Assembly (NCBI RefSeq): GCF_000336695.1
Contig: NZ_AOMC01000015.1
Span: 1-64,000 of the forward strand
Direction: 5' to 3'
DNA length: 64,000 nt
Source of the DNA: Halococcus morrhuae DSM 1307
GTDB lineage: Archaea; Halobacteriota; Halobacteria; Halobacteriales; Halococcaceae
Part shown: positions 1 to 64,000 of the stretch, one piece after another
How positions within the stretch are numbered: position 1 is the first letter of the stretch
How the letters are laid out: every line of letters begins with the position of its first letter
The notes under the pieces: model-generated
What the model was told of the DNA's origin: nothing
The model's input: only the letters and a program-made list of their open reading frames with translations
Databases searched by the model: none
Program-made: the position numbers and the translations under genes

Positions 1-23
1 TCAGAGATGTGTATAAGAGACAG
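1..23. other. Sequencing-library adapter (Tn5/Nextera mosaic end)
   Basis: Bases 5-23 read AGATGTGTATAAGAGACAG, the 19-base mosaic end used in tagmentation libraries. It sits at the very edge and interrupts an open reading frame on the minus strand. It is technical sequence left on the contig end and not part of the genome; the four bases before it are also probably adapter or read noise. Confidence 0.97.
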
Positions 24-1559
24 GACGTACTCGGCGAGTTCCTTCGCCTGTAACTGCGCCTCGTCCGTGTCCGCCCCCGCGAGATGGACGAGCGCCTCCT
101 GGAGTCGCGCGAACTCGTCGTCGACCGTTTCGGCACAGTCGGCCAGCACCGGATGGTCGACCGCGTCGATGTGTTCCCGGATCGCCGGCAACAGTGCCTC
201 GTGGGCGTTCTCGCGGTCGAGCGCCCGGAGCAGGTCTAAGCTAAGGACGTTCGAGGTACCCTCCCAGATCGGGAGGACCTGTGCGTCGCGGAGCAGCCGT
301 GGCGTGACGTGTTCCCTGACGTAGCCGTTGCCGCCGAGGATCTCACAGGCGTAGGAGGCGGTCTCGACGGCCATCCGTGCGGTCACCTGCTTCGCGATCG
401 GGACGAGCGCGCGCATGAGCGTGAACGCCTCCCGATCCTCTTCCCGACGATGGCGGTCGAGCAGGCCGGCACACTCGAAGGTAAAGGCTGCGGCGGCCTC
501 GTAGTCGACGCTCATATCCACTAAATCACGGCGCATGAGCGGTTTCTCCTGGATCGGTTCGCCGAACGCCTCGCGGGTCGCCGCTTGAACCTTCGATTCC
601 AGGAGGGCGCGACCCATGATCCCCACGGCCGCGCCGGCGTTCGAGAGTCGCTCGAAGTTGAGCATCGCGGTCATCTGTCGGAAGCCGTTCTCAGGTTCGC
701 CGACGAGGGAGGCCTCTGCACCGCGGAACTCGATCTCGCCCGTCGGCACCGAGAGCGTCCCCAACTTGTCCTTCAGCCGGCGAAAGAGCGCGTCGTTGAC
801 CTCGCCGTTCGATTTCGTGCGCGGCACCAGAAACAGCGAGAGCCCCGCGGTGCCGTCGGGGGCGTCGGGTCGCCGGGCCAGCGCGAGCGCACCCTCGGCG
901 TCGATGTTGGAGCAGAACCACTTCTCGCCGGTCAGTCGGTAGCTGCCGTCGTCCGTCCGCTCGGCGACGGTTTCGTTCGTTCCCACGTCGCTGCCGCCCT
1001 GCTTTTCGGTGAGGAACATCGCACCCTCGATGTGCTCGTCGGCGTCCCGGCTGGTGAGACGCTCGAAATAGTCCTCAAGGGGACCATCGTCGAACTTTTC
1101 CAGTACGAGCGCGACGCCGTTCGTCATCGAGACCGGACAGACGAACCCCGCGTCGGCGTACGAGAGCAGCGTCTGCTGGGTCAGCGTGTGCGTCAACCCC
1201 ATCGGCTCCTCGCGATCCGGCGGCGCGTGGAAGGCGTCGTGTGTCAGGCCGAACTCCTCGTAGGCGATGCGCTCGTTTTCGTGCTGTGTGGGGTGGTATT
1301 CGACCTCGTTTCGGACCTCACCCTCTTCGTCGTACGTGTGGAGTTCGGGTTCGTGTCTGTCGATACGGTCGGCGTTGTCGGCGACCGTCGAGCCGACGAC
1401 ATCTCCAAATTCTGACAGTCGGGGCTCGGCCCACGCGAACTCGTCGTCGGGATAGGTTCGCTGTACCTCGAACTGGAGCGTCCGATCGAGTTCCCAGTAG
1501 TTCACGTCGCGACCCGCCTCGAAATTCGCGTAGTCGATGACTTCGCGTGTCATACTCAT
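24..1559 (-). CDS. AidB-like acyl-CoA dehydrogenase (3' end cut by adapter)
   Basis: The minus-strand frame opens at ATG 1559 (a second in-frame ATG lies at 1553) and reads without a stop to the adapter, about 512 codons. It is an acyl-CoA dehydrogenase-type flavoprotein. FLTEKQGGSDVG is the flavin/substrate motif in the middle domain, and RDAQVLPIWEGTSNVLSLD near the C-terminus is the form typical of the AidB branch. AidB proteins are tied to protection from alkylation damage, whereas ordinary family members oxidise acyl-CoA thioesters; sequence alone does not decide the substrate here. The C-terminus is missing only because the contig ends in library adapter. The next gene starts divergently at 1628. 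Confidence 0.9.
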
Positions 1560-1627
1560 TCATTACCTGCCATCGCAATAACCGCTGGGGCGAGTCGCTT
1601 TTTCCCCGTGAGCGACTCCAGCCAGCA

Positions 1628-2281
1628 ATGACCGCGTTCACCCGCGAGGAGGCCGTCGAGCGCGTCGAGCGCCTCGTCGAGACCGTCGAGGAAGAGCCGA
1701 TGCCCGTCCCGGTGCGCGAACTGTGGGTCTACGGCGATCTCGCGCTCGGGCTCGATCCCGTCGATCGCCTCGACGTCTATCTCACGAAGGACCTGCTCTT
1801 CGGCGGCGACGACGATCGCGAGGCGGAGTTCCGCGAGACACACGGTGTCGAGGGGATCGGCAAGACCGTGAGCGCCGATTGGGCCGACGAGTATCCCGAC
1901 CGGATCCGCGCCAGTGCCAACGGCTACGCCGCCCCCGAAAAATGTCTCGCGGCCCAGCTCGTCGGCGACGACGAACCGATCCATCTTGAGGTCTGCAACG
2001 CGAGCTTCGAGGACAACGTGACCCAGCGCCTCAAGGGGGCGATGGCCCGCGAGAACTACACGGAGATCCTCGACCCGCGCGGGGTCTGTCTCTGGCTCGA
2101 CGGCCAGCGATCCGAGGACGCGTTCGAGAAACTCGAAGAAGGCGAGTTCGTCTTTCCGACCCTCGCCGACGCGCTCGGAATGGTCGGGATGGACGAGGAT
2201 GAATCCAAGCGTGCTGCCGACGCGGTGCGGGAGTACCGCGACCGCCAGGAGGGCGCGAGCGTTCGCGGCGACGTGGTCTGA
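1628..2281 (+). CDS. Conserved haloarchaeal protein (probably DUF7095 family)
   Basis: 217-residue soluble acidic protein. The frame is open further upstream, but ATG 1628 (MTAFTREEAVERVERL) is preferred because the upstream residues are unlike a coding N-terminus. The segment ELWVYGDLALGLDPVDRLDVYL resembles the GS-x(10)-DxD core of minimal nucleotidyltransferases, with D-x-D at DRLDVYL, but a GS pair is missing and I treat this as suggestion only. It is transcribed divergently from the acyl-CoA dehydrogenase with a 68-base gap. I recall this type as a haloarchaea-specific family of unknown function; the family number is from memory. Confidence 0.75.
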   Translation: MTAFTREEAVERVERLVETVEEEPMPVPVRELWVYGDLALGLDPVDRLDVYLTKDLLFGGDDDREAEFRETHGVEGIGKTVSADWADEYPDRIRASANGYAAPEKCLAAQLVGDDEPIHLEVCNASFEDNVTQRLKGAMARENYTEILDPRGVCLWLDGQRSEDAFEKLEEGEFVFPTLADALGMVGMDEDESKRAADAVREYRDRQEGASVRGDVV

Positions 2282-2345
2282 GCCGCCGCAGCGCCGCAAC
2301 GGAACACGAGAAGGGTTAACTCCTCACCGATCGTCGGCCGGTTGC

Positions 2346-2681
2346 ATGACCGAAGATCACGAGGAGAGGCGGCTGACTCGCCGACGAACACTCTCGCTGT
2401 CGGCCGGTGCGCTCGCGGTCGGGCTCGCCGGCTGTTCCGATATCGGCCTCGGTGGCGAGGGCGAAGAAGGAGAAGCCGGTGGTGAGGGCGGAGACGGTGG
2501 CGAAAACGGGGGCGGTGGCGGAGAGGGAGGCGAGCAAGAAGGCGGCGGAGGCGGCGAAGGAGGAGAAGGCGGCGAGAACGGTGGCGATGGAGGCGGTGGC
2601 GGTGGCGAAGGGGAAGACGGTGGTGGCGGGGAGCAGGAAGGCGGCGAAAACGGAGGCGGCGAAGGTGGCGAGGAAGGATAG
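2346..2681 (+). CDS. Tat lipoprotein consisting of a Gly/Glu-rich tail
   Basis: 111 residues. The N-terminus has a twin-arginine motif (TRRRTLS), a hydrophobic stretch and a lipobox LAGC with the lipidated Cys at residue 30, so the product should be exported folded and anchored by lipid on the outer face of the membrane. Everything after Cys30 is low complexity made almost only of Gly, Glu, Asp, Asn and Gln, with no folded domain visible. Haloarchaeal lipoproteins often carry such a linker before a functional domain; here the linker is the whole protein. It may be a truncated lipoprotein, a surface-charge protein or a slippage product. The other frames are also open because of the repeated GGC/GGA composition and are not real. 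Confidence 0.7.
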   Translation: MTEDHEERRLTRRRTLSLSAGALAVGLAGCSDIGLGGEGEEGEAGGEGGDGGENGGGGGEGGEQEGGGGGEGGEGGENGGDGGGGGGEGEDGGGGEQEGGENGGGEGGEEG

Positions 2682-2742
2682 TCGAAAGGTGCGCTTCGAG
2701 AACTGACCGATCGATCGCTCCGAGATGCGGTGAAACGACGTC

Positions 2743-3561
2743 TCAGTCGGCGCGCAGCTCGCGAACGCGGTCGATGTTCCAGGCAAATCCGCGGCCGTCC
2801 TCAGTCGGCGTTTCGAGGACGAATGGGAGTTCGCGCAGATCGTCGTGAGTCACGATCGCGCGCATGCCCGCGTCGCCGATCTCGCCCTCGCCGATGTGGG
2901 CGTGTTCGTCCTTGTTCGTCCCGCAGGCGTGTTTCGAGTCGTTGAGGTGGAAACAGTGGAGATCGTCGAGACCCACCGTATCGTCGAAGGCGGCGACGGT
3001 CTCTTCGACCGCCTCGGGCGACGAGAGGTCGTAACCCGCGGCGAAGGTGTGGGCGGTGTCGAGACAGAAGCCGATGTCCGTATCGCTGCGGTCGCGAACG
3101 GCCGCGAGGTGAGCGAACTCGTCACCCAGTTTGGTGCCGCTGCCGGCGTCGCTCTCGACGAGCAGGGTGACATCCGAAGGAATGTCGAGCTCGTCGATAG
3201 TGCTCGCGGCGTTGTCGAGCCCGTTCTCGACGCCCGCGCCGGTGTGTGCGCCGAGGTGGACGTTGACGTACTCGATGCCGAGTTCGGCGGCCGCATCGCA
3301 CTCGTCCTGGAGGCTCGCGATGGACTTCTCGCGCAGGTCGTCCTTCGGCGTGGCGAGGTTCACGAGGTAGGAGGCGTGGATGACCCAGGGGCCGAGCTCG
3401 CCCTCACGAAAGCGGGTCGCCTCCTCGTCGTCGATATCGGGACCGGCCCAGACCTGTGGCGAGGCCGTGAATATCTGCCCACAGTTCCCGCCGACGTCCT
3501 CCTCGCGCCCGATGGCGTTGTCGACGCCGTCGGCGATCGAGACGTGTGCTCCGACGTGCAT
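2743..3561 (-). CDS. nfo: Endonuclease IV (deoxyribonuclease IV, AP endonuclease)
   Basis: 272 residues, normal for the family. It cuts 5' of abasic sites in base excision repair. The start at ATG 3561 gives the family N-terminus [12 protein letters not shown]. Metal ligands are in place: H62 in IHASYLVN, H102 in VNVHLGAH, E136 in LVESDAG, D168 and H171 in CLDTAH, and D218/H220 in KDEH. The frame is open upstream but that part is arginine-rich shadow. It lies 47 bases downstream of the lipoate ligase gene on the same strand, so the two may be cotranscribed. Confidence 0.95.
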
Positions 3562-3608
3562 ATGCTGACGTCGCCGGGGGTACTCATAGGGCCATCGAAG
3601 GGCCGCGA

Positions 3609-4460
3609 CTACTCGGTCGATTCCTCGCGGTCGGCTGCAGCTCGCGCTGCGGTGGGATCCTCGCGGTCGTGGTTCCAGGCGTCGCTCGCGAACTTCTCGC
3701 GGGCGCGCTCGCGTGCCCGATCGAGCTCGTCGTCGGTCCACGTGCCGACTTCGGCGTCGGCCCAGTCGGCGAGCGCGTTCTCGAAGGCCGCGACGGCGCG
3801 CTCGCGATCCACGTTCGCCTGCTCCCGGACGTTCGTCACCCGTTCGTCGAAGCGCTCGGCCGCTGGGGGGTCGACGAAACACGAGAGATGGCGCTCGGTC
3901 GCGCGGTCGAACAGGACCGAGCCGTGCTGGATGACGCTGTCGCGGCGGCGGCGGTACTGGGCGTTGCCGCTGATCTTCCGGCCGTCGGCGGCGACCACGT
4001 CGTGGGCCGGATGGAGTGCGCGCAGATAGCAGGCGGGCTCGTGGATGGCCGGGCGATCCTCGCTCGCGAACGAGACGGGGACGTCGAGGCGATCGAACCC
4101 ATCGAAGAGCGGCTCACAGAGCAGTTCGTAGGTGTCCATCAGATCGCCGGGGAGTTCGGCGGCGGGCGCGACGATGGAATAGGAGATATCGCCGTGGTTG
4201 TCGTGGTAGATGCCGCCACCGCCGGTCGGCCGGCGCGTCACCGAGATCCCCTCGCGATCGCAGAACTCCCAGTCGACGGTCGCCGGCTCCTGTCGATAGC
4301 CGAGCGAGAGCGTCGCCGGCTCCCAGCGGTAGACGCGTACCGTCCGCGGGCCGCCCGCAGCGGCCGTCTCGGCGGCGATCTCGTCGAGCGCCATGTTCAG
4401 CGGCCCGGGCCTGACGTCCTCGCGGATGAGCCGCCACTCCCGATCCTCGATGTCGGCCAT
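3609..4460 (-). CDS. Lipoate-protein ligase A family protein
   Basis: 283 residues from ATG 4460. It belongs to the biotin/lipoate ligase fold: the binding loop [16 protein letters not shown] matches the family RRxTGGGxVYHD motif, [13 protein letters not shown] is the N-terminal strand region, and KISGNAQ carries the lysine that contacts the lipoyl-AMP. It attaches lipoate to E2 or GcvH proteins, or could be an octanoyl-transferase of the same fold. The C-terminal 80 residues ([17 protein letters not shown] and onward) resemble the accessory domain of LplA. No lipoyl-dependent complex genes are adjacent. Confidence 0.9.
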
Positions 4461-4643
4461 GCGGAGTGAAACGATCGTCGACGCAAAGCCGTTGTGGACC
4501 CGGCGGTCGAGCCAGGAGTTGGTTCCACGTTCCACCGCCTGCACGAAAACGGACAGTACAGGCCGTGAGCGCTGCGATCAACTCTCATGTCTACATATAT
4601 CACAGAACGCTCATCTATTCACGGCTCGAATATTCACGTATCA

Positions 4644-5750
4644 ATGATTCATCCACCCGGAGCGGTCGCATCGGCGTTCATCTGGTCAGTAACCATCCTG
4701 TTCGCCGTCGCGGGTCTCTTCTGGCTGTTCGAGACCCTCGTTCTCGCCCGGTACCGAGACGATCAAGAGACGGCGTACGGCCCGGAGGACGTCCAAGTGC
4801 GCATCCTCACGATCGGTGCCGAGGCCGTCGTCCAGCAGACGGTCGATTCGTTGCCAGCGTCGATCACCGATCGGCACGTGATCGCCGAGAAACCGATCGC
4901 GATCGACGGGGCGGAGGTTCACGTCGTCCCAGAATCGTTCTCCTGCGAGGCGGTCCGGAAGGGCCGCGCGATCGAGTGGGCGCGGCAAACCCTGTCGTGT
5001 GATCGGGAATACGTCCTCTATCTCGACGAGGACAGCATCGTCGAGGAGTTCGATGGACTGCCCGACGCGGACGTGGTGCAGTTCAGCGAGCGGCCCCGCT
5101 ACACGGGGTCGTGGCTCGCGTACTTCGCCGACGTCTTTCGCATGGGCGCGCAGATCGAACAGCACGCCTTCCATCGCTTTCGCATCCCGCTGTTCGCGTG
5201 GGGCGGCGGCATCGCCATCCGGAAATCGCTCGAAGACCGGGTGACGTGGGACTGGCCGACGCTGGTCGAGGACACCGCCTTCCTCTGGCGAGCCGCCGAA
5301 TCGGAATCGGTCTCGTACGCGCTCAGCCCGGCCAGTTTCTCGAATCAGGCACCGCCGAGCCTCGGCGAGATCTTCCAGCAGCGCCGCCGGTGGGCCGCCG
5401 GCAACCATCAAGAAGCGTCGAACCTCCCGCTGCGGTACAAACTGCTCGCGAAGAGCCGGTCGTACGTCTGGGCGGTCGCCCCGATCATGCCGCTCATCAC
5501 CGTCGGCGTGACGCTCAGCGGCCTGCAGCTGTTTTGCTCCGGGCTGTTGCAGGTCCTCTCGGTATCGCTTGCGCTGCTGATGGTCGCCTGGTTCGCGATC
5601 GGCCTCTCGCAGTACGACCGGCTGTCGCTGCGATCGCTGCCGATGTTCGCGCTCGTTCCGCTGGCCGTGCTCGTCCACTCCGTGGGGGCGACGGCCGGCC
5701 TGATCGCGCCGCCTGACGACTTCCACGTCACCGAGAAAACCACCGACTGA
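4644..5750 (+). CDS. Membrane glycosyltransferase, family 2 type
   Basis: 368 residues from ATG 4644. An N-terminal membrane segment (about residues 9-31) is followed by a GT-A domain with a DxD-type metal site (LYLDEDS), the acceptor-side acid LVEDTAF and the QQRRRW motif of processive family-2 transferases, then two or three C-terminal membrane helices. It should transfer a sugar from a nucleotide sugar on the cytoplasmic face, for a glycan or lipid-linked product that cannot be named. No other glycosylation genes are nearby, so it is an isolated transferase. An AT-rich stretch at about 4590-4640 precedes the start and probably holds its promoter. Confidence 0.88.
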   Translation: MIHPPGAVASAFIWSVTILFAVAGLFWLFETLVLARYRDDQETAYGPEDVQVRILTIGAEAVVQQTVDSLPASITDRHVIAEKPIAIDGAEVHVVPESFSCEAVRKGRAIEWARQTLSCDREYVLYLDEDSIVEEFDGLPDADVVQFSERPRYTGSWLAYFADVFRMGAQIEQHAFHRFRIPLFAWGGGIAIRKSLEDRVTWDWPTLVEDTAFLWRAAESESVSYALSPASFSNQAPPSLGEIFQQRRRWAAGNHQEASNLPLRYKLLAKSRSYVWAVAPIMPLITVGVTLSGLQLFCSGLLQVLSVSLALLMVAWFAIGLSQYDRLSLRSLPMFALVPLAVLVHSVGATAGLIAPPDDFHVTEKTTD

Positions 5751-5824
5751 AACCGTCGACCAGCAACAGTTCACAGCGCAGATGGGAATCGTCCGTCCTG
5801 TCGAGTCCCGAGCGCCGACCGGAG

Positions 5825-6268
5825 CTACTCGGCGTTGCGGGCGATGTAGACGTCGTAGTCGGGATCCTCGGCGACGGGCGTGCCGACGCTGGTCGGCGGC
5901 GCGGTGACGCGACCGGCGTTCTCGCTGCCGACGAAGACGACCGTCGCGTCGCGCTCGTGGGCGACCTCACGGATCGTCCGACTGATGTCGGTCTCGGTCG
6001 AGGCGAGCGAACTCGTCGCTTCGGTCGTCTCGACGTGGACCTCGCTCTCGGGCGCGATCTCCCCCGCGGTCATCGCCAGCTCGTCGCCGGCGCGCTGGGG
6101 ATCGAACGGCTCGTCCGCCGTGATCCAGCCACGCTCGCGGGCGAACGAGGCGTCGTGTGGGACGACGACGAGCACGAGCACGTCCTCGCCGAGCGCCGAT
6201 CCGAACTCGCGAGCGCGGGAGAGCGCCGTCTTCGCGAGCGCCGAGCCGTCGAAGGGAACCAGCAGCAT
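5825..6268 (-). CDS. Universal stress protein (UspA family)
   Basis: 147 residues, a single UspA-like alpha/beta domain opening with MLLVPFDGSALAKTAL. The usual ATP-binding signature G-x2-G-x9-G(S/T) is only partly present (VFVGSENAGRVTAPPTSVG), so nucleotide binding is uncertain. Cytoplasmic; haloarchaea carry many copies, usually as single genes like this one. It ends convergently about 75 bases from the glycosyltransferase. Confidence 0.88.
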   Translation of the reverse strand: MLLVPFDGSALAKTALSRAREFGSALGEDVLVLVVVPHDASFARERGWITADEPFDPQRAGDELAMTAGEIAPESEVHVETTEATSSLASTETDISRTIREVAHERDATVVFVGSENAGRVTAPPTSVGTPVAEDPDYDVYIARNAE

Positions 6269-6366
6269 ACGTCGTTCACGGACGGTTATGACATAAACGT
6301 TGGCGCTGAATCATCCTGCTCCCGTCTCCTCTCTCCGTCTTACCCATCCGAACCATCCGCCGGACG

Positions 6367-6390
6367 CCCCCTCCCCCCCCCCCCCCCCCC
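6367..6390. repeat. Homopolymeric C tract (C5-T-C18)
   Basis: A run of 18 uninterrupted C follows C5 and one T. It lies about 10 bases upstream of a TATA-like box (AGATATAGG, 6401-6409) that is itself about 27 bases upstream of the ATG at 6434. Tracts this long are prone to slippage in vivo and to miscalling in sequencing, so the stated length may not be exact. Confidence 0.95.
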
Positions 6391-6433
6391 TCCGGTAGAC
6401 AGATATAGGATTCGTGGCCGCGTTCGTCCGACA

Positions 6434-7300
6434 ATGAGAATACTGGTCACAGGGGCTACGGGGACCGTCGGTCGACACGTCGTGACGAGCCTCGTCGACG
6501 GTGACATCACGGTGCGAGCGGGCGTACGAGACATCGCGCGTGCCCGCGAGCGCTTCGGTGACGGTATCGAGTACGCGGAGTTCGACTTCCAACGACCCGA
6601 GACGTGGGGTGCGGCGTTCGACGGGATCGACGCGCTCTTTCTCATCCGGCCGCCGACGATCGGGCGCGTCAAGCGCCACATCACGCCCGCGATTGACGCC
6701 GCCGCGCGGATGGGCGTCGAGCACGTCGTCTTCCTCTCGGTGCTCGGTGCGGAGAGGAACCCGATCCTGCCCCATCGCCGCATCGAAGCCCATCTTCGGG
6801 ATGCCGACGTGAACTACACGTTCCTCCGGGCGTCGTTTTTCATGCAAAACCTCGCCGAGGTCCATCGGGAAGCCATCGCCGAGCGCGACGAGATCTTCGT
6901 CCCGGCCGGGAACGGAAAGACGAGCTTCGTCGACGCGCGCGATATCGGGGCTGCCGCCGCGGTCGCGCTCACGGGACCCGGCCACGAGAATCGAGCCTAC
7001 GACATCACTGGGCCGGCGGCGTTCGACTACGCGACGGTCGCCGAGATATTCTCCGACGTGCTCGACCGACCGATCGGCTACGCGAACCCCTCGATCCCGG
7101 CGTTCGTCCGGCGGCTCCGTGCCGAGGGACAGCCGCTCGCGTTCGTCCTCGTCATGGTCGGCATCTACACCATCGCGCGGCTCGGGTTCGCCGGGCGCGT
7201 GAGCCGGGACGTCGAGGCGCTGATCGGTCGCGAACCCATCCCGCTCGAACGGTTCGTCGCCGACTACGCCGACGCCTTCGAGAGCGCGCAGGCCGAATAA
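6434..7300 (+). CDS. NmrA-like / SDR-type NAD(P)-binding oxidoreductase
   Basis: 288 residues from ATG 6434. The N-terminal Rossmann motif is GATGTVGRHV (residues 7-16) after a beta strand MRILVT, as in atypical short-chain dehydrogenases of the NmrA/HSCARG type. There is no YxxxK catalytic pair in the usual place, so it may sense or bind NAD(P) or reduce a quinone or epimer substrate. The end region (FVADYADAFESAQ) matches the short C-terminal tail of this group. A TATA-like box at 6401-6409 suggests a leaderless transcript. The C18 tract lies just upstream of that box. Confidence 0.85.
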   Translation: MRILVTGATGTVGRHVVTSLVDGDITVRAGVRDIARARERFGDGIEYAEFDFQRPETWGAAFDGIDALFLIRPPTIGRVKRHITPAIDAAARMGVEHVVFLSVLGAERNPILPHRRIEAHLRDADVNYTFLRASFFMQNLAEVHREAIAERDEIFVPAGNGKTSFVDARDIGAAAAVALTGPGHENRAYDITGPAAFDYATVAEIFSDVLDRPIGYANPSIPAFVRRLRAEGQPLAFVLVMVGIYTIARLGFAGRVSRDVEALIGREPIPLERFVADYADAFESAQAE

Positions 7301-7345
7301 GTCCATATACGGAACGGTTTTTCACCCGTGGCGGCTAGCTCGGCC

Positions 7346-7855
7346 ATGATCTGTGTTCTCTCCGATACGCACGGCGCGGACAACCATCGTCTCGATGGCC
7401 AGCTTCTGGATACCGTTCGCGAGGCCGAGCTGGTGATTCACGCCGGCGATTTCACGACCGAGCGCGTGCTCGATGCCTTCGAGGCCGAGTCACAGGAAAT
7501 CCGTGCAGTCTACGGCAACAACGCCACGCCGACCGTCCGCGAGCGCCTGCCGGCCGAGCGCGTCGTCGAGCACGAGGGGGCTACCATCGCGCTCACCCAC
7601 GGCGACGGCCACGACGAGACGGAACTGGCACTGTTCGGTCGGCAAGCCGACGCCGACATCGTGGTCTCGGGACACTCACACCAGCCGGGCGTCACCGACA
7701 CGGGTGAAATCGTTCTCCTCAACCCTGGCAGTCACGCCGACCCACGGTGGTATCGGCCGGGCTACGCGGCGCTCGACGTGGAGGAGGGTCGTATCGAGGG
7801 ACGGCTCCACGAGCCCGACGGCGAGCTCTTCGAGGAGTTCACCGTGGGGCTGTGA
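7346..7855 (+). CDS. Metallophosphoesterase, YfcE/MJ0936 type
   Basis: 169 residues starting at ATG 7346; an upstream in-frame GTG at 7328 is less likely. All calcineurin-like metal motifs are present in order: SDTHG, HAGDF, YGNN, LTHGDG and SGHSH. The family hydrolyses phosphodiesters or phosphomonoesters, and the archaeal MJ0936 relative is a phosphodiesterase; the natural substrate is unknown. Soluble and cytoplasmic. The short membrane-protein gene at 7898 follows after 42 bases. Confidence 0.92.
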   Translation: MICVLSDTHGADNHRLDGQLLDTVREAELVIHAGDFTTERVLDAFEAESQEIRAVYGNNATPTVRERLPAERVVEHEGATIALTHGDGHDETELALFGRQADADIVVSGHSHQPGVTDTGEIVLLNPGSHADPRWYRPGYAALDVEEGRIEGRLHEPDGELFEEFTVGL

Positions 7856-7897
7856 ACCGCCCGAAACGGATTTAGGCCCCGGTCAGTTACGCCCCGC

Positions 7898-8029
7898 ATG
7901 GCTCTCGGTCTCGACCCGGTGTTGCTCGTTCTCCTTGCAGTCATCCTGCTGGTCTTCTTCGGGTTCTACCTCCTCATCCGGCGCACCGCCACCGCCTTCC
8001 GCGAGGGGAGCAAGCGCGGTCGGCGCTAG
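7898..8029 (+). CDS. Single-pass small membrane protein
   Basis: 43 residues. ATG 7898 to TAG 8029 encodes one hydrophobic helix (about residues 7-27, rich in Leu and Val) followed by a basic tail (FREGSKRGRR), so the tail is predicted to stay in the cytoplasm. Similar mini-proteins occur in haloarchaea with no assigned role. Its stop codon shares the bases CTAG with the stop of the convergent threonine aldolase gene, a pattern seen at two other convergent pairs here, which supports the reading frame. Confidence 0.6.
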   Translation: MALGLDPVLLVLLAVILLVFFGFYLLIRRTATAFREGSKRGRR

Positions 8030-9036
8030 CTCATCGCACGCTCGACGCACTCGATCGCCCGTTCGATGTCGTCACCGTCGACGTCCCAGTGAGTACAGAA
8101 CCGAACGATGTGCTGGCCGAACGCCGATGCACGGACCCCTTCCGCGGCGATGGCCTCGATGAACGCCTCGGCCGTGCGGTCGGTCTCGACGAGGACGATG
8201 TTCGTCTCGGGCGTCTCGGCGGCGAGCCCGTCGATGGCGTCGAGTCCCGCCGCGAGCGTCCGGGCGTTCGTGTGATCCTCGGCGAGTCGGTCGACGTTGT
8301 CGAGCGCCTCCAGCCCCGGAGCGGCGACGATCCCCGCCTGGCGCATCCCGCCACCCAACAGTTTTCGGTTGCGGTGTGCACGGTCGATGAACGCCTCGCT
8401 CCCGGCGAGCATCGAGCCGACGGGCGCGCCGAGCCCCTTCGAGAGACAGAACATCACCGAGTCGGCGTTGTCGAGCAGTCGCGGGGCGGGCGTGTCGAGC
8501 GCGACGCTCGCGTTGAACAGCCGGGCACCGTCGACGTGGGTCGGAATATCGTGCTCGTGGGCGGCCGCGGCGGCGGCGTCGATCTCGTCAGCAGTGATGG
8601 CGACGCCACCCTTCTGATTGTGGGTGTTTTCGAGTGCCAGCAGGCCGGTGCCGGGTCGGTGATCGGTGCGTTCGACGAACCCCTCGTGGACCGCATCGGG
8701 GGTGATGACGCCGCGTGCGCCGCCGTCGATGGGGCGCGCCTGGAGCCCCGAGAGCTGTGCGAGGCCGCCGACCTCCCAGTTGTAGATGTGGCTGTCGCGC
8801 TCGCAGAGCAGTTCGTCGCCACGGTCGGCGTGGGTGCGCGCGGCGATCTGGTTGCCCATCGTCCCCGTCGGAACGTAGAGGGCGGCGTCCATGCCGACGG
8901 CCTCGGCGGCACGGGCTTCGAGCTCGTTGACCGTGGGGTCCTCGTCGTAGACGTCGTCGCCGACGGCGGCCGTCCGGGCCGCCTCGCGCATCGCCGCGTC
9001 GGGTCGCGTCACCGTGTCGCTGCGGAGATCTATCAC
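8026..9036 (-). CDS. Low-specificity L-threonine aldolase (PLP-dependent)
   Basis: 336 residues. The family N-terminus MIDLRSDTVTRP is intact. The PLP-binding lysine lies in SKGLGAPVGS, H in DSHIYNWE stacks on the cofactor, and D/R in VDGARLFNA complete the site. It cleaves threonine or allo-threonine to glycine and acetaldehyde. Length and motifs are normal. It overlaps the small membrane-protein gene by four bases at the stop codons, tail to tail. Confidence 0.93.
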   Translation of the reverse strand: MIDLRSDTVTRPDAAMREAARTAAVGDDVYDEDPTVNELEARAAEAVGMDAALYVPTGTMGNQIAARTHADRGDELLCERDSHIYNWEVGGLAQLSGLQARPIDGGARGVITPDAVHEGFVERTDHRPGTGLLALENTHNQKGGVAITADEIDAAAAAAHEHDIPTHVDGARLFNASVALDTPAPRLLDNADSVMFCLSKGLGAPVGSMLAGSEAFIDRAHRNRKLLGGGMRQAGIVAAPGLEALDNVDRLAEDHTNARTLAAGLDAIDGLAAETPETNIVLVETDRTAEAFIEAIAAEGVRASAFGQHIVRFCTHWDVDGDDIERAIECVERAMS

Positions 9037-9161
9037 GGTTTTCGTATCGGTTGGGACGTGAAATACCCAGCGCCACCCGCTCGATCCGATGGCAGAACGT
9101 CCTCGCCGCCCGTCATCGGCAGGCCGAATCTATATGATCGACACTGGTGTAGCCCCGAGCA

Positions 9162-9440
9162 ATGGTTGATCTGGCCACCGAACTGCCAGACGAGTCACTC
9201 GCCGCACGCGATGTCGATCGCCTCCGCGAACGCCCCGCGGTGCGAAGCGTCATCGAACTCCCGACGAGCTACGAGCACGGCCACGACGTGACGAGCACCG
9301 CGACCGTCCTCACCGGTGGAACCGTGCTGTATCTCACGTTCGACCGCGAGCGCGAGCAGTGGAAACAGCGCGTGCTGGCGCGCGATGCGAACGAGCGAGA
9401 GTTACTGGAGGCGACGCTCGACCAGTTCGAAGCTGGCTAG
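9162..9440 (+). CDS. Conserved small acidic protein of unknown function
   Basis: 92 residues from ATG 9162, soluble and acidic with no recognised motif. The middle (TVLTGGTVLYLTFDRERE) looks like a pair of beta strands followed by a helical, charged C-terminus. I do not recognise the family. It shares the four bases CTAG at its stop with the convergent flavoprotein gene, which argues that it is real. A TATA-like sequence (CTATATG) lies at about 9130, roughly 30 bases upstream. Confidence 0.65.
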   Translation: MVDLATELPDESLAARDVDRLRERPAVRSVIELPTSYEHGHDVTSTATVLTGGTVLYLTFDREREQWKQRVLARDANERELLEATLDQFEAG

Positions 9441-10813
9441 TTTCCGGCGACGTCCGCACACGCCTGCATCACGACCTTGCTCAGCGCGGGATGGGCGTGG
9501 ATCAGTGTGTTCGCGAGCTCGTCGGCCCCCAGCCCGTACCGGACGGCGGGCGTCACCTCGTGGAGCAGCGTCGCGGCCTCGTGGCCAAGGATATGACAGC
9601 CGAGGATCTCGTGACTGTCGGGATCGGCGAGCACCTTCACGAACCCGCGATCGAGTTTCAGCGCCCGGCTCATCGCCGTGTCGGTGAACTCCGCCCGTCC
9701 GACGACGTACTCCCGCCCCTCGTCGTCGAGCGCCGCCTCGGTCTTCCCGACCGCACCGATCTGTGGCTCGGTGAACACCGCGTGTGGAAGGGCGTCGAAG
9801 TCGGCGGCTCGTTCCGCCCCGTGGACGACGTTGTCGGTCACGATCTCGCCCTCGTAGTCGCCGGAGTGTTTGAACATCGCGTTGTCGGCGATATCGCCCA
9901 TCGCCCAGACGCCATCGACGTTCGTCGCCAACTGCTCGTCGGTCCCGATGAACCCCGCGTCGGTCGTTTCGATAGTGGTTTCGTCCAGCCCGATCGAATC
10001 GGTGTTCGGACGGCGACCGAGCGCCACGAGCAGTTCGTCGCCCGCCACGTCGATCTCGTCGCCGTCCTCTGATTCGGCGTTCACGACGATCTCCCCATCG
10101 GATTCGTCGACGCCCGTAACGCGATGCCCAGTATAAACGTCGTGGCGCTCGCGGGCGATCTCGGTGAACGCGTCCGCCACTTCGCTATCCTCGCGGGGCA
10201 CGAGGGAATCTTCCATCTCGACGAGCGCAACGTCGGTCCCGAACGAGCCGAAGAAGTAGCCGAGTTCGGCCGCGATGTAGCCGCCGCCGAGCACGACCAA
10301 CCTGTCCGGCGGCGTTTCGAGCCTGATCGCGTCGTCGCTGGTGAGGTAGTCGATCTCGCTCAGCCCGTCGATGGCGTCGGGCACCATCGGGCGCGATCCG
10401 GCCGCGACGACCATCTTCTCGCCGGTGTGCGTTTCGCCGCTCTCGGTCTCGATGGTGTGGTCGTCGACGAACCGGGCTTCCTCCTGAACGAGGGTCAGGT
10501 GCTCCTCCTCGCGCTTGTTCGATTCCTTTCCACTCGCGGCGTCGGCGAGCTCGTCGTTCACCTCGCGAACGAACTCACCGAAGTGTACCTCCTCGACTGT
10601 CGCCTCGATGCCGAACTGCTCGGCCGCACGGACGTCGTTGAGCGCGTTCGCGTGCTGGATGAGCATCTTCGAGGGGTTGCAGCCACGGTTGAGACAGGTC
10701 CCGCCGATCGGTCCCCGCTCGACGAGCGCCGTGTCGAGTCCCGCCGCGGCCGCCGCCGACGCGACCGTGTTGCCGGTGCCACCGCCGAAGACGACGAGGT
10801 CGAAGTTCGCCAT
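9437..10813 (-). CDS. FAD pyridine nucleotide-disulfide oxidoreductase (dihydrolipoyl dehydrogenase / mycothione reductase-like)
   Basis: 458 residues from ATG 10813. FAD-binding GGGTGNTVASA, the redox-active disulfide motif GGTCLNRGCNPSK, the NAD(P)-binding GGGYIAAELG, the second FAD motif VWAMGDIAD, and a C-terminal interface with HAHPALS all fit class I disulfide reductases. There is no N-terminal metal-binding HMA domain. The opening (GxGTGN) and the CLNRGCNPSK form look closer to mycothione reductase-type enzymes than to classical lipoamide dehydrogenase. Haloarchaea use gamma-glutamylcysteine, and its bis-disulfide reductase belongs to this superfamily, so that role is possible; no E2/E1 genes are adjacent to support a lipoamide role. 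Confidence 0.88.
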   Translation of the reverse strand: MANFDLVVFGGGTGNTVASAAAAAGLDTALVERGPIGGTCLNRGCNPSKMLIQHANALNDVRAAEQFGIEATVEEVHFGEFVREVNDELADAASGKESNKREEEHLTLVQEEARFVDDHTIETESGETHTGEKMVVAAGSRPMVPDAIDGLSEIDYLTSDDAIRLETPPDRLVVLGGGYIAAELGYFFGSFGTDVALVEMEDSLVPREDSEVADAFTEIARERHDVYTGHRVTGVDESDGEIVVNAESEDGDEIDVAGDELLVALGRRPNTDSIGLDETTIETTDAGFIGTDEQLATNVDGVWAMGDIADNAMFKHSGDYEGEIVTDNVVHGAERAADFDALPHAVFTEPQIGAVGKTEAALDDEGREYVVGRAEFTDTAMSRALKLDRGFVKVLADPDSHEILGCHILGHEAATLLHEVTPAVRYGLGADELANTLIHAHPALSKVVMQACADVAGN

Positions 10814-10910
10814 ACCGTCGAGAGACGCCCGACGCATAAATCGGTTTAGCGCAGGGAGGCGAGTATCGGCTCGAAAGGGTTTTTCACGAAGCGCACAATA
10901 CTTTCCCCGA

Positions 10911-11351
10911 ATGGCACTCCCCATCGACCCCACCCAGCTGGACGAGGACGACGTCGGCGTGAAGCGGACGACCCTGGAGATGGACCACGAGGCGGCCGTC
11001 GAACACGTCCGCGAGACGTTCCTCGATGCGGACTTCGGGATCCCCGTCGAGTTCTCGCCGTCGGAACTGCTCAACGAGAAGATCGACGCCGACCGCGACC
11101 CCTACTACGTGCTCGGCGCGTGCAATCCCGCGATCGCCGACCGCGCGCTCGACGCTACCGACGACCGTATGGGTGGACTGTTCCCCTGCAACGTCGTCGT
11201 CTGGGAGGAAGAACCCGGGACGCAGACCGTCTACCACGTCTCGATCATGCGCATCGCGCGCCTCGTCGGACTGGCCCCCGACGACGAGGTGATGGCCGAC
11301 ATCGTCGCGGACACCGGTGCGCTCGCCGATGAAGCGTTCGAGGCGCTCTGA
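10911..11351 (+). CDS. DUF302 family protein
   Basis: 146 residues from ATG 10911. It has the DUF302 pattern: an amphipathic first strand (VKRTTLEMDHEAAVEHVRETF), a central YYVLGACNPAIADRAL segment and PCNVVVWEE near the end. The fold is a small alpha/beta domain found in many bacteria and archaea, with no settled function. It overlaps by one base the methyltransferase that follows (stop/start TGATG), so the two form an operon. Confidence 0.88.
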   Translation: MALPIDPTQLDEDDVGVKRTTLEMDHEAAVEHVRETFLDADFGIPVEFSPSELLNEKIDADRDPYYVLGACNPAIADRALDATDDRMGGLFPCNVVVWEEEPGTQTVYHVSIMRIARLVGLAPDDEVMADIVADTGALADEAFEAL

Positions 11352-11911
11352 TGGGCCACCATACCTTCGACGCCGATCGCGCGGACAAGCTGGAGGACGC
11401 CGGGCGTCGCTACCGGTACGTCTCCGGCGAGGAACTGCTCTGGGCGCTCGCACCCGATTCGAGCGACACCGTCGCCGATCTCGGCAGCGGAACGGGCTTT
11501 TTCACCGACGTCGTCGCTCCACACGCGGACACGGTCTACGCGATCGATATCCAGGAGGCGATGCACGACCACTACGCCGAGAAAGGGCTGCCCGACAACG
11601 TCGAACCGGTGACGACCGGCATCGAGGAACTACCATTCGAGGACGGCTCGATCGATGGTGCGTTCTCGACGATGACCTATCACGAGTTTGCGAGCGACGA
11701 CGCGCTCACCGAGATCCGGCGGGTGCTCGCCACACCCGGTCGCCTCGCGATCGTCGACTGGAGCGGCGAGGGTATCGGCGATCACGGCCCACCGCTCGAC
11801 GAGCGCTACACCGCCGAAACGGCTGCCGAGAAACTCCGCGAACACGGGTTCGCGATCGAGCACACGTTCACACGCCCCGAGACCTTTCTCATAGTCGCCA
11901 CCATCGAGTAG
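11351..11911 (+). CDS. Class I SAM-dependent methyltransferase
   Basis: 186 residues. Motif I is DLGSGTGFFT (about residues 39-48), motif II the acidic end of VYAIDIQEAM, and the later IDGAFSTMTYHEF segment is the Methyltransf_11 pattern seen in UbiE-like enzymes. The substrate cannot be named. The opening HTFDADRADKLEDAGRRYRYVS is common to haloarchaeal members that are often paired with DUF302 genes, as here. Its stop directly abuts the stop of the convergent DHH-family gene. Confidence 0.9.
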   Translation: MGHHTFDADRADKLEDAGRRYRYVSGEELLWALAPDSSDTVADLGSGTGFFTDVVAPHADTVYAIDIQEAMHDHYAEKGLPDNVEPVTTGIEELPFEDGSIDGAFSTMTYHEFASDDALTEIRRVLATPGRLAIVDWSGEGIGDHGPPLDERYTAETAAEKLREHGFAIEHTFTRPETFLIVATIE

Positions 11912-13318
11912 TCAGCCGAGCTGGTCGGCGACGACGGCGTCGGCGCGTTCGACGAACTTCTCTTCCTGTCCGCTCGGAATCGTGGCCCCCGCGGCCACGT
12001 CGTGTCCGCCGCCGTCGCCGCCGAGCGCCCGCGCGACCTCGCCCATCACCGCCGAGAGGTCGAGCCCCGATCGGACCAGTCTGTGTGTCCCGCGCGCGGA
12101 AACTTTGCTCTCGGTGTCGCTCTTGGCCGCGAACGCGATGACCGGTCGATCGCCGCGCAGCGCGTCGGTTCCGAGCGCCATCCCCGCGATGATGCCGACG
12201 ATCGTCTCGCGGATCGCCTCGCCGGCGTCGAACCACTGGACGTGCTCGCCCTGCGTGACGCCCTCGCGCTTCACCCAGTCGAGCCCCGTCGCGAGGTTCT
12301 TCCGATGGTTGGTGAGCAGCGTTCTGGCCTCGTCGAGTGTGTCGTCGCGATCGCCGCGACAGACCGCCAGCCCGACATCGGCGCGGTCGTAGCGTGCAGT
12401 CGCGTTGAGCAACGTCGAGAACTCGCTGGCGTCGCGCAGTTCGGTGCCTTCGGCTTCGTTCGTGAGCGTGTAGGTCGTCCCGACGAGATCGTCGATGCGG
12501 CTCGCGGGCACGCCACGGGCGACGGCACGCTGCAACAGCGCGCTCGCGACCGTCTGGCGTTCGTCGGTCGTGAGGTCGACCCAGCGCTGCCACTCCCCGT
12601 CCCGTTCGAGTTCGATGTCGAGATCGGAGAGGAAGCCGATCGCGCCGCGCTCGCTGCCCGAGATGCCGGGGATCCGCACATCGTTGGCGTATTCGAGGAG
12701 CTTCGGCAGCGGGCGGCTCTGCTTGCCGTAGAGCGCGAGATCGGTCGTCTCGGCGAGCACGCCCGCAGCGACGCCCTCGGCGACGACCTCGCGATTCGCG
12801 CCGACGAGTTCGCCCGACGAGTCCTGCATGTCGCCGACCGCGCCGACGACCGCCAGCGCCGCCAAGTCGCGGTTCGCTTCGTCGCCGAGCGCCCGCGCGA
12901 GGACGTAGGTCGTGCCGGCCCCCGAGAGCTCGGTCGCGCCGTTGAGTCCTTCCAGGAGCGGGTTCAGATGGAACTCGGTCCCGGCGTCGGCCGGCTGGTG
13001 GTGGTCGGCGATGACCGGTGTGAACGCGCCCGCGGCCGCGTGGTCGGCGATATCGTCGAGCTGGCCGCTGCCGAAGTCCGTGAAGAGCACAGTAGAGAAG
13101 TCGCGCTCGGCGATCCCCGCGATTGCGTCGGGATCGAGCTGTTTCTCGAAGACGGTCTCGAAGGGTATGTCGGCGCGATCGAGCGCCTCGGCGGCGATGG
13201 CCGCGCTCGTGAGTCCGTCGGCGTCGATATGCGAGGCGAGCAGCACCCGCTCGGCGCGAGCGAGGCGCTCGGCGCACGATCTCGCGCGTGCGTCGAGTGC
13301 CGGAATCGGTCCACCCAT
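11912..13318 (-). CDS. DHH-family phosphoesterase, archaeal RecJ-like single-strand nuclease
   Basis: 468 residues. DHH domain motifs: HIDADG (H30, D32, D34), FTDFGSG, and ADHHQPAD; the C-terminal DHHA1 domain has GGGHDVAAGATIP at about residues 436-448. This is the archaeal RecJ/GAN architecture, a single-strand-specific exonuclease that partners GINS in related archaea or acts in repair and RNA trimming. All metal ligands are present, so it should be active. Start ATG 13318; the frame is open much further upstream but the extension is arginine-rich and crosses the GC repeat. Confidence 0.92.
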   Translation of the reverse strand: MGGPIPALDARARSCAERLARAERVLLASHIDADGLTSAAIAAEALDRADIPFETVFEKQLDPDAIAGIAERDFSTVLFTDFGSGQLDDIADHAAAGAFTPVIADHHQPADAGTEFHLNPLLEGLNGATELSGAGTTYVLARALGDEANRDLAALAVVGAVGDMQDSSGELVGANREVVAEGVAAGVLAETTDLALYGKQSRPLPKLLEYANDVRIPGISGSERGAIGFLSDLDIELERDGEWQRWVDLTTDERQTVASALLQRAVARGVPASRIDDLVGTTYTLTNEAEGTELRDASEFSTLLNATARYDRADVGLAVCRGDRDDTLDEARTLLTNHRKNLATGLDWVKREGVTQGEHVQWFDAGEAIRETIVGIIAGMALGTDALRGDRPVIAFAAKSDTESKVSARGTHRLVRSGLDLSAVMGEVARALGGDGGGHDVAAGATIPSGQEEKFVERADAVVADQLG

Positions 13319-13393
13319 CGGCGGCAGCTACGGCGCAATCGGGTTTAAACCTCCGGACCGTGTGCTGTGAACGCGAAAAATCGACCGATAGCT

Positions 13394-13520
13394 GTGGCGC
13401 GCGGGAGCGCCGAAGGCGCGACTCGTGCGAGGGATGAGCGAACGAGCGAAGCGAGTGAGTGAATCGGTTGGGGAGGGTGTGGCCGTCGCGGTGCGTAGCG
13501 GTCGTCTGCGGTTTCACTGC
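13394..13520. repeat. Intergenic GC-rich repeat, copy A
   Basis: The 260-base gap between hemD (13579) and the DHH gene (13318) holds a GC-rich stretch with core CGAGGGATGAGCGAACGAGC at about 13428-13447, followed by GAAGCGAGTGAGTGAATCGG and TTGGGGAGG. Copy B at 43970-44100 has the same order with a few mismatches. The sequence carries no plausible gene. It sits between two minus-strand genes, just past the 3' end of hemD. Confidence 0.85.
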
Positions 13521-13578
13521 AAACGAAACGGTAGCAAGACCAATCCGCCGAATCGTCCGATACAGGCGATCTCGCTGC

Positions 13579-14298
13579 TTACCTCGACAGCTGTCCAACG
13601 GTCTCCCGCGCGAGCGCCTCGAACGACGCAGATTCGGGAACGACGTCGACGCTGATGCCCTCGCGCTCGGCGGTCTTTCGTGTCGGCTCACCGATGGCCC
13701 CCACGACCGCGCCGTTCAGCCCGGCGACGGCGGCCTCGCGCACGCCCTGCTCGGCGGCGGCCGCGAGGAAGTTCTCGACTGTGAGCGAGGAGGTGAACAG
13801 CGCGCCCGCGAGATCGCCGCTCGCCGCCAGCGCCGCCGATTCGCCCGATTCGGGCGGGCGGCGCAGCTCGTAGAGGACCGTCTCGTGGACGTACGCGCCG
13901 GCGCGTTCGAGCCCATCGGTGAGCTTCGGCGAGCCGTGCGTGCTCCGGGCGACCTCACAGCGCGCGCCCGCGATCTCGTCTTCGAGGTCGGCCACGAGAC
14001 CCACGGAGGAGAACTCCGCCGGCACGCGATCGACGTCGTAGCCCGCCGCGCGCAGCGCCGTCGCCGTGGCATCGCCGATGGCACAGAGCACGCCATCGGA
14101 CTGCCAGCCCGCCTCGGTGGCGATCTCGACACCCGTCTTGCTCGTGAGTACGGTGTAGTCGGCATCGGTCCGAGGCGTCTCCCCTGTGGCTTCGACCGCG
14201 AGCATCGGATCGAGAACCGGCTCGACGCCGAGCGACGTGAGCAGTTCACCAGCGCGTTCGAGACGCTCGTCGTCCGGTCGGAAGGCGGCGACGTTCAT
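13579..14298 (-). CDS. hemD: Uroporphyrinogen-III synthase
   Basis: 239 residues, normal length. HemD closes hydroxymethylbilane into uroporphyrinogen III with inversion of ring D. The family is poorly conserved; the two-lobed layout and segments such as VLTSKTGVEIATEAGW, ALFTSSLTVENFLAAA and AIGEPTRKTAE match. It is the last gene of the hemC-SUMT-hemD operon and overlaps SUMT by four bases, which fixes its role firmly. The GC-rich repeat copy A follows it. Confidence 0.93.
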   Translation of the reverse strand: MNVAAFRPDDERLERAGELLTSLGVEPVLDPMLAVEATGETPRTDADYTVLTSKTGVEIATEAGWQSDGVLCAIGDATATALRAAGYDVDRVPAEFSSVGLVADLEDEIAGARCEVARSTHGSPKLTDGLERAGAYVHETVLYELRRPPESGESAALAASGDLAGALFTSSLTVENFLAAAAEQGVREAAVAGLNGAVVGAIGEPTRKTAEREGISVDVVPESASFEALARETVGQLSR

Positions 14299-15038
14299 CG
14301 CTCGACCTCCCGGGGCTGCTCGCGCTCGCCGACGACCTGCCCGATGACCGTGACTGCGGGCGGTTCGATGCCCTTGCGCTCGGCGACGTCGACGATGGTG
14401 TCGAGCGTTCCGGTCGCGACGCGCTGGTCGGGGCGGCTCGCGCGTTCGACGAGCGCGACCGGAACGTCACTCTCCATTCCGGCTTCTCGGAGCGCGGCGG
14501 TGTAGTCGGGGAGCTTGCCGACGCCCATCAGGACGACGAGCGTCCCCCCGGTGGCGGCGAGCGCCTCCCAGTTCACGGCCGATTCCTCTTTCGTCGGGTC
14601 CTCGTGGCCGGTGACGAACGACACACTCGAAGCGTGCTCGCGGTGGGTCGTGGGGATCCCCGCGAGTTCGGGCGCGGCGAGCGCCGAGGAGATACCCGGC
14701 ACGACCTCGAAATCGATCCCGTTGGCGGCGAGATGGCTCGTCTCCTCGCCACCGCGGCCGAAGACGAACGGGTCGCCACCCTTCAGCCGGACGACGTCCT
14801 TGCCCTCGCGAGCGAGTTCGACCAGCCGCTCGTTGGTGTACTCCTGACTCGTGCGCTCGCCGCCGGCACGCTTGCCGACATCCTCGCGCTTCGCCTCGGG
14901 GATGGTGTCGATGATCTCGGGGCCCGGGAGTTTGTCGTGGAGCACGACGTCGGCCGCGTCGATGCGCCGGCGTGCCTTCACGGTCAGGAGCTCCGGATCG
15001 CCCGGACCGCTGCCGACGAGGGACACAGTACCATTCAT
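14295..15038 (-). CDS. Uroporphyrinogen-III C-methyltransferase (SUMT)
   Basis: 247 residues. Motifs VGSGPGDPELLT at the N-terminus, LKGGDPFVFGRGGEE in the middle and GIPTTHREHASSVSFVTGH are diagnostic for the SAM-dependent enzyme that makes precorrin-2, the branch to siroheme, cobalamin and, in archaea, alternative heme synthesis. Start ATG 15038 overlaps hemC by four bases. It is a stand-alone SUMT with no CysG-type dehydrogenase/chelatase domain; those activities must be encoded elsewhere. Confidence 0.95.
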   Translation of the reverse strand: MNGTVSLVGSGPGDPELLTVKARRRIDAADVVLHDKLPGPEIIDTIPEAKREDVGKRAGGERTSQEYTNERLVELAREGKDVVRLKGGDPFVFGRGGEETSHLAANGIDFEVVPGISSALAAPELAGIPTTHREHASSVSFVTGHEDPTKEESAVNWEALAATGGTLVVLMGVGKLPDYTAALREAGMESDVPVALVERASRPDQRVATGTLDTIVDVAERKGIEPPAVTVIGQVVGEREQPREVER

Positions 15039-16123
15039 TCGGCTCGCTTGGCCTCCCCGTCGGTCCCGCGGGCCTGTTCGATGAGTTCGGCCGCACCCTG
15101 CTCGGCGAGATCGGCGGCGAGCTCGCTGGCCGCCTCGGGATGGCTCTCGACGGGGAGATCCCGCGTCGTGCTCACTTCATCAGTGCCGTCCTCGCTCAGC
15201 ACGCGCACCACGGTGTGGACGTATTCACCCTGAACGACCGCGTACGCGCCCATCGGCGCGACACAGCCACCGCCGAGCTCCTCCAAAACCACACGCTCGA
15301 CGGTCGTCTCGACGCGCGTTCGCGGGTGGTCGATGGCCTCGTTGATCGTCTCGGCGAACGGCCCGTCGGGGGCGGTCACCGCGAGCGCACCCTGGCCAGG
15401 AGCCGGGACGAACGTCTCGGGCGGGAGCTCCTGGACGTCGAGCCCGCGCCCGATCCCCGTGCGTTCGATCCCCGCCGCCGCGAGCACGATGGCGTCGTAC
15501 TCCGTATCGACCTCGCGTTCGAGTGACCGCCGCTCGATCTCGCGCAGGTCGTCGAACCATTCCTGAGGCGTGCGCTCGAACTCGTCGTCGTCCTCCTCGT
15601 CGGCGTCGATCCGTTCTTCGTGCTCGCGCTGGCGATGCGGCGCGAGCAGTTTCTCGATGCGGGTGTCGACGTTGCCCCGGAGCGGTTCGACATCCAGATC
15701 GGGACGGGTGGCGAGTATCTCGGCCTTTCGGCGGAGGCTCGACGTGCCGACGGTCGCGCCCTCGGACAGTTCCTCGAACGTCGTCCCGTCGGGCGTGACG
15801 AGCACGTCGCCCGGGGTCGCCCGCACGGGGACGCCCGCGACGACCAGATCGTCCATCCCCTCGGTCGGGACGTCCTTCATCGAGTGGACGGCGAGATCGC
15901 AGTCGCCGTCGAGGACCTCCTCGTCGAGCGCGCGGACGAACGCACCCGTCTTGCCGAGGCGGTGGATGAGTTCGTCACGGATCTTGTCACCCGTCGTCTC
16001 GACCTCGACGAGTTCGACCGACCGACGGCGTGATTCGAGGTGTTCTTGGACGCCAGCAGCCTGTCGACGCGCGAGGTCGGACCCCCTCGTCGCCAGCCTG
16101 ATGGCTCCCTCGTGTGTGCTCAT
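15035..16123 (-). CDS. hemC: Hydroxymethylbilane synthase (porphobilinogen deaminase)
   Basis: 362 residues from ATG 16123. HemC polymerises four porphobilinogens. The family start is IRLATRGSDLARRQA; HSMKDVPT, GTSSLRRKAEI and RGNVDTRI form the active site, and the cofactor-bearing cysteine is Cys287 in LGGGCVAPMG. Between LRGNVDTRIEKLL and YDAIVLAAAG there is an extra acidic insert (about residues 163-207), which makes the protein roughly 50 residues longer than typical bacterial HemC. It is first in the operon with SUMT and hemD. The 20-base GC palindrome at 16208-16227 lies about 85 bases upstream. Confidence 0.95.
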   Translation of the reverse strand: MSTHEGAIRLATRGSDLARRQAAGVQEHLESRRRSVELVEVETTGDKIRDELIHRLGKTGAFVRALDEEVLDGDCDLAVHSMKDVPTEGMDDLVVAGVPVRATPGDVLVTPDGTTFEELSEGATVGTSSLRRKAEILATRPDLDVEPLRGNVDTRIEKLLAPHRQREHEERIDADEEDDDEFERTPQEWFDDLREIERRSLEREVDTEYDAIVLAAAGIERTGIGRGLDVQELPPETFVPAPGQGALAVTAPDGPFAETINEAIDHPRTRVETTVERVVLEELGGGCVAPMGAYAVVQGEYVHTVVRVLSEDGTDEVSTTRDLPVESHPEAASELAADLAEQGAAELIEQARGTDGEAKRAE

Positions 16124-16207
16124 GCCCGCACTCGGACGGCTGGGTTCATACCCCCTTCGAGAGCGGCCCACCTCTCGATGGATCGTCAAGGGTCCGGTGT
16201 CGGCGCT

Positions 16208-16401
16208 GCCGCCGGCCGGCCGGCGGCGGTTGCGGTGCGGTGCGGGCCTGGCGGATGAAGGGCGAGGCGCGAGCGAGGCCGCAGGCCGAGCGAGTAGCGA
16301 CCGCAGGGAGCGCGCCGAGGGCTTCGGCGGTGCTGTGCGGGAGTTGTCGCATCCGCGCGAGTGGAACGAGCGCGGTTCGCCGTGAGCGACCGCAGGGAGC
16401 G
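16208..16401. repeat. Intergenic GC-rich repeat, copy C, with palindrome and direct repeats
   Basis: The 366-base gap 16124-16489 has no gene. It contains a perfect 20-base palindrome at 16208-16227 built from GCC and GGC units, then TGGCGGATGAAGGGCGAGGC at about 16249-16268, shared with copy D at about 51948-51967, and a GCCGAGGGCTTC segment also shared. A 17-base direct repeat AGCGACCGCAGGGAGCG occurs at 16296-16312 and 16385-16401. Confidence 0.85.
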
Positions 16402-16422
16402 AGCGGGAGTTTTCAGCGTAGC

Positions 16423-16485
16423 TTTTTGCAAGCGGGGGTCGGGCGAGCGAACACGGTGAGCGAGCGCGACCCCCCGCAGTAAAAA
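16423..16485 (-). terminator. Hairpin downstream of carS, probable terminator
   Basis: A GC-rich inverted repeat (GCGGGGGTC at 16432-16440 against GACCCCCCGC at 16468-16477) is flanked by T5 at 16423-16427 and A5 at 16481-16485. It begins five bases past the carS stop on the minus strand. The same design occurs downstream of the thermosome gene. Archaeal termination needs mainly the T-tract, so the hairpin role is inferred. Confidence 0.55.
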
Positions 16486-16489
16486 GGTA

Positions 16490-17035
16490 CTACCACGGCT
16501 CGCTTTTCAGGCCGGCACGATAGGCGATCACGTTGGTCGTGACGTGCAGAAGCGGCGTCAACACGAGTGCCGCCGCGATCACGGGGAGGCTGAAGATCGC
16601 GGTGAACCACGCGGTGGCGGCCAGTGCGGCGAGGACGAGCGCGCCGACGAGGAAATCGAGCTGGTCGAGGCCCGGGAACGCCGCCCCGCGCGAGCGGCCG
16701 GTGCGCCGTTTGAGAAAGGAGGCGACGATGTCGCCGAGGATCGCCCCGAGCGGGAGCGCGAGGGCGGCAGCGGGGGGAAACGTCGGCAGCGCCAGTCCGG
16801 TCGCGGTCCCGACGGTGGGGGTGATCGCGTTGAGCAGGGCCGCGACCGCCACGCCGGCGAGCGTGCCGGCGATCGCGCCGCGCCAGGTCTTGCCGTCGCC
16901 GAGGAGGCGTGCGCCGTCGAGCGTCCGACCGCCGTCGATTGGGCGACCGCCGCCGAGGAGCACGGCGGCGTTGTTCGGGACGTACGCCGGCAACAGCGCC
17001 CAGATCGCGACGGCAACCGTCTCGACGAGAGTCAC
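16490..17035 (-). CDS. carS: CDP-archaeol synthase
   Basis: 181 residues with about five membrane helices. CarS activates digeranylgeranylglyceryl phosphate with CTP for archaeal phospholipid synthesis. The family features PNNAAVLLGGG near the N-terminus, DGKTWRG and LGAILGDIVASFLKRRTGRSRG, and the late DQLDF with acidic metal ligands are present. Length is normal for CarS. A monocistronic unit in the membrane; a likely terminator hairpin follows it. Confidence 0.95.
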   Translation of the reverse strand: MTLVETVAVAIWALLPAYVPNNAAVLLGGGRPIDGGRTLDGARLLGDGKTWRGAIAGTLAGVAVAALLNAITPTVGTATGLALPTFPPAAALALPLGAILGDIVASFLKRRTGRSRGAAFPGLDQLDFLVGALVLAALAATAWFTAIFSLPVIAAALVLTPLLHVTTNVIAYRAGLKSEPW

Positions 17036-17122
17036 GGGGGCACTCGATGCGGGGCGCTCTTAACCGCCCGGATTCGCCGCGCGAGCGACAGTTCTTTGCC
17101 GTCGACGGCAAAACTTGCGACC

Positions 17123-17956
17123 ATGATACCGCCGATCGCGAATCGGTTCGTCGCCGGCGAGACCGAACGCGATGTCATCACCCACGCCCGCGTGCTCGAC
17201 ACCGAGGGCATCAACAGCATCTGCAACCTCCTCGGCGAACACTACGACAGCCCCGAGCCGGCCGCCGCCGACCGCGAATCCTACTGCGCGCTCATCGAGG
17301 CGATCGGCGAGGAGGATATCGACGCCACGGTCTCGATCAAACCCTCACAGCTCGGCCTCGGCATCGCCGAGGGATGCTTTCGTTCCAATCTCGAACTCGT
17401 CGTCGAGCGGGCGGCCGAGCAGGAAGTGTTCCTCTGGATCGACATGGAGGACCACGAGACGACCGACGCGACGCTCGATGCCTACACCCACCACGTCGAG
17501 GAGTACGACGGGATCGGCGTCTGCGTGCAGGCGAACCTCAAACGGACGCCCGACGATCTCCGCCGGCTGGCCGACTACCCGGGAAAGGTCAGACTGGTCA
17601 AGGGTGCCTACGACGAACCCGGTGACGTCGCCTATCGGGAGAAGTCGCGGGTCAACGAGGCCTATCGCGAGTGTCTCGAAATCATGTTCGCCGAGTTCGA
17701 CGGCGGCATCGCAGTCGGCAGCCACGATCCCGCGATGATCGATGACGCCGAGGAGCTCCACGACGAGCACGGAACGGCGTTCGAGATACAGATGCTGATG
17801 GGTGTTCGCGAGGACGCACAGCACGACCTCGCCGCCGATCACGAGGTCTATCAGTACATCCCCTACGGCGACAGCTGGCTGTCGTATTTCTACCGTCGGA
17901 TGATGGAGCGTCGGGAGAACCTGCTGTTCGGGCTGCGCGCGCTGGTCGGCGGATAG
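17123..17956 (+). CDS. Proline dehydrogenase family protein
   Basis: 277 residues from ATG 17123. A stand-alone FAD-dependent PRODH barrel of the monofunctional type. SIKPSQLG, FLWIDMEDHETTD, VCVQANLKR, RLVKGAYDEP and YIPYGDSWLSYFYRRMMER are the barrel strand motifs that bind FAD and substrate carboxylate through the final arginine pair. It oxidises proline to pyrroline-5-carboxylate. No P5C dehydrogenase gene is adjacent. The carS gene lies divergently upstream with an 87-base gap. Confidence 0.93.
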   Translation: MIPPIANRFVAGETERDVITHARVLDTEGINSICNLLGEHYDSPEPAAADRESYCALIEAIGEEDIDATVSIKPSQLGLGIAEGCFRSNLELVVERAAEQEVFLWIDMEDHETTDATLDAYTHHVEEYDGIGVCVQANLKRTPDDLRRLADYPGKVRLVKGAYDEPGDVAYREKSRVNEAYRECLEIMFAEFDGGIAVGSHDPAMIDDAEELHDEHGTAFEIQMLMGVREDAQHDLAADHEVYQYIPYGDSWLSYFYRRMMERRENLLFGLRALVGG

Positions 17957-18047
17957 CTGGCGATCCGCATCGGACGACGCCGACGGACCGTCGCTCGACC
18001 CAGATTTCGCCGGCAGTATCATAACCTTCGGGAAATCATACGGGCCA

Positions 18048-18650
18048 ATGGACTCGTGGAAGCGCGATGGGACCCGTGGACTGGTCGTCCTCGTACCCAT
18101 CATCGTCACCCTCTACGTGCTCGCATTCGTCTACAATACGATCGCCAGCCTGCCCTTCATCGAGGCGATCCAGCCGGCGATCGTCCGAGTGCCGCTCACG
18201 CTCGCGGTGTTCGGACTGCTGGTCTTCGGCGCTGGCTACCTGATGCGCACCGCGAGCGGCCCGTTAGTGGAGGGAGCGATCGACGACGTGATGAACAGCC
18301 TGCCGGGACTCCGGGTGGTCTACAACGCCTCGAAGATGGCCGTCGAGACGGCCGTCACGGGCACCGGTGATCTCCAGGCACCGGTGAAACTCGAGACGTG
18401 GGACGGCCTGCGGATGACGGCGTTCAAGACGGGTAAGCAAACCGAGGACGGCCGCGACGTGCTCTTCCTGCCGACCGCGCCGAACATCACCACGGGGTTC
18501 GTCATCGAGGTCACGCCCGACCAGTACGAGGAGACCGACGAGCGCGTCGAGGACGCACTCACACGGGTTCTCAGCGCCGGTTTCGGCGAGACCAACGACT
18601 CCGAAGTCCCCATCGACGTCCGTGATGAACCGCTCTATCGCGAGTCGTAG
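18048..18650 (+). CDS. DUF502 family membrane protein
   Basis: 200 residues. Two membrane segments (about residues 8-30 and 42-62) precede a soluble C-terminal domain, the DUF502 layout; [20 protein letters not shown] and [12 protein letters not shown] are typical. The function of the family is unknown; plant relatives affect membrane trafficking, which says little for archaea. Monocistronic; ATG 18048 is the obvious start. Confidence 0.9.
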
Positions 18651-18741
18651 CGCACCACCGACGGATATTCTCACGCCGACTGCACCAACCGCCGTCGGGC
18701 GCTGTCGCGCCGTTTATACCCGGCGCGGTCGATCCGACGGC

Positions 18742-19263
18742 ATGACCGACACGGAGCTCATCGAGGCGCTGCAGCGGGCCGACGCGGTCGAATTCGGCGA
18801 GTTCGAACTCTCCCATGGCGGCACGAGCGACTACTACGTCGACAAATACCGCTTCGAAACCGACCCGGACTGTCTCTCGCTGATCGCCGACGCGTTCGCG
18901 ACACGGCTCGACGACGAGACACTCGCCGGCGTCGCGCTCGGCGGGGTGCCACTGGTGGCCGTGACGAGCGTCGAGACCGATTCGCCGTACGTCATCGCCA
19001 GGAAACAGAAAAAGGAGTACGGAACGGGCAATCGGATCGAAGGCGAGCTGGCCGAGGGCGAGTCGGTCGTCGTCATCGAGGACATCGCCACGACGGGCCA
19101 GAGCGCGCTCGATGCGGTCACGGCGCTGCAGGAGGCCGGCGCGCACGTCGAGCGCGTGCTCGTCGTCGTCGACCGCGAGGAGGGTGCCTGCGAAACCCTC
19201 GCCGAGGCCGACGTCGAACTCGACGCGCTGGTCACGGCGTCGGAACTGCTCGCCGACGAGTAA
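18742..19263 (+). CDS. pyrE: Orotate phosphoribosyltransferase
   Basis: 173 residues from ATG 18742. PyrE joins orotate and PRPP to form OMP in pyrimidine synthesis. The PRPP-binding signature [15 protein letters not shown] is complete, the catalytic lysine loop is [11 protein letters not shown], and [14 protein letters not shown] forms the orotate side. Short archaeal form. A TATA-like TTTATACC at 18713-18720 lies about 25 bases before the ATG and fits a leaderless transcript. The nested inverted repeat at 19271-19394 starts eight bases after the stop. Confidence 0.95.
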
Positions 19264-19270
19264 ACCGTCT

Positions 19271-19394
19271 GCTTGCGTGACGGTATACTGTCGGACAGAG
19301 CGGATCGAGGATTTGTGATACGAACGGCTATTCGTCGTACGGGAGTCTTCGATCCACTGTTCACGGATTGCTGTCCGACAGTACAATCGCAAGC
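19271..19394. repeat. Nested inverted repeat, MITE-like element or long hairpin
   Basis: Four nested arm pairs: GCTTGCG (19271-19277) with CGCAAGC (19388-19394); TACTGTCGGACAG (19286-19298) with CTGTCCGACAGTA (19371-19383), 13 bases, perfect; GGATCGA (19302-19308) with TCGATCC (19349-19355); ACGAA (19320-19324) with TTCGT (19331-19335). The 13-base arms begin and end in TA, as a TA target duplication would. No coding sequence is inside. It could be a non-autonomous transposable element or a structured terminator for pyrE. Confidence 0.75.
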
Positions 19395-19424
19395 GATTCA
19401 ACCGCCGGGCTGCGCTGAACGCGT

Positions 19425-20822
19425 ATGGCTTCGCTTCCGCCGCGGCGCTGGCTGCTCAGGGGAGCGCTCGCGCTCGTCGTGGGCGCACTGCTCCTCGCGG
19501 CGGCCGTCTCGGCGGCCACCTACGAGCCGACGAATCTCGGCCCCGGTACGATCGACGAGCCCGCCAACGGCTCGACGGTCGTGAGCGTGCAGGGGTTCCA
19601 CTTCCAGGGCATCGACAACGGGAAGAAGCCGGCTCGACTCGTCTCCGCCGACCCACGTGGGGCGACCGAATGGGTCCACAACGGCTCCCAGGAGGGTGCA
19701 CGCTGGTTCTACGACGTCGATCCGCTCGCGAACGGCAACCTGCTCGTGACCTCTACGGTGCCGGGCGACACCGTGGTGTACGAGCTCGATCCCGAGACCG
19801 ACAGCCGCGTCTGGGAGGAGACGTTCGACGCCGAGGACACCCACGACGTGGATCTCATCAACGGCGATCAGCTGCTCGTGGCGAACATGCGGAAGACGAA
19901 CGAATCGGGCGTCGCGAACGACCGGCTCTTCATCTACGATCGCAGCGAGGGTGAGATCGTCTGGGAGTGGACGTTCAACGAACACTTCCCGGAATCGACC
20001 GACGGCGGCTACTCGGAAGACTGGTCACACGTCAACGATGTTGACAAGATCGACGATGGGAAATATCTCGCCTCGCCGCGCAACTTCGATCAGGCGATCG
20101 TCGTCGATCGGAAAACGGGCAACATTACCACACGCCTCGGCAGCGACGGCAACCACTCGCGGCTGTTCGAACAGCACAACCCCGACTATCTCGAAGGGCC
20201 GAACGGCACACCGACGATACTGGTGGCCGACTCGGAGAACGATCGCGTGGTCGAGTACGCCCGCGAGGGCCCCGGCGAGTGGAATCGGACGTGGGAGCTC
20301 TCGGGCGGGTTCAACTGGCCGCGTGACGCCGATCGCCTCCCCAACGGCAACACGCTCATCACGGACACGCTCAACCATCGCGTCGTCGAGGTCACGCCCG
20401 ACGGCGATATCGTCTGGGAGTATTACGCACCGTGGGCACCCTACGACGCCGAACGGCTGAGCGCCGCCGGATCGAGCGAGCGAAACGCCTCGGTCGGCGG
20501 GTCACACGGTCCGACCGCGACCGAAATGAACGCGTCGGGCAACTACAGCCTCTCGGGCAGCGCCGAGAGCGGTCCCGGCGACCGGGCGAGGTTTTCGTCG
20601 TGGGTCGCGGCCGCAGCAGCCGACACGCCAGTACAGAAGGTCGTCCAGTCGGCCGCCGAGCGCTATGCGCACGTGACGCCGTTCTTCCGCCCGGTCTGGC
20701 TGTCGAGCTGGGCCTTCGCCGCGCTCGTCGGGGCGCTGCTCGTCGTGCTCGTCTGGACCGCCGGTGAGCTCGTCTATCAACGCCGGCGCATCCGGCGGCG
20801 GGTCGCGGGCGTGTTCTCCTGA
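19425..20822 (+). CDS. Arylsulfotransferase-like membrane-anchored beta-propeller protein
   Basis: 465 residues. N-terminal signal-anchor (RRWLLRGALALVVGALLLAA), a large extracytoplasmic domain with repeated blades (LANGNLLVTST, INGDQLLVAN, LPNGNTLITD, GDIVWEYYAPWAPYDAERL), and a second membrane helix near residues 425-445 with a basic cytoplasmic tail. The blade motifs are those of the ASST/arylsulfotransferase group; many N-x-S/T sites fit an N-glycosylated surface protein. Whether it transfers sulfate is unknown: the two histidines that ASST uses have candidates (DTHDVDL, DWSHVND) but the match is by eye. Confidence 0.8.
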   Translation: MASLPPRRWLLRGALALVVGALLLAAAVSAATYEPTNLGPGTIDEPANGSTVVSVQGFHFQGIDNGKKPARLVSADPRGATEWVHNGSQEGARWFYDVDPLANGNLLVTSTVPGDTVVYELDPETDSRVWEETFDAEDTHDVDLINGDQLLVANMRKTNESGVANDRLFIYDRSEGEIVWEWTFNEHFPESTDGGYSEDWSHVNDVDKIDDGKYLASPRNFDQAIVVDRKTGNITTRLGSDGNHSRLFEQHNPDYLEGPNGTPTILVADSENDRVVEYAREGPGEWNRTWELSGGFNWPRDADRLPNGNTLITDTLNHRVVEVTPDGDIVWEYYAPWAPYDAERLSAAGSSERNASVGGSHGPTATEMNASGNYSLSGSAESGPGDRARFSSWVAAAAADTPVQKVVQSAAERYAHVTPFFRPVWLSSWAFAALVGALLVVLVWTAGELVYQRRRIRRRVAGVFS

Positions 20823-20885
20823 TCGGTGTTGTGCCCTGCGCGCAACATCGTGGCGTTCTTGTGGCTCGCTCTCGTACTGCTGGTG

Positions 20886-21143
20886 ATGTCGAACCGCGAA
20901 CTCTACGAACTGGACGGCTGTCCGTACTGTGCGAAAGTGAAGGACAAGCTCGCCGATCTCGATCTCGACTACGAATCGCATATGGTGCCGAGCTCACACG
21001 ACGAGCGCACCGAAGTCGAGGAGGTCAGCGGCCAGACCGGCGTCCCGGTCCTCGTCGATCCCGAGCACGACGTCGACGGCATGAGCGAGTCCGACGACAT
21101 CGTCGACTATCTCGACGAGACCTACGGCGACGCAGCGGCCTGA
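20886..21143 (+). CDS. Glutaredoxin-like protein
   Basis: 85 residues from ATG 20886. A thioredoxin-fold mini-domain with the active site CPYC (YELDGCPYCAKV), a cis-proline TGVPVLVDP and the glutathione-site-like SDDIVDYLDETYG. It should handle thiol-disulfide exchange, in haloarchaea probably with gamma-glutamylcysteine in place of glutathione. An upstream in-frame GTG would add a hydrophobic leader; the family N-terminus starts at MSNRELYEL, so 20886 is preferred. Confidence 0.92.
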   Translation: MSNRELYELDGCPYCAKVKDKLADLDLDYESHMVPSSHDERTEVEEVSGQTGVPVLVDPEHDVDGMSESDDIVDYLDETYGDAAA

Positions 21144-21187
21144 AAACGCGCTTTTTCGTGATGATCAGCGTTCGATAGCGCCGCGTC

Positions 21188-21445
21188 TCAGTCGAAGTAG
21201 CCCTCGTCGTCGAGACCGGCCATGACGTCGTCGACGAGCGGATCGACGTCCTCGTAGGGGAACTCCTGCCGGCCACCGGCCTGGGTGTTGAGCTCCATCG
21301 CGGTGAAGCTCACGTCGCCGGACTCGAACGTCGTCGACGGGCCGTTCGGCAGCGCCGGCACGAGATCCATCGGACTCGATACGGGGTAGTCGGCGTCCTC
21401 GAACCCGTCGTGAAGCTGCTGTCTGATGTCGTCTTTGTCTGACAT
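21188..21445 (-). CDS. MTH865-like family protein
   Basis: 85 residues from ATG 21445. The sequence follows the MTH865 pattern of small archaeal proteins: an amphipathic helix (DDIRQQLHDGFEDADYPV), SPMDLVPALPNG, a FESGDVSFTAMEL strand-turn, and FPYEDVDPLVDDVM at the end. The MTH865 structure is known as an EF-hand-like helical fold without an assigned function. Monocistronic; the upstream region at about 21490-21520 is AT-rich. Confidence 0.8.
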   Translation of the reverse strand: MSDKDDIRQQLHDGFEDADYPVSSPMDLVPALPNGPSTTFESGDVSFTAMELNTQAGGRQEFPYEDVDPLVDDVMAGLDDEGYFD

Positions 21446-21575
21446 CGCAGGTAGGGGATGGTGCCGTCGCGGGGTAGCTCTGTGGCCGCTCATACGGTGG
21501 AATTTAAATATTCACGAGTGTCCGCCGTTTGCCCGCTCACACTCACACGACCGCTCATGGCGACACGACATCCAA

Positions 21576-22250
21576 TCAAGAGAGCAGCTGTTCCATCAGT
21601 TTGGCTTCGGCCTTGCGGAGATGTTCGTCGATGGTCGAACCCGAAAGGTCGAGCACGGTGGCGATATCGGCATGCGTCGTCTTTCGCGGGATCTCGTAGT
21701 AACCGAGCTCGAAGGCCGTCTCGATGACCTCGCGCTGGCGGTCGGTGAGTGCGGCCACCAGCAGGCCATCGCTCTCGGCACCGCCCAGTCGATCGACCGA
21801 GCAAGCAACTTCAGAGGGCAGACGCTCCATCGAGCGTTTGATCATCGCGGGCGTCCCGATGACCTGCAGTCGGAGCCCGCGGGCGGTGATCGCGATCGGC
21901 GAATCGACGAGCACCCCCTGTTCGAAGAAACAGCGCTCGAACACGGCGAGCTCGCCCTCGACACGGAGATACAGCCCGAACGCGCCACCGTCGTCGTGGA
22001 TGACGTCGTCGAGAAGGACGTCCGATCGGTCGTCGAGCACCTCAGGAAGGCGGCGTTCGTCACCCTCGATCCGGTAGCACAGCGTGCTCGTTTCCGGGTT
22101 GCTCTGGACATGTCTCAACGACTGCCGGTCGAGCGCCGGTGCGGCCGCGAGCGCGTCGTCGACGGGATGGACGAGCCCCTCACCCGGCCGGAGCGAAAGG
22201 GTGAACTGCCGGACGTGCGCGCGCTCGTCGGTCGATCGCTCCACCGTCAA
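21576..22250 (-). CDS. HTH-10 (Bat-type) transcriptional regulator
   Basis: 224 residues. The C-terminal 55 residues (LTDRQREVIETAFELGYYEI...THADIATVLDLSGSTIDEHL) are the HTH_10 domain of haloarchaeal bacterioopsin-activator-type regulators; the N-terminal 160 residues are the usual ligand- or protein-sensing part. It overlaps the acyl-CoA dehydrogenase stop by four bases and is the third gene of the SCP2-dehydrogenase-regulator operon, so it may control that operon or fatty-acid genes elsewhere. Confidence 0.9.
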   Translation of the reverse strand: MTVERSTDERAHVRQFTLSLRPGEGLVHPVDDALAAAPALDRQSLRHVQSNPETSTLCYRIEGDERRLPEVLDDRSDVLLDDVIHDDGGAFGLYLRVEGELAVFERCFFEQGVLVDSPIAITARGLRLQVIGTPAMIKRSMERLPSEVACSVDRLGGAESDGLLVAALTDRQREVIETAFELGYYEIPRKTTHADIATVLDLSGSTIDEHLRKAEAKLMEQLLS

Positions 22251-23455
22251 CTGTACGCGCTGGCGTCGGTGAGTTCCTTCCCCACGATCAGCTTCTGGAT
22301 CTCCGTGGTGCCGTCGGGAATGGTCATGACGCGGGCGTCGCGGTAGTAGCGTTCGAGCCGGTTCTCGGTCTTCAACCCCTCGCCGCCGAACACCTGGATC
22401 GCGTCGTCGGTCACGTCCTTACAGGTCTCGCTGGTGTAGCCCTTCGCCAGCGAGGACATCAGGCGGGCGTCCTCGCTGCCGTCTTCGAGCAGTTCGGCCG
22501 CGCGCCGGGAGAGCTGGCGCGAGGTTTCGAGTCCGGCCTTCATGTCGTAGAGCTGCTCGGTGACGAGCTGGTGCTCGGCGATCGGCTTGCCGAAGGTCTC
22601 ACGGTCGGTCGCTCGATCGAGCGCGGCGTCGAACGCCGCCTGCATGATGCCGACGGACATGAACGACATCCCCGTGCGCATGAACGAGAACGTCGCGTTG
22701 AGCGGCTTCTGATCGAAGAACAGCTGGGTGACGCTCTCGGGGAACGGGACGATGTCGTTCATCTCGTTACCCGCCATGATCGCATTGGAGAACATGTTCG
22801 AGAGGCGGTTGCCCTCGGGCACGCGCACGTCGTCGAAGGAGATCCGGGCGTTCGAGACGCCCTTCCAGCCCATCTTGTCGATCTCCCGGGTCTCGAAATC
22901 GTTGTTCGCGCGGTCGACCATGAACATGTCCGAGGCCCCCGTCGAGTCGTCGTGGGCGACCACGAGCACGCAGTCGGCGTAGTGGGCGTTGCCGACCCAC
23001 GTCTTCTCGCCATTGATGACGAACTCGTCGCCGTCCTTCTTCGCGACGGTGTTCGGTCGCGCGGTGTCGCTGCCGCCCTCGGGTTCGGTGACGGCGAGCG
23101 CCGCGAGACAGTCGCCATCTTCGAGTTTCGGGAGCATCGCCTCCCGGGTCTGCTCGGCGGCGAACTGGACGAACAGGGCGGGAAAGGACATCATCACGCC
23201 CACGAGCAGGCTCGGCCAGGTGTAGCTGATCTCCTCGGCGGCGATCGTGAAGTTCCAGACGTCGCCGAAGAAGTTCGGTGCCGTCTCGGGATCGAAGCCG
23301 ACGCCGAGTTCGTTCAAATCGCTGACGTAGCCGAGCAGTTCCTCTCGGTCCATCGGACCGTTTCTATCGGCCTCGTCGACGATCGGGTCGATCGTTTCGT
23401 CGAGATATTCCCGGAGATCGTCGCGAAACGCCCGCTGTTCGTCGGTCAGCTCCAT
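22247..23455 (-). CDS. Acyl-CoA dehydrogenase
   Basis: 402 residues, normal for the family. The middle-domain flavin motif is LAVTEPEGGSDTA, followed by KTWVGNAHYADCVLVVA; the C-terminal signature is AIQVFGGEGLKTENRLERYYRDARVMTIPDGTTEIQKLIVG, in which the usual base glutamate region (YR..RV..I..GT.EI) is intact. It oxidises the alpha-beta bond of acyl-CoA in the cytoplasm. It follows the SCP2 gene after one base, so the two should be made together. Confidence 0.93.
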   Translation of the reverse strand: MELTDEQRAFRDDLREYLDETIDPIVDEADRNGPMDREELLGYVSDLNELGVGFDPETAPNFFGDVWNFTIAAEEISYTWPSLLVGVMMSFPALFVQFAAEQTREAMLPKLEDGDCLAALAVTEPEGGSDTARPNTVAKKDGDEFVINGEKTWVGNAHYADCVLVVAHDDSTGASDMFMVDRANNDFETREIDKMGWKGVSNARISFDDVRVPEGNRLSNMFSNAIMAGNEMNDIVPFPESVTQLFFDQKPLNATFSFMRTGMSFMSVGIMQAAFDAALDRATDRETFGKPIAEHQLVTEQLYDMKAGLETSRQLSRRAAELLEDGSEDARLMSSLAKGYTSETCKDVTDDAIQVFGGEGLKTENRLERYYRDARVMTIPDGTTEIQKLIVGKELTDASAYS

Positions 23456-23456
23456 C

Positions 23457-24023
23457 TCACTCGGGCACCTGCTCGGAGAGGCTGTTCATGATCGGCGCGA
23501 GCTTCGTCCCCTTCTGCACCGGACCGTCCATCTCGTACTGTTGTTGCATGAACCCCTGGATGGGGTCGACGTTACCGGTGATGAGCCCCACCAGCACGTC
23601 GGCCGGTCCTGTGATGGTGATGTCGGCGTCGTCGAGCTGGCCCGCCCCGCCCGTGACGAGCTCTTCCTCCTCGCGGACCTTCAGGTGGCCCTCCATCGGG
23701 CAGTCGTCCGCCTCGAAATTCGTGGTGATGTCCTCGTTGATCTGCTCTTTGACCTCGGGGTTCCGTTCGACCATCACGCGCATGCCCGACCAGAGCAGTT
23801 CCTGGAACTGGTCGGCCGTCTCGGGGTTTGCGGAGACGAACGAGGCGATGTCCATCGCCTCCATACGCCCGAGAATTCTGGCCATCACCGCCGGATGCTC
23901 GCGCACGAGCTCGTCGGTCTGGCCCTCCATGTCGGCGAGAATGGCCGGGAGGTCCGCTTCGAGCTGGTCCTGCTCCGCTTCGAGCGCGGTCTCGATTCGC
24001 TGGATGAGCTGATCGTCGGTCAT
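23457..24023 (-). CDS. SCP2 sterol/lipid-binding domain protein
   Basis: 188 residues. The C-terminal 100 residues have the SCP2 fold pattern of a lipid or acyl-CoA cavity (ADITITGPADVLVGLITGNVDPIQGFMQQQYEMDGPVQKGTKL condensed to the segments ITGPADVLVGLITG and FMQQQYEMDG); the first 85 residues are helical and acidic. In this operon it may present or carry acyl-CoA for the neighbouring dehydrogenase; that is inference. The TATA box at 24104-24111 drives the three-gene unit. Confidence 0.85.
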   Translation of the reverse strand: MTDDQLIQRIETALEAEQDQLEADLPAILADMEGQTDELVREHPAVMARILGRMEAMDIASFVSANPETADQFQELLWSGMRVMVERNPEVKEQINEDITTNFEADDCPMEGHLKVREEEELVTGGAGQLDDADITITGPADVLVGLITGNVDPIQGFMQQQYEMDGPVQKGTKLAPIMNSLSEQVPE

Positions 24024-24103
24024 AGTGTGTGTCGGCTCGTCGCCGACCGTACGATCGAAACGGTCGGGAACGCAATGGGCTTGCTTCGATGAATAACAGG
24101 TGC

Positions 24104-24111
24104 TTTATATA
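24104..24111 (-). promoter_or_regulatory. TATA box for the SCP2 / acyl-CoA dehydrogenase / HTH operon
   Basis: The plus strand reads TTTATATA, so the minus strand has TATATAAA. Transcription should begin about 25 bases further on, near 24080, leaving a leader of about 55 bases before the ATG at 24023. It is the strongest TATA match in this gap; the tRNA lies on the far side at 24197-24269. Confidence 0.65.
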
Positions 24112-24196
24112 CCGTTGGACGAGCGACGGGAGCGTCGTGGGAGCCAGCACCGACCGGGAGAGCGTCATCGCGTCGAGAATTGTCAAAGAGTTATCA

Positions 24197-24269
24197 TAGT
24201 CCCGGGCGGATTCGAACCGCCGTCAATGGCTCCAAAGGCCATTATGATTGGCCGCTACACCACGGGACT
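24197..24269 (-). tRNA. tRNA-Gln (anticodon TTG)
   Basis: 73 bases on the minus strand. The acceptor stem pairs AGTCCCG with CGGGACT; discriminator A. Anticodon stem ATGGC/GCCAT encloses the loop CTTTGGA with anticodon TTG, and the T-arm loop is TTCGAAT inside GCGG/CCGC. No intron and no encoded CCA. A Gln tRNA in an archaeon is normally charged through Glu-tRNA(Gln) and GatDE. The 302-base gap 24024-24325 otherwise holds only the promoter at 24104-24111. Confidence 0.95.
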
Positions 24270-24325
24270 GCTCGTTGCACAGTCACGTATCGATGGAGCA
24301 CACTTGAACGCTTCGAGAGGTCCGA

Positions 24326-24766
24326 TCAGTCGGCGGCTCCGCCGTCGGGATCGAGCAGCGCACAGACGTCCTCGTCGGGGGCGAAACAGTCCGGACACTG
24401 CGGTTCGCGGTCGATGATCGTGTCGAGGCGCTCGGCGACCGTCTCGTCGATGACGCTTTCGAGCTGGCTGGCTTCGGTGCGGAAGTCCTCGACACCGAGC
24501 ACTTCGACGAGGAAACGCTCGATGATGCAGTAGGTCTGGAGCGAGTCACGGGCCCGCTCGATCCCCTCGTCGGTGAGCGTCACGCCCTTGTATTTCTCGT
24601 GGTCGGCGAGCCCGCGCTCTTCGAGTTTGCCGATCATCTCGTTGGCACTCGCCGGACTCACATCGAGCGAATCGGCCAACCGTCCCGTGGCCGCCGGGCC
24701 GTTCTCGACCTGCTGGACGAGATAGATCGCCTTCAGATACTGCTCGGCCGTGTTCATATGTGCCAC
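24326..24766 (-). CDS. DtxR/SirR-type metal-dependent transcriptional regulator
   Basis: 146 residues; ATG 24766 or the internal ATG at 24757. Winged-helix N-terminus (TAEQYLKAIYLVQQVENGPAATGRLADSLDVSPASANEMIGKL) and the dimer/metal domain (IIERFLVEVLGVEDFRTEASQLESVIDE) are typical. There is no C-terminal SH3-like domain; instead the tail CPDCFAPDEDVC has three cysteines that might bind a second metal. Together with the ferritin-like gene 16 bases upstream and the suf operon beyond, it suggests an iron-responsive repressor. Confidence 0.92.
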   Translation of the reverse strand: MAHMNTAEQYLKAIYLVQQVENGPAATGRLADSLDVSPASANEMIGKLEERGLADHEKYKGVTLTDEGIERARDSLQTYCIIERFLVEVLGVEDFRTEASQLESVIDETVAERLDTIIDREPQCPDCFAPDEDVCALLDPDGGAAD

Positions 24767-24782
24767 CCCGAGTGTCCGTGAC

Positions 24783-25265
24783 TCATTCGCGCGCCTCCAT
24801 CAGTCGCGTGACCTCCTCCGCGCCGTCGGCCTCCTCCTCGCGGATGGCTGAGAGCGTCTCGACGAGGTGTTCGCGGTCGATACCGAACGACGCGGAACTC
24901 GCTTCGATAGCGGCGATGAGATCGTCATAGAACTTGTAAGCGGTCTCCTCGTTGCACAGTTGATCGTACAGCACACCGTCGGTGTCACGGTCGCGATCGT
25001 AATGGTCGGCGACGAGCGGCTCGATTTGCTCGAACGGGATCCGCTCGGCGTCGAGATCGTCGATCAGCGCCGCCAGCCGGTCGCGGTGATCGGCCGACTC
25101 CTCGGCGGCGTGTTCCAACAGCGCCTCGATCTCGGTGTCGAGATCCGCGCTGACGGAGCGATAATGCTGATGCGCGCGTGCCTCGACGACCTCTTCGAGC
25201 ACCATCCCGATCTGGAGCAGTCGGGCGAGCTGGTGGTCCGAGGCCACCGGCTGGCTGACGCTCAC
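24783..25265 (-). CDS. Ferritin-like (rubrerythrin-type) protein
   Basis: 160 residues, fully helical. Candidate carboxylate/histidine ligands lie in VLEEVVEARAHQHY, EHAAEESADHRDRL and LCNEETAYKFYDDL, spaced as in four-helix di-iron proteins; the di-iron site is by eye and not certain. It is cotranscribed with the DtxR-type regulator (17 bases apart), a common haloarchaeal pair, which suggests iron storage, sensing or oxidative-stress protection. Start ATG 25265. Confidence 0.75.
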   Translation of the reverse strand: MSVSQPVASDHQLARLLQIGMVLEEVVEARAHQHYRSVSADLDTEIEALLEHAAEESADHRDRLAALIDDLDAERIPFEQIEPLVADHYDRDRDTDGVLYDQLCNEETAYKFYDDLIAAIEASSASFGIDREHLVETLSAIREEEADGAEEVTRLMEARE

Positions 25266-25350
25266 GGAGCGCTCCCGCGCGCAGCGTGGTCGAAAACCGA
25301 TGCCTCGTTCGTGTCCATAGCCTGTCTGGGGAATCCAACCCCTTAAGCGA

Positions 25351-26562
25351 TTACTCCCGCAGGCGCGCCGCGACGAGATCGTCGAGATCGTCGCGGAACT
25401 CCTCGACGGCGATCTCGTCGAGCACCGGCACGAAGAAGCCCTCGACGAGCATGTTCCGTGCCGCCCGCGGCGAGATCCCGCGCGAGGTCATGTAGAACAG
25501 GTCCTGCTGGTCGACCTGTCCAACCGTCGCCGAGTGGCTCGCCTCGGTGTCGTGGTTGTTGATGATGAGCTTCGGCGAGGCGTCGGCCTCCGATTCATCG
25601 CTCAACATCAGCGTGTTCTCGCGCTGGTAGGAGTTGGTGTTCCAGGCTTCCGTACCCACGTCCTGAACGCCCTCGTAGACCGAGCGTGCCTCGTCGTCGA
25701 GCACGCCCCGCGTCACGAGATCGGCGGTCGTGTGTTCGGCCTCGTGCCAGACGCGCGAGGCGACGTCGAAGTGCTGGTCGTCGTGACCGAAGAAGGCCCC
25801 GATGATCTGCGATTCGGCACCGTCACCGAGCAGTCGCGTCTCGACCGACGATTTGGTGAGTCGCGAGCCGAGGTTGCCCTCGATCCAGTCGATCGTGCCG
25901 TAGGTGTCGGCGTGGCCACGCTTGAGCGAGTAGGTGTACGTCTCCTGATCGACGTTCTGGAGCGAGCCGTACTGAACGGTCGAGTTCTCGTCGGCGTCGA
26001 TCTCGACGAGTCCCGAGTAGTAGCGCTCACCGTCCATGTCCTCGCCCGTGGTCTGGCGTTCGAGGATCGTCACCGAACTCGACTCGCCGGCAACGACCAG
26101 CGTGTAGTTGAACAGCGACCGCGAGTTCATCCGCGTCCGGACGGTGACGTCCTCGGCGTCGACGCCGTCGGGGACGTAGACGACCGTGCCGGTCGAGAAC
26201 AGCGCGGTCGACAGCGCCGTCAGGTAGTTCTCGGTCGGATCGATGACCGAGCCGAACTTCTCGCGGACGAGCTCCTCGCGCTCGTCGAGCGCCTCGGCGA
26301 TCGACATGACCTCGACCTCGTCGGGACCGACCTGGTCCTTCTCCTCGGCCGCGTTGAGCGGATCGACGAACCCCGCGAAATCGAGATCGTAGAGGTTCGT
26401 CCAGTTACGCCCCGGCGTCCGGATGACGTCGGGCATATCGAGCTCGTCGAGTGCGTCGAGCGCGTCAAGGCGCGTTTCGAGCAGCCACTCCGGCTCGTCG
26501 AGGCTCTCGGATATCTCGCGAACCTGTGCTTCCGTGAGATTCGCGTGGAGCTGTGCACTCAT
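25351..26562 (-). CDS. sufD: Fe-S cluster assembly protein SufD
   Basis: 403 residues. A right-handed beta-helix protein homologous to SufB; the SUF complex SufBC2D builds Fe-S clusters on a scaffold. Conserved region SHSATVGQVDQQDLFYMTSRGISPRAAR condensed to SATVGQVDQQDLFYMTSRGI carries the SufD histidine equivalent. Third gene of sufC-sufB-sufD; spacing to sufB is three bases. The reverse strand shows a long open frame here that is only a composition effect. Confidence 0.95.
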   Translation of the reverse strand: MSAQLHANLTEAQVREISESLDEPEWLLETRLDALDALDELDMPDVIRTPGRNWTNLYDLDFAGFVDPLNAAEEKDQVGPDEVEVMSIAEALDEREELVREKFGSVIDPTENYLTALSTALFSTGTVVYVPDGVDAEDVTVRTRMNSRSLFNYTLVVAGESSSVTILERQTTGEDMDGERYYSGLVEIDADENSTVQYGSLQNVDQETYTYSLKRGHADTYGTIDWIEGNLGSRLTKSSVETRLLGDGAESQIIGAFFGHDDQHFDVASRVWHEAEHTTADLVTRGVLDDEARSVYEGVQDVGTEAWNTNSYQRENTLMLSDESEADASPKLIINNHDTEASHSATVGQVDQQDLFYMTSRGISPRAARNMLVEGFFVPVLDEIAVEEFRDDLDDLVAARLRE

Positions 26563-26565
26563 CGA

Positions 26566-27999
26566 TTACCCGAGGCTCCCTTCCATCTCGAGCTCGATCA
26601 GCCGGTTGAGCTCGACGGCGTACTCGATCGGCAGCTCCTCGGTGATGGGCTCGATGAAGCCGGCGACGATCATCTGTTTGGCGTCGTCGTCGTCCAGTCC
26701 GCGCGACTGGAGGTAGAAGACGTCCTCGTCGCCGATCTTCCCCACCGTTGCCTCGTGGGCGACGTCGACCTTCGACTCCTCGATCTCCATGTACGGCATC
26801 GTATCGGAGGTCGACTCGTTGTCGAACATCAGCGCGTCACACTCCACGGAGGTACTGGAGTTCTCCGCGCCGTCGGAGATGTGGATCAGACCGCGGTAGT
26901 TCGTGCGACCGCCGTCCTTGCTGATCGACTTCGACTCGATGGTGGATTTCGTGTCGGGCGCGTTGTGGTAGACTTTCGCGCCGGTGTCGATATCCTGGCC
27001 CTCGCCCGCGAAGGCGATGGTGATGTGGTTGTCGGTCGCACCGCGACCCTTCAGGATCGTCGAGGGGTAGAGCATCGTCGCCTTCGACCCCATCGATCCC
27101 GAGATCCACTCCATCGTCCCCTCGGATTCACAGATCGCGCGCTTGGTGTTGAGGTTGTAGGTGTTCTTCGACCAGTTCTGCACCGTCGAATACTGGACGT
27201 GGGCGTTCTCGCCGACGAACACCTCGACACCGCCGGAGTGGAGGTTGAACTTCGAGTACTGCGGTGCGGAACAGCCCTCGATATAGTGTACTTCCGAGTT
27301 CTCCTCGGCGATGATGAGCGTGTGCTCGAACTGGCCCATTCCCTCCGAATTCATCCGGAAGTACGCCTGGATCGGCATCTCGACGGTGACGCCCTCGGGG
27401 ACGTAGACGAACGAGCCGCCCGACCAGATCGCACCGTGCAGCGCCGCGAACTTGTTGTCCGACGGCGGCACACAGCTCGTCATGAAGTGTTCCTTGACGA
27501 GCTCGGGATGGTCCTGCACCGCCTTGTCCATGTTGCAGAAGATGACGCCCTTCTCCTCCCAGCGCTCCTGCATGTTCTGGTAGACGACCTCCGATTCGTA
27601 CTGGGCACCGACGCCCGAGAGCGCGTTCTTCTCGGCCTCGGGGATGCCGAGCTTGTCGAAGGTGTCCTTGATCTCATCGGGCAGTTCGGTCCAGTCGTCG
27701 ACGCTGCCGCGCATGTCGACGTCCGGGCGGATGTACGGGACGATCTCCTTGACGTCGACCTCGCTCAGGTCGGGCTGGCTCGGCCAGTCGGTCGGCATCG
27801 GCATCGCGTGGAACTGCCGGAGCGCACGGAGACGTCGCTCGAGCATCCACTCGGGCTCGTCCTTGTCCTCGGAGATGAGACGGATGGTCTCCTCGTCCAG
27901 CTCACCCTTCTCGGCCGCGAACGCGGCGTTCTGTTCTTTCTTGAACTCGAAGCGCTTCTCCGAGTCGGTCTCTCGTAGGTGGTCTTGGTCTGAACTCAT
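26566..27999 (-). CDS. sufB: Fe-S cluster assembly protein SufB
   Basis: 477 residues from ATG 27999 (MSSDQDHLRETDSEKRF). SufB is the scaffold subunit of SufBC2D. YIEGCSAPQYSKFNLHSGGV and the C-terminal HEATVGKIGDEDVFYLQSRG are the SufB signatures; cysteine in GCSAP is the candidate sulfur acceptor. Length typical. It sits 28 bases after sufC and 3 bases before sufD. Haloarchaea rely on SUF rather than ISC, so the operon should be essential. Confidence 0.97.
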   Translation of the reverse strand: MSSDQDHLRETDSEKRFEFKKEQNAAFAAEKGELDEETIRLISEDKDEPEWMLERRLRALRQFHAMPMPTDWPSQPDLSEVDVKEIVPYIRPDVDMRGSVDDWTELPDEIKDTFDKLGIPEAEKNALSGVGAQYESEVVYQNMQERWEEKGVIFCNMDKAVQDHPELVKEHFMTSCVPPSDNKFAALHGAIWSGGSFVYVPEGVTVEMPIQAYFRMNSEGMGQFEHTLIIAEENSEVHYIEGCSAPQYSKFNLHSGGVEVFVGENAHVQYSTVQNWSKNTYNLNTKRAICESEGTMEWISGSMGSKATMLYPSTILKGRGATDNHITIAFAGEGQDIDTGAKVYHNAPDTKSTIESKSISKDGGRTNYRGLIHISDGAENSSTSVECDALMFDNESTSDTMPYMEIEESKVDVAHEATVGKIGDEDVFYLQSRGLDDDDAKQMIVAGFIEPITEELPIEYAVELNRLIELEMEGSLG

Positions 28000-28027
28000 T
28001 GTGTGGTTTGTAGCGGTTGAAGCCTTA

Positions 28028-28936
28028 TCAGGCTGTCTCGTAGGTTTCCTCGCGGACCCAGTCGTAGCCCTCGTCCTCGAGTTTGCGGGCGAGATCGGCA
28101 TCGCCGCTTTTCGCGATCTTGCCGTCGAGCATGATGTGGACGTGATCGGGCTCGACGTAATCCAGAATCCGCTGGTAGTGGGTGATCTGGAGGATGCCCG
28201 CGCCCTGCTCGTCGCGCAGCGCGTTGATGCCCGTCGAGACGTCCTGGAGGCGGTCGATGTCGAGCCCCGAGTCGATCTCGTCGAGCACCGCGACCGACGG
28301 CTCCAGAATTGCGGCCTGGAGCACCTCGTTCTGTTTCTTCTCGCCGCCGGAGAAGCCCGCGTTCAGGTAGCGCTGGGCGAACTCGGCGTCCATGTCCAGC
28401 TGCTCCATCTTCTCGGACATGATCTCCTGGAACTCCGCGACGCCGACCTCACCCTCCTCGACGTCACCCTCCATCGGCGAGGTCTCGTAGCCCGCGTCCT
28501 CGTCGGCCTCTTCGGCCTCGCCCTCGTCGTCCTCGAACAGCTCCTCACGCTCGTCGAGTTTGGCGTTGAGCGCCGTGCGCAGGAAGTTCACCATCGTGAC
28601 GCCCTCGATCTCGGCGGGATACTGGAAGCCGAGGAAGACGCCGAGCGCCGCGCGCTCGTTCGGTTCGAGATCGAGCAGGTCCCAGGTACGCATCTCGTCG
28701 GGGATCTCGACGCCGTCGAATTCGTCCTCGTCGAGATGGATGCGTACCGCACCCTCGGTGACCTCGTAGGCCGGATGCCCCGCGATGACCTTCGCGGTGG
28801 TCGATTTGCCCGAGCCGTTCGGCCCCATCAGTGCGTGGATCTCGCCCGACTGGACTTCCAGGTCCACTCCGTCGAGGATCTTCTCGCCGCCCTCTGCGAC
28901 CTCTGCGTGGAGGTCATCGAGTTCTAAACGTGCCAT
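28028..28936 (-). CDS. sufC: Fe-S cluster assembly ATPase SufC
   Basis: 302 residues from ATG 28936. ABC-type ATPase of the SUF machinery: Walker A GPNGSGKST, signature FSGGEKKQNE, Walker B VAVLDEIDSGLD and the switch histidine in LQITHYQR. It is about 50 residues longer than bacterial SufC because of an acidic insert (about residues 128-166, many Glu/Asp) before the signature helix, a salt adaptation typical of haloarchaea. First gene of the operon; the palindromes at 28996-29022 lie 60 to 86 bases upstream of its start. Confidence 0.96.
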   Translation of the reverse strand: MARLELDDLHAEVAEGGEKILDGVDLEVQSGEIHALMGPNGSGKSTTAKVIAGHPAYEVTEGAVRIHLDEDEFDGVEIPDEMRTWDLLDLEPNERAALGVFLGFQYPAEIEGVTMVNFLRTALNAKLDEREELFEDDEGEAEEADEDAGYETSPMEGDVEEGEVGVAEFQEIMSEKMEQLDMDAEFAQRYLNAGFSGGEKKQNEVLQAAILEPSVAVLDEIDSGLDIDRLQDVSTGINALRDEQGAGILQITHYQRILDYVEPDHVHIMLDGKIAKSGDADLARKLEDEGYDWVREETYETA

Positions 28937-28995
28937 CGTCCTATCACTCACCCGTTGGCTCGTGACACCCATAATCGTTTCCATTCACCGGTAAC

Positions 28996-29022
28996 GATTT
29001 TCGATGAGGGAAAATCATTTTC
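28996..29022. promoter_or_regulatory. Overlapping palindromes upstream of sufC (candidate operator)
   Basis: GATTTTC (28996-29002) pairs with GAAAATC (29010-29016) across seven bases, and the second arm is itself part of a perfect 13-base palindrome GAAAATCATTTTC (29010-29022). The position, in the divergent gap between sufC and the MscS gene, suits a repressor or activator site. A DtxR-type regulator gene 4 kb away is one candidate binder, by inference. Confidence 0.6.
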
Positions 29023-29128
29023 ACCTGTGCGAAAGAGAACTGTTGTGACCGGCGCTCCCGTCGGCTCGACTCCACTATCGGCGGGTGCCGTCCGCAACCC
29101 TTTTTCGCGACGGCGCTGAGCCGGGCGT

Positions 29129-30130
29129 ATGGACCCCGTTGGCGTGCTGACGAGCGTCCGCCGCTTCCAGTTCGCCACACCGGACGGCAACCGAACCAAC
29201 GGCACCAACGGGAGTTTCGAGCAGGGCTCGCAGGAGGTCGTCGAGACCGCCAACCGACTCCTCCCAAAATGGGTGCCCGAGTGGTGGGTGCGAGCCGTCC
29301 TCGCCGTCCTCGTGCTCGCGTTCGCGTGGTACGGCGGCAAACTGCTCGTCAGACTGATCGGTCGCCGCGTCGCCCGGCGCTTTCGCCGTCCGAGCGTCAG
29401 CCAGGCCGTGTTGCGCTCGATACGCGTCGCCGTCATGTTCCTCGCGGTGCTGACGGCGGCGGCGCTCGTCGGCGTCGGGCTCGACGACATCCTGCTGTCG
29501 GTGACGGTGTTGACGGCGGCGGCCGGTGTCGTCATCGCACCGATCCTCGGCAGCATCATCAGCGGCCTGTTCGTCCTCACCGATCAATCCTACGAGATCG
29601 GCGACATGATCGAGATCGTCGACGCCGACGATGGCACACGCGGATTCGTCGAGGAGATCACCTTCCAGTACACCAAGATCTTCACGCTCGACAACACCTT
29701 TCTGGTGATCCCCAACGGCACGATCCGTGAACGCGACGTGATCAACTACTCGGCCGAGGATCTCCGGACGCGGCTCACCCTCGACGTGCTGATCCCCTAC
29801 GAGTGCGACCTCGCCGAGGCACGATCGCTCATCGAACGGGCGGCTCGCGAGGACGACATCGTCATCGGCGGCGGCCCGGACATTCGCATCGGCAGCGCGC
29901 GCTATCCGGCCGCCCCGACCTGCTACATCGACGAGTACGCCGACAACGGCGTCTCGCTGCGGCTTCGCTACTGGGTGAAGGAGCCCTACAAGCTCACTGC
30001 GGTGCGCTCGCGCGTCCAGGAGAACATCTGGGAGGCGTTCGAGGTTGCCGAGATCGGCTTTCCGTACCCGCATCGACAGGTGGTCTTCGACGAACCGGAC
30101 GATGCCGGGGTTTCGGAGCGCCCGCGATAA
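29129..30130 (+). CDS. MscS family mechanosensitive channel
   Basis: 333 residues. Three membrane segments (about 55-75, 90-115, 118-140) with the pore-lining TM3 and start of the beta domain in IAPILGSIISGLFVLTDQSY and IGDMIEI, then the cytoplasmic vestibule (FTLDNTFLVIPNGTIRERDVIN). It releases solutes on hypo-osmotic shock. An unusual Asn/Gly-rich N-terminal segment (NRTNGTNG) faces outside and offers glycosylation sites. Divergent from the suf operon. Confidence 0.93.
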   Translation: MDPVGVLTSVRRFQFATPDGNRTNGTNGSFEQGSQEVVETANRLLPKWVPEWWVRAVLAVLVLAFAWYGGKLLVRLIGRRVARRFRRPSVSQAVLRSIRVAVMFLAVLTAAALVGVGLDDILLSVTVLTAAAGVVIAPILGSIISGLFVLTDQSYEIGDMIEIVDADDGTRGFVEEITFQYTKIFTLDNTFLVIPNGTIRERDVINYSAEDLRTRLTLDVLIPYECDLAEARSLIERAAREDDIVIGGGPDIRIGSARYPAAPTCYIDEYADNGVSLRLRYWVKEPYKLTAVRSRVQENIWEAFEVAEIGFPYPHRQVVFDEPDDAGVSERPR

Positions 30131-30136
30131 CGCACC

Positions 30137-30541
30137 TCAATCGGCCGACGCGGTGACGACCCGACAGTCGAGCTGTTCGCGCAGGAAATCGGCGACGTCG
30201 GGTTCGTCGATGAGTCGATCGACCATCCGCCGCCAGCGGCTGGTCTGTTTGCGGCCGATGACGACGATATCGGCGTCCTCCAGGGCGATCTCGTCGAGGA
30301 TCGTCTCCTCGACAAGGAAGCCCGGTCGCACGGCGTAGCGCGTGTTCGACAGCGGGCCGAAGGCTTCCTCGACGGCGTTTTTCAGCGCCGACTGGGTGAC
30401 ACGCTTGCTCGAATGATAGAGGTCGATATGCAGCACGCTGAGGGCCGCATCGTGTTCGTCGGCGACGTCGATGGCGGTCTTGAGGGTCCGCCGCGAGTGC
30501 TCGCTCAGCGGATAGCGAACGGGCACGACGACCAGCGTCAT
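30137..30541 (-). CDS. Universal stress protein (UspA family)
   Basis: 134 residues from ATG 30541 (MTLVVVPVRYPLSEHSRRTL). A single Usp domain; the nucleotide-loop region ADIVVIGRKQTSRWRR departs from the G-x2-G-x9-G(S/T) consensus, so ATP binding is doubtful. It ends six bases from the stop of the MscS channel gene, tail to tail. The frame is open upstream of 30541, but the family start is clear. Confidence 0.85.
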   Translation of the reverse strand: MTLVVVPVRYPLSEHSRRTLKTAIDVADEHDAALSVLHIDLYHSSKRVTQSALKNAVEEAFGPLSNTRYAVRPGFLVEETILDEIALEDADIVVIGRKQTSRWRRMVDRLIDEPDVADFLREQLDCRVVTASAD

Positions 30542-30635
30542 GTAACGGAGGAAACCGTCGGAGACGCCTGAACGTTTCCATTTCGACGCGAGCGCGACCC
30601 AGCAGTCACTTGCCGATCGAGCGCCCAATCGAGTT

Positions 30636-30872
30636 ATGGAGGCGACAACGGTCGACGGGCGGACCCGCTACGTCGACCGCGAGCAGACTGTGCGCGGCTC
30701 GAAGGGACCGTTCTTCGTCGTCTACACCGACGAGCGCGCCGAGCAGCGGTGGGGCTATCTCTGCGGGAACTGCGAGACCGTCGACAACGCGATGGACGCG
30801 ATGGGCCGTCTCAAATGTAATCGCTGTGCGAACATCAAGAAGCCCGACGAGTGGGACGCCGCCCACGAGTGA
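30636..30872 (+). CDS. Small zinc-binding protein (probably DUF5816)
   Basis: 78 residues. Two CxxC pairs, C43/C46 and C61/C64, form a likely zinc ribbon (LCGNCETVD and LKCNRCANIKKP), preceded by a beta-rich segment RGSKGPFFVVYTDERAEQRWG. I recall this as a haloarchaeal family with no assigned function; the number is from memory. The ribbon could bind RNA, DNA or a protein partner. Confidence 0.75.
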   Translation: MEATTVDGRTRYVDREQTVRGSKGPFFVVYTDERAEQRWGYLCGNCETVDNAMDAMGRLKCNRCANIKKPDEWDAAHE

Positions 30873-30995
30873 ATGGTACTGCCGACGAACGGGATCGCTT
30901 CGGTCGGTTTTCGATTTGCATTTAATAGTGTGTGGAAGAAGTATAGACTAGACAACAAATACTTCCCTCGACCGATCCGATACACCGGCCACAGT

Positions 30996-31142
30996 ATGCC
31001 GTACAGCAAGGGATCGGACACCGAGGAATACTGTCCACAGTGCGATGCCGTCCAGTCCGTCGTCAAAACCGTTGCGTGGCAACCGAACCAATGTCGGGAG
31101 TGCGGAACCGAACTCCCCGACGACACGGAATCGGAACGATAA
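30996..31142 (+). CDS. Tiny zinc-ribbon protein
   Basis: 48 residues from ATG 30996 (MPYSKGSDTEEYCPQC); an ATG at 30873 in the same frame is less likely because the added segment overlaps AT-rich promoter-like DNA. C13/C16 and C33/C36 make a rubredoxin-like zinc knuckle. Such mini-proteins are common in haloarchaea; function unknown. A TATA-like TTTAATAG at about 30920-30927 lies upstream, which would imply a leader of about 50 bases. Confidence 0.65.
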   Translation: MPYSKGSDTEEYCPQCDAVQSVVKTVAWQPNQCRECGTELPDDTESER

Positions 31143-31267
31143 TCGCTGCTTTTGCAACAGTTGCCCCGTTTCGCGGCGTGAAACGGCGACGGATGATACA
31201 TCGCTGCTCGCCGTTGACCATCGCTTAGCAACCTTTTTGTTCGTCGACCGGGAATCGATATTTCGTC

Positions 31268-32584
31268 ATGTTATTACGTGGCACTGTCGTTGCCGATGCA
31301 CATACCGTCATCCGCGATGGGGCGGTCGTCGTCGAGGACGACCGGATCGCCGCCGTCGGCGATGCGGCGTCGCTAGAGGAGAACCATCCCGATCACGAGA
31401 TCACCGATCACGACGTGCTCGCGCCGGGGCTCGTCGGCGGTCACATCCACTCGGTACAGAGTCTCGGACGGGGGATCGCCGACGATACGGCACTGCTTGA
31501 CTGGCTGTTCGACTACATCCTCCCGATGGAGGCGAACCTCGACGCCGACGGGATGGAGGCGGCCGCCAAACTCGGCTATCTCGAATGCATCGAGAGCGGC
31601 ACGACCACCTGTATCGACCATCTCTCGGTGGCGCACGCCGATCGTGCCTTCGAGGCGGCCGGCGAGATCGGCATCCGCGGGCGGCTCGGGAAGGTGCTCA
31701 TGGATCAGGAGTCGCCCGACGGGCTGCTGGAGGAGACCGACGCCGGCCTCGACGAGAGCGAGCAGCTCATCCAGGAGTATCACGGCGCGTTCGACGATCG
31801 CATCCGCTATGCGGTGACGCCACGGTTCGCGGTGAGCTGTTCGGAAGACTGTCTCCGCGGGGCGCGCGAGCTCGCCGACAAGTACGACGGGGTGACGATT
31901 CACACGCACGCGAGCGAGAACCAGGACGAGATCGAGACCGTCGAGCGCGAGACCGGCTATCGCAACATCCACTGGCTCGACGAGGTCGGACTCACAGGGG
32001 AAGACGTCGTGCTCGCCCACTGCGTCCACACCGACGAGACTGAGCGCGAGGTGCTCGCCGAAACCGGCACGCACGTCACCTACTGTCCGTCGTCGAACAT
32101 GAAACTCGCCTCGGGCATCGCGCCGGTGCCCGACTACCTCGATCGCGGGATCAACGTCGCGCTCGGCAACGACGGCCCGCCGTGTAACAACACGCTCGAT
32201 CCGTTCACGGAGATGCGCCAGGCCAGTCTGCTCCAGAAGGTCGACGCGCTCGATCCGACGAGCACGCCCGCCGAGACGGTCTTCGAGATGGCGACGATCA
32301 ACGGGGCCGACGCCGCCGGCTTCGAGCGGGTCGGCAAGCTCGAAGAGGGCTGGAAGGCCGACATCATCGGCCTCACGACCGATCTCACGCGCGCGACGCC
32401 GCTGCACGACGTGCTCTCGCATCTCGTCTTCGCGGCTCACGGCGACGACGTCGAGTTCACGATGGTCGATGGCAACGTGCTCTACGAGGACGGCGAGTTC
32501 GCGCACGTCGACGCGGCGGCGATCCGCCGGGAGGCACGGAGCGTGGACCTCGATATCGACGCGCTCGCCGCCGAAGCACCGTGA
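31268..32584 (+). CDS. Amidohydrolase, adenosine / 5'-deoxyadenosine deaminase type
   Basis: 438 residues. Metal-dependent deaminase of the TrzA/AtzB/MtaD group: HIH at 59-61, HTHASEN, HCVH and the D of GNDGPPCNN are the metal/catalytic set; the last motif resembles the GTDGAASNN of S-adenosylhomocysteine/MTA deaminases rather than guanine deaminase. It should hydrolyse an amino group of a purine nucleoside. Its stop overlaps by four bases the start of adenine deaminase, so both feed hypoxanthine or related purines to the permease and molybdenum hydroxylase nearby. Confidence 0.88.
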   Translation: MLLRGTVVADAHTVIRDGAVVVEDDRIAAVGDAASLEENHPDHEITDHDVLAPGLVGGHIHSVQSLGRGIADDTALLDWLFDYILPMEANLDADGMEAAAKLGYLECIESGTTTCIDHLSVAHADRAFEAAGEIGIRGRLGKVLMDQESPDGLLEETDAGLDESEQLIQEYHGAFDDRIRYAVTPRFAVSCSEDCLRGARELADKYDGVTIHTHASENQDEIETVERETGYRNIHWLDEVGLTGEDVVLAHCVHTDETEREVLAETGTHVTYCPSSNMKLASGIAPVPDYLDRGINVALGNDGPPCNNTLDPFTEMRQASLLQKVDALDPTSTPAETVFEMATINGADAAGFERVGKLEEGWKADIIGLTTDLTRATPLHDVLSHLVFAAHGDDVEFTMVDGNVLYEDGEFAHVDAAAIRREARSVDLDIDALAAEAP

Positions 32585-34251
32585 CGACGGCGGTCGACAC
32601 GCTGATCCGCGGTACACTGGTGAACGTCCATACCGGTGAACTCGAAGACGGCGCGATCGCGATCGACGACGGCGAGATCGTCGCGCTCGCCGAGCGCCCG
32701 GCCGACCGCGAGATCGAGGTCGGCTACGTCGCACCGGGGTTGATCGACGCTCACATGCACGTCGAGTCGTCGATGGTCACGCTGCCCCACTACGGCGCGG
32801 CAGTCGTCCCGCGTGGCGTGACGGGCATCGTCTGGGACCCCCACGAGATCGCGAACGTCTGCGGCGCGGCGGGCGTTCGGGCCGCCATCGACGACGCCGA
32901 GCACACGCCGCTCAAGGCCCGCATCACCGTGCCGTCGAGCGTTCCCGCGTCGGACCTTCAGGACACCGGTGCGAGTCTCGACGCCGACACCGTCGCCGAT
33001 CTACTCGACGCGCCCCGTGTCGTGGCGCTCGGCGAGGTGATGAACGTCCCCGGCGTCGTCGCCGGCGATACAACTGTGCACGCGAAGATCGACGCCGCCC
33101 GCGAGCGCGGGCTCCCGGTCGACGGCCACCTGCCGCGGGTTCGAGGCGACGATCTCCAGGAGGCCGCACGCCATCTCGACAGCGATCACGAGAGCATCAC
33201 GCTCGCGGAGGCGCGCGCGAAGGCCGACGTCGGCCTGCGGGTTTATCTCCGCGAGGGATCGGCGAGCAAGAACCTCGTCAACCTGCTCGATCTCGTCGAG
33301 GCGGTCGACGATCGATGGCTCGGTCTCTGTACCGACGACCGCCACGTGACCGATCTCGTCGAGCACGGTGGGATCGACTTCGCCGTCGCCACGGCGATCG
33401 ACGAGGGCGTCGATCCCGTGACGGCAGTCCGGATGGCGACGATCAACGTCGCCGAGAGCTACGACCTCCCGTTCGGTCGTCTCAAGCCGGGCTCGCCGGC
33501 CGATCTCGTCCTGCTCGACGAGCTCGATCCGTGGACCCCCACGGGCGTGATGATCGACGGCGTGCTCGATCCGACCGCCGATCGTCCGGAGCCACCGTCC
33601 TCGTCGATCCCCACGGACACCGTCTCGTTCGAGCCGGTCGAAGGTGAGGATCTCGCGATCGAAGCCCCGGACGGCGACGGAGCGGTCGCGGTGCGAGCGA
33701 TCGACGCCGTCGGCGGGCTCCAGACCGCACGACTGGAGGCCAGCGTACCACGGTCGGATGGCGTGCTCCAGGCCGCCATCGACGACGATGTCCTCCCGCT
33801 CGCCGTCGTCGAGCGCCACGGCGGCGACGGCAGCATCGGTCACGGGTTCGTCCACGGGCTCGGGCTCGATCGTGGCGCAGTCGCGAGCACCGTCGCCCAC
33901 GACGCCCACAACGTCGTCGTCGCGGGCGCGTCCCACGAGGCGATGGCGACGGTTGCGAATCAGCTCCGCGAAATCGGCGGTGGCGTCGCCGTCCACGATC
34001 CGGCGTCCGGCGAGACGACCGCGCTCTCGCTGCCGGTGGCAGGACTGATGTCAGACGACCCGCTCGACGTCGTCGCCGAGGAGTTCGGTGCGGTCGAGGA
34101 AGCGGCCCGGACGATCGGGCTCGATCACGACGGCGGCCTGATGGAGCTGTCCTTCCTCTCGCTCGAAGTGATCCCCGAGCTCCGGCTCACCAACAACGGG
34201 CTCGTCGACGTCGCGACGATGGAGTACGTCGACACCGTTCGCGATCGGTAG
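32581..34251 (+). CDS. ade: Adenine deaminase
   Basis: 556 residues with GTG start 32581. Converts adenine to hypoxanthine and ammonia. HMHVESSM (H58, H60) with downstream motifs MVDGHLPRVRGDDLQ-like (the region VDGHLPRV), LCTDDRHVTDL and the C-terminal HDAHNVVVAG and SHEAMATVANQLREIGGG fit the Ade family. Length is typical for the two-domain enzyme. Operonic with the preceding deaminase. Confidence 0.94.
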   Translation: MTTAVDTLIRGTLVNVHTGELEDGAIAIDDGEIVALAERPADREIEVGYVAPGLIDAHMHVESSMVTLPHYGAAVVPRGVTGIVWDPHEIANVCGAAGVRAAIDDAEHTPLKARITVPSSVPASDLQDTGASLDADTVADLLDAPRVVALGEVMNVPGVVAGDTTVHAKIDAARERGLPVDGHLPRVRGDDLQEAARHLDSDHESITLAEARAKADVGLRVYLREGSASKNLVNLLDLVEAVDDRWLGLCTDDRHVTDLVEHGGIDFAVATAIDEGVDPVTAVRMATINVAESYDLPFGRLKPGSPADLVLLDELDPWTPTGVMIDGVLDPTADRPEPPSSSIPTDTVSFEPVEGEDLAIEAPDGDGAVAVRAIDAVGGLQTARLEASVPRSDGVLQAAIDDDVLPLAVVERHGGDGSIGHGFVHGLGLDRGAVASTVAHDAHNVVVAGASHEAMATVANQLREIGGGVAVHDPASGETTALSLPVAGLMSDDPLDVVAEEFGAVEEAARTIGLDHDGGLMELSFLSLEVIPELRLTNNGLVDVATMEYVDTVRDR

Positions 34252-34341
34252 CACTGTTCGGTCGTTTAAAACGTGGAGAGGGTTCGGATTTCGAGGTTTT
34301 TCGTCGCTTCATCACCTGAAACGGTATGCTCTCGAACGGAG

Positions 34342-35796
34342 TTACATCGCGCCCTGGAGCATCCCGCTGGTGCGGACGAAGAAGTAGACGACGAACGCGG
34401 CGGCGATCAGCCACTGGCCGACGCTGATGTCGTCGAACTCGCCGACGGCGGTCTTCGTGATCGGGTAAGAGATGAGGCCGGCGGCGATCCCGTAGGCGAT
34501 CGAGTAGGTGAGCGGCATGACGAGGATCGTCAGCCCGGCGGGGATCGCGTGGGCGATGTTGTCCCATTCGATGTCGACGACGTTTCTGAGCATCAGGAGC
34601 GCGACGACGACCAGCGCGATGTGCGAGGCGTACTGCGGGATCACGGCCGCGAACGGGACGATCACGAGCGCGACGAGGAACAGCGCGGCGATCACCAGCG
34701 CCGTCATCCCCGTCCGTCCGCCCTCCTCGACGCCGGTGGCGGATTCGACGAACGTCGTCACCGTCGAGGAGCCGATCATCCCGCCGGCCGTGGTACCGAC
34801 CGCGTCGGCCATCAGCGGCTTGTCGATGTCGGGGAAGTTGCCGTCCTCGTCGAGGAAGCCGCCGGCCTGTCCGACGCCGACGAGCGTCCCTGCGGTGTCG
34901 AAGAAGTCGACGAAGAAGAACGTGAACACGATGAGCGAGAACACGAACGCGTCGACGTTGGCGAACCCGCTCAGGAAGGCACCGATCAGCGGCGTGATGT
35001 CGTACTGGGCGCTCGGCAGCGTCGATGGGAACAGGACGCCGGGATCGACGAACCCGGCGACGGTCGCGAGGTAGCCGAGCACCGTCGTGAGGACGATGCC
35101 GACGACGATCGAGCCGCGGATCCCGCGCGCGTACAGCGCGAGCGTGACGAACAGCCCGAACACCGCGAGCAGCGCGACGGGGTTCGACGCGACCGAGCCG
35201 AGCGTCACGAGCGTCGCCGGGTCGGCGACGACGACCTCCATCGCCTGGAGCCCGATGATCGCGAGATAGAAGCCGATCCCGGTGCCGATGGCGTACTTCA
35301 CCGGGGCGGGGAACAGCCTGATGACGTACGAGCGCGCGCCGACGGCCGTCAACAGGATGAAGATCACACCCTCGGTGAACACCGCCGCCAGCGCGGTCTG
35401 CCACGGGACGCCGATCGTTCCGATGACCGTCAGCGCGAAGAAGGCGTTCAGCCCGAGCCCGGGCGCAAGCCCGAACGGGCGGTTGGCGTACAACGCCATC
35501 ACCAGCAGCGCGATCACCGACGCGACAATCGTCACGACCGTCAGCATCTGTTGGACCTCCACCGGGGTGTAGCCCTGCATCACGATCCCGGGCTTGCCCT
35601 CGCTCGGTACGCCGGTCAGTATCGCCGGGTTGACGACGATGATGTACGACATCGCGAGGAAGGTCGTGATCCCCGCGACGATCTCCGTTCGGAGATCGGT
35701 GCCGTGTTCATCGAAGCCGAAGTAGTTCGCGAGCGTGGTCGTTACCGACCCACCCTCGCTCTCTCCACCTGCAGACTGCTTGTTACCACCTGCCAT
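34342..35796 (-). CDS. NCS2 family purine permease (AzgA type)
   Basis: 484 residues, about 12-14 membrane segments. The AzgA/guanine-hypoxanthine branch motifs GLAPGLGLNAFFA, TFFFVDFFDTAGTLVG and GTSTVTTFVESATGV-like (seen as GSSTVTTFVESATGVEEGGRTG) are clear. It imports adenine, hypoxanthine or guanine with protons. Convergent to the adenine deaminase gene and divergent from the molybdenum hydroxylase genes. The start at ATG 35796 is near a TATA-like AATTATATT on the minus strand. Confidence 0.95.
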   Translation of the reverse strand: MAGGNKQSAGGESEGGSVTTTLANYFGFDEHGTDLRTEIVAGITTFLAMSYIIVVNPAILTGVPSEGKPGIVMQGYTPVEVQQMLTVVTIVASVIALLVMALYANRPFGLAPGLGLNAFFALTVIGTIGVPWQTALAAVFTEGVIFILLTAVGARSYVIRLFPAPVKYAIGTGIGFYLAIIGLQAMEVVVADPATLVTLGSVASNPVALLAVFGLFVTLALYARGIRGSIVVGIVLTTVLGYLATVAGFVDPGVLFPSTLPSAQYDITPLIGAFLSGFANVDAFVFSLIVFTFFFVDFFDTAGTLVGVGQAGGFLDEDGNFPDIDKPLMADAVGTTAGGMIGSSTVTTFVESATGVEEGGRTGMTALVIAALFLVALVIVPFAAVIPQYASHIALVVVALLMLRNVVDIEWDNIAHAIPAGLTILVMPLTYSIAYGIAAGLISYPITKTAVGEFDDISVGQWLIAAAFVVYFFVRTSGMLQGAM

Positions 35797-36070
35797 AATA
35801 TGCTCCCATACTACCTACCGGCTTAATTGTTGGGGTCGTTCGTGAGTAATGATGTAATATAATTGAATATTGCCGTATGTCGCCGCAGTCAGCCAGATAT
35901 CCGACATCCATACCGTATATTTAATTATGAGGAACCAAAACGATATCGTCATGAACCTTTTGGATAATAAACGTTTAGGCACAACAGTTATGTGTATCGA
36001 AACCACACCACAGCCAGACGTCTCACGGCGGGAGCGCCCCGCTGAACGGCGATAAACAACCTAAACGACC
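35797..36070. promoter_or_regulatory. AT-rich divergent control region
   Basis: 274 bases between the purine permease and the molybdenum hydroxylase operon, far richer in A+T than the rest of the window, with no gene. TATA-like stretches are TATATTTAA (35917-35925, plus) and AATTATATT (about 35855-35863 read on minus). It must carry both promoters and any operator that ties transport to purine oxidation. An apparent short frame here is unlikely to be coding. Confidence 0.6.
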
Positions 36071-36619
36071 ATGACAGTAGAAATCGACCTCACGCTCAAC
36101 GGTGAGGAACGGACCTTCGAGGCCGAGCGGTCGGATTCGCTGCTCGACGTCCTCAGGAAGAACGGCTACACCGGCGCGAAACGCGGCTGTGATACGGGCA
36201 ACTGCGGCTTCTGCACCGTCACCGTCGACGGTGAATCGACGATGTCCTGTATCGAACCGGTCGCGACGATCGACGGCGCGACCGTCGAGACGATCGAGAG
36301 CCTCGGCAGCCAAGACGATCTCCACCCGGTACAGTCGGCGTTCGTCGACAACGCTGCACTCCAGTGTGGCTTCTGCATTCCCGGGATGATCATGCGCTCG
36401 CGGGACTTCCTGGAGGAGAACCCCGATCCCGACAGGGAGGAGATCCGCGCGGCGCTCTCGGACAACCTCTGTCGCTGCACCGGCTACGAGAAGATACTCG
36501 ACGCCGTCGAGGACGCGGCCGAGCGGATGGACGGCGACACCGCGGTCGCCGCCGACGGTGGCCAGCCCGTCGACGACGTATCCTGTTCGGGCTGTGGCTG
36601 TGGGGTGAACGATGAGTAA
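36071..36619 (+). CDS. [2Fe-2S] subunit of a molybdenum hydroxylase (CoxS/XdhC-type)
   Basis: 182 residues. Plant-type ferredoxin cluster C40, C45, C48, C60 (RGCDTGNCGFC...MSC) and the second cluster C99, C102, C134, C136 (QCGFC, LCRCTGYEK) are complete. It carries electrons from the molybdenum centre. The last 25 residues are an extension with three further cysteines (C172, C175, C177 in CSGCGCG), not standard in the family. It overlaps the large subunit gene by eight bases. Likely substrate from context: hypoxanthine/xanthine; the family also includes aldehyde and CO enzymes. Confidence 0.93.
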   Translation: MTVEIDLTLNGEERTFEAERSDSLLDVLRKNGYTGAKRGCDTGNCGFCTVTVDGESTMSCIEPVATIDGATVETIESLGSQDDLHPVQSAFVDNAALQCGFCIPGMIMRSRDFLEENPDPDREEIRAALSDNLCRCTGYEKILDAVEDAAERMDGDTAVAADGGQPVDDVSCSGCGCGVNDE

Positions 36620-39065
36620 ACCCGACGACGCCGGCAGCAGCGAACGCCAGCACACCGCCGCGGCCGAGAGCGAACATCCGATGGAGTGGGACGAAGCACC
36701 GAACAACCGCAAGCCGGCGAGCGATCGCCAGACGATCTCCGAGCGCGAGGAGAAAGACGACGCGCGCAAGATCGTCACCGGCGAGTCGAAATACACCGCC
36801 GACTACGCCAAGCATTTCCCCGATCTCGCCGCGGGCTCGGTGCTGCGCTCGGACATCGCACACGGGCGCGTGACCGAGATCGACGCGAGCGCCGCCGAGG
36901 AGATGGAGGGTGTCTACGCCGTCGTCACACCCGACTCGGAAGAGGTACCCGACAAACCGTACACCTCCTCCGGCCAGCCCTACCCCGAGCCGAGCCCCTG
37001 GGACCTGCACGTGCTCCGGCGGGAGGTCAACTACGTCGGCGATCCGATCGCCGCGGTCGCTGCCGTCGACGGCGACACCGCCGACCGGGCGACGCGCGCG
37101 ATCGAGGTCAGCTACGAGGAAGAGGAGGGGGTCTTCGATACCGCTGCGGCGACCAACCCCGACGCGCCGCAGATCCACGATCCCGACAACATCGAGAACC
37201 ATCAGCCCGGCGCGGACTACGAGCGCAACATCGAATCGCACATCGAGGGCGAGATCGGCGACGTGGCGGGTGCGTTCGAGGCAGCCGCCGACAGCGACGA
37301 CCGGATCGTGACCGAAACCGAGTGGGAACTCCCCTACCAGTCACACTGCGTCCCCGAACCGCACACGACGATCGCCCACCGTGACGAGGACGCTCGCTAT
37401 CACCTCATCACGAGCACGCAGGTGCCCTACCACACGCGCCGACAGCTCTCGCATCTGTTCGACGTGCCGATCAGGGATATCCGCGTGAGCAAACCCCGCA
37501 TCGGTGCCGGCTTCGGTGCAAAGCAGTCGATGCTGATCGAGCCGATCACGATCGCGCTGATGGAGGCCGCCGGTCGGCCGGTGAAGCTCGAAACGACCCG
37601 TCGCGAGCAGTTCTACGCGCTCCGTTCGCGCCGACCCGCCCGCGTGCGCATGCGCAGCGTCGTCACCGACGAGGGTGACGTCGAGGCGCTCGACCTGTCG
37701 GCGGTGACGAACTCCGGGGCGTACGGGCCACACGGGATGACGGTCGGCAGCTCGGTCGGCTCGAAACCGCTGCCGCTGTACACGCACGCACCGAACATTC
37801 GTTTCGAGGCGACGGCGGTTCACACGAACCTCCCGGTCGCGGGCGCGATCCGCGGCTACGGCGCGCCACAGGGTCACTTCGCCCTCGAAGGCCACATGGA
37901 CGAGGTCGCCCACGAGCTCGACATGGATCCCCTGGAGCTTCGCGCGCGCAACCGCATCGAGGAGGGCGACATCGACGACGCCTCCGGGGTGCTCTCGGGT
38001 GGTGAACACACCCGCCGGATCCGCTCGTGCGGGCTCGGCGAGTGCATCGACCGCGGGAAGGAAGCGATCGGCTGGGACGAGGTCGAACAGCCCGACGAGG
38101 AGCATCTCCACCGGGCCTGTGGCGTCGCGCTCACCGCACAGAAAAGCGGTGTCGCCGGCGACGAGCTCGGTGCCGCACACATCAAGATGAACGAGGACGG
38201 ATCGTTCATCCTTCAGACCGGTGCCGTCGATATCGGTCCCGGCGCGGACACCGCGATGGCCCAGATCGCCGGCGAGGTGCTCGGAGCGCCGCCCGAGGAC
38301 GTGCTCGTCCAGCCGTCGGACACGGACGTCTCACCGTTCGACTACGGTGCCTACGCCTCCTCGACGACGTACGTCACCGGGCAGGCAGTCAAGAAAGCCG
38401 CCGAGAAGGCACGCACGCAGCTGCTTGAGTTCGCCGCGAAGCTGCTCGACGAGCCCCCGGAGACGCTCGAAGCGCGCGATGGCGCGGTCCACGCCGAGCG
38501 TACCGGCGAGTCGGTCACGCTCGAAGAGGTCGGCTACGGCTCGATCTACGGCGACGACGAGCGCGCACAGGTGATGGGCGAGGCGAGCCACAGCACCGAC
38601 GAATCGCCGCCGCCGTTCGGCGCACAGTTCGTCGACGTTACCGTCGACGATCGCACCGGCGAGTTCGAGATCCACGATCTCGTCTACGCCGTCGACTGTG
38701 GCGTCGCGATCAATCCGGACCTCGTCGAGGGTCAGATCGAGGGTGCGCTGCACATGAGCTACGAGCTCGCCGTCTCCTCGGGCTACTCGTTCGACGAGGA
38801 CGGCACGCCCGAAACCCTCGGCTTCCGTGACTACGGGATGCCGACGGCCGACGACCAGCCACCGATCGAGTCGATCATCGTCGAGACCCACGAGCCGACG
38901 GGGCCGTTCGGCGCGAAATCCGTCGCCGAGATCCCGGTCAACGGCGTGCCACCGGCACTCAGCAACGCCATCCGCAACGCCGTCGACGTCCGTGTCAGCG
39001 ACCTGCCGATCACCGCCGAGAAGATCGAGGCGAAACTCGACACGGCGGACGAGGCCGCCGACTGA
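36612..39065 (+). CDS. Molybdopterin-binding large subunit (xanthine dehydrogenase family)
   Basis: 817 residues. The molybdenum site has GAGFGAKQ at about 298-305, IRGYGAPQG at about 412-420 and the catalytic glutamate at about residue 773 in AKSVAE; the N-terminal a/b hammerhead domain is complete. It lacks the CO dehydrogenase AYRCSF loop. No Tat signal, so cytoplasmic. With only the [2Fe-2S] subunit beside it the enzyme resembles two-subunit isoquinoline 1-oxidoreductase-type complexes; no FAD (CoxM) subunit is encoded within the window. Purine neighbours suggest hypoxanthine or xanthine. Confidence 0.92.
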   Translation: MSKPDDAGSSERQHTAAAESEHPMEWDEAPNNRKPASDRQTISEREEKDDARKIVTGESKYTADYAKHFPDLAAGSVLRSDIAHGRVTEIDASAAEEMEGVYAVVTPDSEEVPDKPYTSSGQPYPEPSPWDLHVLRREVNYVGDPIAAVAAVDGDTADRATRAIEVSYEEEEGVFDTAAATNPDAPQIHDPDNIENHQPGADYERNIESHIEGEIGDVAGAFEAAADSDDRIVTETEWELPYQSHCVPEPHTTIAHRDEDARYHLITSTQVPYHTRRQLSHLFDVPIRDIRVSKPRIGAGFGAKQSMLIEPITIALMEAAGRPVKLETTRREQFYALRSRRPARVRMRSVVTDEGDVEALDLSAVTNSGAYGPHGMTVGSSVGSKPLPLYTHAPNIRFEATAVHTNLPVAGAIRGYGAPQGHFALEGHMDEVAHELDMDPLELRARNRIEEGDIDDASGVLSGGEHTRRIRSCGLGECIDRGKEAIGWDEVEQPDEEHLHRACGVALTAQKSGVAGDELGAAHIKMNEDGSFILQTGAVDIGPGADTAMAQIAGEVLGAPPEDVLVQPSDTDVSPFDYGAYASSTTYVTGQAVKKAAEKARTQLLEFAAKLLDEPPETLEARDGAVHAERTGESVTLEEVGYGSIYGDDERAQVMGEASHSTDESPPPFGAQFVDVTVDDRTGEFEIHDLVYAVDCGVAINPDLVEGQIEGALHMSYELAVSSGYSFDEDGTPETLGFRDYGMPTADDQPPIESIIVETHEPTGPFGAKSVAEIPVNGVPPALSNAIRNAVDVRVSDLPITAEKIEAKLDTADEAAD

Positions 39066-39207
39066 AGCCACCGATGTCGCCGATCGGTTCTCGCTACCGT
39101 TTTTTCCCTCGCAGCAGTGAGGGTGGGGCAAACTCCCGATAGCCATCCGACGAACGACCGAATCGTTTTCCGTGTCTGCCGTTCCGACATAAGGACGGGA
39201 CGATCAC

Positions 39208-41070
39208 ATGGCACGCGTCGAACTCCTCGTTGCGCTCGTCGCCCTGGTGTTCACGATCGGCATCTTCGCGCAGGTGCTGGCCGATCGCTACCGCATTCCG
39301 AGCATCATCTTCCTCATCGTCGCCGGGATCGTCCTCGGCCCCGAGGGGCTCGGCATCGTCACGCGCGAGGCGTTCGGCGTCGCGCTCCCGGTGATCGTCG
39401 ATCTCTCGGTCGCGCTCATCGTCTTCGAGGGAGCCTTCCATCTCCGCTATGAGGACCTCAAGGCGACGCGGTCGACGCGGCTTCGTCTCATCACCGTCGG
39501 CGCGCTGATCTCGCTGGTCGGCACCGCGATCACGGTGCGGTTCGCGCTCGGCACGCCGTGGGATCTCGCCTTCCTGATCGGGTCGTTGCTCGTCGCGACC
39601 GGCCCGACCGTCATCGATCCGATCCTCGACGTGGTTGCGGTGCGGGACTCCGTGGCGAACGCGCTCTCGTTCGAGGGCGTCGTCAACGACGTGACCGCGG
39701 CGATCCTCGCGTACGTCTCGTTCGAGGTCGTGCTCGCCGAGCAGCCGACGCGGATCGCGTTTCTGGAAGAGTTCGCCGCGCGACTTGCCATCGGGATCGT
39801 CGTCGGCGCGCTCGTCGCGGTCGTCCTGCGATCGCTGATCCGGGCGGTCGATCGTGCGGCGGGCAACGCCGCCCAGAACGCACGCCTACTCGCGCTCGCG
39901 GGTGCGTTCGTCGCCTACGCCGGAGCGACCCTGCTCGCCGAGGAGGCCGGCATCGCCGCGGCCGCCACCGCCGGTCTCGCGCTTGGGAACCTCGACGTTC
40001 CCTACAAGGAGACGATCAGTGAGTTCAAAGGCGACGTCACCACGCTGTTGCTCTCGTTCATCTTCATCGCGCTGGCCGCGCTGCTGTCGTTCGATGACAT
40101 CGCCGCGCTCGGCGTCGGCGGGCTGGTGGTCGTCGTGGCGGTGATGTTCGTCATCCGGCCACTTTTGGTGTTCATCTCGACGCGCGGCCGCCAGTTCAGC
40201 CGCGACGAGCGCCTGTTCATGAGTCTCATCGGGCCGCGCGGGATCATCCCCGCATCGGTCGCGACGCTGTTTGCCGTCGAACTCACGGATGCCGGACTTC
40301 CGGAGCAGGCGACGACGCTCGTCGGGACGGTGTTTCTCGTGATCCTCGCGACGGTCGTCCTCGAAGGCGGATTGGCACCATATATTGCGTCGGCGCTCGA
40401 CGTGGTGCCCATGCAGATCGTCATCGTCGGCGGCGGCACGGTCGGGCGTGGCCTCGCCGAGCGGTTCGACGCACACGGTGAAAACCCGGTCCTGATCGAG
40501 AGCGACGCCGACATCGCCCGTCGGGCGCGCGACGACGGCCATACGGTCCACGTCGGCGACGGGACCGTCGCCGAGACGCTCCGCGATGTCGGCGTCGCCG
40601 ACGCGAAACTCCTCGTCGTCGCAACCGGCGACGACGACGCGAACCTGCTGGCTGCACAGCTCGCTCGCTCGACGTTCGACGTCGATCACATCATCGCGCG
40701 GGTGAACGAACCGGAGAACACCGATGCCTTCGAGGATCTCGGGGTTCGGGCGATCTCGCCGACGGAATCGGCGATCTGGGCGATCGACAACCTCGTCGAG
40801 CGTCCCGCACTCCTGAAGTGGACCGTCGAGTTGGGACAGTCGGGCGACGTCCGCGAGGTCGACGTCACCGCCGACGCAACCGTGGGCCGGTCGATCGCCG
40901 CGGTCAGAAACGATCTCCCGAGCGAGTGTCTGCTCGCGCTCGTGAACCGCGACGGCACGAACCACTATCCGGGCGACGATTTCGATCTGGAGCGCGGCGA
41001 CACCGTTACGTTGCTCGGCCGGACCGAGGCCGTCGACGACGCCCGTGCACTATTCGGGCGGACCGGGTAG
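39208..41070 (+). CDS. CPA1/NhaP-type cation:proton antiporter with TrkA domains
   Basis: 620 residues. About 12 membrane helices (to residue 395) with the ion-site aspartate pair region EGVVNDVTA, followed by TrkA_N (IVIVGGGTVGRGLAERF at about 405) for NAD binding and TrkA_C (ADATVGRSIAAVRND) at the C-terminus. It exchanges Na+ or K+ for protons, gated by nucleotide binding. Usual architecture for haloarchaea. Start ATG 39208. Confidence 0.93.
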   Translation: MARVELLVALVALVFTIGIFAQVLADRYRIPSIIFLIVAGIVLGPEGLGIVTREAFGVALPVIVDLSVALIVFEGAFHLRYEDLKATRSTRLRLITVGALISLVGTAITVRFALGTPWDLAFLIGSLLVATGPTVIDPILDVVAVRDSVANALSFEGVVNDVTAAILAYVSFEVVLAEQPTRIAFLEEFAARLAIGIVVGALVAVVLRSLIRAVDRAAGNAAQNARLLALAGAFVAYAGATLLAEEAGIAAAATAGLALGNLDVPYKETISEFKGDVTTLLLSFIFIALAALLSFDDIAALGVGGLVVVVAVMFVIRPLLVFISTRGRQFSRDERLFMSLIGPRGIIPASVATLFAVELTDAGLPEQATTLVGTVFLVILATVVLEGGLAPYIASALDVVPMQIVIVGGGTVGRGLAERFDAHGENPVLIESDADIARRARDDGHTVHVGDGTVAETLRDVGVADAKLLVVATGDDDANLLAAQLARSTFDVDHIIARVNEPENTDAFEDLGVRAISPTESAIWAIDNLVERPALLKWTVELGQSGDVREVDVTADATVGRSIAAVRNDLPSECLLALVNRDGTNHYPGDDFDLERGDTVTLLGRTEAVDDARALFGRTG

Positions 41071-41087
41071 CGATCGACGGGTCGAAC

Positions 41088-41432
41088 TCAGAGAAATTCG
41101 CGGACGTCGGAGTACCACATGTCGTGGTGGTCGAGCGCGCCGACACGGCGGGCGATGGCGGCGGCGAGGACGTGCCAGCAGCGCTGACTCTCGTCGTCGG
41201 CGTCGAGGTTGTAGGCCGAATCCTTGCAGGTACAGCCGCCGTCCTCGACGACGTACTCGTCGGAGTGGCCCACCACGACGGTGAAATCGAGATATTGCTT
41301 GACGCGCCGTTCGGCGACCGCCTCGATGGCTCTGACGCCGCGGTCGCCGTGCGTGTCGATGATGCGCTCGGTGATCGACGGATCGAGCTCGCCGGCGTCG
41401 TCGAGCGCGCGCTGCCACTCGGTTGCGGTCAC
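41088..41432 (-). CDS. SWIM zinc-finger protein
   Basis: 114 residues from GTG 41432 (VTATEWQRAL). The SWIM signature C67-x-C69-x15-C85-x-H87 (CTCKDSAYNLDADDESQRCWH condensed to CTC and CWH) is complete. SWIM domains bind DNA or protein partners in recombination and chromatin factors; the archaeal single-domain form has no assigned role. An ATG at 41558 would add an unrelated arginine-rich stretch and is rejected. Confidence 0.85.
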   Translation of the reverse strand: MTATEWQRALDDAGELDPSITERIIDTHGDRGVRAIEAVAERRVKQYLDFTVVVGHSDEYVVEDGGCTCKDSAYNLDADDESQRCWHVLAAAIARRVGALDHHDMWYSDVREFL

Positions 41433-41544
41433 AGCGGGCGTTCGCGCCGGCGGATGAAAACCCGTTCGATGGGCGGGGCGGGATGTTCGGACGGCGATCG
41501 CGTCGGATGAAAATATTTTTACGACGATTGACTTATTTGCCCGT

Positions 41545-42279
41545 ATGCCGCCCGCCATCGAAACCGACGGCCTGACGAAGCGTTTCGACGAGACGACCGT
41601 CGTCTCAGGGGTCGATCTGACGGTGCCCGCCGGCTCCGTCTACGGCTTTCTGGGGCCGAACGGGGCGGGCAAGACGACGACCATGCGGATGCTAACGACG
41701 CTCGTCCGGCCGACGAGCGGGACGGCCCGCGTCGCCGGTCATTCGATCGAGAACCGCGAGGCAGTGGTCCCCGAGATCGGCTTTCTCCCCGAGGAGCCGC
41801 CGCTGTACGACGAGCTCACCGCGCGCGAGCAGCTGCGCTACATCACCGATCTCCGCGACGTGGACGGCGACGACCGCATCGAGACGCTGCTCGACCGGCT
41901 CGATCTCGCCGCCGACGCGAACGAACGGGTCGGGACGTACTCGAAGGGGATGAAACAGAAGACGGCGCTGATCCAGGCGCTCGTCCACGAGCCGAGCGTG
42001 GTCTTCCTCGACGAGCCGACTTCGGGGCTCGATCCGCGCGCCGCGCGCACGGTCTACGATCTCATCGGCGAGCTCACCGACCGCGGTGCCACCGTCTTCC
42101 TCTCGACACACATTTTACCTGTTGTCGAGCGACTCGCCGACACCGTCGGCGTGCTCAGCGATGGATCGCTCGTCGCGGAGGATTCCCCGGAGCGACTCAC
42201 CCACCGCGCCGAGGAGGAGCGCACGTTGGAGGACGCCTTCCTCGACGTGACGAGCGAGCGGCCGGTGGAAGCCCAATGA
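41545..42279 (+). CDS. ABC transporter ATP-binding protein
   Basis: 244 residues. Walker A GPNGAGKTT, Q-loop PEIGFLPEE, signature YSKGMKQK, Walker B VVFLDEPTSGLD and switch HILP are all intact; the CcmA/NatA-type export ATPase. It overlaps the permease start by four bases (ATGA), so they form one transporter. Substrate unknown. Confidence 0.93.
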   Translation: MPPAIETDGLTKRFDETTVVSGVDLTVPAGSVYGFLGPNGAGKTTTMRMLTTLVRPTSGTARVAGHSIENREAVVPEIGFLPEEPPLYDELTAREQLRYITDLRDVDGDDRIETLLDRLDLAADANERVGTYSKGMKQKTALIQALVHEPSVVFLDEPTSGLDPRAARTVYDLIGELTDRGATVFLSTHILPVVERLADTVGVLSDGSLVAEDSPERLTHRAEEERTLEDAFLDVTSERPVEAQ

Positions 42280-43919
42280 ACTGGCCAACGGTCGGGCGGA
42301 GTCTCACCATCGCGCGCGTCGAGTACCGCCGGAGCCTGCGCGCGATGACGCAGAACACGACGCAGCTGCTCGGATTTGGGGCCTTTCTCCTGCTGTTCGT
42401 CGGGCTGCCGACGGTCGGCGGGAGCTATCTCGCCTACACGGCCGGCGAGCGACTGATCGAGACGCTGCCGGTGCTCGATGGGGCGCGCAGCGCGCTCGCG
42501 CTGGCGTGGCTCGGGCCAGTGTTCCTGATCGCCCAGCGCGCCGTCGGCAAGACCGCCCGGATCGAGCACGAGACGGGCATGCTGACGACCGTGCCGGCCC
42601 CCGACGTTCTCGGGGGATTGCTGCTCGCCGAATCCGCACGCGTGCTCTCGATCGTGGCTGTGCCGGTGCTCGTGGTGGCGGGCGCGCTCGCGCTCGGCAT
42701 CGGCGCGCCGACGGCGTTCGTCAGCGTCGTCGTGGCCGTTCTGGCGGTGTTCGCGACGGCGCTGCTCGCTGGACACATCGTGGGTGTGGTCATCAAGATC
42801 GTCGTCGGCCAGTCCGAACTGCTCACGCGATACAAGTCCGTCATCGCGGTCGTCGCCCTGCTCGCGTATTTCGTCGCGGTCTCCTCGGAGACGGTCGGCC
42901 GTGCCCTGTTCCAACTATCGGCGCTACTGCGCGATGCGCCGACGGCGTGGTTCGGCGACCTGCTCGTGGTCGGGATTCCCGGCGTCGCGCCGTCGTTGCC
43001 ACGGATGGCCGGCGCAATCGCGCTGGTCGCGATCGGCGTCCCCCTCCTGCTGGCGATCGACGTGCGCGCGGTCGAGCGGCTCTGGTACGCCGACAGGGCA
43101 CAGCCCGGAACGCGGACCTACGAGGAAAGCGATACCGACGCGACGGTGCTCTCGCGGATCGCCGCGGGCCCGACGCGCGCGGTCGTCGAGAAGGTCTGGC
43201 GGCGGACGAAGCGCGCGCCGATCCGGCTGATCTACGTCGCCTATCCGCTCTTCTTCCTGTTCGCGCCGCTCCAGCAGGCGTTCACCACGGGATCGGTGCC
43301 GGCGTCGCTGCCGATCCTGCTGGCGCTGTACGGAGCGTGGGCGGTCGGCGCAGCGGCGCTCAACCCGTTCGGCGACGAGGGAGCGCTGCTGCCGGTGACG
43401 CTCACGACCGGGGTTCGTGGCGGGCAGTTCGTGCGCGGACACGTCATCGCGGTGGCGACGGTCGGCCTGCCGCTCGTTGTCGTGGTGACGGGGGTTGCCG
43501 GCGTGCTGAGTCCGCTCGCGCCGGCGCGCTGGCTGCTGCTCACCGCCGTGAGCGCGGTGCTCTGTCTCGTCGGCCCGCTCCTCGCGCTGGCGATCGGCAC
43601 TCGGTTCCCACGCTTCGGAGCGGTCAGCGTCAGCCGGAGTCGGGAGGTGGTGATCCCGAGCAAGACCGCCTTCGCCTGCTACACGGTCGCGGTGGCCGTC
43701 GGCGCTCTCGGGGCCGCGATCGCGCTGATCCCGGGCGGTGCAGCCGTTCTCTCCACCATCATCGAGATCATCGCGGGATTCGCCGGGCTTTCGGTCGCCA
43801 TCGCCCCGCCGGTGCTCCGCGTCGTCGGCGCTGCCGCCGCCATCGGGCTCGTGGTCGTCGCCCCGCCGCTCGCCTATCGGTACGTCGCACGGCGCTTCGA
43901 GAGCTACACGCTCGCCTGA
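42276..43919 (+). CDS. ABC transporter permease, large membrane subunit
   Basis: 547 residues with about 10-12 hydrophobic segments and no soluble ATPase domain. The first 25 residues (SLTIARVEYRRSLRAMTQN) match the amphipathic start of ABC-2 type permeases. It pairs with the ATPase upstream. No substrate-binding protein is encoded, so an exporter is more likely than an importer. GC-rich repeat copy B follows. Confidence 0.85.
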   Translation: MNWPTVGRSLTIARVEYRRSLRAMTQNTTQLLGFGAFLLLFVGLPTVGGSYLAYTAGERLIETLPVLDGARSALALAWLGPVFLIAQRAVGKTARIEHETGMLTTVPAPDVLGGLLLAESARVLSIVAVPVLVVAGALALGIGAPTAFVSVVVAVLAVFATALLAGHIVGVVIKIVVGQSELLTRYKSVIAVVALLAYFVAVSSETVGRALFQLSALLRDAPTAWFGDLLVVGIPGVAPSLPRMAGAIALVAIGVPLLLAIDVRAVERLWYADRAQPGTRTYEESDTDATVLSRIAAGPTRAVVEKVWRRTKRAPIRLIYVAYPLFFLFAPLQQAFTTGSVPASLPILLALYGAWAVGAAALNPFGDEGALLPVTLTTGVRGGQFVRGHVIAVATVGLPLVVVVTGVAGVLSPLAPARWLLLTAVSAVLCLVGPLLALAIGTRFPRFGAVSVSRSREVVIPSKTAFACYTVAVAVGALGAAIALIPGGAAVLSTIIEIIAGFAGLSVAIAPPVLRVVGAAAAIGLVVVAPPLAYRYVARRFESYTLA

Positions 43920-43969
43920 ATCCAGAATCGAATCGAGATTTTCCCAACTATCAAAATCGAATTGGTAGC

Positions 43970-44100
43970 GGTGGCGCGCGATGAATCCGGCCGAAGGCCG
44001 GAGAACGCGCGAGGGATGAGCGAACGAGCGTAGCGAGTGAGCGAATCGGCTGGGGAGGTGTGTGGGCCGTGCGGGGCGGTTGCGGTTTCGCATTGTCGTC
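43970..44100. repeat. Intergenic GC-rich repeat, copy B
   Basis: The gap 43920-44277 (358 bases) contains no gene apart from promoter-like DNA before trm1. GCGCGAGGGATGAGCGAACG at about 44008-44027, then AGCGTAGCGAGTGAGCGAATCGG and CTGGGGAGG match copy A at 13394-13520 with few changes, in the same plus-strand orientation although the flanking genes here run the other way. Confidence 0.8.
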
Positions 44101-44277
44101 AGGATCAGTGCTGTCAGGACAGCCGTTTCAGCCGCCTCACAGATCGTCTCTGTCGAACCAAGCAGATAATCCTGATCAAGATGTGCTTTCGGCCCGTACT
44201 CGACGACCTGATGAAATGGATGAATATCGTGCGATCGAGGACAGACCGTTTTTCGCGCTCGAAGACCGAGCGGCGAT

Positions 44278-45384
44278 ATGCACGTCACCGAAGGCGGTCT
44301 CGACCTCACGGTGCCCGAACAGCCAGAAGCGGGCATCGGCGAGGGCGTCTTTTTCAACTCCGAACAGGAGCTCAACCGCGACCTCACGGTGGCGGTGCTG
44401 CGGGCGGTCGGGGAGGACTGCGACTCGTATCTCGATGCGCACGCCGCGACCGGTGCACGGGGTGTCCGCGCCGCCGGGGAGGGGTACGAGGTAACGCTCT
44501 GTGATCGCGATGGGGATGCGACCGAACTCTGTCGGACGAACCTCGATCGGAACGAGCTCGACGGGGAAGTTGTAAACCGGAACGTGAACGCGCTGCTCTC
44601 CGAGGAAGGGTTCGATGTCGTCGATCTCGACCCGTTCGGCACGCCGATCCCGTTCGCCGACGCCGCCTTTCGGGGGGCGCGCAAGCTGGTCTGCGTCACC
44701 GCGACCGATACCGCGCCGCTGTGTGGGGCACACAAGGAAAGCGGCGTTCGCTCGTACAGCGCCGTCCCGCAGAACACGGAGTATCACGCCGAGATGGGGC
44801 TCCGAATCCTTCTGGGTGCGCTCGTCCGCACCGCCGCGCGGTACGACGTCGCCGCCATCCCGGTGTTGAGCCACGCGACGAGCCACTACGTCCGGACGTA
44901 TCTCTCACTGTCGCGGCGGGCCAGCGACGCCAACGACGCGCTCGACGGGATGGGCTACGTTCACCACTGCTTTTCGTGTCTCCACCGCGAGAGCCAGGAG
45001 GGACTCATCGCGCATCCACCCGAGGAGTGCCCGGCCTGCGGCGGACGGGTGCGGACCGCCGGCCCGCTCTGGCTCGGTCCCGTCCACGAAAACGAGTTCC
45101 TCGCGCGCGTTCGCGAGCAGGTCACCGACGAGATGGGCACTGCCGAGCGCGCTCGCGACCTGCTCGAAACCCTCGACGGCGAACTCGAACTGCCCACACA
45201 CTACGATCAACACCGCCTCTGCCGGCAGTGGACGCGTTCGGCGAGCGCGATGGACGACTTTCTGGCCCGGCTCCGTGAGGCGGGCTACGAAGCCTCGCGG
45301 GCGCACTACCACGGGACGGCGTTCAAGACCGACGCGACGGTCGCCGAGATCGAACGCGCGACCACGACGGCCGACATGGCCTGA
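44278..45384 (+). CDS. trm1: tRNA (guanine-N2)-dimethyltransferase Trm1
   Basis: 368 residues. Makes m2,2G26 (and m2G in some archaea) in tRNA. SAM-binding region [16 protein letters not shown], catalytic [15 protein letters not shown] and the C-terminal zinc knuckle [11 protein letters not shown]...CPACGGRV are all present. Length typical of archaeal Trm1. Monocistronic after the GC repeat; the following BrkB gene has its own start after 116 bases. Confidence 0.95.
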
Positions 45385-45500
45385 AGATCGACACGGCCTG
45401 AGCGGCCGACACACTCCGATCGACCGGCGCGTTCCGATCAGCCAGCACCACGATCACCCGAATCGAAGTCGGTGGGGTTCATACCGGCGCACGCTGAACG

Positions 45501-46349
45501 GTGGGTGTGCAGACCGGCAGCACCACGAGCTCGCGGACGGACGACCTGCTCTCGATCGGCAGAACGGTCGTCGCGGTCGCCAGACAGGAGCAGATCACGC
45601 TCATGGCCGCGAGCCTCGCCTACTACCTCTTCACTGCGCTCGTCCCCCTGCTGCTCTTTTCGGTCATCGCGCTCTCGCTGTTCGGCCACGGGCTGCTCGG
45701 ACAGCTCTCGGGAACGGCGTCGGGGACCGTCCTACCGAGCGGCGTCTCGGTGCCGAAGACGCTGCTCGCGAACACCCAGGGACGGTTCCGCGCGGCGGTG
45801 CTCGGGGCGGTCATCCTCGCGTGGAGCGCGCTCAGGACGTTCGGCGCACTCGACGGCGCGTTCGCGGCGGTCTACGACGAGCGCGAAGAGGTCTCGCTCG
45901 TCGACAAGGCGGTCGACGCGGTGATCGTGTTCGTCACCGTGGGGCTCGCGACCGTCGCGCTCGCGCTCATCGGCGGCGCGCTCGCGCTCACGGTCAAGGA
46001 CCGCCTCCTCCTGCGAGTGGCCAGCCCACTGTTCCTGTTCGTCACGCTCGCGGTCGTCTTCGCCCCGCTCTACTACCTCCTGCCGGAGGTCGAGGGCGTC
46101 ACGCTCGCCGAGATCTTTCCTGGAACCTTGCTCGCAGCGCTCGTCTGGACGGTCTCGGCGGTCGTCGTCCGACTTTACGCGACGACGTCGAGCAGCGTGC
46201 AGTTCTACGGCGTCGCCGGCGGCGTGTTGCTCCTGTTGACCTGGCTCTACGTCGGCGGGCTGGCGCTGCTGGTCGGCGCGGCGCTCAACGCCACGCTCGC
46301 CGATCGCGTCGATCCCGATGCCGAGTGGCTGCCGACGGCCCATCGCTAA
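45501..46349 (+). CDS. YihY/BrkB family membrane protein, copy 1
   Basis: 282 residues with GTG start 45501 (or GTG 45507). About six membrane helices; the family core MAASLAYYLFTALVPLLLF near residue 35 and GGVLLLLTWLYVGGLALLVG near the C-terminus are shared with the next two genes. YihY/BrkB proteins were once called RNase BN; current view is a membrane transport or barrier role. First of three tandem paralogues. Confidence 0.9.
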   Translation: MGVQTGSTTSSRTDDLLSIGRTVVAVARQEQITLMAASLAYYLFTALVPLLLFSVIALSLFGHGLLGQLSGTASGTVLPSGVSVPKTLLANTQGRFRAAVLGAVILAWSALRTFGALDGAFAAVYDEREEVSLVDKAVDAVIVFVTVGLATVALALIGGALALTVKDRLLLRVASPLFLFVTLAVVFAPLYYLLPEVEGVTLAEIFPGTLLAALVWTVSAVVVRLYATTSSSVQFYGVAGGVLLLLTWLYVGGLALLVGAALNATLADRVDPDAEWLPTAHR

Positions 46350-46404
46350 TCGACAGCAGCGCCGGGCGCGGGTCGTACTTACGTCTCGATCGCCAAAGCG
46401 GGTC

Positions 46405-47217
46405 GTGTCGAGGACCGACGACGTCGTGGCCGTTCTCGCCGACGTCATCGCGCTCGCGCGCCGCGAGCGGATCGTCCTGACGGCGGCGAGCCTCGCATAC
46501 TTCACGTTCATCTCGCTGGTGCCGCTGCTGTTGTTGCTCGTGGTCGCCATCTCGACGCTCGCCGGCGATGCACTCGCGATACGTGCCATCATGCGGGCGA
46601 CGCGCACGCTCGTTCCCGAGAACGCCGAACTGTTGCAGGGGATCGTCTTCGGTGCGGCCGATCAGGGCGCGACGATCCTCAGCGCCGCCGTGTTCCTCTG
46701 GGGCGCACTGTTGACCTTCCGGGCGCTCAACACCGCCTTCAGCGGCATCTACGGCACCCAGGGCGAGCGCTCGCTGGTGGGAACCCTCGTCGACATCGTG
46801 CTCGTGTTCATCGTCATCGTCGTCGCGGTGGTGGCGATGGTCGTCGGCGGCGTCGTGCTGTCGCTGTTCGTCGAAACCCGGCTGTGGAACACCCTCGGAC
46901 CGATCGTCGTCTTCGCCGTGTTCACCGTCGTGTTCGTCCCACTCTACTACATCCTGCCCGACGTCGATAGCGGTGTAGTGGAGATCCTCCCGGGGACGAT
47001 CTTCGCCGCCGCGGCGTGGACCGTGCTCCAATCCCTGTTCGGCTACTACACCTCGATCTCGACGCTACCGCAGCTCTACGGTGCGGCCAGCGCCGTGCTG
47101 TTGATCCTCGTCTGGCTCTACGTCGGCGGGTTCGCACTGCTGATCGGTGCGGCGTTGAACGCCACTCTCACCGATCGCGCCGATCTCGACGGGGATTGGC
47201 TGCCGGTCGACCGGTGA
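46405..47217 (+). CDS. YihY/BrkB family membrane protein, copy 2
   Basis: 270 residues from GTG 46405 (VSRTDDVVAVLADV). LTAASLAYFTFISLVPLLLL and ILVWLYVGGFALLIGAALN repeat the family core. Identity to copy 1 by eye is moderate, so the duplication is not recent. The 55-base gap to copy 1 and 50 to copy 3 suggest one transcription unit or closely spaced leaderless genes. Confidence 0.9.
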   Translation: MSRTDDVVAVLADVIALARRERIVLTAASLAYFTFISLVPLLLLLVVAISTLAGDALAIRAIMRATRTLVPENAELLQGIVFGAADQGATILSAAVFLWGALLTFRALNTAFSGIYGTQGERSLVGTLVDIVLVFIVIVVAVVAMVVGGVVLSLFVETRLWNTLGPIVVFAVFTVVFVPLYYILPDVDSGVVEILPGTIFAAAAWTVLQSLFGYYTSISTLPQLYGAASAVLLILVWLYVGGFALLIGAALNATLTDRADLDGDWLPVDR

Positions 47218-47267
47218 GCCGGACGGCTTCCCGCCGATTTATGTACCCCTCGGTCGAATGCGCGGTC

Positions 47268-48128
47268 GTGAGTACCAGCGCGCGCGTGACCTCCTTCGGC
47301 CGGACGTTCGTCGGTGAAGTGCAGGACAAGGAGATCACGTTCCTCGCCGCAAGCCTCGCGTACTACGCGTTCGTCTCGCTGATCCCGCTCGTGTTGCTGT
47401 TGCTCGTCGCCGTGTCGTTCGCCGGCGGGGACGCGATGGCCGACAGCATCGCGCAGGCGGCGGGCGGCGCGCTCTCGCCGAGCGGACAGGGACTCGTGAG
47501 CGATGCCATCAGCAATCGGAGCGGGGCCGGCGGTGCGACGATCGTCTCCGTGCTCGCCCTGCTCTGGAGCGCGCTCAAGGTGTTTCGCGGGCTCGATACT
47601 GCCTTCTCGCGGGCTTACGGGCGCGATTCGCCGGGCCTCGCGACACAGCTGAAAAACGGGCTCGTCACGCTCGTCGCCGTCGTGCTCGGCATCGCCATCA
47701 CCGTCGGCGTCGGGGCGGTCGTCTCGCTCTCGCCGGTCGACGTGACCGTCGCGGGCGTCTCGGCGGTCGGTCTCGCCGGCACGCTGGCGACGCTGCTCGG
47801 GCTCGCGCTCACGCTGTTGCCGCTCTACTACTTCCTCCCCGGCGGCGGCGTGACCGTGCGCGAGGCGCTCCCGGGCGCGCTCTTTACCGCCGTCGGTTGG
47901 ACGGTTCTCCAGATCGGCTTCCGGTTTTACGCCGCCAACGCCGGTAGCTACGAGGCCTACGGGGTGATCGGCGCGGTGCTGTTGCTCGTCACGCTGCTGT
48001 ATTTCGCCGGGATGATACTGCTGCTCGGCGTGGTGTTGAACGCGGTTCTCGCCGGGCGGACCGGTGGGGCGGACGAACCGAGCGACGAGGGGTTGGCGGC
48101 GCGGCTGAAAGCCGGAGGCAGACCATGA
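47268..48128 (+). CDS. YihY/BrkB family membrane protein, copy 3
   Basis: 286 residues from GTG 47268 (VSTSARVTSFGRTF). An ATG at 47241 is in frame, but TTTATG there is better read as the TATA box of a leaderless transcript starting at the GTG, and copies 1 and 2 also start with GTG and a similar short N-terminus. Core segments FLAASLAYYAFVSLIPLVLL and VLLLVTLLYFAGMILLLG. Its stop overlaps the next gene by four bases. Confidence 0.88.
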   Translation: MSTSARVTSFGRTFVGEVQDKEITFLAASLAYYAFVSLIPLVLLLLVAVSFAGGDAMADSIAQAAGGALSPSGQGLVSDAISNRSGAGGATIVSVLALLWSALKVFRGLDTAFSRAYGRDSPGLATQLKNGLVTLVAVVLGIAITVGVGAVVSLSPVDVTVAGVSAVGLAGTLATLLGLALTLLPLYYFLPGGGVTVREALPGALFTAVGWTVLQIGFRFYAANAGSYEAYGVIGAVLLLVTLLYFAGMILLLGVVLNAVLAGRTGGADEPSDEGLAARLKAGGRP

Positions 48129-48589
48129 ACGAGGACACTGAATCCGACCACGACGAAGCGACGGACGAAGAGTCGATGGTGAGCGAGGCGGTGCGCGAGA
48201 GCGACCACGATCGCGAGAGCGACGATCGGAACGCGACCCTCGACGACGTCGAGGCGTTGCGCGAGGACGTCGTCGCGTTCGCCGACGAGGTCGAAGGGCG
48301 CATCATCAAGCGCGACACGCTCGAAAGCGATCTGAAGCAGTACGTCCGCAAGCGCCAGCGCCGCGGTCACGCCCGCGGCTGGGGTCCCTATCTCGTGCTT
48401 CTCTACGGCACCGCCATGACGATCGGTGCGTTCGCCTATCTCAGCGGCGGCTGGGCGATCCTCGCGATGCTCGTCGTCTGGCTCTCGACGCTCGGCCTCT
48501 ACGTCCTGATGGTGCTCGTCGGGCTCACCGGCGCGGCGCTCGGCGCGCCGGGACGGCTCACCGACCGAATCCGGGACTTTCGCTCGTAG
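48125..48589 (+). CDS. Acidic-tailed two-helix membrane protein, unknown function
   Basis: 154 residues. The first 60 residues are highly acidic with a heptad-like stretch (ATLDDVEALREDVVAFADEVEGRI), then a basic patch KQYVRKRQRRGHARGWG and two membrane helices (about 90-110 and 112-138). Four-base overlap with BrkB copy 3 ties it to that operon; it might help assemble or gate the BrkB proteins. Family not recognised. Confidence 0.75.
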   Translation: MNEDTESDHDEATDEESMVSEAVRESDHDRESDDRNATLDDVEALREDVVAFADEVEGRIIKRDTLESDLKQYVRKRQRRGHARGWGPYLVLLYGTAMTIGAFAYLSGGWAILAMLVVWLSTLGLYVLMVLVGLTGAALGAPGRLTDRIRDFRS

Positions 48590-49501
48590 ATGCGCGGCCT
48601 CGGGGTCACCGAGGCGCTCGACGCGCTCCCCGACGCGTTCAGGCTCGCGTTCGCCGTTCTCACACAACTTGCCGACGTCTGGTTCGTCCTCGGGTTGCTC
48701 ACCCTCCTGTACTGGTTCGGTGAACGCTCACCACTTTCACTCCCGCGCGAACGCGGAGCGTTGCTGATCGCGGTCGCGTTCGGCGGGCTTTCGCTCATCG
48801 TCGTGGCGAAACAGCTCTTCGCGCTGGCACGGCCACCGCTGGCCGGCGAGGCCACGGCACTGGAGCACGTGCCTGCGTTCCTCCACGCGATCTACACCAA
48901 CGCGGCGACCGCGACGGGCTACGGCTTCCCGAGCGGCCACGCGCTCACCGCGACGGTCGTCTGGGGCGGGCTCGCCGCCGTCCTCGATGTCGGCACACGC
49001 GCCCGTCGCGCGCTCGTCGCCGGAACGATCGTCGCCGTCGTCTGTCTCGCGCGACTGGTGCTCGGCGTCCACTATCTCGTCGACGTACTCGCCGGCATCG
49101 GGTTCGGACTGGCGTATCTCGGAATCGTCCTGACGCTCGCCCGCAGGCGGGCACGACGAGCGTTCCGGATCGCCGCAACCATTGCCGTGGTGGCGCTTCT
49201 CGGGACGGTGAGCGCCGACGGTGCGCTGGCGCTCGGGGCGACCGCCGGTGCGCTCGCGGTCTGGGAGGCCGTCGGCGACCGGCTGGCGAACAGCGGTCCG
49301 ATGGGTTTCGGCGTCGGCGTTCTCGGAATACTCGTCCTCGGCGGGGGCTTCGTTGCGGTCTACCTGCTCGATATCGGCGTGGTGGTCACGGCGCTCGCCG
49401 GCACGGTCGTCGGTGCGGGCGTCGTCGCGATGCCGGTTCTCGACGAACGGATCGGTGGGCGTGAAAAGGAGGACGGGCCGACTCAGAACGTTTCGAGGTA
49501 G
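48590..49501 (+). CDS. PAP2 family membrane phosphatase
   Basis: 303 residues. The three PAP2 motifs are in order: [19 protein letters not shown] and [12 protein letters not shown], on the outer face between about six membrane helices. It dephosphorylates a lipid phosphate or pyrophosphate, for example polyprenyl or dolichyl diphosphate. It starts directly after the small membrane-protein gene and its last 19 bases overlap the 3' end of glnA, tail to tail. Confidence 0.92.
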
Positions 49502-50853
49502 CGCTCCTTCTCCCACTCGCTGACCGACACGCGGTAGTCCATCACCTCGGAGCGCTTGGCTTCGAGGAACTTCTCGGTGACGTGCTCGCCGAGCGCATCG
49601 GTGACGACCGAATCGGCTTCGAGCGCGTCGAGCGACTGTGAGAGCGTCGTCGGCAGCGTCTCGATCCCGTGTTCGGCACGGCGTTCGGCGTTGAACTCGT
49701 AGATGTTCTCGCGCACCGGATCCGGGACCGCGAGATCACGCTCGATGCCTTCGAGACCGGCGTGGATCATCACCGCGAGCGCGAGATACGGGTTACAGGA
49801 GGGGTCCGGCGAGCGGAGTTCGACCCGCGAGGCTGCGGGCGTGCGCGCGGCGGGCTTGCGGATGAGCGAGGAGCGGTTGCGATCCGACCACGCGATGTAG
49901 ACCGGGGCCTCGTAGCCCGGCACGAGCCGTTTGTAGCTGTTGACGGTGGGGTTACAGATCGCCGTGATCGCCGGCGCGTGCTCCAGGATTCCGGCGAGGA
50001 ACTGTTTGGCCGTCCCGCTCAGATCGAACTCGTCGTCGGGATCGTGGAAGGCGTTCTCGCCGCCCGAGAAGAGCGAGAGATGCGTGTGCATGCCCGAGCC
50101 ATTGACGCGTGCGATCGGTTTCGGCATGAAGGTCGCGTGCAGGTCGTGTTCGGCCGCGATGGCACGCACCACGGCCCGGAAGGTGGCGACGTTGTCGGCG
50201 GTCGTGAGCGCGTCGTCGTAGGTGAAGTTGATCTCGTGTTGGCCCTCGGCGACCTCGTGGTGGGAGGCCTCGATATCGAAGCCCATCTCCTCCAGCCCGT
50301 AGATGATGTCGCGGCGCACGTCGCTCGCGAGGTCCTTCGGGGCGAGATCGAAGTAACCGCCCGCGTCGTTCGTCACGGTGGTGGCGCTGCCGTCCTCGGC
50401 CTGTTCGAACAGGAAGAACTCGGGCTCCGGTGCGGCGTTGATGTCGTAGCCCATCTCGGCGGCGCGGTCGATCGCGCCCTTGAGCACGCCGCGCGGGTCG
50501 CCGACGAACGGCTCGCCGGTCGAGGTGTTCATCACGTCGCAGATGAGTCGTGCGCTCGCGGTGCCGTCGTCGTGGTCGCGCCACGGGAGTACGGCGAACG
50601 TCGACGGGTCGGGCGTGAGCCGCATATCCGATTCCTGGATCCTGACGTAGCCCTCGATGCTCGAACCGTCGAAGTAGATCCCCTCCGTGAAGGCCTTCTC
50701 GGCCTGCGTGGCGGGGATCGAGACGTTCTTGACGGTGCCGAGGATGTCGGTGAATTGGAGTCTGAGGAAGTCGACGTTCTGTTCGTCGATCTCTTCGAGA
50801 ACGCGCCTGGCGGCCGCAGAGAGGCCGTCAGAGTTCGGTGTTCCGTTTGTCAT
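49483..50853 (-). CDS. glnA: Glutamine synthetase, type I
   Basis: 456 residues. GSI signatures: [24 protein letters not shown], the glutamate-site [12 protein letters not shown], and ATP-site NRSSLIRKP. The adenylylation site region of enteric GlnA is not matched, so control is more likely at transcription and by PII-type or feedback binding. It is divergent from an Lrp-type regulator, and a perfect 13-base palindrome lies 9-21 bases before its ATG, inside the probable leader. Confidence 0.97.
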
Positions 50854-50861
50854 CGTTTGTG

Positions 50862-50881
50862 CCTACTCAGTAGGATACTAC
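50862..50881. promoter_or_regulatory. Palindromes in the glnA leader (candidate Lrp operator)
   Basis: CCTACTCAGTAGG (50862-50874) is a perfect palindrome around one central C, and GTAGGATACTAC (50870-50881) is a second inverted repeat sharing its arm. They sit between the glnA start (50853) and its TATA-like GCTTTTGTC (minus strand, 50886-50894), where a bound Lrp-type dimer would block or bend the promoter. Confidence 0.6.
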
Positions 50882-50948
50882 CGGAGACAAAAGCCCTACT
50901 GTTCGTCGCAAATATTGATCGACGGAACAAAACTGGATGTTCGTAAAG

Positions 50949-50954
50949 TTTTAC
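50949..50954 (+). promoter_or_regulatory. TATA box of the Lrp-type regulator
   Basis: TTTTAC lies 25 to 30 bases before the ATG at 50979, the spacing for a leaderless haloarchaeal transcript. An ATG at 50937 lies upstream of this box and is therefore not the start. Confidence 0.5.
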
Positions 50955-50978
50955 TCCCCGGACGCGAAACGCGGTGCA

Positions 50979-51434
50979 ATGACCTACGAGAACCTCGACA
51001 CGGAGCTGGTGAACGCGCTGCTCGACGACGGTCGGGCAAGCCTACGGAGTCTGGCCGACGAGCTCGACGTCTCGGTCACGACGGTGTCGAACCACCTCTC
51101 GAATCTCGAAAACGATGGCGTGATCCGGGGCTACGTACCGGTCGTCGACTACGCCGGGCTGGACTACGACGTGACCGCGATCCTCCAGCTCAAAGTCGAG
51201 GGCAGTTCGCTTCCCGACATCACCGAACGCCTGCGCGAGCACGACCAGATGCTCTCGGTCTACGAAGTGACCGGCGATCACGACGTCGTCGCCATCGGCA
51301 AGTTCCGAGACACCGACGAGATGAACGATCGCATCAAAACGCTGCTCACCGATCCCGACATCAACGAGTCGAACACGAACATCGTGCTCAACACCGTGAG
51401 CGAACACGAACAGTTCGAGCTCGATACGGACTAA
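50979..51434 (+). CDS. Lrp/AsnC family transcriptional regulator
   Basis: 151 residues from ATG 50979. N-terminal HTH ([24 protein letters not shown]) and the RAM ligand/dimer domain ([33 protein letters not shown]). Divergently paired with glnA, the arrangement known in haloarchaea for the Lrp protein that controls glutamine synthetase. It probably binds the palindromes between the two genes. Its stop shares CTAA with the convergent membrane-protein gene. Confidence 0.94.
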
Positions 51435-51769
51435 ACGACCGCGAACGCGACCAGCAGGTTCAATCCCGTCACGCCGATCCCACCACCGATGAGGACGGCG
51501 AACCAGACACGCCAGCCAGGGACGGTTCTGATGAACCGTTCGCCGGCGAGTGCGATCGCACCCGCCGCGACCGCGCCGCCGAGCTGCACGGCGAACGCGA
51601 GCGCCGGCATCGACAGCAGCGATCTGATGAACGGGTTCGCCTCCAGATGCGCGCCCGCGAACTCCGCGGCCAACAGCGTCGAGAGCCCGTCACAGACGCC
51701 CCAGACGACGACCACCGCGATCACCAGCTCGGCGTACGCCGGCCGCTCGAAACGAAAACGGTGGCTCAT
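51431..51769 (-). CDS. Small membrane protein (DUF5658-like)
   Basis: 112 residues with three membrane helices. The first helix carries [28 protein letters not shown], in which D..ST..........EANP (written here as separate segments CDGLSTLLA and LEANPFI) resembles the DUF5658 signature; the match is from memory. Function unknown. Convergent with lrp, sharing its stop bases. Confidence 0.7.
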
Positions 51770-51839
51770 GACTGTTCCAATGCACTACAACAGTAAATCG
51801 TCGCTGGCTAATTACTGAAAAATCGACCTCGGCGTCGGT

Positions 51840-52050
51840 CGCCGAGCGGTTGCGGTGCGGCCGCGATGCAGTCGCGGTGCAGTACGGTTGCAGCCGCGGT
51901 GCGGTCGCAGTTACAACACGATCGTAGACCGGTAAACACCGCATCCCTGGCGGATGAAGGGCGAGGCGCGCTCCGCGCGCCGAGGGCTTCTGCGGTGCAG
52001 GTGCGGTCGCGGCCGCAGTGCGGTTCGTTGCGGTTGCGGTGCGGTCTTTT
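51840..52050. repeat. Intergenic GC-rich repeat, copy D
   Basis: The 338-base gap 51770-52107 holds no gene. TGGCGGATGAAGGGCGAGGC at about 51948-51967 and GCCGAGGGCTTC shortly after are shared with copy C near hemC. Around them are many GCGGTTGCGGTGCGG-type short repeats (for example about 51845-51905 and 52020-52045), a tandem-like array of GCGGT units. Confidence 0.8.
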
Positions 52051-52057
52051 TCCCAAG

Positions 52058-52101
52058 TTTTTGCGAGCGAGCGGGCCGAAGGCCCGCGAGTGATGCAAAA
52101 A
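52058..52101 (-). terminator. Hairpin downstream of the thermosome gene, probable terminator
   Basis: A perfect 7-base stem GCGGGCC (52071-52077) / GGCCCGC (52081-52087) with a GAA loop is enclosed by TTTTTGC (52058-52064) and GCAAAAA (52095-52101). It begins seven bases after the thermosome stop on the minus strand, and resembles the carS terminator in design. Confidence 0.7.
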
Positions 52102-52107
52102 GTGGGT

Positions 52108-53823
52108 TTACATCATGCCGCCCATGCCACCCATACCGCCCATGCCACCCATACCGCCCATGCCACCCATACCGCCCATACCGCCGGGTGCGCCGCCGGG
52201 GCCGCCAGCGGGCGGGCCGCCGTCGTCGCCGTCGTCGGTCTGGCCGCCCTTGAGGTCGCCAGCTGCGATGACGTCGTCGATGCGGAGGATCATCACAGCG
52301 GCCTCGGTGGCCGACTCGATCGCCTGCGTTTTGACGCGCAGCGGCTCGACGACGCCGTCGGCTTCCATGTCGACGACTTCGCCGGTGTAGGCGTCGAGAC
52401 CCATCGTGTCGCTCCCGCCGTCGTGCTGGCTGCGGAGCTCGACGAGCGAGTCGATCGGGTCGAGACCGGCGTTCTCGGCGAGCGTGCGCGGGATGACGTC
52501 GATCGCGTCGGCGAACGATTCGACGGCGAGCTGCTCGCGGCCGCCGACGGAGTCGGCGTAGTCACGCAGGCCGAGCGAGAGCTCGGTCTCGGGTGCGCCG
52601 CCGCCGGGCAGCACCTTGCCGTCTTCGAGCGTGACGCGCACGACGCCGAGCGAATCCTCGATGGCGCGCTCGATCTCGTCGACGACGTGCTCGGTGCCGC
52701 CGCGGAGGATGAGCGTCACGGCCTTTGCGTCCTCGACATCCTCGACGAAGATGCGCTGATCGCCCGCGATGTCGCGCTCGGCGACCGAGCCGGCGTAGCC
52801 GAGATCGGATTCCTCGATGTCGTCGAGATTCGAGACGACGTGTGCGCCGGTCGAGCGAGCGAGACGGTTGATGTCGCTCGATTTCGCGCGGCGGACGGCG
52901 AGGATGCCTTCCTGAGCGAGGAAGTGCTGGGCCATGTCGTCGATACCGTCCTGACAGAAGACCACGTCAGCGCCGACGGAGACGAGCTGGTCGACCATCT
53001 CTTCGAGCTGCTCCTCTTCTTGGTCCATGAACTCCTGAAGCTGGTCGGGGTCGGTGACGTTGACCTCGGCGTCGATCTCGGTCTCCTTGACTTCGAGGGC
53101 GGAGTCGAGCAGCGCGACGTTCGCGTCCTCCTTGAAGTAGGGCATGTTGTCGTGGACGCGCTCTTTGTCCACGATGACGCCCTCAACGAGTTCGGATTCG
53201 TCGACGCTGCCGCCGACGGCCTTCTCGACCTGGATGTTGTCGGTGTCGATCCCCTCGTCGTCGCTGATGGCGGTCACGGCGCTGACGACGAGTTCGGCGA
53301 GCAGGTCGCGGGAGTTCTCGGCACCCTTGCCCGTCATCGCCGTCGCGGCGATCTGTTCGAGCGTCTCCGTATCGCTCTCGTCGACGTCGATGGCGGTCTC
53401 TTCGAGGATGCTCTTGGCTTCCTCGGCGGCCTCGCGGTAGCCCTGTGCGAGCGTGGTCGCGTGGATGTCCTGATCGAGCAGGTCCTCGGCCTTTTCGAGG
53501 AGTTCGCCGGCCTCGACGACGGCGGTCGTGGTGCCGTCACCGACCTCGTCCTCCTGTGTCTCGGCGACTTCGACGATCATGTTCGCCGCCGGATGCTCGA
53601 TGTCCATCTCCTTCAGAATGGTGACGCCGTCGTTCGTGACGACGACGTCGCCCGCGTCGGAGACGAGCATCTTGTCCATCCCTTTCGGCCCGAGCGTCGT
53701 CCGAACCGCTTCGGCGACCGCCTGACCCGCGGTGATGTTCATCGACTGTGCGTCCTTGCCGGACGTTCGCTGTGAATCGTCCGAAAGTACGATGAGGGGC
53801 TGGTTACCCATCTGCTGAGCCAT
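52108..53823 (-). CDS. thsA: Thermosome subunit (group II chaperonin)
   Basis: 571 residues from ATG 53823 ([16 protein letters not shown]); an ATG two codons earlier is also possible. ATP-site motifs [30 protein letters not shown] and the late GGGAPETEL are intact. It folds proteins in the cytosol as an octameric double ring. The C-terminus ends in eight GGM units. A CTTTTATG box at 53852-53859 precedes the start. Other thermosome subunit genes, usual in haloarchaea, are not in the window. Confidence 0.97.
52114..52186 (-). repeat. Tandem repeat encoding the thermosome GGM tail
   Basis: An imperfect 18-base unit (plus strand CCCATGCCACCCATACCG) is repeated about four times and encodes eight Gly-Gly-Met copies. 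GGM tails are usual in group II chaperonins and GroEL. The repeat may vary in copy number between strains. Confidence 0.9.
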
Positions 53824-53851
53824 AGTCACCTACCGATTGATTGGAGTTCTA

Positions 53852-53859
53852 CATAAAAG
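53852..53859 (-). promoter_or_regulatory. TATA box of the thermosome gene
   Basis: Minus strand CTTTTATG, ending about 29 bases before the ATG at 53823. A second strong TATA-like TATATAAGG (minus strand, about 53929-53937) lies about 110 bases before the start and could be a heat-shock or alternate promoter, but it overlaps the end of the upstream gene. Confidence 0.55.
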
Positions 53860-53937
53860 CATCGGTTTTGACCGGCGTGTTCGCTCACGTCCGCCGGTTC
53901 GACGGTGTGCTATCGCACCGCAGACAGCCCTTATATA

Positions 53938-54903
53938 CTAAAACCGATCGAGGCCCGCCTGTCGGCGCTGGCGTCCATCGGGATCGGCCACCCACGACGA
54001 GCGCCGATCGCGTTCCGCGTCGACGTCGACATCGGGTGGGGCTCCGGGTTCGTGACCCGCACATTCGACGCCACATTCGGCCGCCGGATGGACGAATCGT
54101 CCCTTCCACTCACAGTACGGCATCCCACGCGCGCCCGCGTATTCACCGTCCTCGACTTGTGCACAGTGTGGAAAGTCATCGATGCGCCAGCCCTTTCCGT
54201 AGGCGCGTTCGGCGATGCGGCGGCGTGCCCGCGCCTTTGCAGCAGGCCCCACCGGCTCTATCGCCGTTTCAGTCGGTCGGCGGTCGCCGATGTCGATGCC
54301 ACACTCCGTCGGCGAGAGGGTTGTCGGCTCGCGCAGCACTTCCCTGATGCCTTGGTCGGGGTCGAACCGCCAGACACCCACCTCGTCGGGGATCCGATGA
54401 AGATGCGCACCGGTCACGTGCGAGGCGGTCGCGAGGATCACTTCGTCGAGCAGTCCGAGGCTCACGTCCCGGCGGAGCTGGGCTTCGAGATCGCCCGGCC
54501 GGCCGAGGTCGGGTTTGTTCTCGATGCCGACGAGTTTGCCGAACCAGTCGTCGGGATAGCGCGCCGTTTGGCGGACGTACTCGCGCCCGCCGCGGCGCTC
54601 GCGTTCGAAGAATCCGATCTCGATCGCCCGGTCGGTCGCGGTCCGTGCCCGCTCGGGATGGCAGTCGAAGGCGTCCTTCCAGTAGCGCGCCGTGCCGACG
54701 CCGACGTTGCTCTCGATCGCGGCGTCGGGGATCTCGTGTGGGGTGAGTTGCGCTCGCGCGTCGAAATCAGGCCCGGGTTCGACGTGGACGATATCCATCA
54801 CCCGGTTGCCGTTGAGGCTCGTGCTAAGCTGGCGGCTCACGATCCCCTCGATATCGGCTTCGAGGCGGGCACACAGTGCTAGCTCGAACGCGAACTCGCG
54901 CAC
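53938..54903 (-). CDS. DUF5787-like protein, possible iron-sulfur PD-(D/E)XK nuclease
   Basis: 321 residues from GTG 54903 (VREFAFELALC). I recall this as a haloarchaeal DUF5787 family protein with no assigned function. Read by eye, residues 117-130 contain P-D-x9-E-x-K (YPDDWFGKLVGIENKPD), the PD-(D/E)XK nuclease core, followed by Gln142 in LEAQLRRDV, which resembles the QxxxY helix of RecB/Cas4-type nucleases. One cysteine near the N-terminus (Cys11) and four near the C-terminus (Cys247, 264, 277, 281) resemble the split Fe-S cluster of Cas4/AddB. Nuclease activity is inference. Its stop is 115 bases upstream of the thermosome gene. Confidence 0.7.
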   Translation of the reverse strand: MREFAFELALCARLEADIEGIVSRQLSTSLNGNRVMDIVHVEPGPDFDARAQLTPHEIPDAAIESNVGVGTARYWKDAFDCHPERARTATDRAIEIGFFERERRGGREYVRQTARYPDDWFGKLVGIENKPDLGRPGDLEAQLRRDVSLGLLDEVILATASHVTGAHLHRIPDEVGVWRFDPDQGIREVLREPTTLSPTECGIDIGDRRPTETAIEPVGPAAKARARRRIAERAYGKGWRIDDFPHCAQVEDGEYAGARGMPYCEWKGRFVHPAAECGVECAGHEPGAPPDVDVDAERDRRSSWVADPDGRQRRQAGLDRF

Positions 54904-54950
54904 GGGAACGATAGCGGCCGATGGGGCAAAAGCGTCGCGCTCACGACGAT

Positions 54951-55634
54951 TCAGACCCCGAGCCCCGCGGCGAGATCGTGGATGCTCTCGATCGTGAGGT
55001 CGGGATCGCCGTCGAACGGTTCCCACGGCTGGTCGTCGCGGTCGATCCAGACACCGTGCATGCCGGCGTGTTCGGCTCCCTGGACATCGAACCAGCCCGC
55101 CGAGACGTGAGCGATCTCGTCGATCGGCGTGTCGGTGCGCTCGGCCGCGTGGCGATAGAGCGAGACATCGGGTTTGAACGTGCGAATCTCGTCGGCACTC
55201 ACCGTGTCCGCGACGAGGTCACCGATGGTGGCGCTCTCGACCATCGAATCGAGCATCGCCGGGTTCCCGTTCGAGACCACGTAGCAGTCGTAGCCGCCGT
55301 CGTTGAGCCGCTCGATGCCGTCGCGTACGTCGTCGAACACATCGAGGTTGTGGTAGGTTTCGAGGATCGCCTCGCGTTCGTCCTCGGTGAGATCGATATC
55401 GTGAGCGGCGAGTGCGGCCGACAACGCGTCACGCAGGATCTCGTAGAAGGGCTGGTAGGTGTCGAGATCGCCGGCGACGAACGTGTAGGCCAGCGAGCGC
55501 TCGCGCCAGAGCGTCGACACCGGTTCCGGGTTCGCGACGTGCTCGGCGAGCGCGTGCTCGACGCTCTCGACGTCGACGAGCGTGCTGTACGAATCGAAGG
55601 TCACGGTTGTGACCTGGTCAGGATCGAGAGCCAT
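54951..55634 (-). CDS. HAD hydrolase, haloacid dehalogenase type II-like
   Basis: 227 residues. The nucleophile Asp14 lies in VTFDSYSTLVD, with a cap-domain arginine in LWRERSLAYTF, SNGNP as motif II, FKPD with the motif III lysine, and VSAGWFDVQGA as motif IV. This is the pattern of L-2-haloacid dehalogenases and related phosphatases; the usual FDxYGT has Ser in place of Gly. Substrate not known. It lies 47 bases upstream of the DUF5787-like gene on the same strand. Confidence 0.88.
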   Translation of the reverse strand: MALDPDQVTTVTFDSYSTLVDVESVEHALAEHVANPEPVSTLWRERSLAYTFVAGDLDTYQPFYEILRDALSAALAAHDIDLTEDEREAILETYHNLDVFDDVRDGIERLNDGGYDCYVVSNGNPAMLDSMVESATIGDLVADTVSADEIRTFKPDVSLYRHAAERTDTPIDEIAHVSAGWFDVQGAEHAGMHGVWIDRDDQPWEPFDGDPDLTIESIHDLAAGLGV

Positions 55635-55730
55635 ACACGAGCCAGTCGGTCACGGATCTTCAACGCTTGCAGCGAAAAAGTGGTGAGCGGGCGTCAGCGG
55701 GTCGATCGAGCGGCTAGCGTCCCCGGCGGA

Positions 55731-56672
55731 TCAGTCGTCGGTGACGTCCTTCGCGTAGCCACCGAGCAGTTCCGTGACCTGATCGAGGCTGTCGACGCCC
55801 TTGATGAACGGTGCAGCGCGGTCGACGACCTCCTGCACACTCAATCGCGGCTGGAAGGCCTCGGGGAACGGGTTGCGCGCGCCCGAGCCAGCCGGCAACG
55901 GACTGTTGAGCACCCGAAGGTAGCTCGCGTGACGGTTCTCGACCCCGTGGATCTGTGCGGCCGCCGCGAGATACTCTTCGGTGTCGACGGCCGGCGCAGC
56001 GCCGGTGTAGGCTCCGGCACCGGTGTCTTCGAGCGCCTGCGCGAGGCCGACGAACTCGACGGTGCCCTCGTAGGGGAACTCGAACTCGAGGTCGCTGGCG
56101 AAGTCCGGATTGCTGCCGACCTCCTTGAGCACACCTTCGAGCGCTTTGACGTGAGCCTGCTCGTGGTCGCGGATCTGCTGGAAGCGCTGGAAGGTGGAGT
56201 AGCGTCGGGAGGGGTTGGCGAACTGCGCGGCGATATCCGAGCGTTCGATGTCGTGCTCGCCGAGCTGGCCGCCGTTACCGTTGCCCTCCGTCCCCATCTT
56301 GCCGACCGGCGCGGTGCCGACCGCCTCGGTGTAGAACGTGGCTTCGAGCCGTTCGAGGATCAGCGCGAACTTCACAATTTGAACGTCGGTGAGCGCGCCG
56401 TAGCCGAACTCGTTGGCGTCCTCGTAGTCCGAATCGGAGTAGGGCTGTTCGCCGTGGGCAGCCGCCGCGGTGCCGCTCCCGAGCGCACCGAGGGCAGCGG
56501 CACCGGCTCCGACTTTCGCGGTGTTCGAGAGGAAGTTCCGCCGCGAGCGGAGTTCGTCGCCGATACGGCCGAGTGGACCGCTCTCGCCGTCGGTTGTGGC
56601 GGTTTCGTTACGATCGAACTCCTCGTCGTCCCGTACTGTACGACCCGTGTCGGTGGTGGCGTCATCGGTCAT
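55731..56672 (-). CDS. Tat-exported ferritin-like (desiccation-type) protein
   Basis: 313 residues from ATG 56672 (MTDDATTDTG). A long acidic leader of about 45 residues precedes a twin-arginine signal (RSRRNFLSNTAKVGAGAAAL), then a ferritin_2-type helical domain with ligands in LERLEATFYTEA, RDHEQAHVKAL and HGVENRHASYL. It should be exported folded and act outside the membrane, perhaps in metal or redox protection; desiccation-linked relatives exist in bacteria. The usual di-iron set seems complete by eye. Confidence 0.85.
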   Translation of the reverse strand: MTDDATTDTGRTVRDDEEFDRNETATTDGESGPLGRIGDELRSRRNFLSNTAKVGAGAAALGALGSGTAAAAHGEQPYSDSDYEDANEFGYGALTDVQIVKFALILERLEATFYTEAVGTAPVGKMGTEGNGNGGQLGEHDIERSDIAAQFANPSRRYSTFQRFQQIRDHEQAHVKALEGVLKEVGSNPDFASDLEFEFPYEGTVEFVGLAQALEDTGAGAYTGAAPAVDTEEYLAAAAQIHGVENRHASYLRVLNSPLPAGSGARNPFPEAFQPRLSVQEVVDRAAPFIKGVDSLDQVTELLGGYAKDVTDD

Positions 56673-56771
56673 GGTATGCTCCGTGCTTTCGCACACCACT
56701 ACCCAGATGGATAACACATATGAGTATTTTCCTGATTCGGACCCAAATTCGTGCCGAGTCGATGGGGCCCG

Positions 56772-57302
56772 TCAGGAGCGCTCGATGACCCGGAGAGTAC
56801 GGTTCGTGCCGTGGCGGACGACGAACTCGTAGTCGGTCACGCCGTAGGGGAGTTGGACTTTCGCAGTGTAGCGCGCCAGCCCGCGACAGCTTCGGTTGGC
56901 GGCGTCGGCCCCCCGGTGATCGATCGAGAGTACGAACGTCCCCGGCGAGCGCCTGGTGATCGTCGGCTCGGTGAGCCGATCGGCGGCGTCCGGCAGGCTC
57001 ACGTTGCCGGTGATCTCCAGGTGACGCGCGCCGAGCAGGCGATAACCCTCGATGGAGGCGTTGTCGCTCGCGTTGGGCGTACAGCCGGCGGCGCTGGTCG
57101 TCGATTCGAAGACGCTCGCCTCGTCGGCGACGACGCTACCCGGCGAGCCGGCCGCGGCCTGAAACATGAGCGGGTCGAAGACGAACACCGCGACCGCGAT
57201 CGCGGCGACGGCGAACACCGCGAGCACGAGCAGCGGCGCGAGGACGCTCGACAGCGTTCCGAGAGCAGCCATCGCCCGCTCGCGGCCCGACGGGTCCGAC
57301 AT
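56772..57302 (-). CDS. Single-pass surface protein of unknown function
   Basis: 176 residues from ATG 57302. One membrane helix (about residues 15-45, rich in Ala, Val and Leu), then an extracytoplasmic domain with two cysteines (AAGCTPNAS and NRSCRGLAR) that could form a disulfide and several N-x-S/T sites (NAS, NVS, NRS, NRT). The frame runs open upstream across the aIF2-gamma gene on the other strand, but only this part is plausible. Family not recognised. Confidence 0.7.
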   Translation of the reverse strand: MSDPSGRERAMAALGTLSSVLAPLLVLAVFAVAAIAVAVFVFDPLMFQAAAGSPGSVVADEASVFESTTSAAGCTPNASDNASIEGYRLLGARHLEITGNVSLPDAADRLTEPTITRRSPGTFVLSIDHRGADAANRSCRGLARYTAKVQLPYGVTDYEFVVRHGTNRTLRVIERS

Positions 57303-57440
57303 GAAATTACGGTTACGGAGCGCGAAACATAACCGTTTCCCCGGTGATGGATGATCCGTCCGGCGTCGAACGGCGGCCGTGATATATGGAACAGCAGGTT
57401 TATGAACGACTCGGGGCGTAGTTGTCCTATTACTTTCGAG

Positions 57441-58685
57441 ATGACACGGAACCACCAACAACCGGAGGTGAACATCGGGCTGGTCGGCCACGTCGACCAC
57501 GGCAAGACGACGCTCGTGCAGGCGTTGAGCGGCTCGTGGACCGACCAGCACTCCGAGGAGATGAAACGCGGCATCTCCATCCGGCTCGGCTACGCCGACG
57601 CGACCTTCCGGGAGTGTCCCGACATGGACGCGCCCGAACGATACACCGTTGCGGAAGAATGCCCGGACGGCACGGAGAGCGAGCCCCTCAGAACGGTGTC
57701 GTTCGTCGACGCACCGGGCCACGAGACGCTGATGGCGACGATGCTCTCGGGCGCGTCGATCATGGACGGCGCGGTGCTCGTCGTGAGCGCGACCGAGACC
57801 GTCCCACAGGCCCAGACGCAGGAACACCTGATGGCGCTCGACTCGATCGGCATCGACAACATCGTGATCGCCCAGAACAAGGTCGATCTCGTCGATAACG
57901 ATCGCGCGCGCACGAACTACGAGGAGATCCAGGAGTTCGTCGCCGGAACGGTGGCCGAGGACGCACCCGTCGTCCCCGTGAGCGCCGGCCAGGAGGTCAA
58001 CATGGACCTGCTGATCCAGGCCATCGAGGAGGAGATCCCGACGCCCGAGCGCGATCCGGACGCCGACGCACGGCTGCACGTCGCCCGCAGCTTCGACATC
58101 AACCGTCCGGGAACGCGCGCCGACGAACTGCTCGGCGGCGTGCTCGGTGGTAGTCTCGTCGCCGGCGAGCTCACCCCGGACGAGGAGATCGAGCTCCGAC
58201 CGGGTCGCGAGGTCGAACACGGTGGCCAGACCGAGTGGCAGCCGATCACGACCGACGTGCGCTCGCTTCAGGCCGGCGACGAATCCGCCGAGAGCGTGAC
58301 GCCAGGCGGACTGTTGGGGGTCGGCACCGGGCTCGATCCGAGCCTGACGAAGGGCGACGGGCTCGCCGGGCGGATCGCCGGTCCGCCGGGGACGCTCCCG
58401 CCGACGCGCGAGACGTTCACGATGGAGGTCTCGTTGCTCGATCGCATCGTCGCCAGCAGCGACGACGGGGAGAGCACGGACGTCGAGCCCGTTTCGACCG
58501 GCGAGCCGCTGATGTTGACCGTTGGGACCGCCACGACGGTCGGCTCGGTCACGAGCGCGCGCGACGACGAGTGCGAGGTCGCGCTCAAGCGGCCGGTGTG
58601 TGCGGCCGCCGGCGCGAGCATCGCGATCAACCGCCGGGTCGGAGCGCGCTGGCGACTCATCGGCGTCGGCACGCTGACCGAATGA
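57441..58685 (+). CDS. eif2g: Translation initiation factor aIF2 gamma subunit
   Basis: 414 residues from ATG 57441 ([10 protein letters not shown]). GTPase core: [10 protein letters not shown] (residues 16-25), DAPGHE and AQNKVDLV. It binds Met-tRNAi and GTP. The zinc-knuckle segment keeps only two cysteines (RECPDMD and EECPDGT) where other aIF2-gamma proteins have four, so zinc binding is doubtful. It leads the conserved block with the PIN, Rpo7, Spt4 and dephospho-CoA kinase genes. A TTTATG box lies at about 57399-57404. Confidence 0.96.
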
Positions 58686-59062
58686 ACGAGAGGGTGCTCA
58701 TGGACACGAACGCGCTGATGATGCCCGTCGAATGCGACATGCGCGTCTTCGATGAGCTCGATCGGCTGCTCACCACGCCCGAACTCCTCGTGCCGCGGGC
58801 GGTGCTCGACGAGCTCGACGCGCTTTCGGGGAGCCACGGCGAGGAGGCCGTCGCGGCGAGCGTCGGGCGCGATCTGAGCGAGCGCTGTCGGCCGGTCGAA
58901 CACGAGGCGACCGAGGCCGACGACGCCTGCGTCGAACTCGCCGGCGAGCGCTGCGAGCTGGTCTGTACGAACGACCGCCCGCTGCGCGAGCGGGTGCTCG
59001 AACGAGGTGTGCCGGTCATCGGACTGCGCGGTGAAAACACGCTAGCGATCACGGAGCCATAA
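58682..59062 (+). CDS. PIN-domain ribonuclease, Fcf1/VapC-like
   Basis: 126 residues, four-base overlap with aIF2-gamma. The PIN acidic set is D8 (MDTNALMMP), E in [10 protein letters not shown] in [12 protein letters not shown] and D in [12 protein letters not shown]. Its place inside the translation cluster, always after aIF2-gamma in haloarchaea, points to rRNA processing rather than a toxin; there is no antitoxin gene. Confidence 0.88.
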
Positions 59063-59637
59063 TGTACAAACGAGTTAGACTTACGGATACGGTGGAGGTA
59101 CCGCCACAGCTGCTCGCGGACGTCTCCGCGGGGATGGTGAAACGACTGTTGCAGGACAAGCTCGAAGGGCGACTGGACGAGGAGGTCGGCAGCATCGTCA
59201 GCGTCACCGAGGTCCACGACATCGGCGACGGGCGCGTACCGCCCGGCCGGCGCGACCACGAGGGGTCGGTCTACTACGAGGCGGAGTTCGACGCCGTCAC
59301 CTTCGACCCGCAGATGCAGGAGGTCATCGACGGCGAGGTCGTCGAGATCGTCAACTTCGGCGCGTTCGTCGGGATCGGCCCGATCGACGGCCTGCTCCAC
59401 GTCTCACAGATCAGCGACGAGTATCTCGCCTACGACGAGGACGGCCAGATGCTCGCCTCGCGCGAGTCGGACCAGACCCTCGGCGTCGGTGATTCCGTGC
59501 GGGCACGCATCGTCACCAAGAGCATCGACGAGCGCAACCCCCGGGACTCGAAGATCGGTCTCACGGCGAAACAGGTCGGGCTCGGAAAACACGGCTGGCT
59601 CCGCGAGGAGCGCGAACCCGCGGCGGCGGGTGAGTGA
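59062..59637 (+). CDS. rpo7: RNA polymerase subunit Rpo7 (E')
   Basis: 191 residues. N-terminal tip domain ([20 protein letters not shown]) and a C-terminal S1/OB domain (GEVVEIVNFGAFVGIGPIDGLLHVSQISDEY). With Rpo4 it forms the RNA polymerase stalk. The start overlaps the PIN gene by one base. Spt4 follows directly. Confidence 0.96.
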   Translation: MYKRVRLTDTVEVPPQLLADVSAGMVKRLLQDKLEGRLDEEVGSIVSVTEVHDIGDGRVPPGRRDHEGSVYYEAEFDAVTFDPQMQEVIDGEVVEIVNFGAFVGIGPIDGLLHVSQISDEYLAYDEDGQMLASRESDQTLGVGDSVRARIVTKSIDERNPRDSKIGLTAKQVGLGKHGWLREEREPAAAGE

Positions 59638-59639
59638 GC

Positions 59640-59837
59640 ATGGCGACCAGACGCGTCTGTCGCGAATGCCATCGCGTGCTCGACTCGCCCGACCAGCAGA
59701 CCTGTCCGGCCTGCGGGTCGTCGAGTCTGACCGAGGACTGGGCGGGCTACGTGGTCATCTCCCACCCCGAAACCAGCGAGATCGCGAGCGAGATGCAGGT
59801 CACCGAGCCCGGTCGCTACGCGCTGAAGGTGCGCTAG
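59640..59837 (+). CDS. spt4: Transcription elongation factor Spt4 (RpoE'')
   Basis: 65 residues from ATG 59640, preferred over GTG 59634. The zinc ribbon uses CRECH and CPACGS pairs, and DWAGYVVISHPETSEIA is the Spt5-binding face. It partners Spt5 on elongating RNA polymerase. Confidence 0.95.
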   Translation: MATRRVCRECHRVLDSPDQQTCPACGSSSLTEDWAGYVVISHPETSEIASEMQVTEPGRYALKVR

Positions 59838-59838
59838 C

Positions 59839-60405
59839 GTGGCCGGCGGCGAGGGCGGATCGGACGACCTCGACGTGTTGCTCACGCTGCCCGACGAGCT
59901 CCGCGGCGCGTTCAAAGACCCCCTCGGCCCGATCCACACCGACGCGAACCGCCTCCGTCCCGATCTCGGCGAGCCGGTGATCGCGGTCGGCGACGTCGTC
60001 ACTCGCCACCTCACCCAAGCCGGCGTGCGCCCCGACCTCGCGATTCTGGACTGGGTGACCGAGCGCGAAGCCCTCTCCGAGAGCGAAAAACCAGATATCA
60101 CGGGCTACGGCGGGCGCATCGACGTCGAGAACCCGGCGGCAGGACTCTCGGCAGCCCTCCTGCGCGCGCTCGGCTGCGGTATCGAGCGGGACGAAAAAAC
60201 AGTCATCGTCGTCGACGGCGAGGAAGACCTGGCGACCGTCCCCGTACTCGCGGTCGCCCCCGACGGCGCGAGCGTCGTCTACGGCCAACCCGGCGAGGGG
60301 ATGGTCCACGTCCCAGTCGATTCGGAGACACGGACGCATGCACGTGAACTGCTCGCGAAGATGGACGGCGACGAGGCGGTGCAGGACGCGCTCGGCGGGT
60401 TCTGA
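59839..60405 (+). CDS. GTP-dependent dephospho-CoA kinase
   Basis: 188 residues with GTG start 59839, one base after the Spt4 stop. DUF359 family: VGDVVTRHLTQAGVRPDLAI, the region GRIDVENPAAGLS and the acidic VVDGEEDLATVPVL are typical. It phosphorylates dephospho-CoA with GTP to finish archaeal CoA synthesis. It is usually followed by ribosomal genes; here gene remnants intervene. Confidence 0.93.
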   Translation: MAGGEGGSDDLDVLLTLPDELRGAFKDPLGPIHTDANRLRPDLGEPVIAVGDVVTRHLTQAGVRPDLAILDWVTEREALSESEKPDITGYGGRIDVENPAAGLSAALLRALGCGIERDEKTVIVVDGEEDLATVPVLAVAPDGASVVYGQPGEGMVHVPVDSETRTHARELLAKMDGDEAVQDALGGF

Positions 60406-60477
60406 CGGAGCGTTCGAGCGCCCACGAGTACATCCGATCGGGGAAATCGTTTTGTTCACCGTCGAACTATTGGTTGT

Positions 60478-60757
60478 ATGAACCGTCGTCGGTCCGTTTC
60501 GTTCGTCCGTGACCTCGTGGTCGCGACGACGGTCGTCGTCGGGCTGTATGGGCTGGCATTCGTCGAATTTCAACCCGTTCAAATCCCCGGCTACTTCCTC
60601 ATCGTGGGCTTCGATATGCTCGAAGCGACGTTTGGGTCCGCAGGCTCGAATTACGACGTGCTGTTTTACGCGTATCTGATCGGGTTGGGCATGGTCGGCG
60701 GTGGCCTCGGCCATTTCCTCCGCGCGTGGACGGACGACGAGGTTCCCAGCTGGCGAC
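60478..60757 (+). pseudogene. Membrane-protein fragment, 3' end probably deleted
   Basis: From ATG 60478 the frame encodes two membrane helices (about residues 12-30 and 62-82, GYFLIVGFDML and YAYLIGLGMVGGGLGHFL). After about residue 92 (TDDEVPSWRR) it becomes arginine-rich and runs out of the membrane-protein pattern to a stop at 61161. I read this as an originally roughly 95-residue protein whose stop has been lost. The gene may still be expressed with an odd tail. Confidence 0.5.
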
Positions 60758-61120
60758 GTGGATGGCCGGCTGCTCCTCCTAGAACACGAGGACGCACCGT
60801 ATCCGACGCTGCCCTACGGGAAGGTGGCTCCGTCGGACGGATGGGTAGCGACCACGCGGGCGACAGTCACGGATTCGACCGGTGTTGCAGTCACCGTCGA
60901 CGGTGTGCACCGAGTGCGCCACCACACCTACCGATCCGAGACGGGCGAAGAGACGACGGGCTACGATGTCGTCGTCGCTGCGTCGCCCGACGGAGATGGC
61001 GACATCCCAGCAGAGTCGGGACAGGAGTGGATGCCGACGTGGCGCGACACAGCGACGCTCGATCTACCCGACGAGCCGGACAACGACGTGCTGAACGACA
61101 TCCGACTGTTCGTGGACTGA
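60758..61120 (+). pseudogene. Nudix-like protein remnant, 5' end missing
   Basis: In the second frame, from a GTG at 60758, 120 residues resemble the later part of haloarchaeal Nudix-type proteins ([41 protein letters not shown]). The first strands before GRLLLLE are absent, and the Nudix box is degenerate (no REXXEE), so hydrolase activity is not expected. Joined to the membrane-protein fragment at about 60745-60757 in another frame. Confidence 0.5.
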
Positions 61121-61203
61121 AACGCGAGGCGACGCAACGAACCCTGGCGTCGGCTCCGTGACTCGAAATCCTTTTGGCTGCGACAGGAGGACTGTTGACC
61201 AAC

Positions 61204-61527
61204 ATGGATATCGAAATCACCCGAGAGGAGGAAAATCCCATGCTCCATCGGACCGACGTGCGCTTCGAGCTCATCCACGACGAGGAGACGCCGTCGCGGC
61301 TCTCCGTGCGCGACAGTCTCGCTGCGCGCCTCAACAAGGACGCCGAAGAGGTCGTCATCCACGAGCTCGACACGGCGTTCGGGATGCGCAAAACGCTCGG
61401 CTACGCGAAGGTCTACGACTCCGCCGACGACGCTCGCGAGGTCGAGCAGACCTACATGCTCGAACGCAACAAGATCGGCGTCGACGAGGAGGACGACGAG
61501 GCGAGCGCCGAGGCGGAGGAAGCCTGA
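61204..61527 (+). CDS. rps24e: Ribosomal protein S24e
   Basis: 107 residues from ATG 61204. [16 protein letters not shown] and the [16 protein letters not shown] segment are typical; the C-terminus is an acidic Glu/Ala tail. The small subunit protein of archaea and eukaryotes. It overlaps S27ae by one base. Confidence 0.96.
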
Positions 61528-61661
61528 TGGCCCGCCACGAGCTCTACGACGAGGACGGCTCGACCGACCGCGAGCAGTGCCCCCGCTGTGGCGACGCCTT
61601 TCTCGCCGCCCACGACGACCGCGTGCACTGCGGGCGCTGTGGCTACACCGAGTGGGACTGA
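61527..61661 (+). CDS. rps27ae: Ribosomal protein S27ae
   Basis: 44 residues. The zinc ribbon CPRCG...HCGRCGY binds zinc on the small subunit head. Directly downstream of S24e. The Kae1-Bud32 gene follows after 57 bases. Confidence 0.95.
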
Positions 61662-61718
61662 GGCGATGGACCGGACCGAGGCGAACCGCGCGGTAAAAAC
61701 GCGACCGGCGACGAAGCC

Positions 61719-63323
61719 GTGAGCGACGGAACGGTCGTCCTCGGCATCGAGGGCACCGCGTGGGCGGCGAGCGCGGCGCTCTACGACACCGAGACCGACG
61801 AGGTATCGATCAGTTCTGACGCCTACCAGCCCGACAGCGGCGGCCTTCACCCGCGCGAGGCGGCCGAACACATGCGCGAGGCGATCCCGGCGGTCGTCGA
61901 GGACGTTCTCGACGGAGCCGATTCGATCGACGCCGTCGCCTTCTCGCGCGGGCCCGGTCTCGGTCCGTGTCTGCGCATCGCGGGGACGGCCGCCCGCGCG
62001 CTCGCGCTCTCGCTCGACGTGCCGCTCGTCGGCGTGAACCACATGCTCGCCCACGCCGAGATCGGTCGGCATCGATCGGGCTTCGATTCGCCCGTCTGTC
62101 TGAACGCCAGCGGCGCGAACGCCCACGTCCTGGCCTTCCGGAACGACCGCTATCGCGTGCTCGGCGAGACGATGGACACCGGGATCGGCAACGCGCTCGA
62201 CAAGTTCACCCGCCACGTCGACTGGTCGCATCCCGGCGGGCCGAAGATCGAGCGCGCCGCCCGCGACGGCGAGTACGCCGAACTCCCCTACGTCGTCACC
62301 GGGATGGATTTCTCGTTTTCGGGCATCATGAGCGCTGCCAAGGAGGCCGTCGATGACGGGACGCGGATTGAGGACGTCTGTTTCTCCCTGCAGGAGACGA
62401 CGTTCGCGATGCTCGCCGAGGTGGCCGAGCGGGCGCTCTCGCTGACGTCGAGCGCCGAGCTCGTCCTCGGGGGCGGAGTCGGGCAGAACCAGCGATTACA
62501 GGCGATGCTCGGCGAGATGTGCGAGGCCCGCGGCGTCGATTTCTTCGCGCCGGAGGCGCGTTTCCTGCGCGACAACGCCGGGATGATCGCCGTGCTCGGC
62601 GCGAAGATGCTCGCGGCGGGCGATACGATCGCGGTCGCAGATTCGCGGGTCGATTCCGGGTTCCGCCCCGATCAGGTGCCCGTGACGTGGCGCGAAGAGA
62701 CGGAGGTACAGTGGGGCGAACGCTCGACCGAGGACACGTTGCAGGGGGCCGAAGCGCTGGTCGAGATCGATGGCGAGCGTGTGCGAAAGCGCCGCCTGCC
62801 GAAGTCGTATCGCCACCCGACGCTCGACGAGCGACTGCGCCGCGAGCGCGTCGTGCTCGAAGCGCGTCTCACGAGCGACGCGCGCCGGCAGGGGGTGCCG
62901 ACGCCGCTCGTCCTGGACGTCGACACGGCAGAAACGGAGTTGACCGTCGAGTACGTCGGCGAGAGCGACCTCCGGGCGGTGCTCGACTCGAAAGAGGGGA
63001 CGAGTTGCGTGCGCGACGTCGCCAGTCATCTCGCGACGCTGCACGAGGCGGGTATCGCCCACGGCGATCCGACGACGCGGAACGTCCGCGTGAGCGATTC
63101 TGGCGACGATCGGACCCATCTCATCGATTTCGGGCTCGGCCACTACACCGACGACGTCGAGGACCACGCGATGGACTGCCACGTCTTCGAGCAGTCGCTC
63201 GCGGGCACGGCAGCCGATCCCGAGTCGCTCCGCGAGGCGTTCGAGACTGCGTACGCCGAGGTGGGTGACGACGACGTGCAAGAGCGACTTCGCGCGATCG
63301 AGGGACGCGGGCGCTACCAGTAA
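61719..63323 (+). CDS. Kae1-Bud32 fusion (KEOPS subunits)
   Basis: 534 residues with GTG start 61719. Residues 1 to about 325 are Kae1, the t6A transferase (HMLAHAEIGRH metal ligands, GGGVGQNQRL); the rest is Bud32, an atypical kinase (AHGDPTTRN, LIDFGLGHYTDDVEDHAMD). The fusion makes threonylcarbamoyl-adenosine on ANN-reading tRNAs with the KEOPS complex. Fusion of the two is usual in haloarchaea. Confidence 0.96.
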   Translation: MSDGTVVLGIEGTAWAASAALYDTETDEVSISSDAYQPDSGGLHPREAAEHMREAIPAVVEDVLDGADSIDAVAFSRGPGLGPCLRIAGTAARALALSLDVPLVGVNHMLAHAEIGRHRSGFDSPVCLNASGANAHVLAFRNDRYRVLGETMDTGIGNALDKFTRHVDWSHPGGPKIERAARDGEYAELPYVVTGMDFSFSGIMSAAKEAVDDGTRIEDVCFSLQETTFAMLAEVAERALSLTSSAELVLGGGVGQNQRLQAMLGEMCEARGVDFFAPEARFLRDNAGMIAVLGAKMLAAGDTIAVADSRVDSGFRPDQVPVTWREETEVQWGERSTEDTLQGAEALVEIDGERVRKRRLPKSYRHPTLDERLRRERVVLEARLTSDARRQGVPTPLVLDVDTAETELTVEYVGESDLRAVLDSKEGTSCVRDVASHLATLHEAGIAHGDPTTRNVRVSDSGDDRTHLIDFGLGHYTDDVEDHAMDCHVFEQSLAGTAADPESLREAFETAYAEVGDDDVQERLRAIEGRGRYQ

Positions 63324-63355
63324 ATCACTTAACGGGGGCGGTCGTAGGGCAGGGC

Positions 63356-63631
63356 ATGGCAGACGAACGACCACCGTCCGGCGAGATATTCGGCGTCCCG
63401 TACAACTTCGAGCGCCCGAGCCTCGGGCGGATGCTGTCGGCGTACTGGCAGCCCGACGAGGAGATGCTGGTGAAGAAGCCGTTCGGCGTCGGCTACACCC
63501 TCAATCTCGCCAACTGGCGGTCGTGGGTCGCACTCGCGGTCGTGGCCGTCCTGCTCGTCCAGGAGAACCGCGGCGAGAGCGAGAGCTACGAGGACGAGGA
63601 GGAAGAGCCGGTCGAAGTCATCGTCGACTGA
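63356..63631 (+). CDS. DUF5808-like membrane protein
   Basis: 91 residues. The segment GVPYNFERPSLGRMLSAYW then VGYTLNLANWRSWVALAVVAVLL gives one membrane helix (about residues 60-75) and an acidic tail. I recall this as a DUF5808 family in haloarchaea with no assigned function. It may be cotranscribed with the RdgB-like gene after it. Confidence 0.75.
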   Translation: MADERPPSGEIFGVPYNFERPSLGRMLSAYWQPDEEMLVKKPFGVGYTLNLANWRSWVALAVVAVLLVQENRGESESYEDEEEEPVEVIVD

Positions 63632-63676
63632 AAGCCGGACCGACGGCTACTTTTCCGTGACTCGCCGAGAGCGGCC

Positions 63677-64000
63677 ATGCTCCAGTACGTGACGACCAAC
63701 GAGGGGAAGGTCCGCGAGGCGCGCGACTACATGGCCTGCGAGCAGTTCGACTTCGACTACACCGAGATCCAGAGCGACGACCTCGGCGCGATCGCCGCCC
63801 ACGGCGCGCGCGAGGCCTACCGCGAGGCGGACGAACCGATCCTCGTCGACGATGCCGGACTGTTCGTCGACGTTCTAGACGGGTTTCCTGGCCCCTACTC
63901 ATCGTACGTCGAGGACACCCTCGGTATCGAGCGTGTCCAAGAACTCGTCGCCCACGAAGAAAACCGACGGGCGGCCTTCCGCTGTGTGCTCGCCTACTGC
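63677..64000 (+). CDS. Non-canonical purine NTP pyrophosphatase (RdgB/Ham1), partial
   Basis: 108 residues from ATG 63677 to the window edge. TTNEGKVREA is the phosphate-binding start and VDDAGLFVD the metal site of the family, which removes dITP and XTP from the nucleotide pool. The C-terminal half lies outside the window. The link with purine metabolism in the earlier block is thematic only. Confidence 0.92.
   Translation, partial: MLQYVTTNEGKVREARDYMACEQFDFDYTEIQSDDLGAIAAHGAREAYREADEPILVDDAGLFVDVLDGFPGPYSSYVEDTLGIERVQELVAHEENRRAAFRCVLAYC

Follow-up and report, generated by a model that had tools for sequence, protein, structure and literature searches.

DUF5787, a two-copy haloarchaeal protein family predicted to be a PD-(D/E)XK nuclease with a nested winged helix

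The core gene set of haloarchaea includes genes without a known function, an acknowledged gap; 55 haloarchaeal signature proteins have been reported and a function was predicted for one only (PMC3287961). The window analysed here, a stretch of 64,000 nucleotides from Halococcus morrhuae DSM 1307, raises the question of what such a gene may encode. On its minus strand (53938..54903) lies a gene with a GTG start that specifies 321 amino acids and a stop codon, and its product matches the whole PF19100 (DUF5787) model of Pfam, with positions 1-278 of 278 aligned at 340.9 bits (E 9.3e-102) against a cut-off of 25, which confirms the family identity suggested earlier. NCBIfam was found to hold no model for DUF5787, the family is not mentioned in the literature searched, and a sequence search returned no related solved structure. 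A sequence-only reading of the gene had proposed an iron-sulfur PD-(D/E)XK nuclease of the Cas4/AddB type, specific to haloarchaea and acting in repair or defence. The PD-(D/E)XK part of this proposal is supported by topology, motifs, fold search and profile comparison, whereas the Cas4/AddB-like Fe-S part is not. It is very probable that DUF5787 proteins have a PD-(D/E)XK fold whose active site is intact, and they are likely to be metal-dependent nucleases whose predicted activity would most likely be the cutting of DNA in haloarchaeal genome maintenance. A role in repair is plausible.

The restriction to haloarchaea was borne out. PF19100 is present in 193 of the 194 Halobacteria genomes sampled, usually in exactly two copies each, and in essentially all Halobacteria both paralogues are on the chromosome. 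Among 393 genomes of the phylum, no member was found outside this class; a single non-Halobacteria match at E<0.001 is to the zinc ribbon of a methionyl-tRNA synthetase and was set aside as a chance match. The viral contigs scanned contained no relative. A tree built from 172 distinct sequences divides, with a support of 100, into two clear groups, B (n=93), which includes the window gene, and A (n=79), and the two groups of paralogues are about 35% identical. The second copy of H. morrhuae (G000:C135:69358-70221; L002, L098), which the sequence-only reading had overlooked, is about 38% identical, lies on another contig and belongs to group A. Because each group is spread across the families sampled, the duplication is considered to be old, and the two paralogues probably differ in the structures they act on or in the pathways they serve. 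A third match occurs in about 13 of the 194 genomes, e.g., G026, G045 and G063. The sole Halobacteria genome without a match (G021) is small, at 1.9 Mb, and represents a separate family of the same order.

An AlphaFold2 model of the window protein, built with 93 sequences, has a mean pLDDT of 90.8 and a pTM of 0.88. Its elements are, in order, a helix (residues 3-17), two strands (21-27 and 35-43, the latter with D37), an insert, a strand at 121-129 that carries E128 and is followed by K130, a helix at 139-149 with Q142, and a strand at 154-159. This order, alpha-beta-beta(D37)-beta(E128,K130)-alpha(Q142)-beta, matches the PD-(D/E)XK core, with the insert placed between beta2 and beta3. According to the AlphaFold2 elements and the alignment, the first half of the nuclease core comprises residues 1-46 (54766..54903, minus strand), namely helix A with E7, E15 and the near-invariant C11, beta1 with R24-Q25, and beta2 with R34 and D37. 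The second half, residues 113-200 (54304..54567, minus strand), is defined by the model, the alignment and the profile comparison, and holds the YP-D-W segment, beta3 with E128-N129-K130-P-D-L, helix B with Q142 and D146, and beta4 with later strands. From this topology, D37, E128 and K130 would be expected to converge in space. The insert between the two halves (residues 47-112; 54568..54765, minus strand) spans about 65 residues and consists of helices followed by a two-stranded wing at 99-112, in which R107 and R111 are conserved. Foldseek matched this region to MecI, SqrR and other winged-helix repressors in the PDB, including ArsR-type winged helix-turn-helix (wHTH) folds; the insert had also been missed by the earlier reading. 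The model of paralogue A is of lower confidence (pLDDT 71.9) and poor toward its C-terminal end, and its matches in the PDB were mainly to winged-helix structures. Covariation was too noisy to yield contacts apart from a few beta-beta pairs.

The conservation of individual residues was assessed in an alignment of 172 non-redundant sequences from both paralogue groups. All residues named beforehand (Cys11, P117-D118, E128-N-K130, Q142, Cys247, Cys264, Cys277 and Cys281) occur in the protein at the positions given, and those that proved to be conserved throughout the family are E128, K130, Q142 and the four C-terminal cysteines, whereas D118 and Cys11 are not. E128, N129, P131, L133, Q142, D146, C247, C264, C277 and C281 are invariant (172/172). 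The E-x-K motif (E128-N129-K130; 54514..54522, minus strand) retains its lysine in 171 of the 172 sequences; the one relative with a change at this position, to Asn, keeps all remaining motif residues (L119; G017:C1:1029500-1031600). Q142 (54478..54480, minus strand), a motif-IV-like Gln, is present in 172/172 and lies on the predicted helix 139-149, in line with what had been proposed. D118 had been put forward as the catalytic acid; this assignment is untenable, since the position is a gap in 146 of the 172 relatives and the site reads Tyr-Pro-[D/E/N/Q/G/R]-Trp across the family, with or without an extra residue. The variable residue is mostly Asp, and about ten sequences lack any acid there. 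The role is filled instead by D37 (54793..54795, minus strand), which had escaped notice, is invariant (172/172) and is, to judge from the Asp that aligns with it in sce7726 proteins, the predicted motif-II acid. The pattern that characterises PD-(D/E)XK enzymes, i.e., D ... (D/E)-x-K together with a Gln on a helix, is found in the form of D37, E128, K130 and Q142. E15, R24, Q25 and R34 are also invariant in this alignment, as is E7 wherever the N-terminus is complete; E7 and E15 had not been remarked on before.

The sce7726 family provides the profile evidence for this assignment. Weak matches to its NCBIfam model (NF033832) were obtained for 11 of the 93 members, over the half that contains E-x-K and with a best E of 0.0039; the score of DUF5787 is 13.8 bits, against a family cut-off of 70. 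With a profile built from 11 sce7726 proteins (L268, L276-L285), hhalign aligned group B at E 1.6e-5 (score 40.0) and both groups together at E 5.9e-5 when the insert was removed, and at E 3.5e-4 when it was retained. The highest control scores were 22.0 for 200 column shuffles, 12.6 for the reversed profile and 22.5 for 11 unrelated haloarchaeal families. Group A alone gave no significant hhalign alignment to sce7726. Over about 60 residues, D37 pairs with Asp, E128-N-K130 with E-I-K and Q142 with Gln, and the following strand is in register. The Asp and the Glu are separated by 87-97 residues in DUF5787 and by only 11 in sce7726, which places the winged helix in the beta2-beta3 turn. The sce7726 proteins differ from DUF5787 in having neither the winged-helix insert nor the Cys4 tail; those found here are mostly encoded on bacterial plasmids and the family itself is uncharacterised. 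Their Asp ... E-[IL]-K ... Gln pattern is clear, and they look like PD-(D/E)XK nucleases themselves. They are annotated by name only, and on plasmids an sce7725 gene often comes directly after theirs.

Fold searches gave a further line of comparison. In a library of viral protein models, Foldseek ranked MmcB-family DNA repair proteins first, fourth and ninth, with a best E of 4.6e-4 at probability 1.00 and a TM-score of 0.35 to the best MmcB model. Matches in the PDB were weak, the best being AF2093 (2ph7; E 5.9e-3, probability 0.94, TM 0.24 at most), for which no describing paper was found in the literature searched. TM-scores this low would follow if the common part were no more than a small core, and for that reason the fold search is insufficient by itself. 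MmcB is described as a PD-(D/E)XK endonuclease of crosslink resistance in Caulobacter (PMC9578287). MmcB (PF06319) and DUF5787 would share the PD-(D/E)XK type, but MmcB is smaller and no nested wHTH was seen in the match; the Pfam MmcB model matched none of the DUF5787 members searched, and a search of 197 genomes of the phylum found no MmcB. By its modelled fold only, MmcB would be the nearest functional analogue. The Holliday-junction resolvase Hjc (PF01870) resembles DUF5787 by eye in its acidic helix, Asp and E-x-K, which are alike in kind and in spacing, but hhalign detected no profile similarity to Hjc or NucS, and Hjc is encoded separately in genomes that carry DUF5787.

The cysteines bear directly on the Cas4/AddB reading, in which Cys11 and three C-terminal cysteines would hold a split Fe-S cluster. 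This reading draws on a resemblance: Cas4/AddB proteins (PF01930) have PD-(D/E)XK chemistry and cysteines toward both ends, their Fe-S staple being formed by one N-terminal and three C-terminal cysteines (PMC3466216), and DUF5787 likewise combines a predicted PD-(D/E)XK core with conserved cysteines, one near the N-terminus and several near the C-terminus. The likeness is superficial, as the families differ in the number and spacing of the cysteines and in the N-terminal requirement. C247, C264, C277 and C281, which had been pointed out correctly, are each invariant (172/172) and form a C-terminal Cys4 module (residues 245-285; 54049..54171, minus strand) modelled at pLDDT above 90. There are four of them rather than three, and their spacing is x12-18, x11-12 and x3 in nearly all sequences, with no CX2C. 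C11 (54871..54873, minus strand) is exchanged for Ser or Ala in 4 of the 93 group-B proteins (L034, L121, L134, L137) that keep all four C-terminal cysteines, and therefore is not an obligatory cluster ligand. A dispensable Cys11 is unlike the situation in Sso0001, in which every single Cys-to-Ala change rendered the protein insoluble (PMC3466216). The profile-profile comparison that had been suggested revealed no similarity to Cas4 (hhalign E 0.47 and 0.32), and the Pfam Cas4 model matched none of the 93 DUF5787 members. A Cas4/AddB-type enzyme with a split Fe-S cluster is very unlikely. In the simplest reading of the cysteine pattern, the Cys4 site is self-contained and C-terminal, and is probably a zinc site, zinc being more likely than Fe-S; a related nuclease structure holds zinc in place of Fe-S (PMC3466216).

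Two other identities, an RNA-directed protein and a non-cutting regulator, can be weighed against conservation and gene context. At about 47 of 63 loci, group B genes are divergent from a conserved operon of aIF2-gamma, PIN_9, RpoE, Spt4 and DUF359, and a conserved neighbour devoted to information processing would fit a PD-(D/E)XK enzyme or binder that acts on RNA or at transcription-translation interfaces. Yet group B is divergent from the aIF2-gamma operon and not co-transcribed with it, and paralogue A is located elsewhere, where 16 of 20 loci have a NUDIX hydrolase gene immediately before it and most have a DUF5797 gene oriented toward it. Both wHTH domains and PD-(D/E)XK enzymes are, moreover, mostly DNA-acting, and a role on RNA is considered unlikely. 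The basic wing residues R107 and R111 would also suit a DNA-binding regulator that uses a nuclease fold without cutting. Degenerate nuclease folds normally lose their catalytic residues, whereas D37, E128 and Q142 are retained here in 172/172 sequences and K130 in 171/172, which makes such a regulator very unlikely.

The preferred reading, a nuclease of genome maintenance, also has to be separated from the defence role that had been suggested. No PADLOC defence model matches the window protein, and only weak, scattered matches were obtained for other DUF5787 members. The contexts of groups A and B are neither mobile nor defence-like. The near-universal chromosomal pair and these contexts, together with the lack of relatives on viral contigs, lend no support to defence and point to housekeeping genome maintenance. 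No operon with known repair genes was seen in the DUF5787 neighbourhoods. The haloarchaeal signature protein Ral was considered as a possible identity, of which the neighbourhoods give no sign.

As a nuclease, DUF5787 could work as follows. D37 on beta2 and E128 and K130 on beta3 would form the catalytic centre and, by analogy with other enzymes of this fold, bind Mg2+, while Q142 and E7 or E15, on flanking helices, may assist catalysis. The winged helix beside the catalytic strands would keep DNA, duplex or branched, in place at the active site, and the C-terminal Cys4 module, with zinc more likely than Fe-S, would brace the fold. The chemistry is of a known kind; to our knowledge, a wHTH nested in the catalytic hairpin combined with a Cys4 tail, and strict two-copy retention within one class, are new. 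The nesting is a possible route by which a nuclease may gain substrate choice. The chances appear evenly balanced that DUF5787 is a new PD-(D/E)XK family, with a wHTH that interrupts the catalytic beta-hairpin and a Cys4 module closing the fold, whose two ancient, non-redundant copies perform a universal, haloarchaea-only DNA-processing step outside current models of haloarchaeal repair. The genetic model Haloferax volcanii carries DUF5787, and this near-universal, catalytically intact pair of predicted nucleases is open to gene deletion there.

In the window itself, the cluster of aIF2-gamma, PIN_9 protein, RpoE (Rpb7-like), Spt4-like and DUF359 genes occupies 57351-60405 on the plus strand, and a thermosome subunit gene lies downstream of DUF5787. 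A gene for a HAD-family hydrolase (54951-55634), likewise on the minus strand, is located 47 bases upstream of DUF5787; it is not a conserved neighbour in most other genomes, and the two are possibly co-transcribed in this genus.
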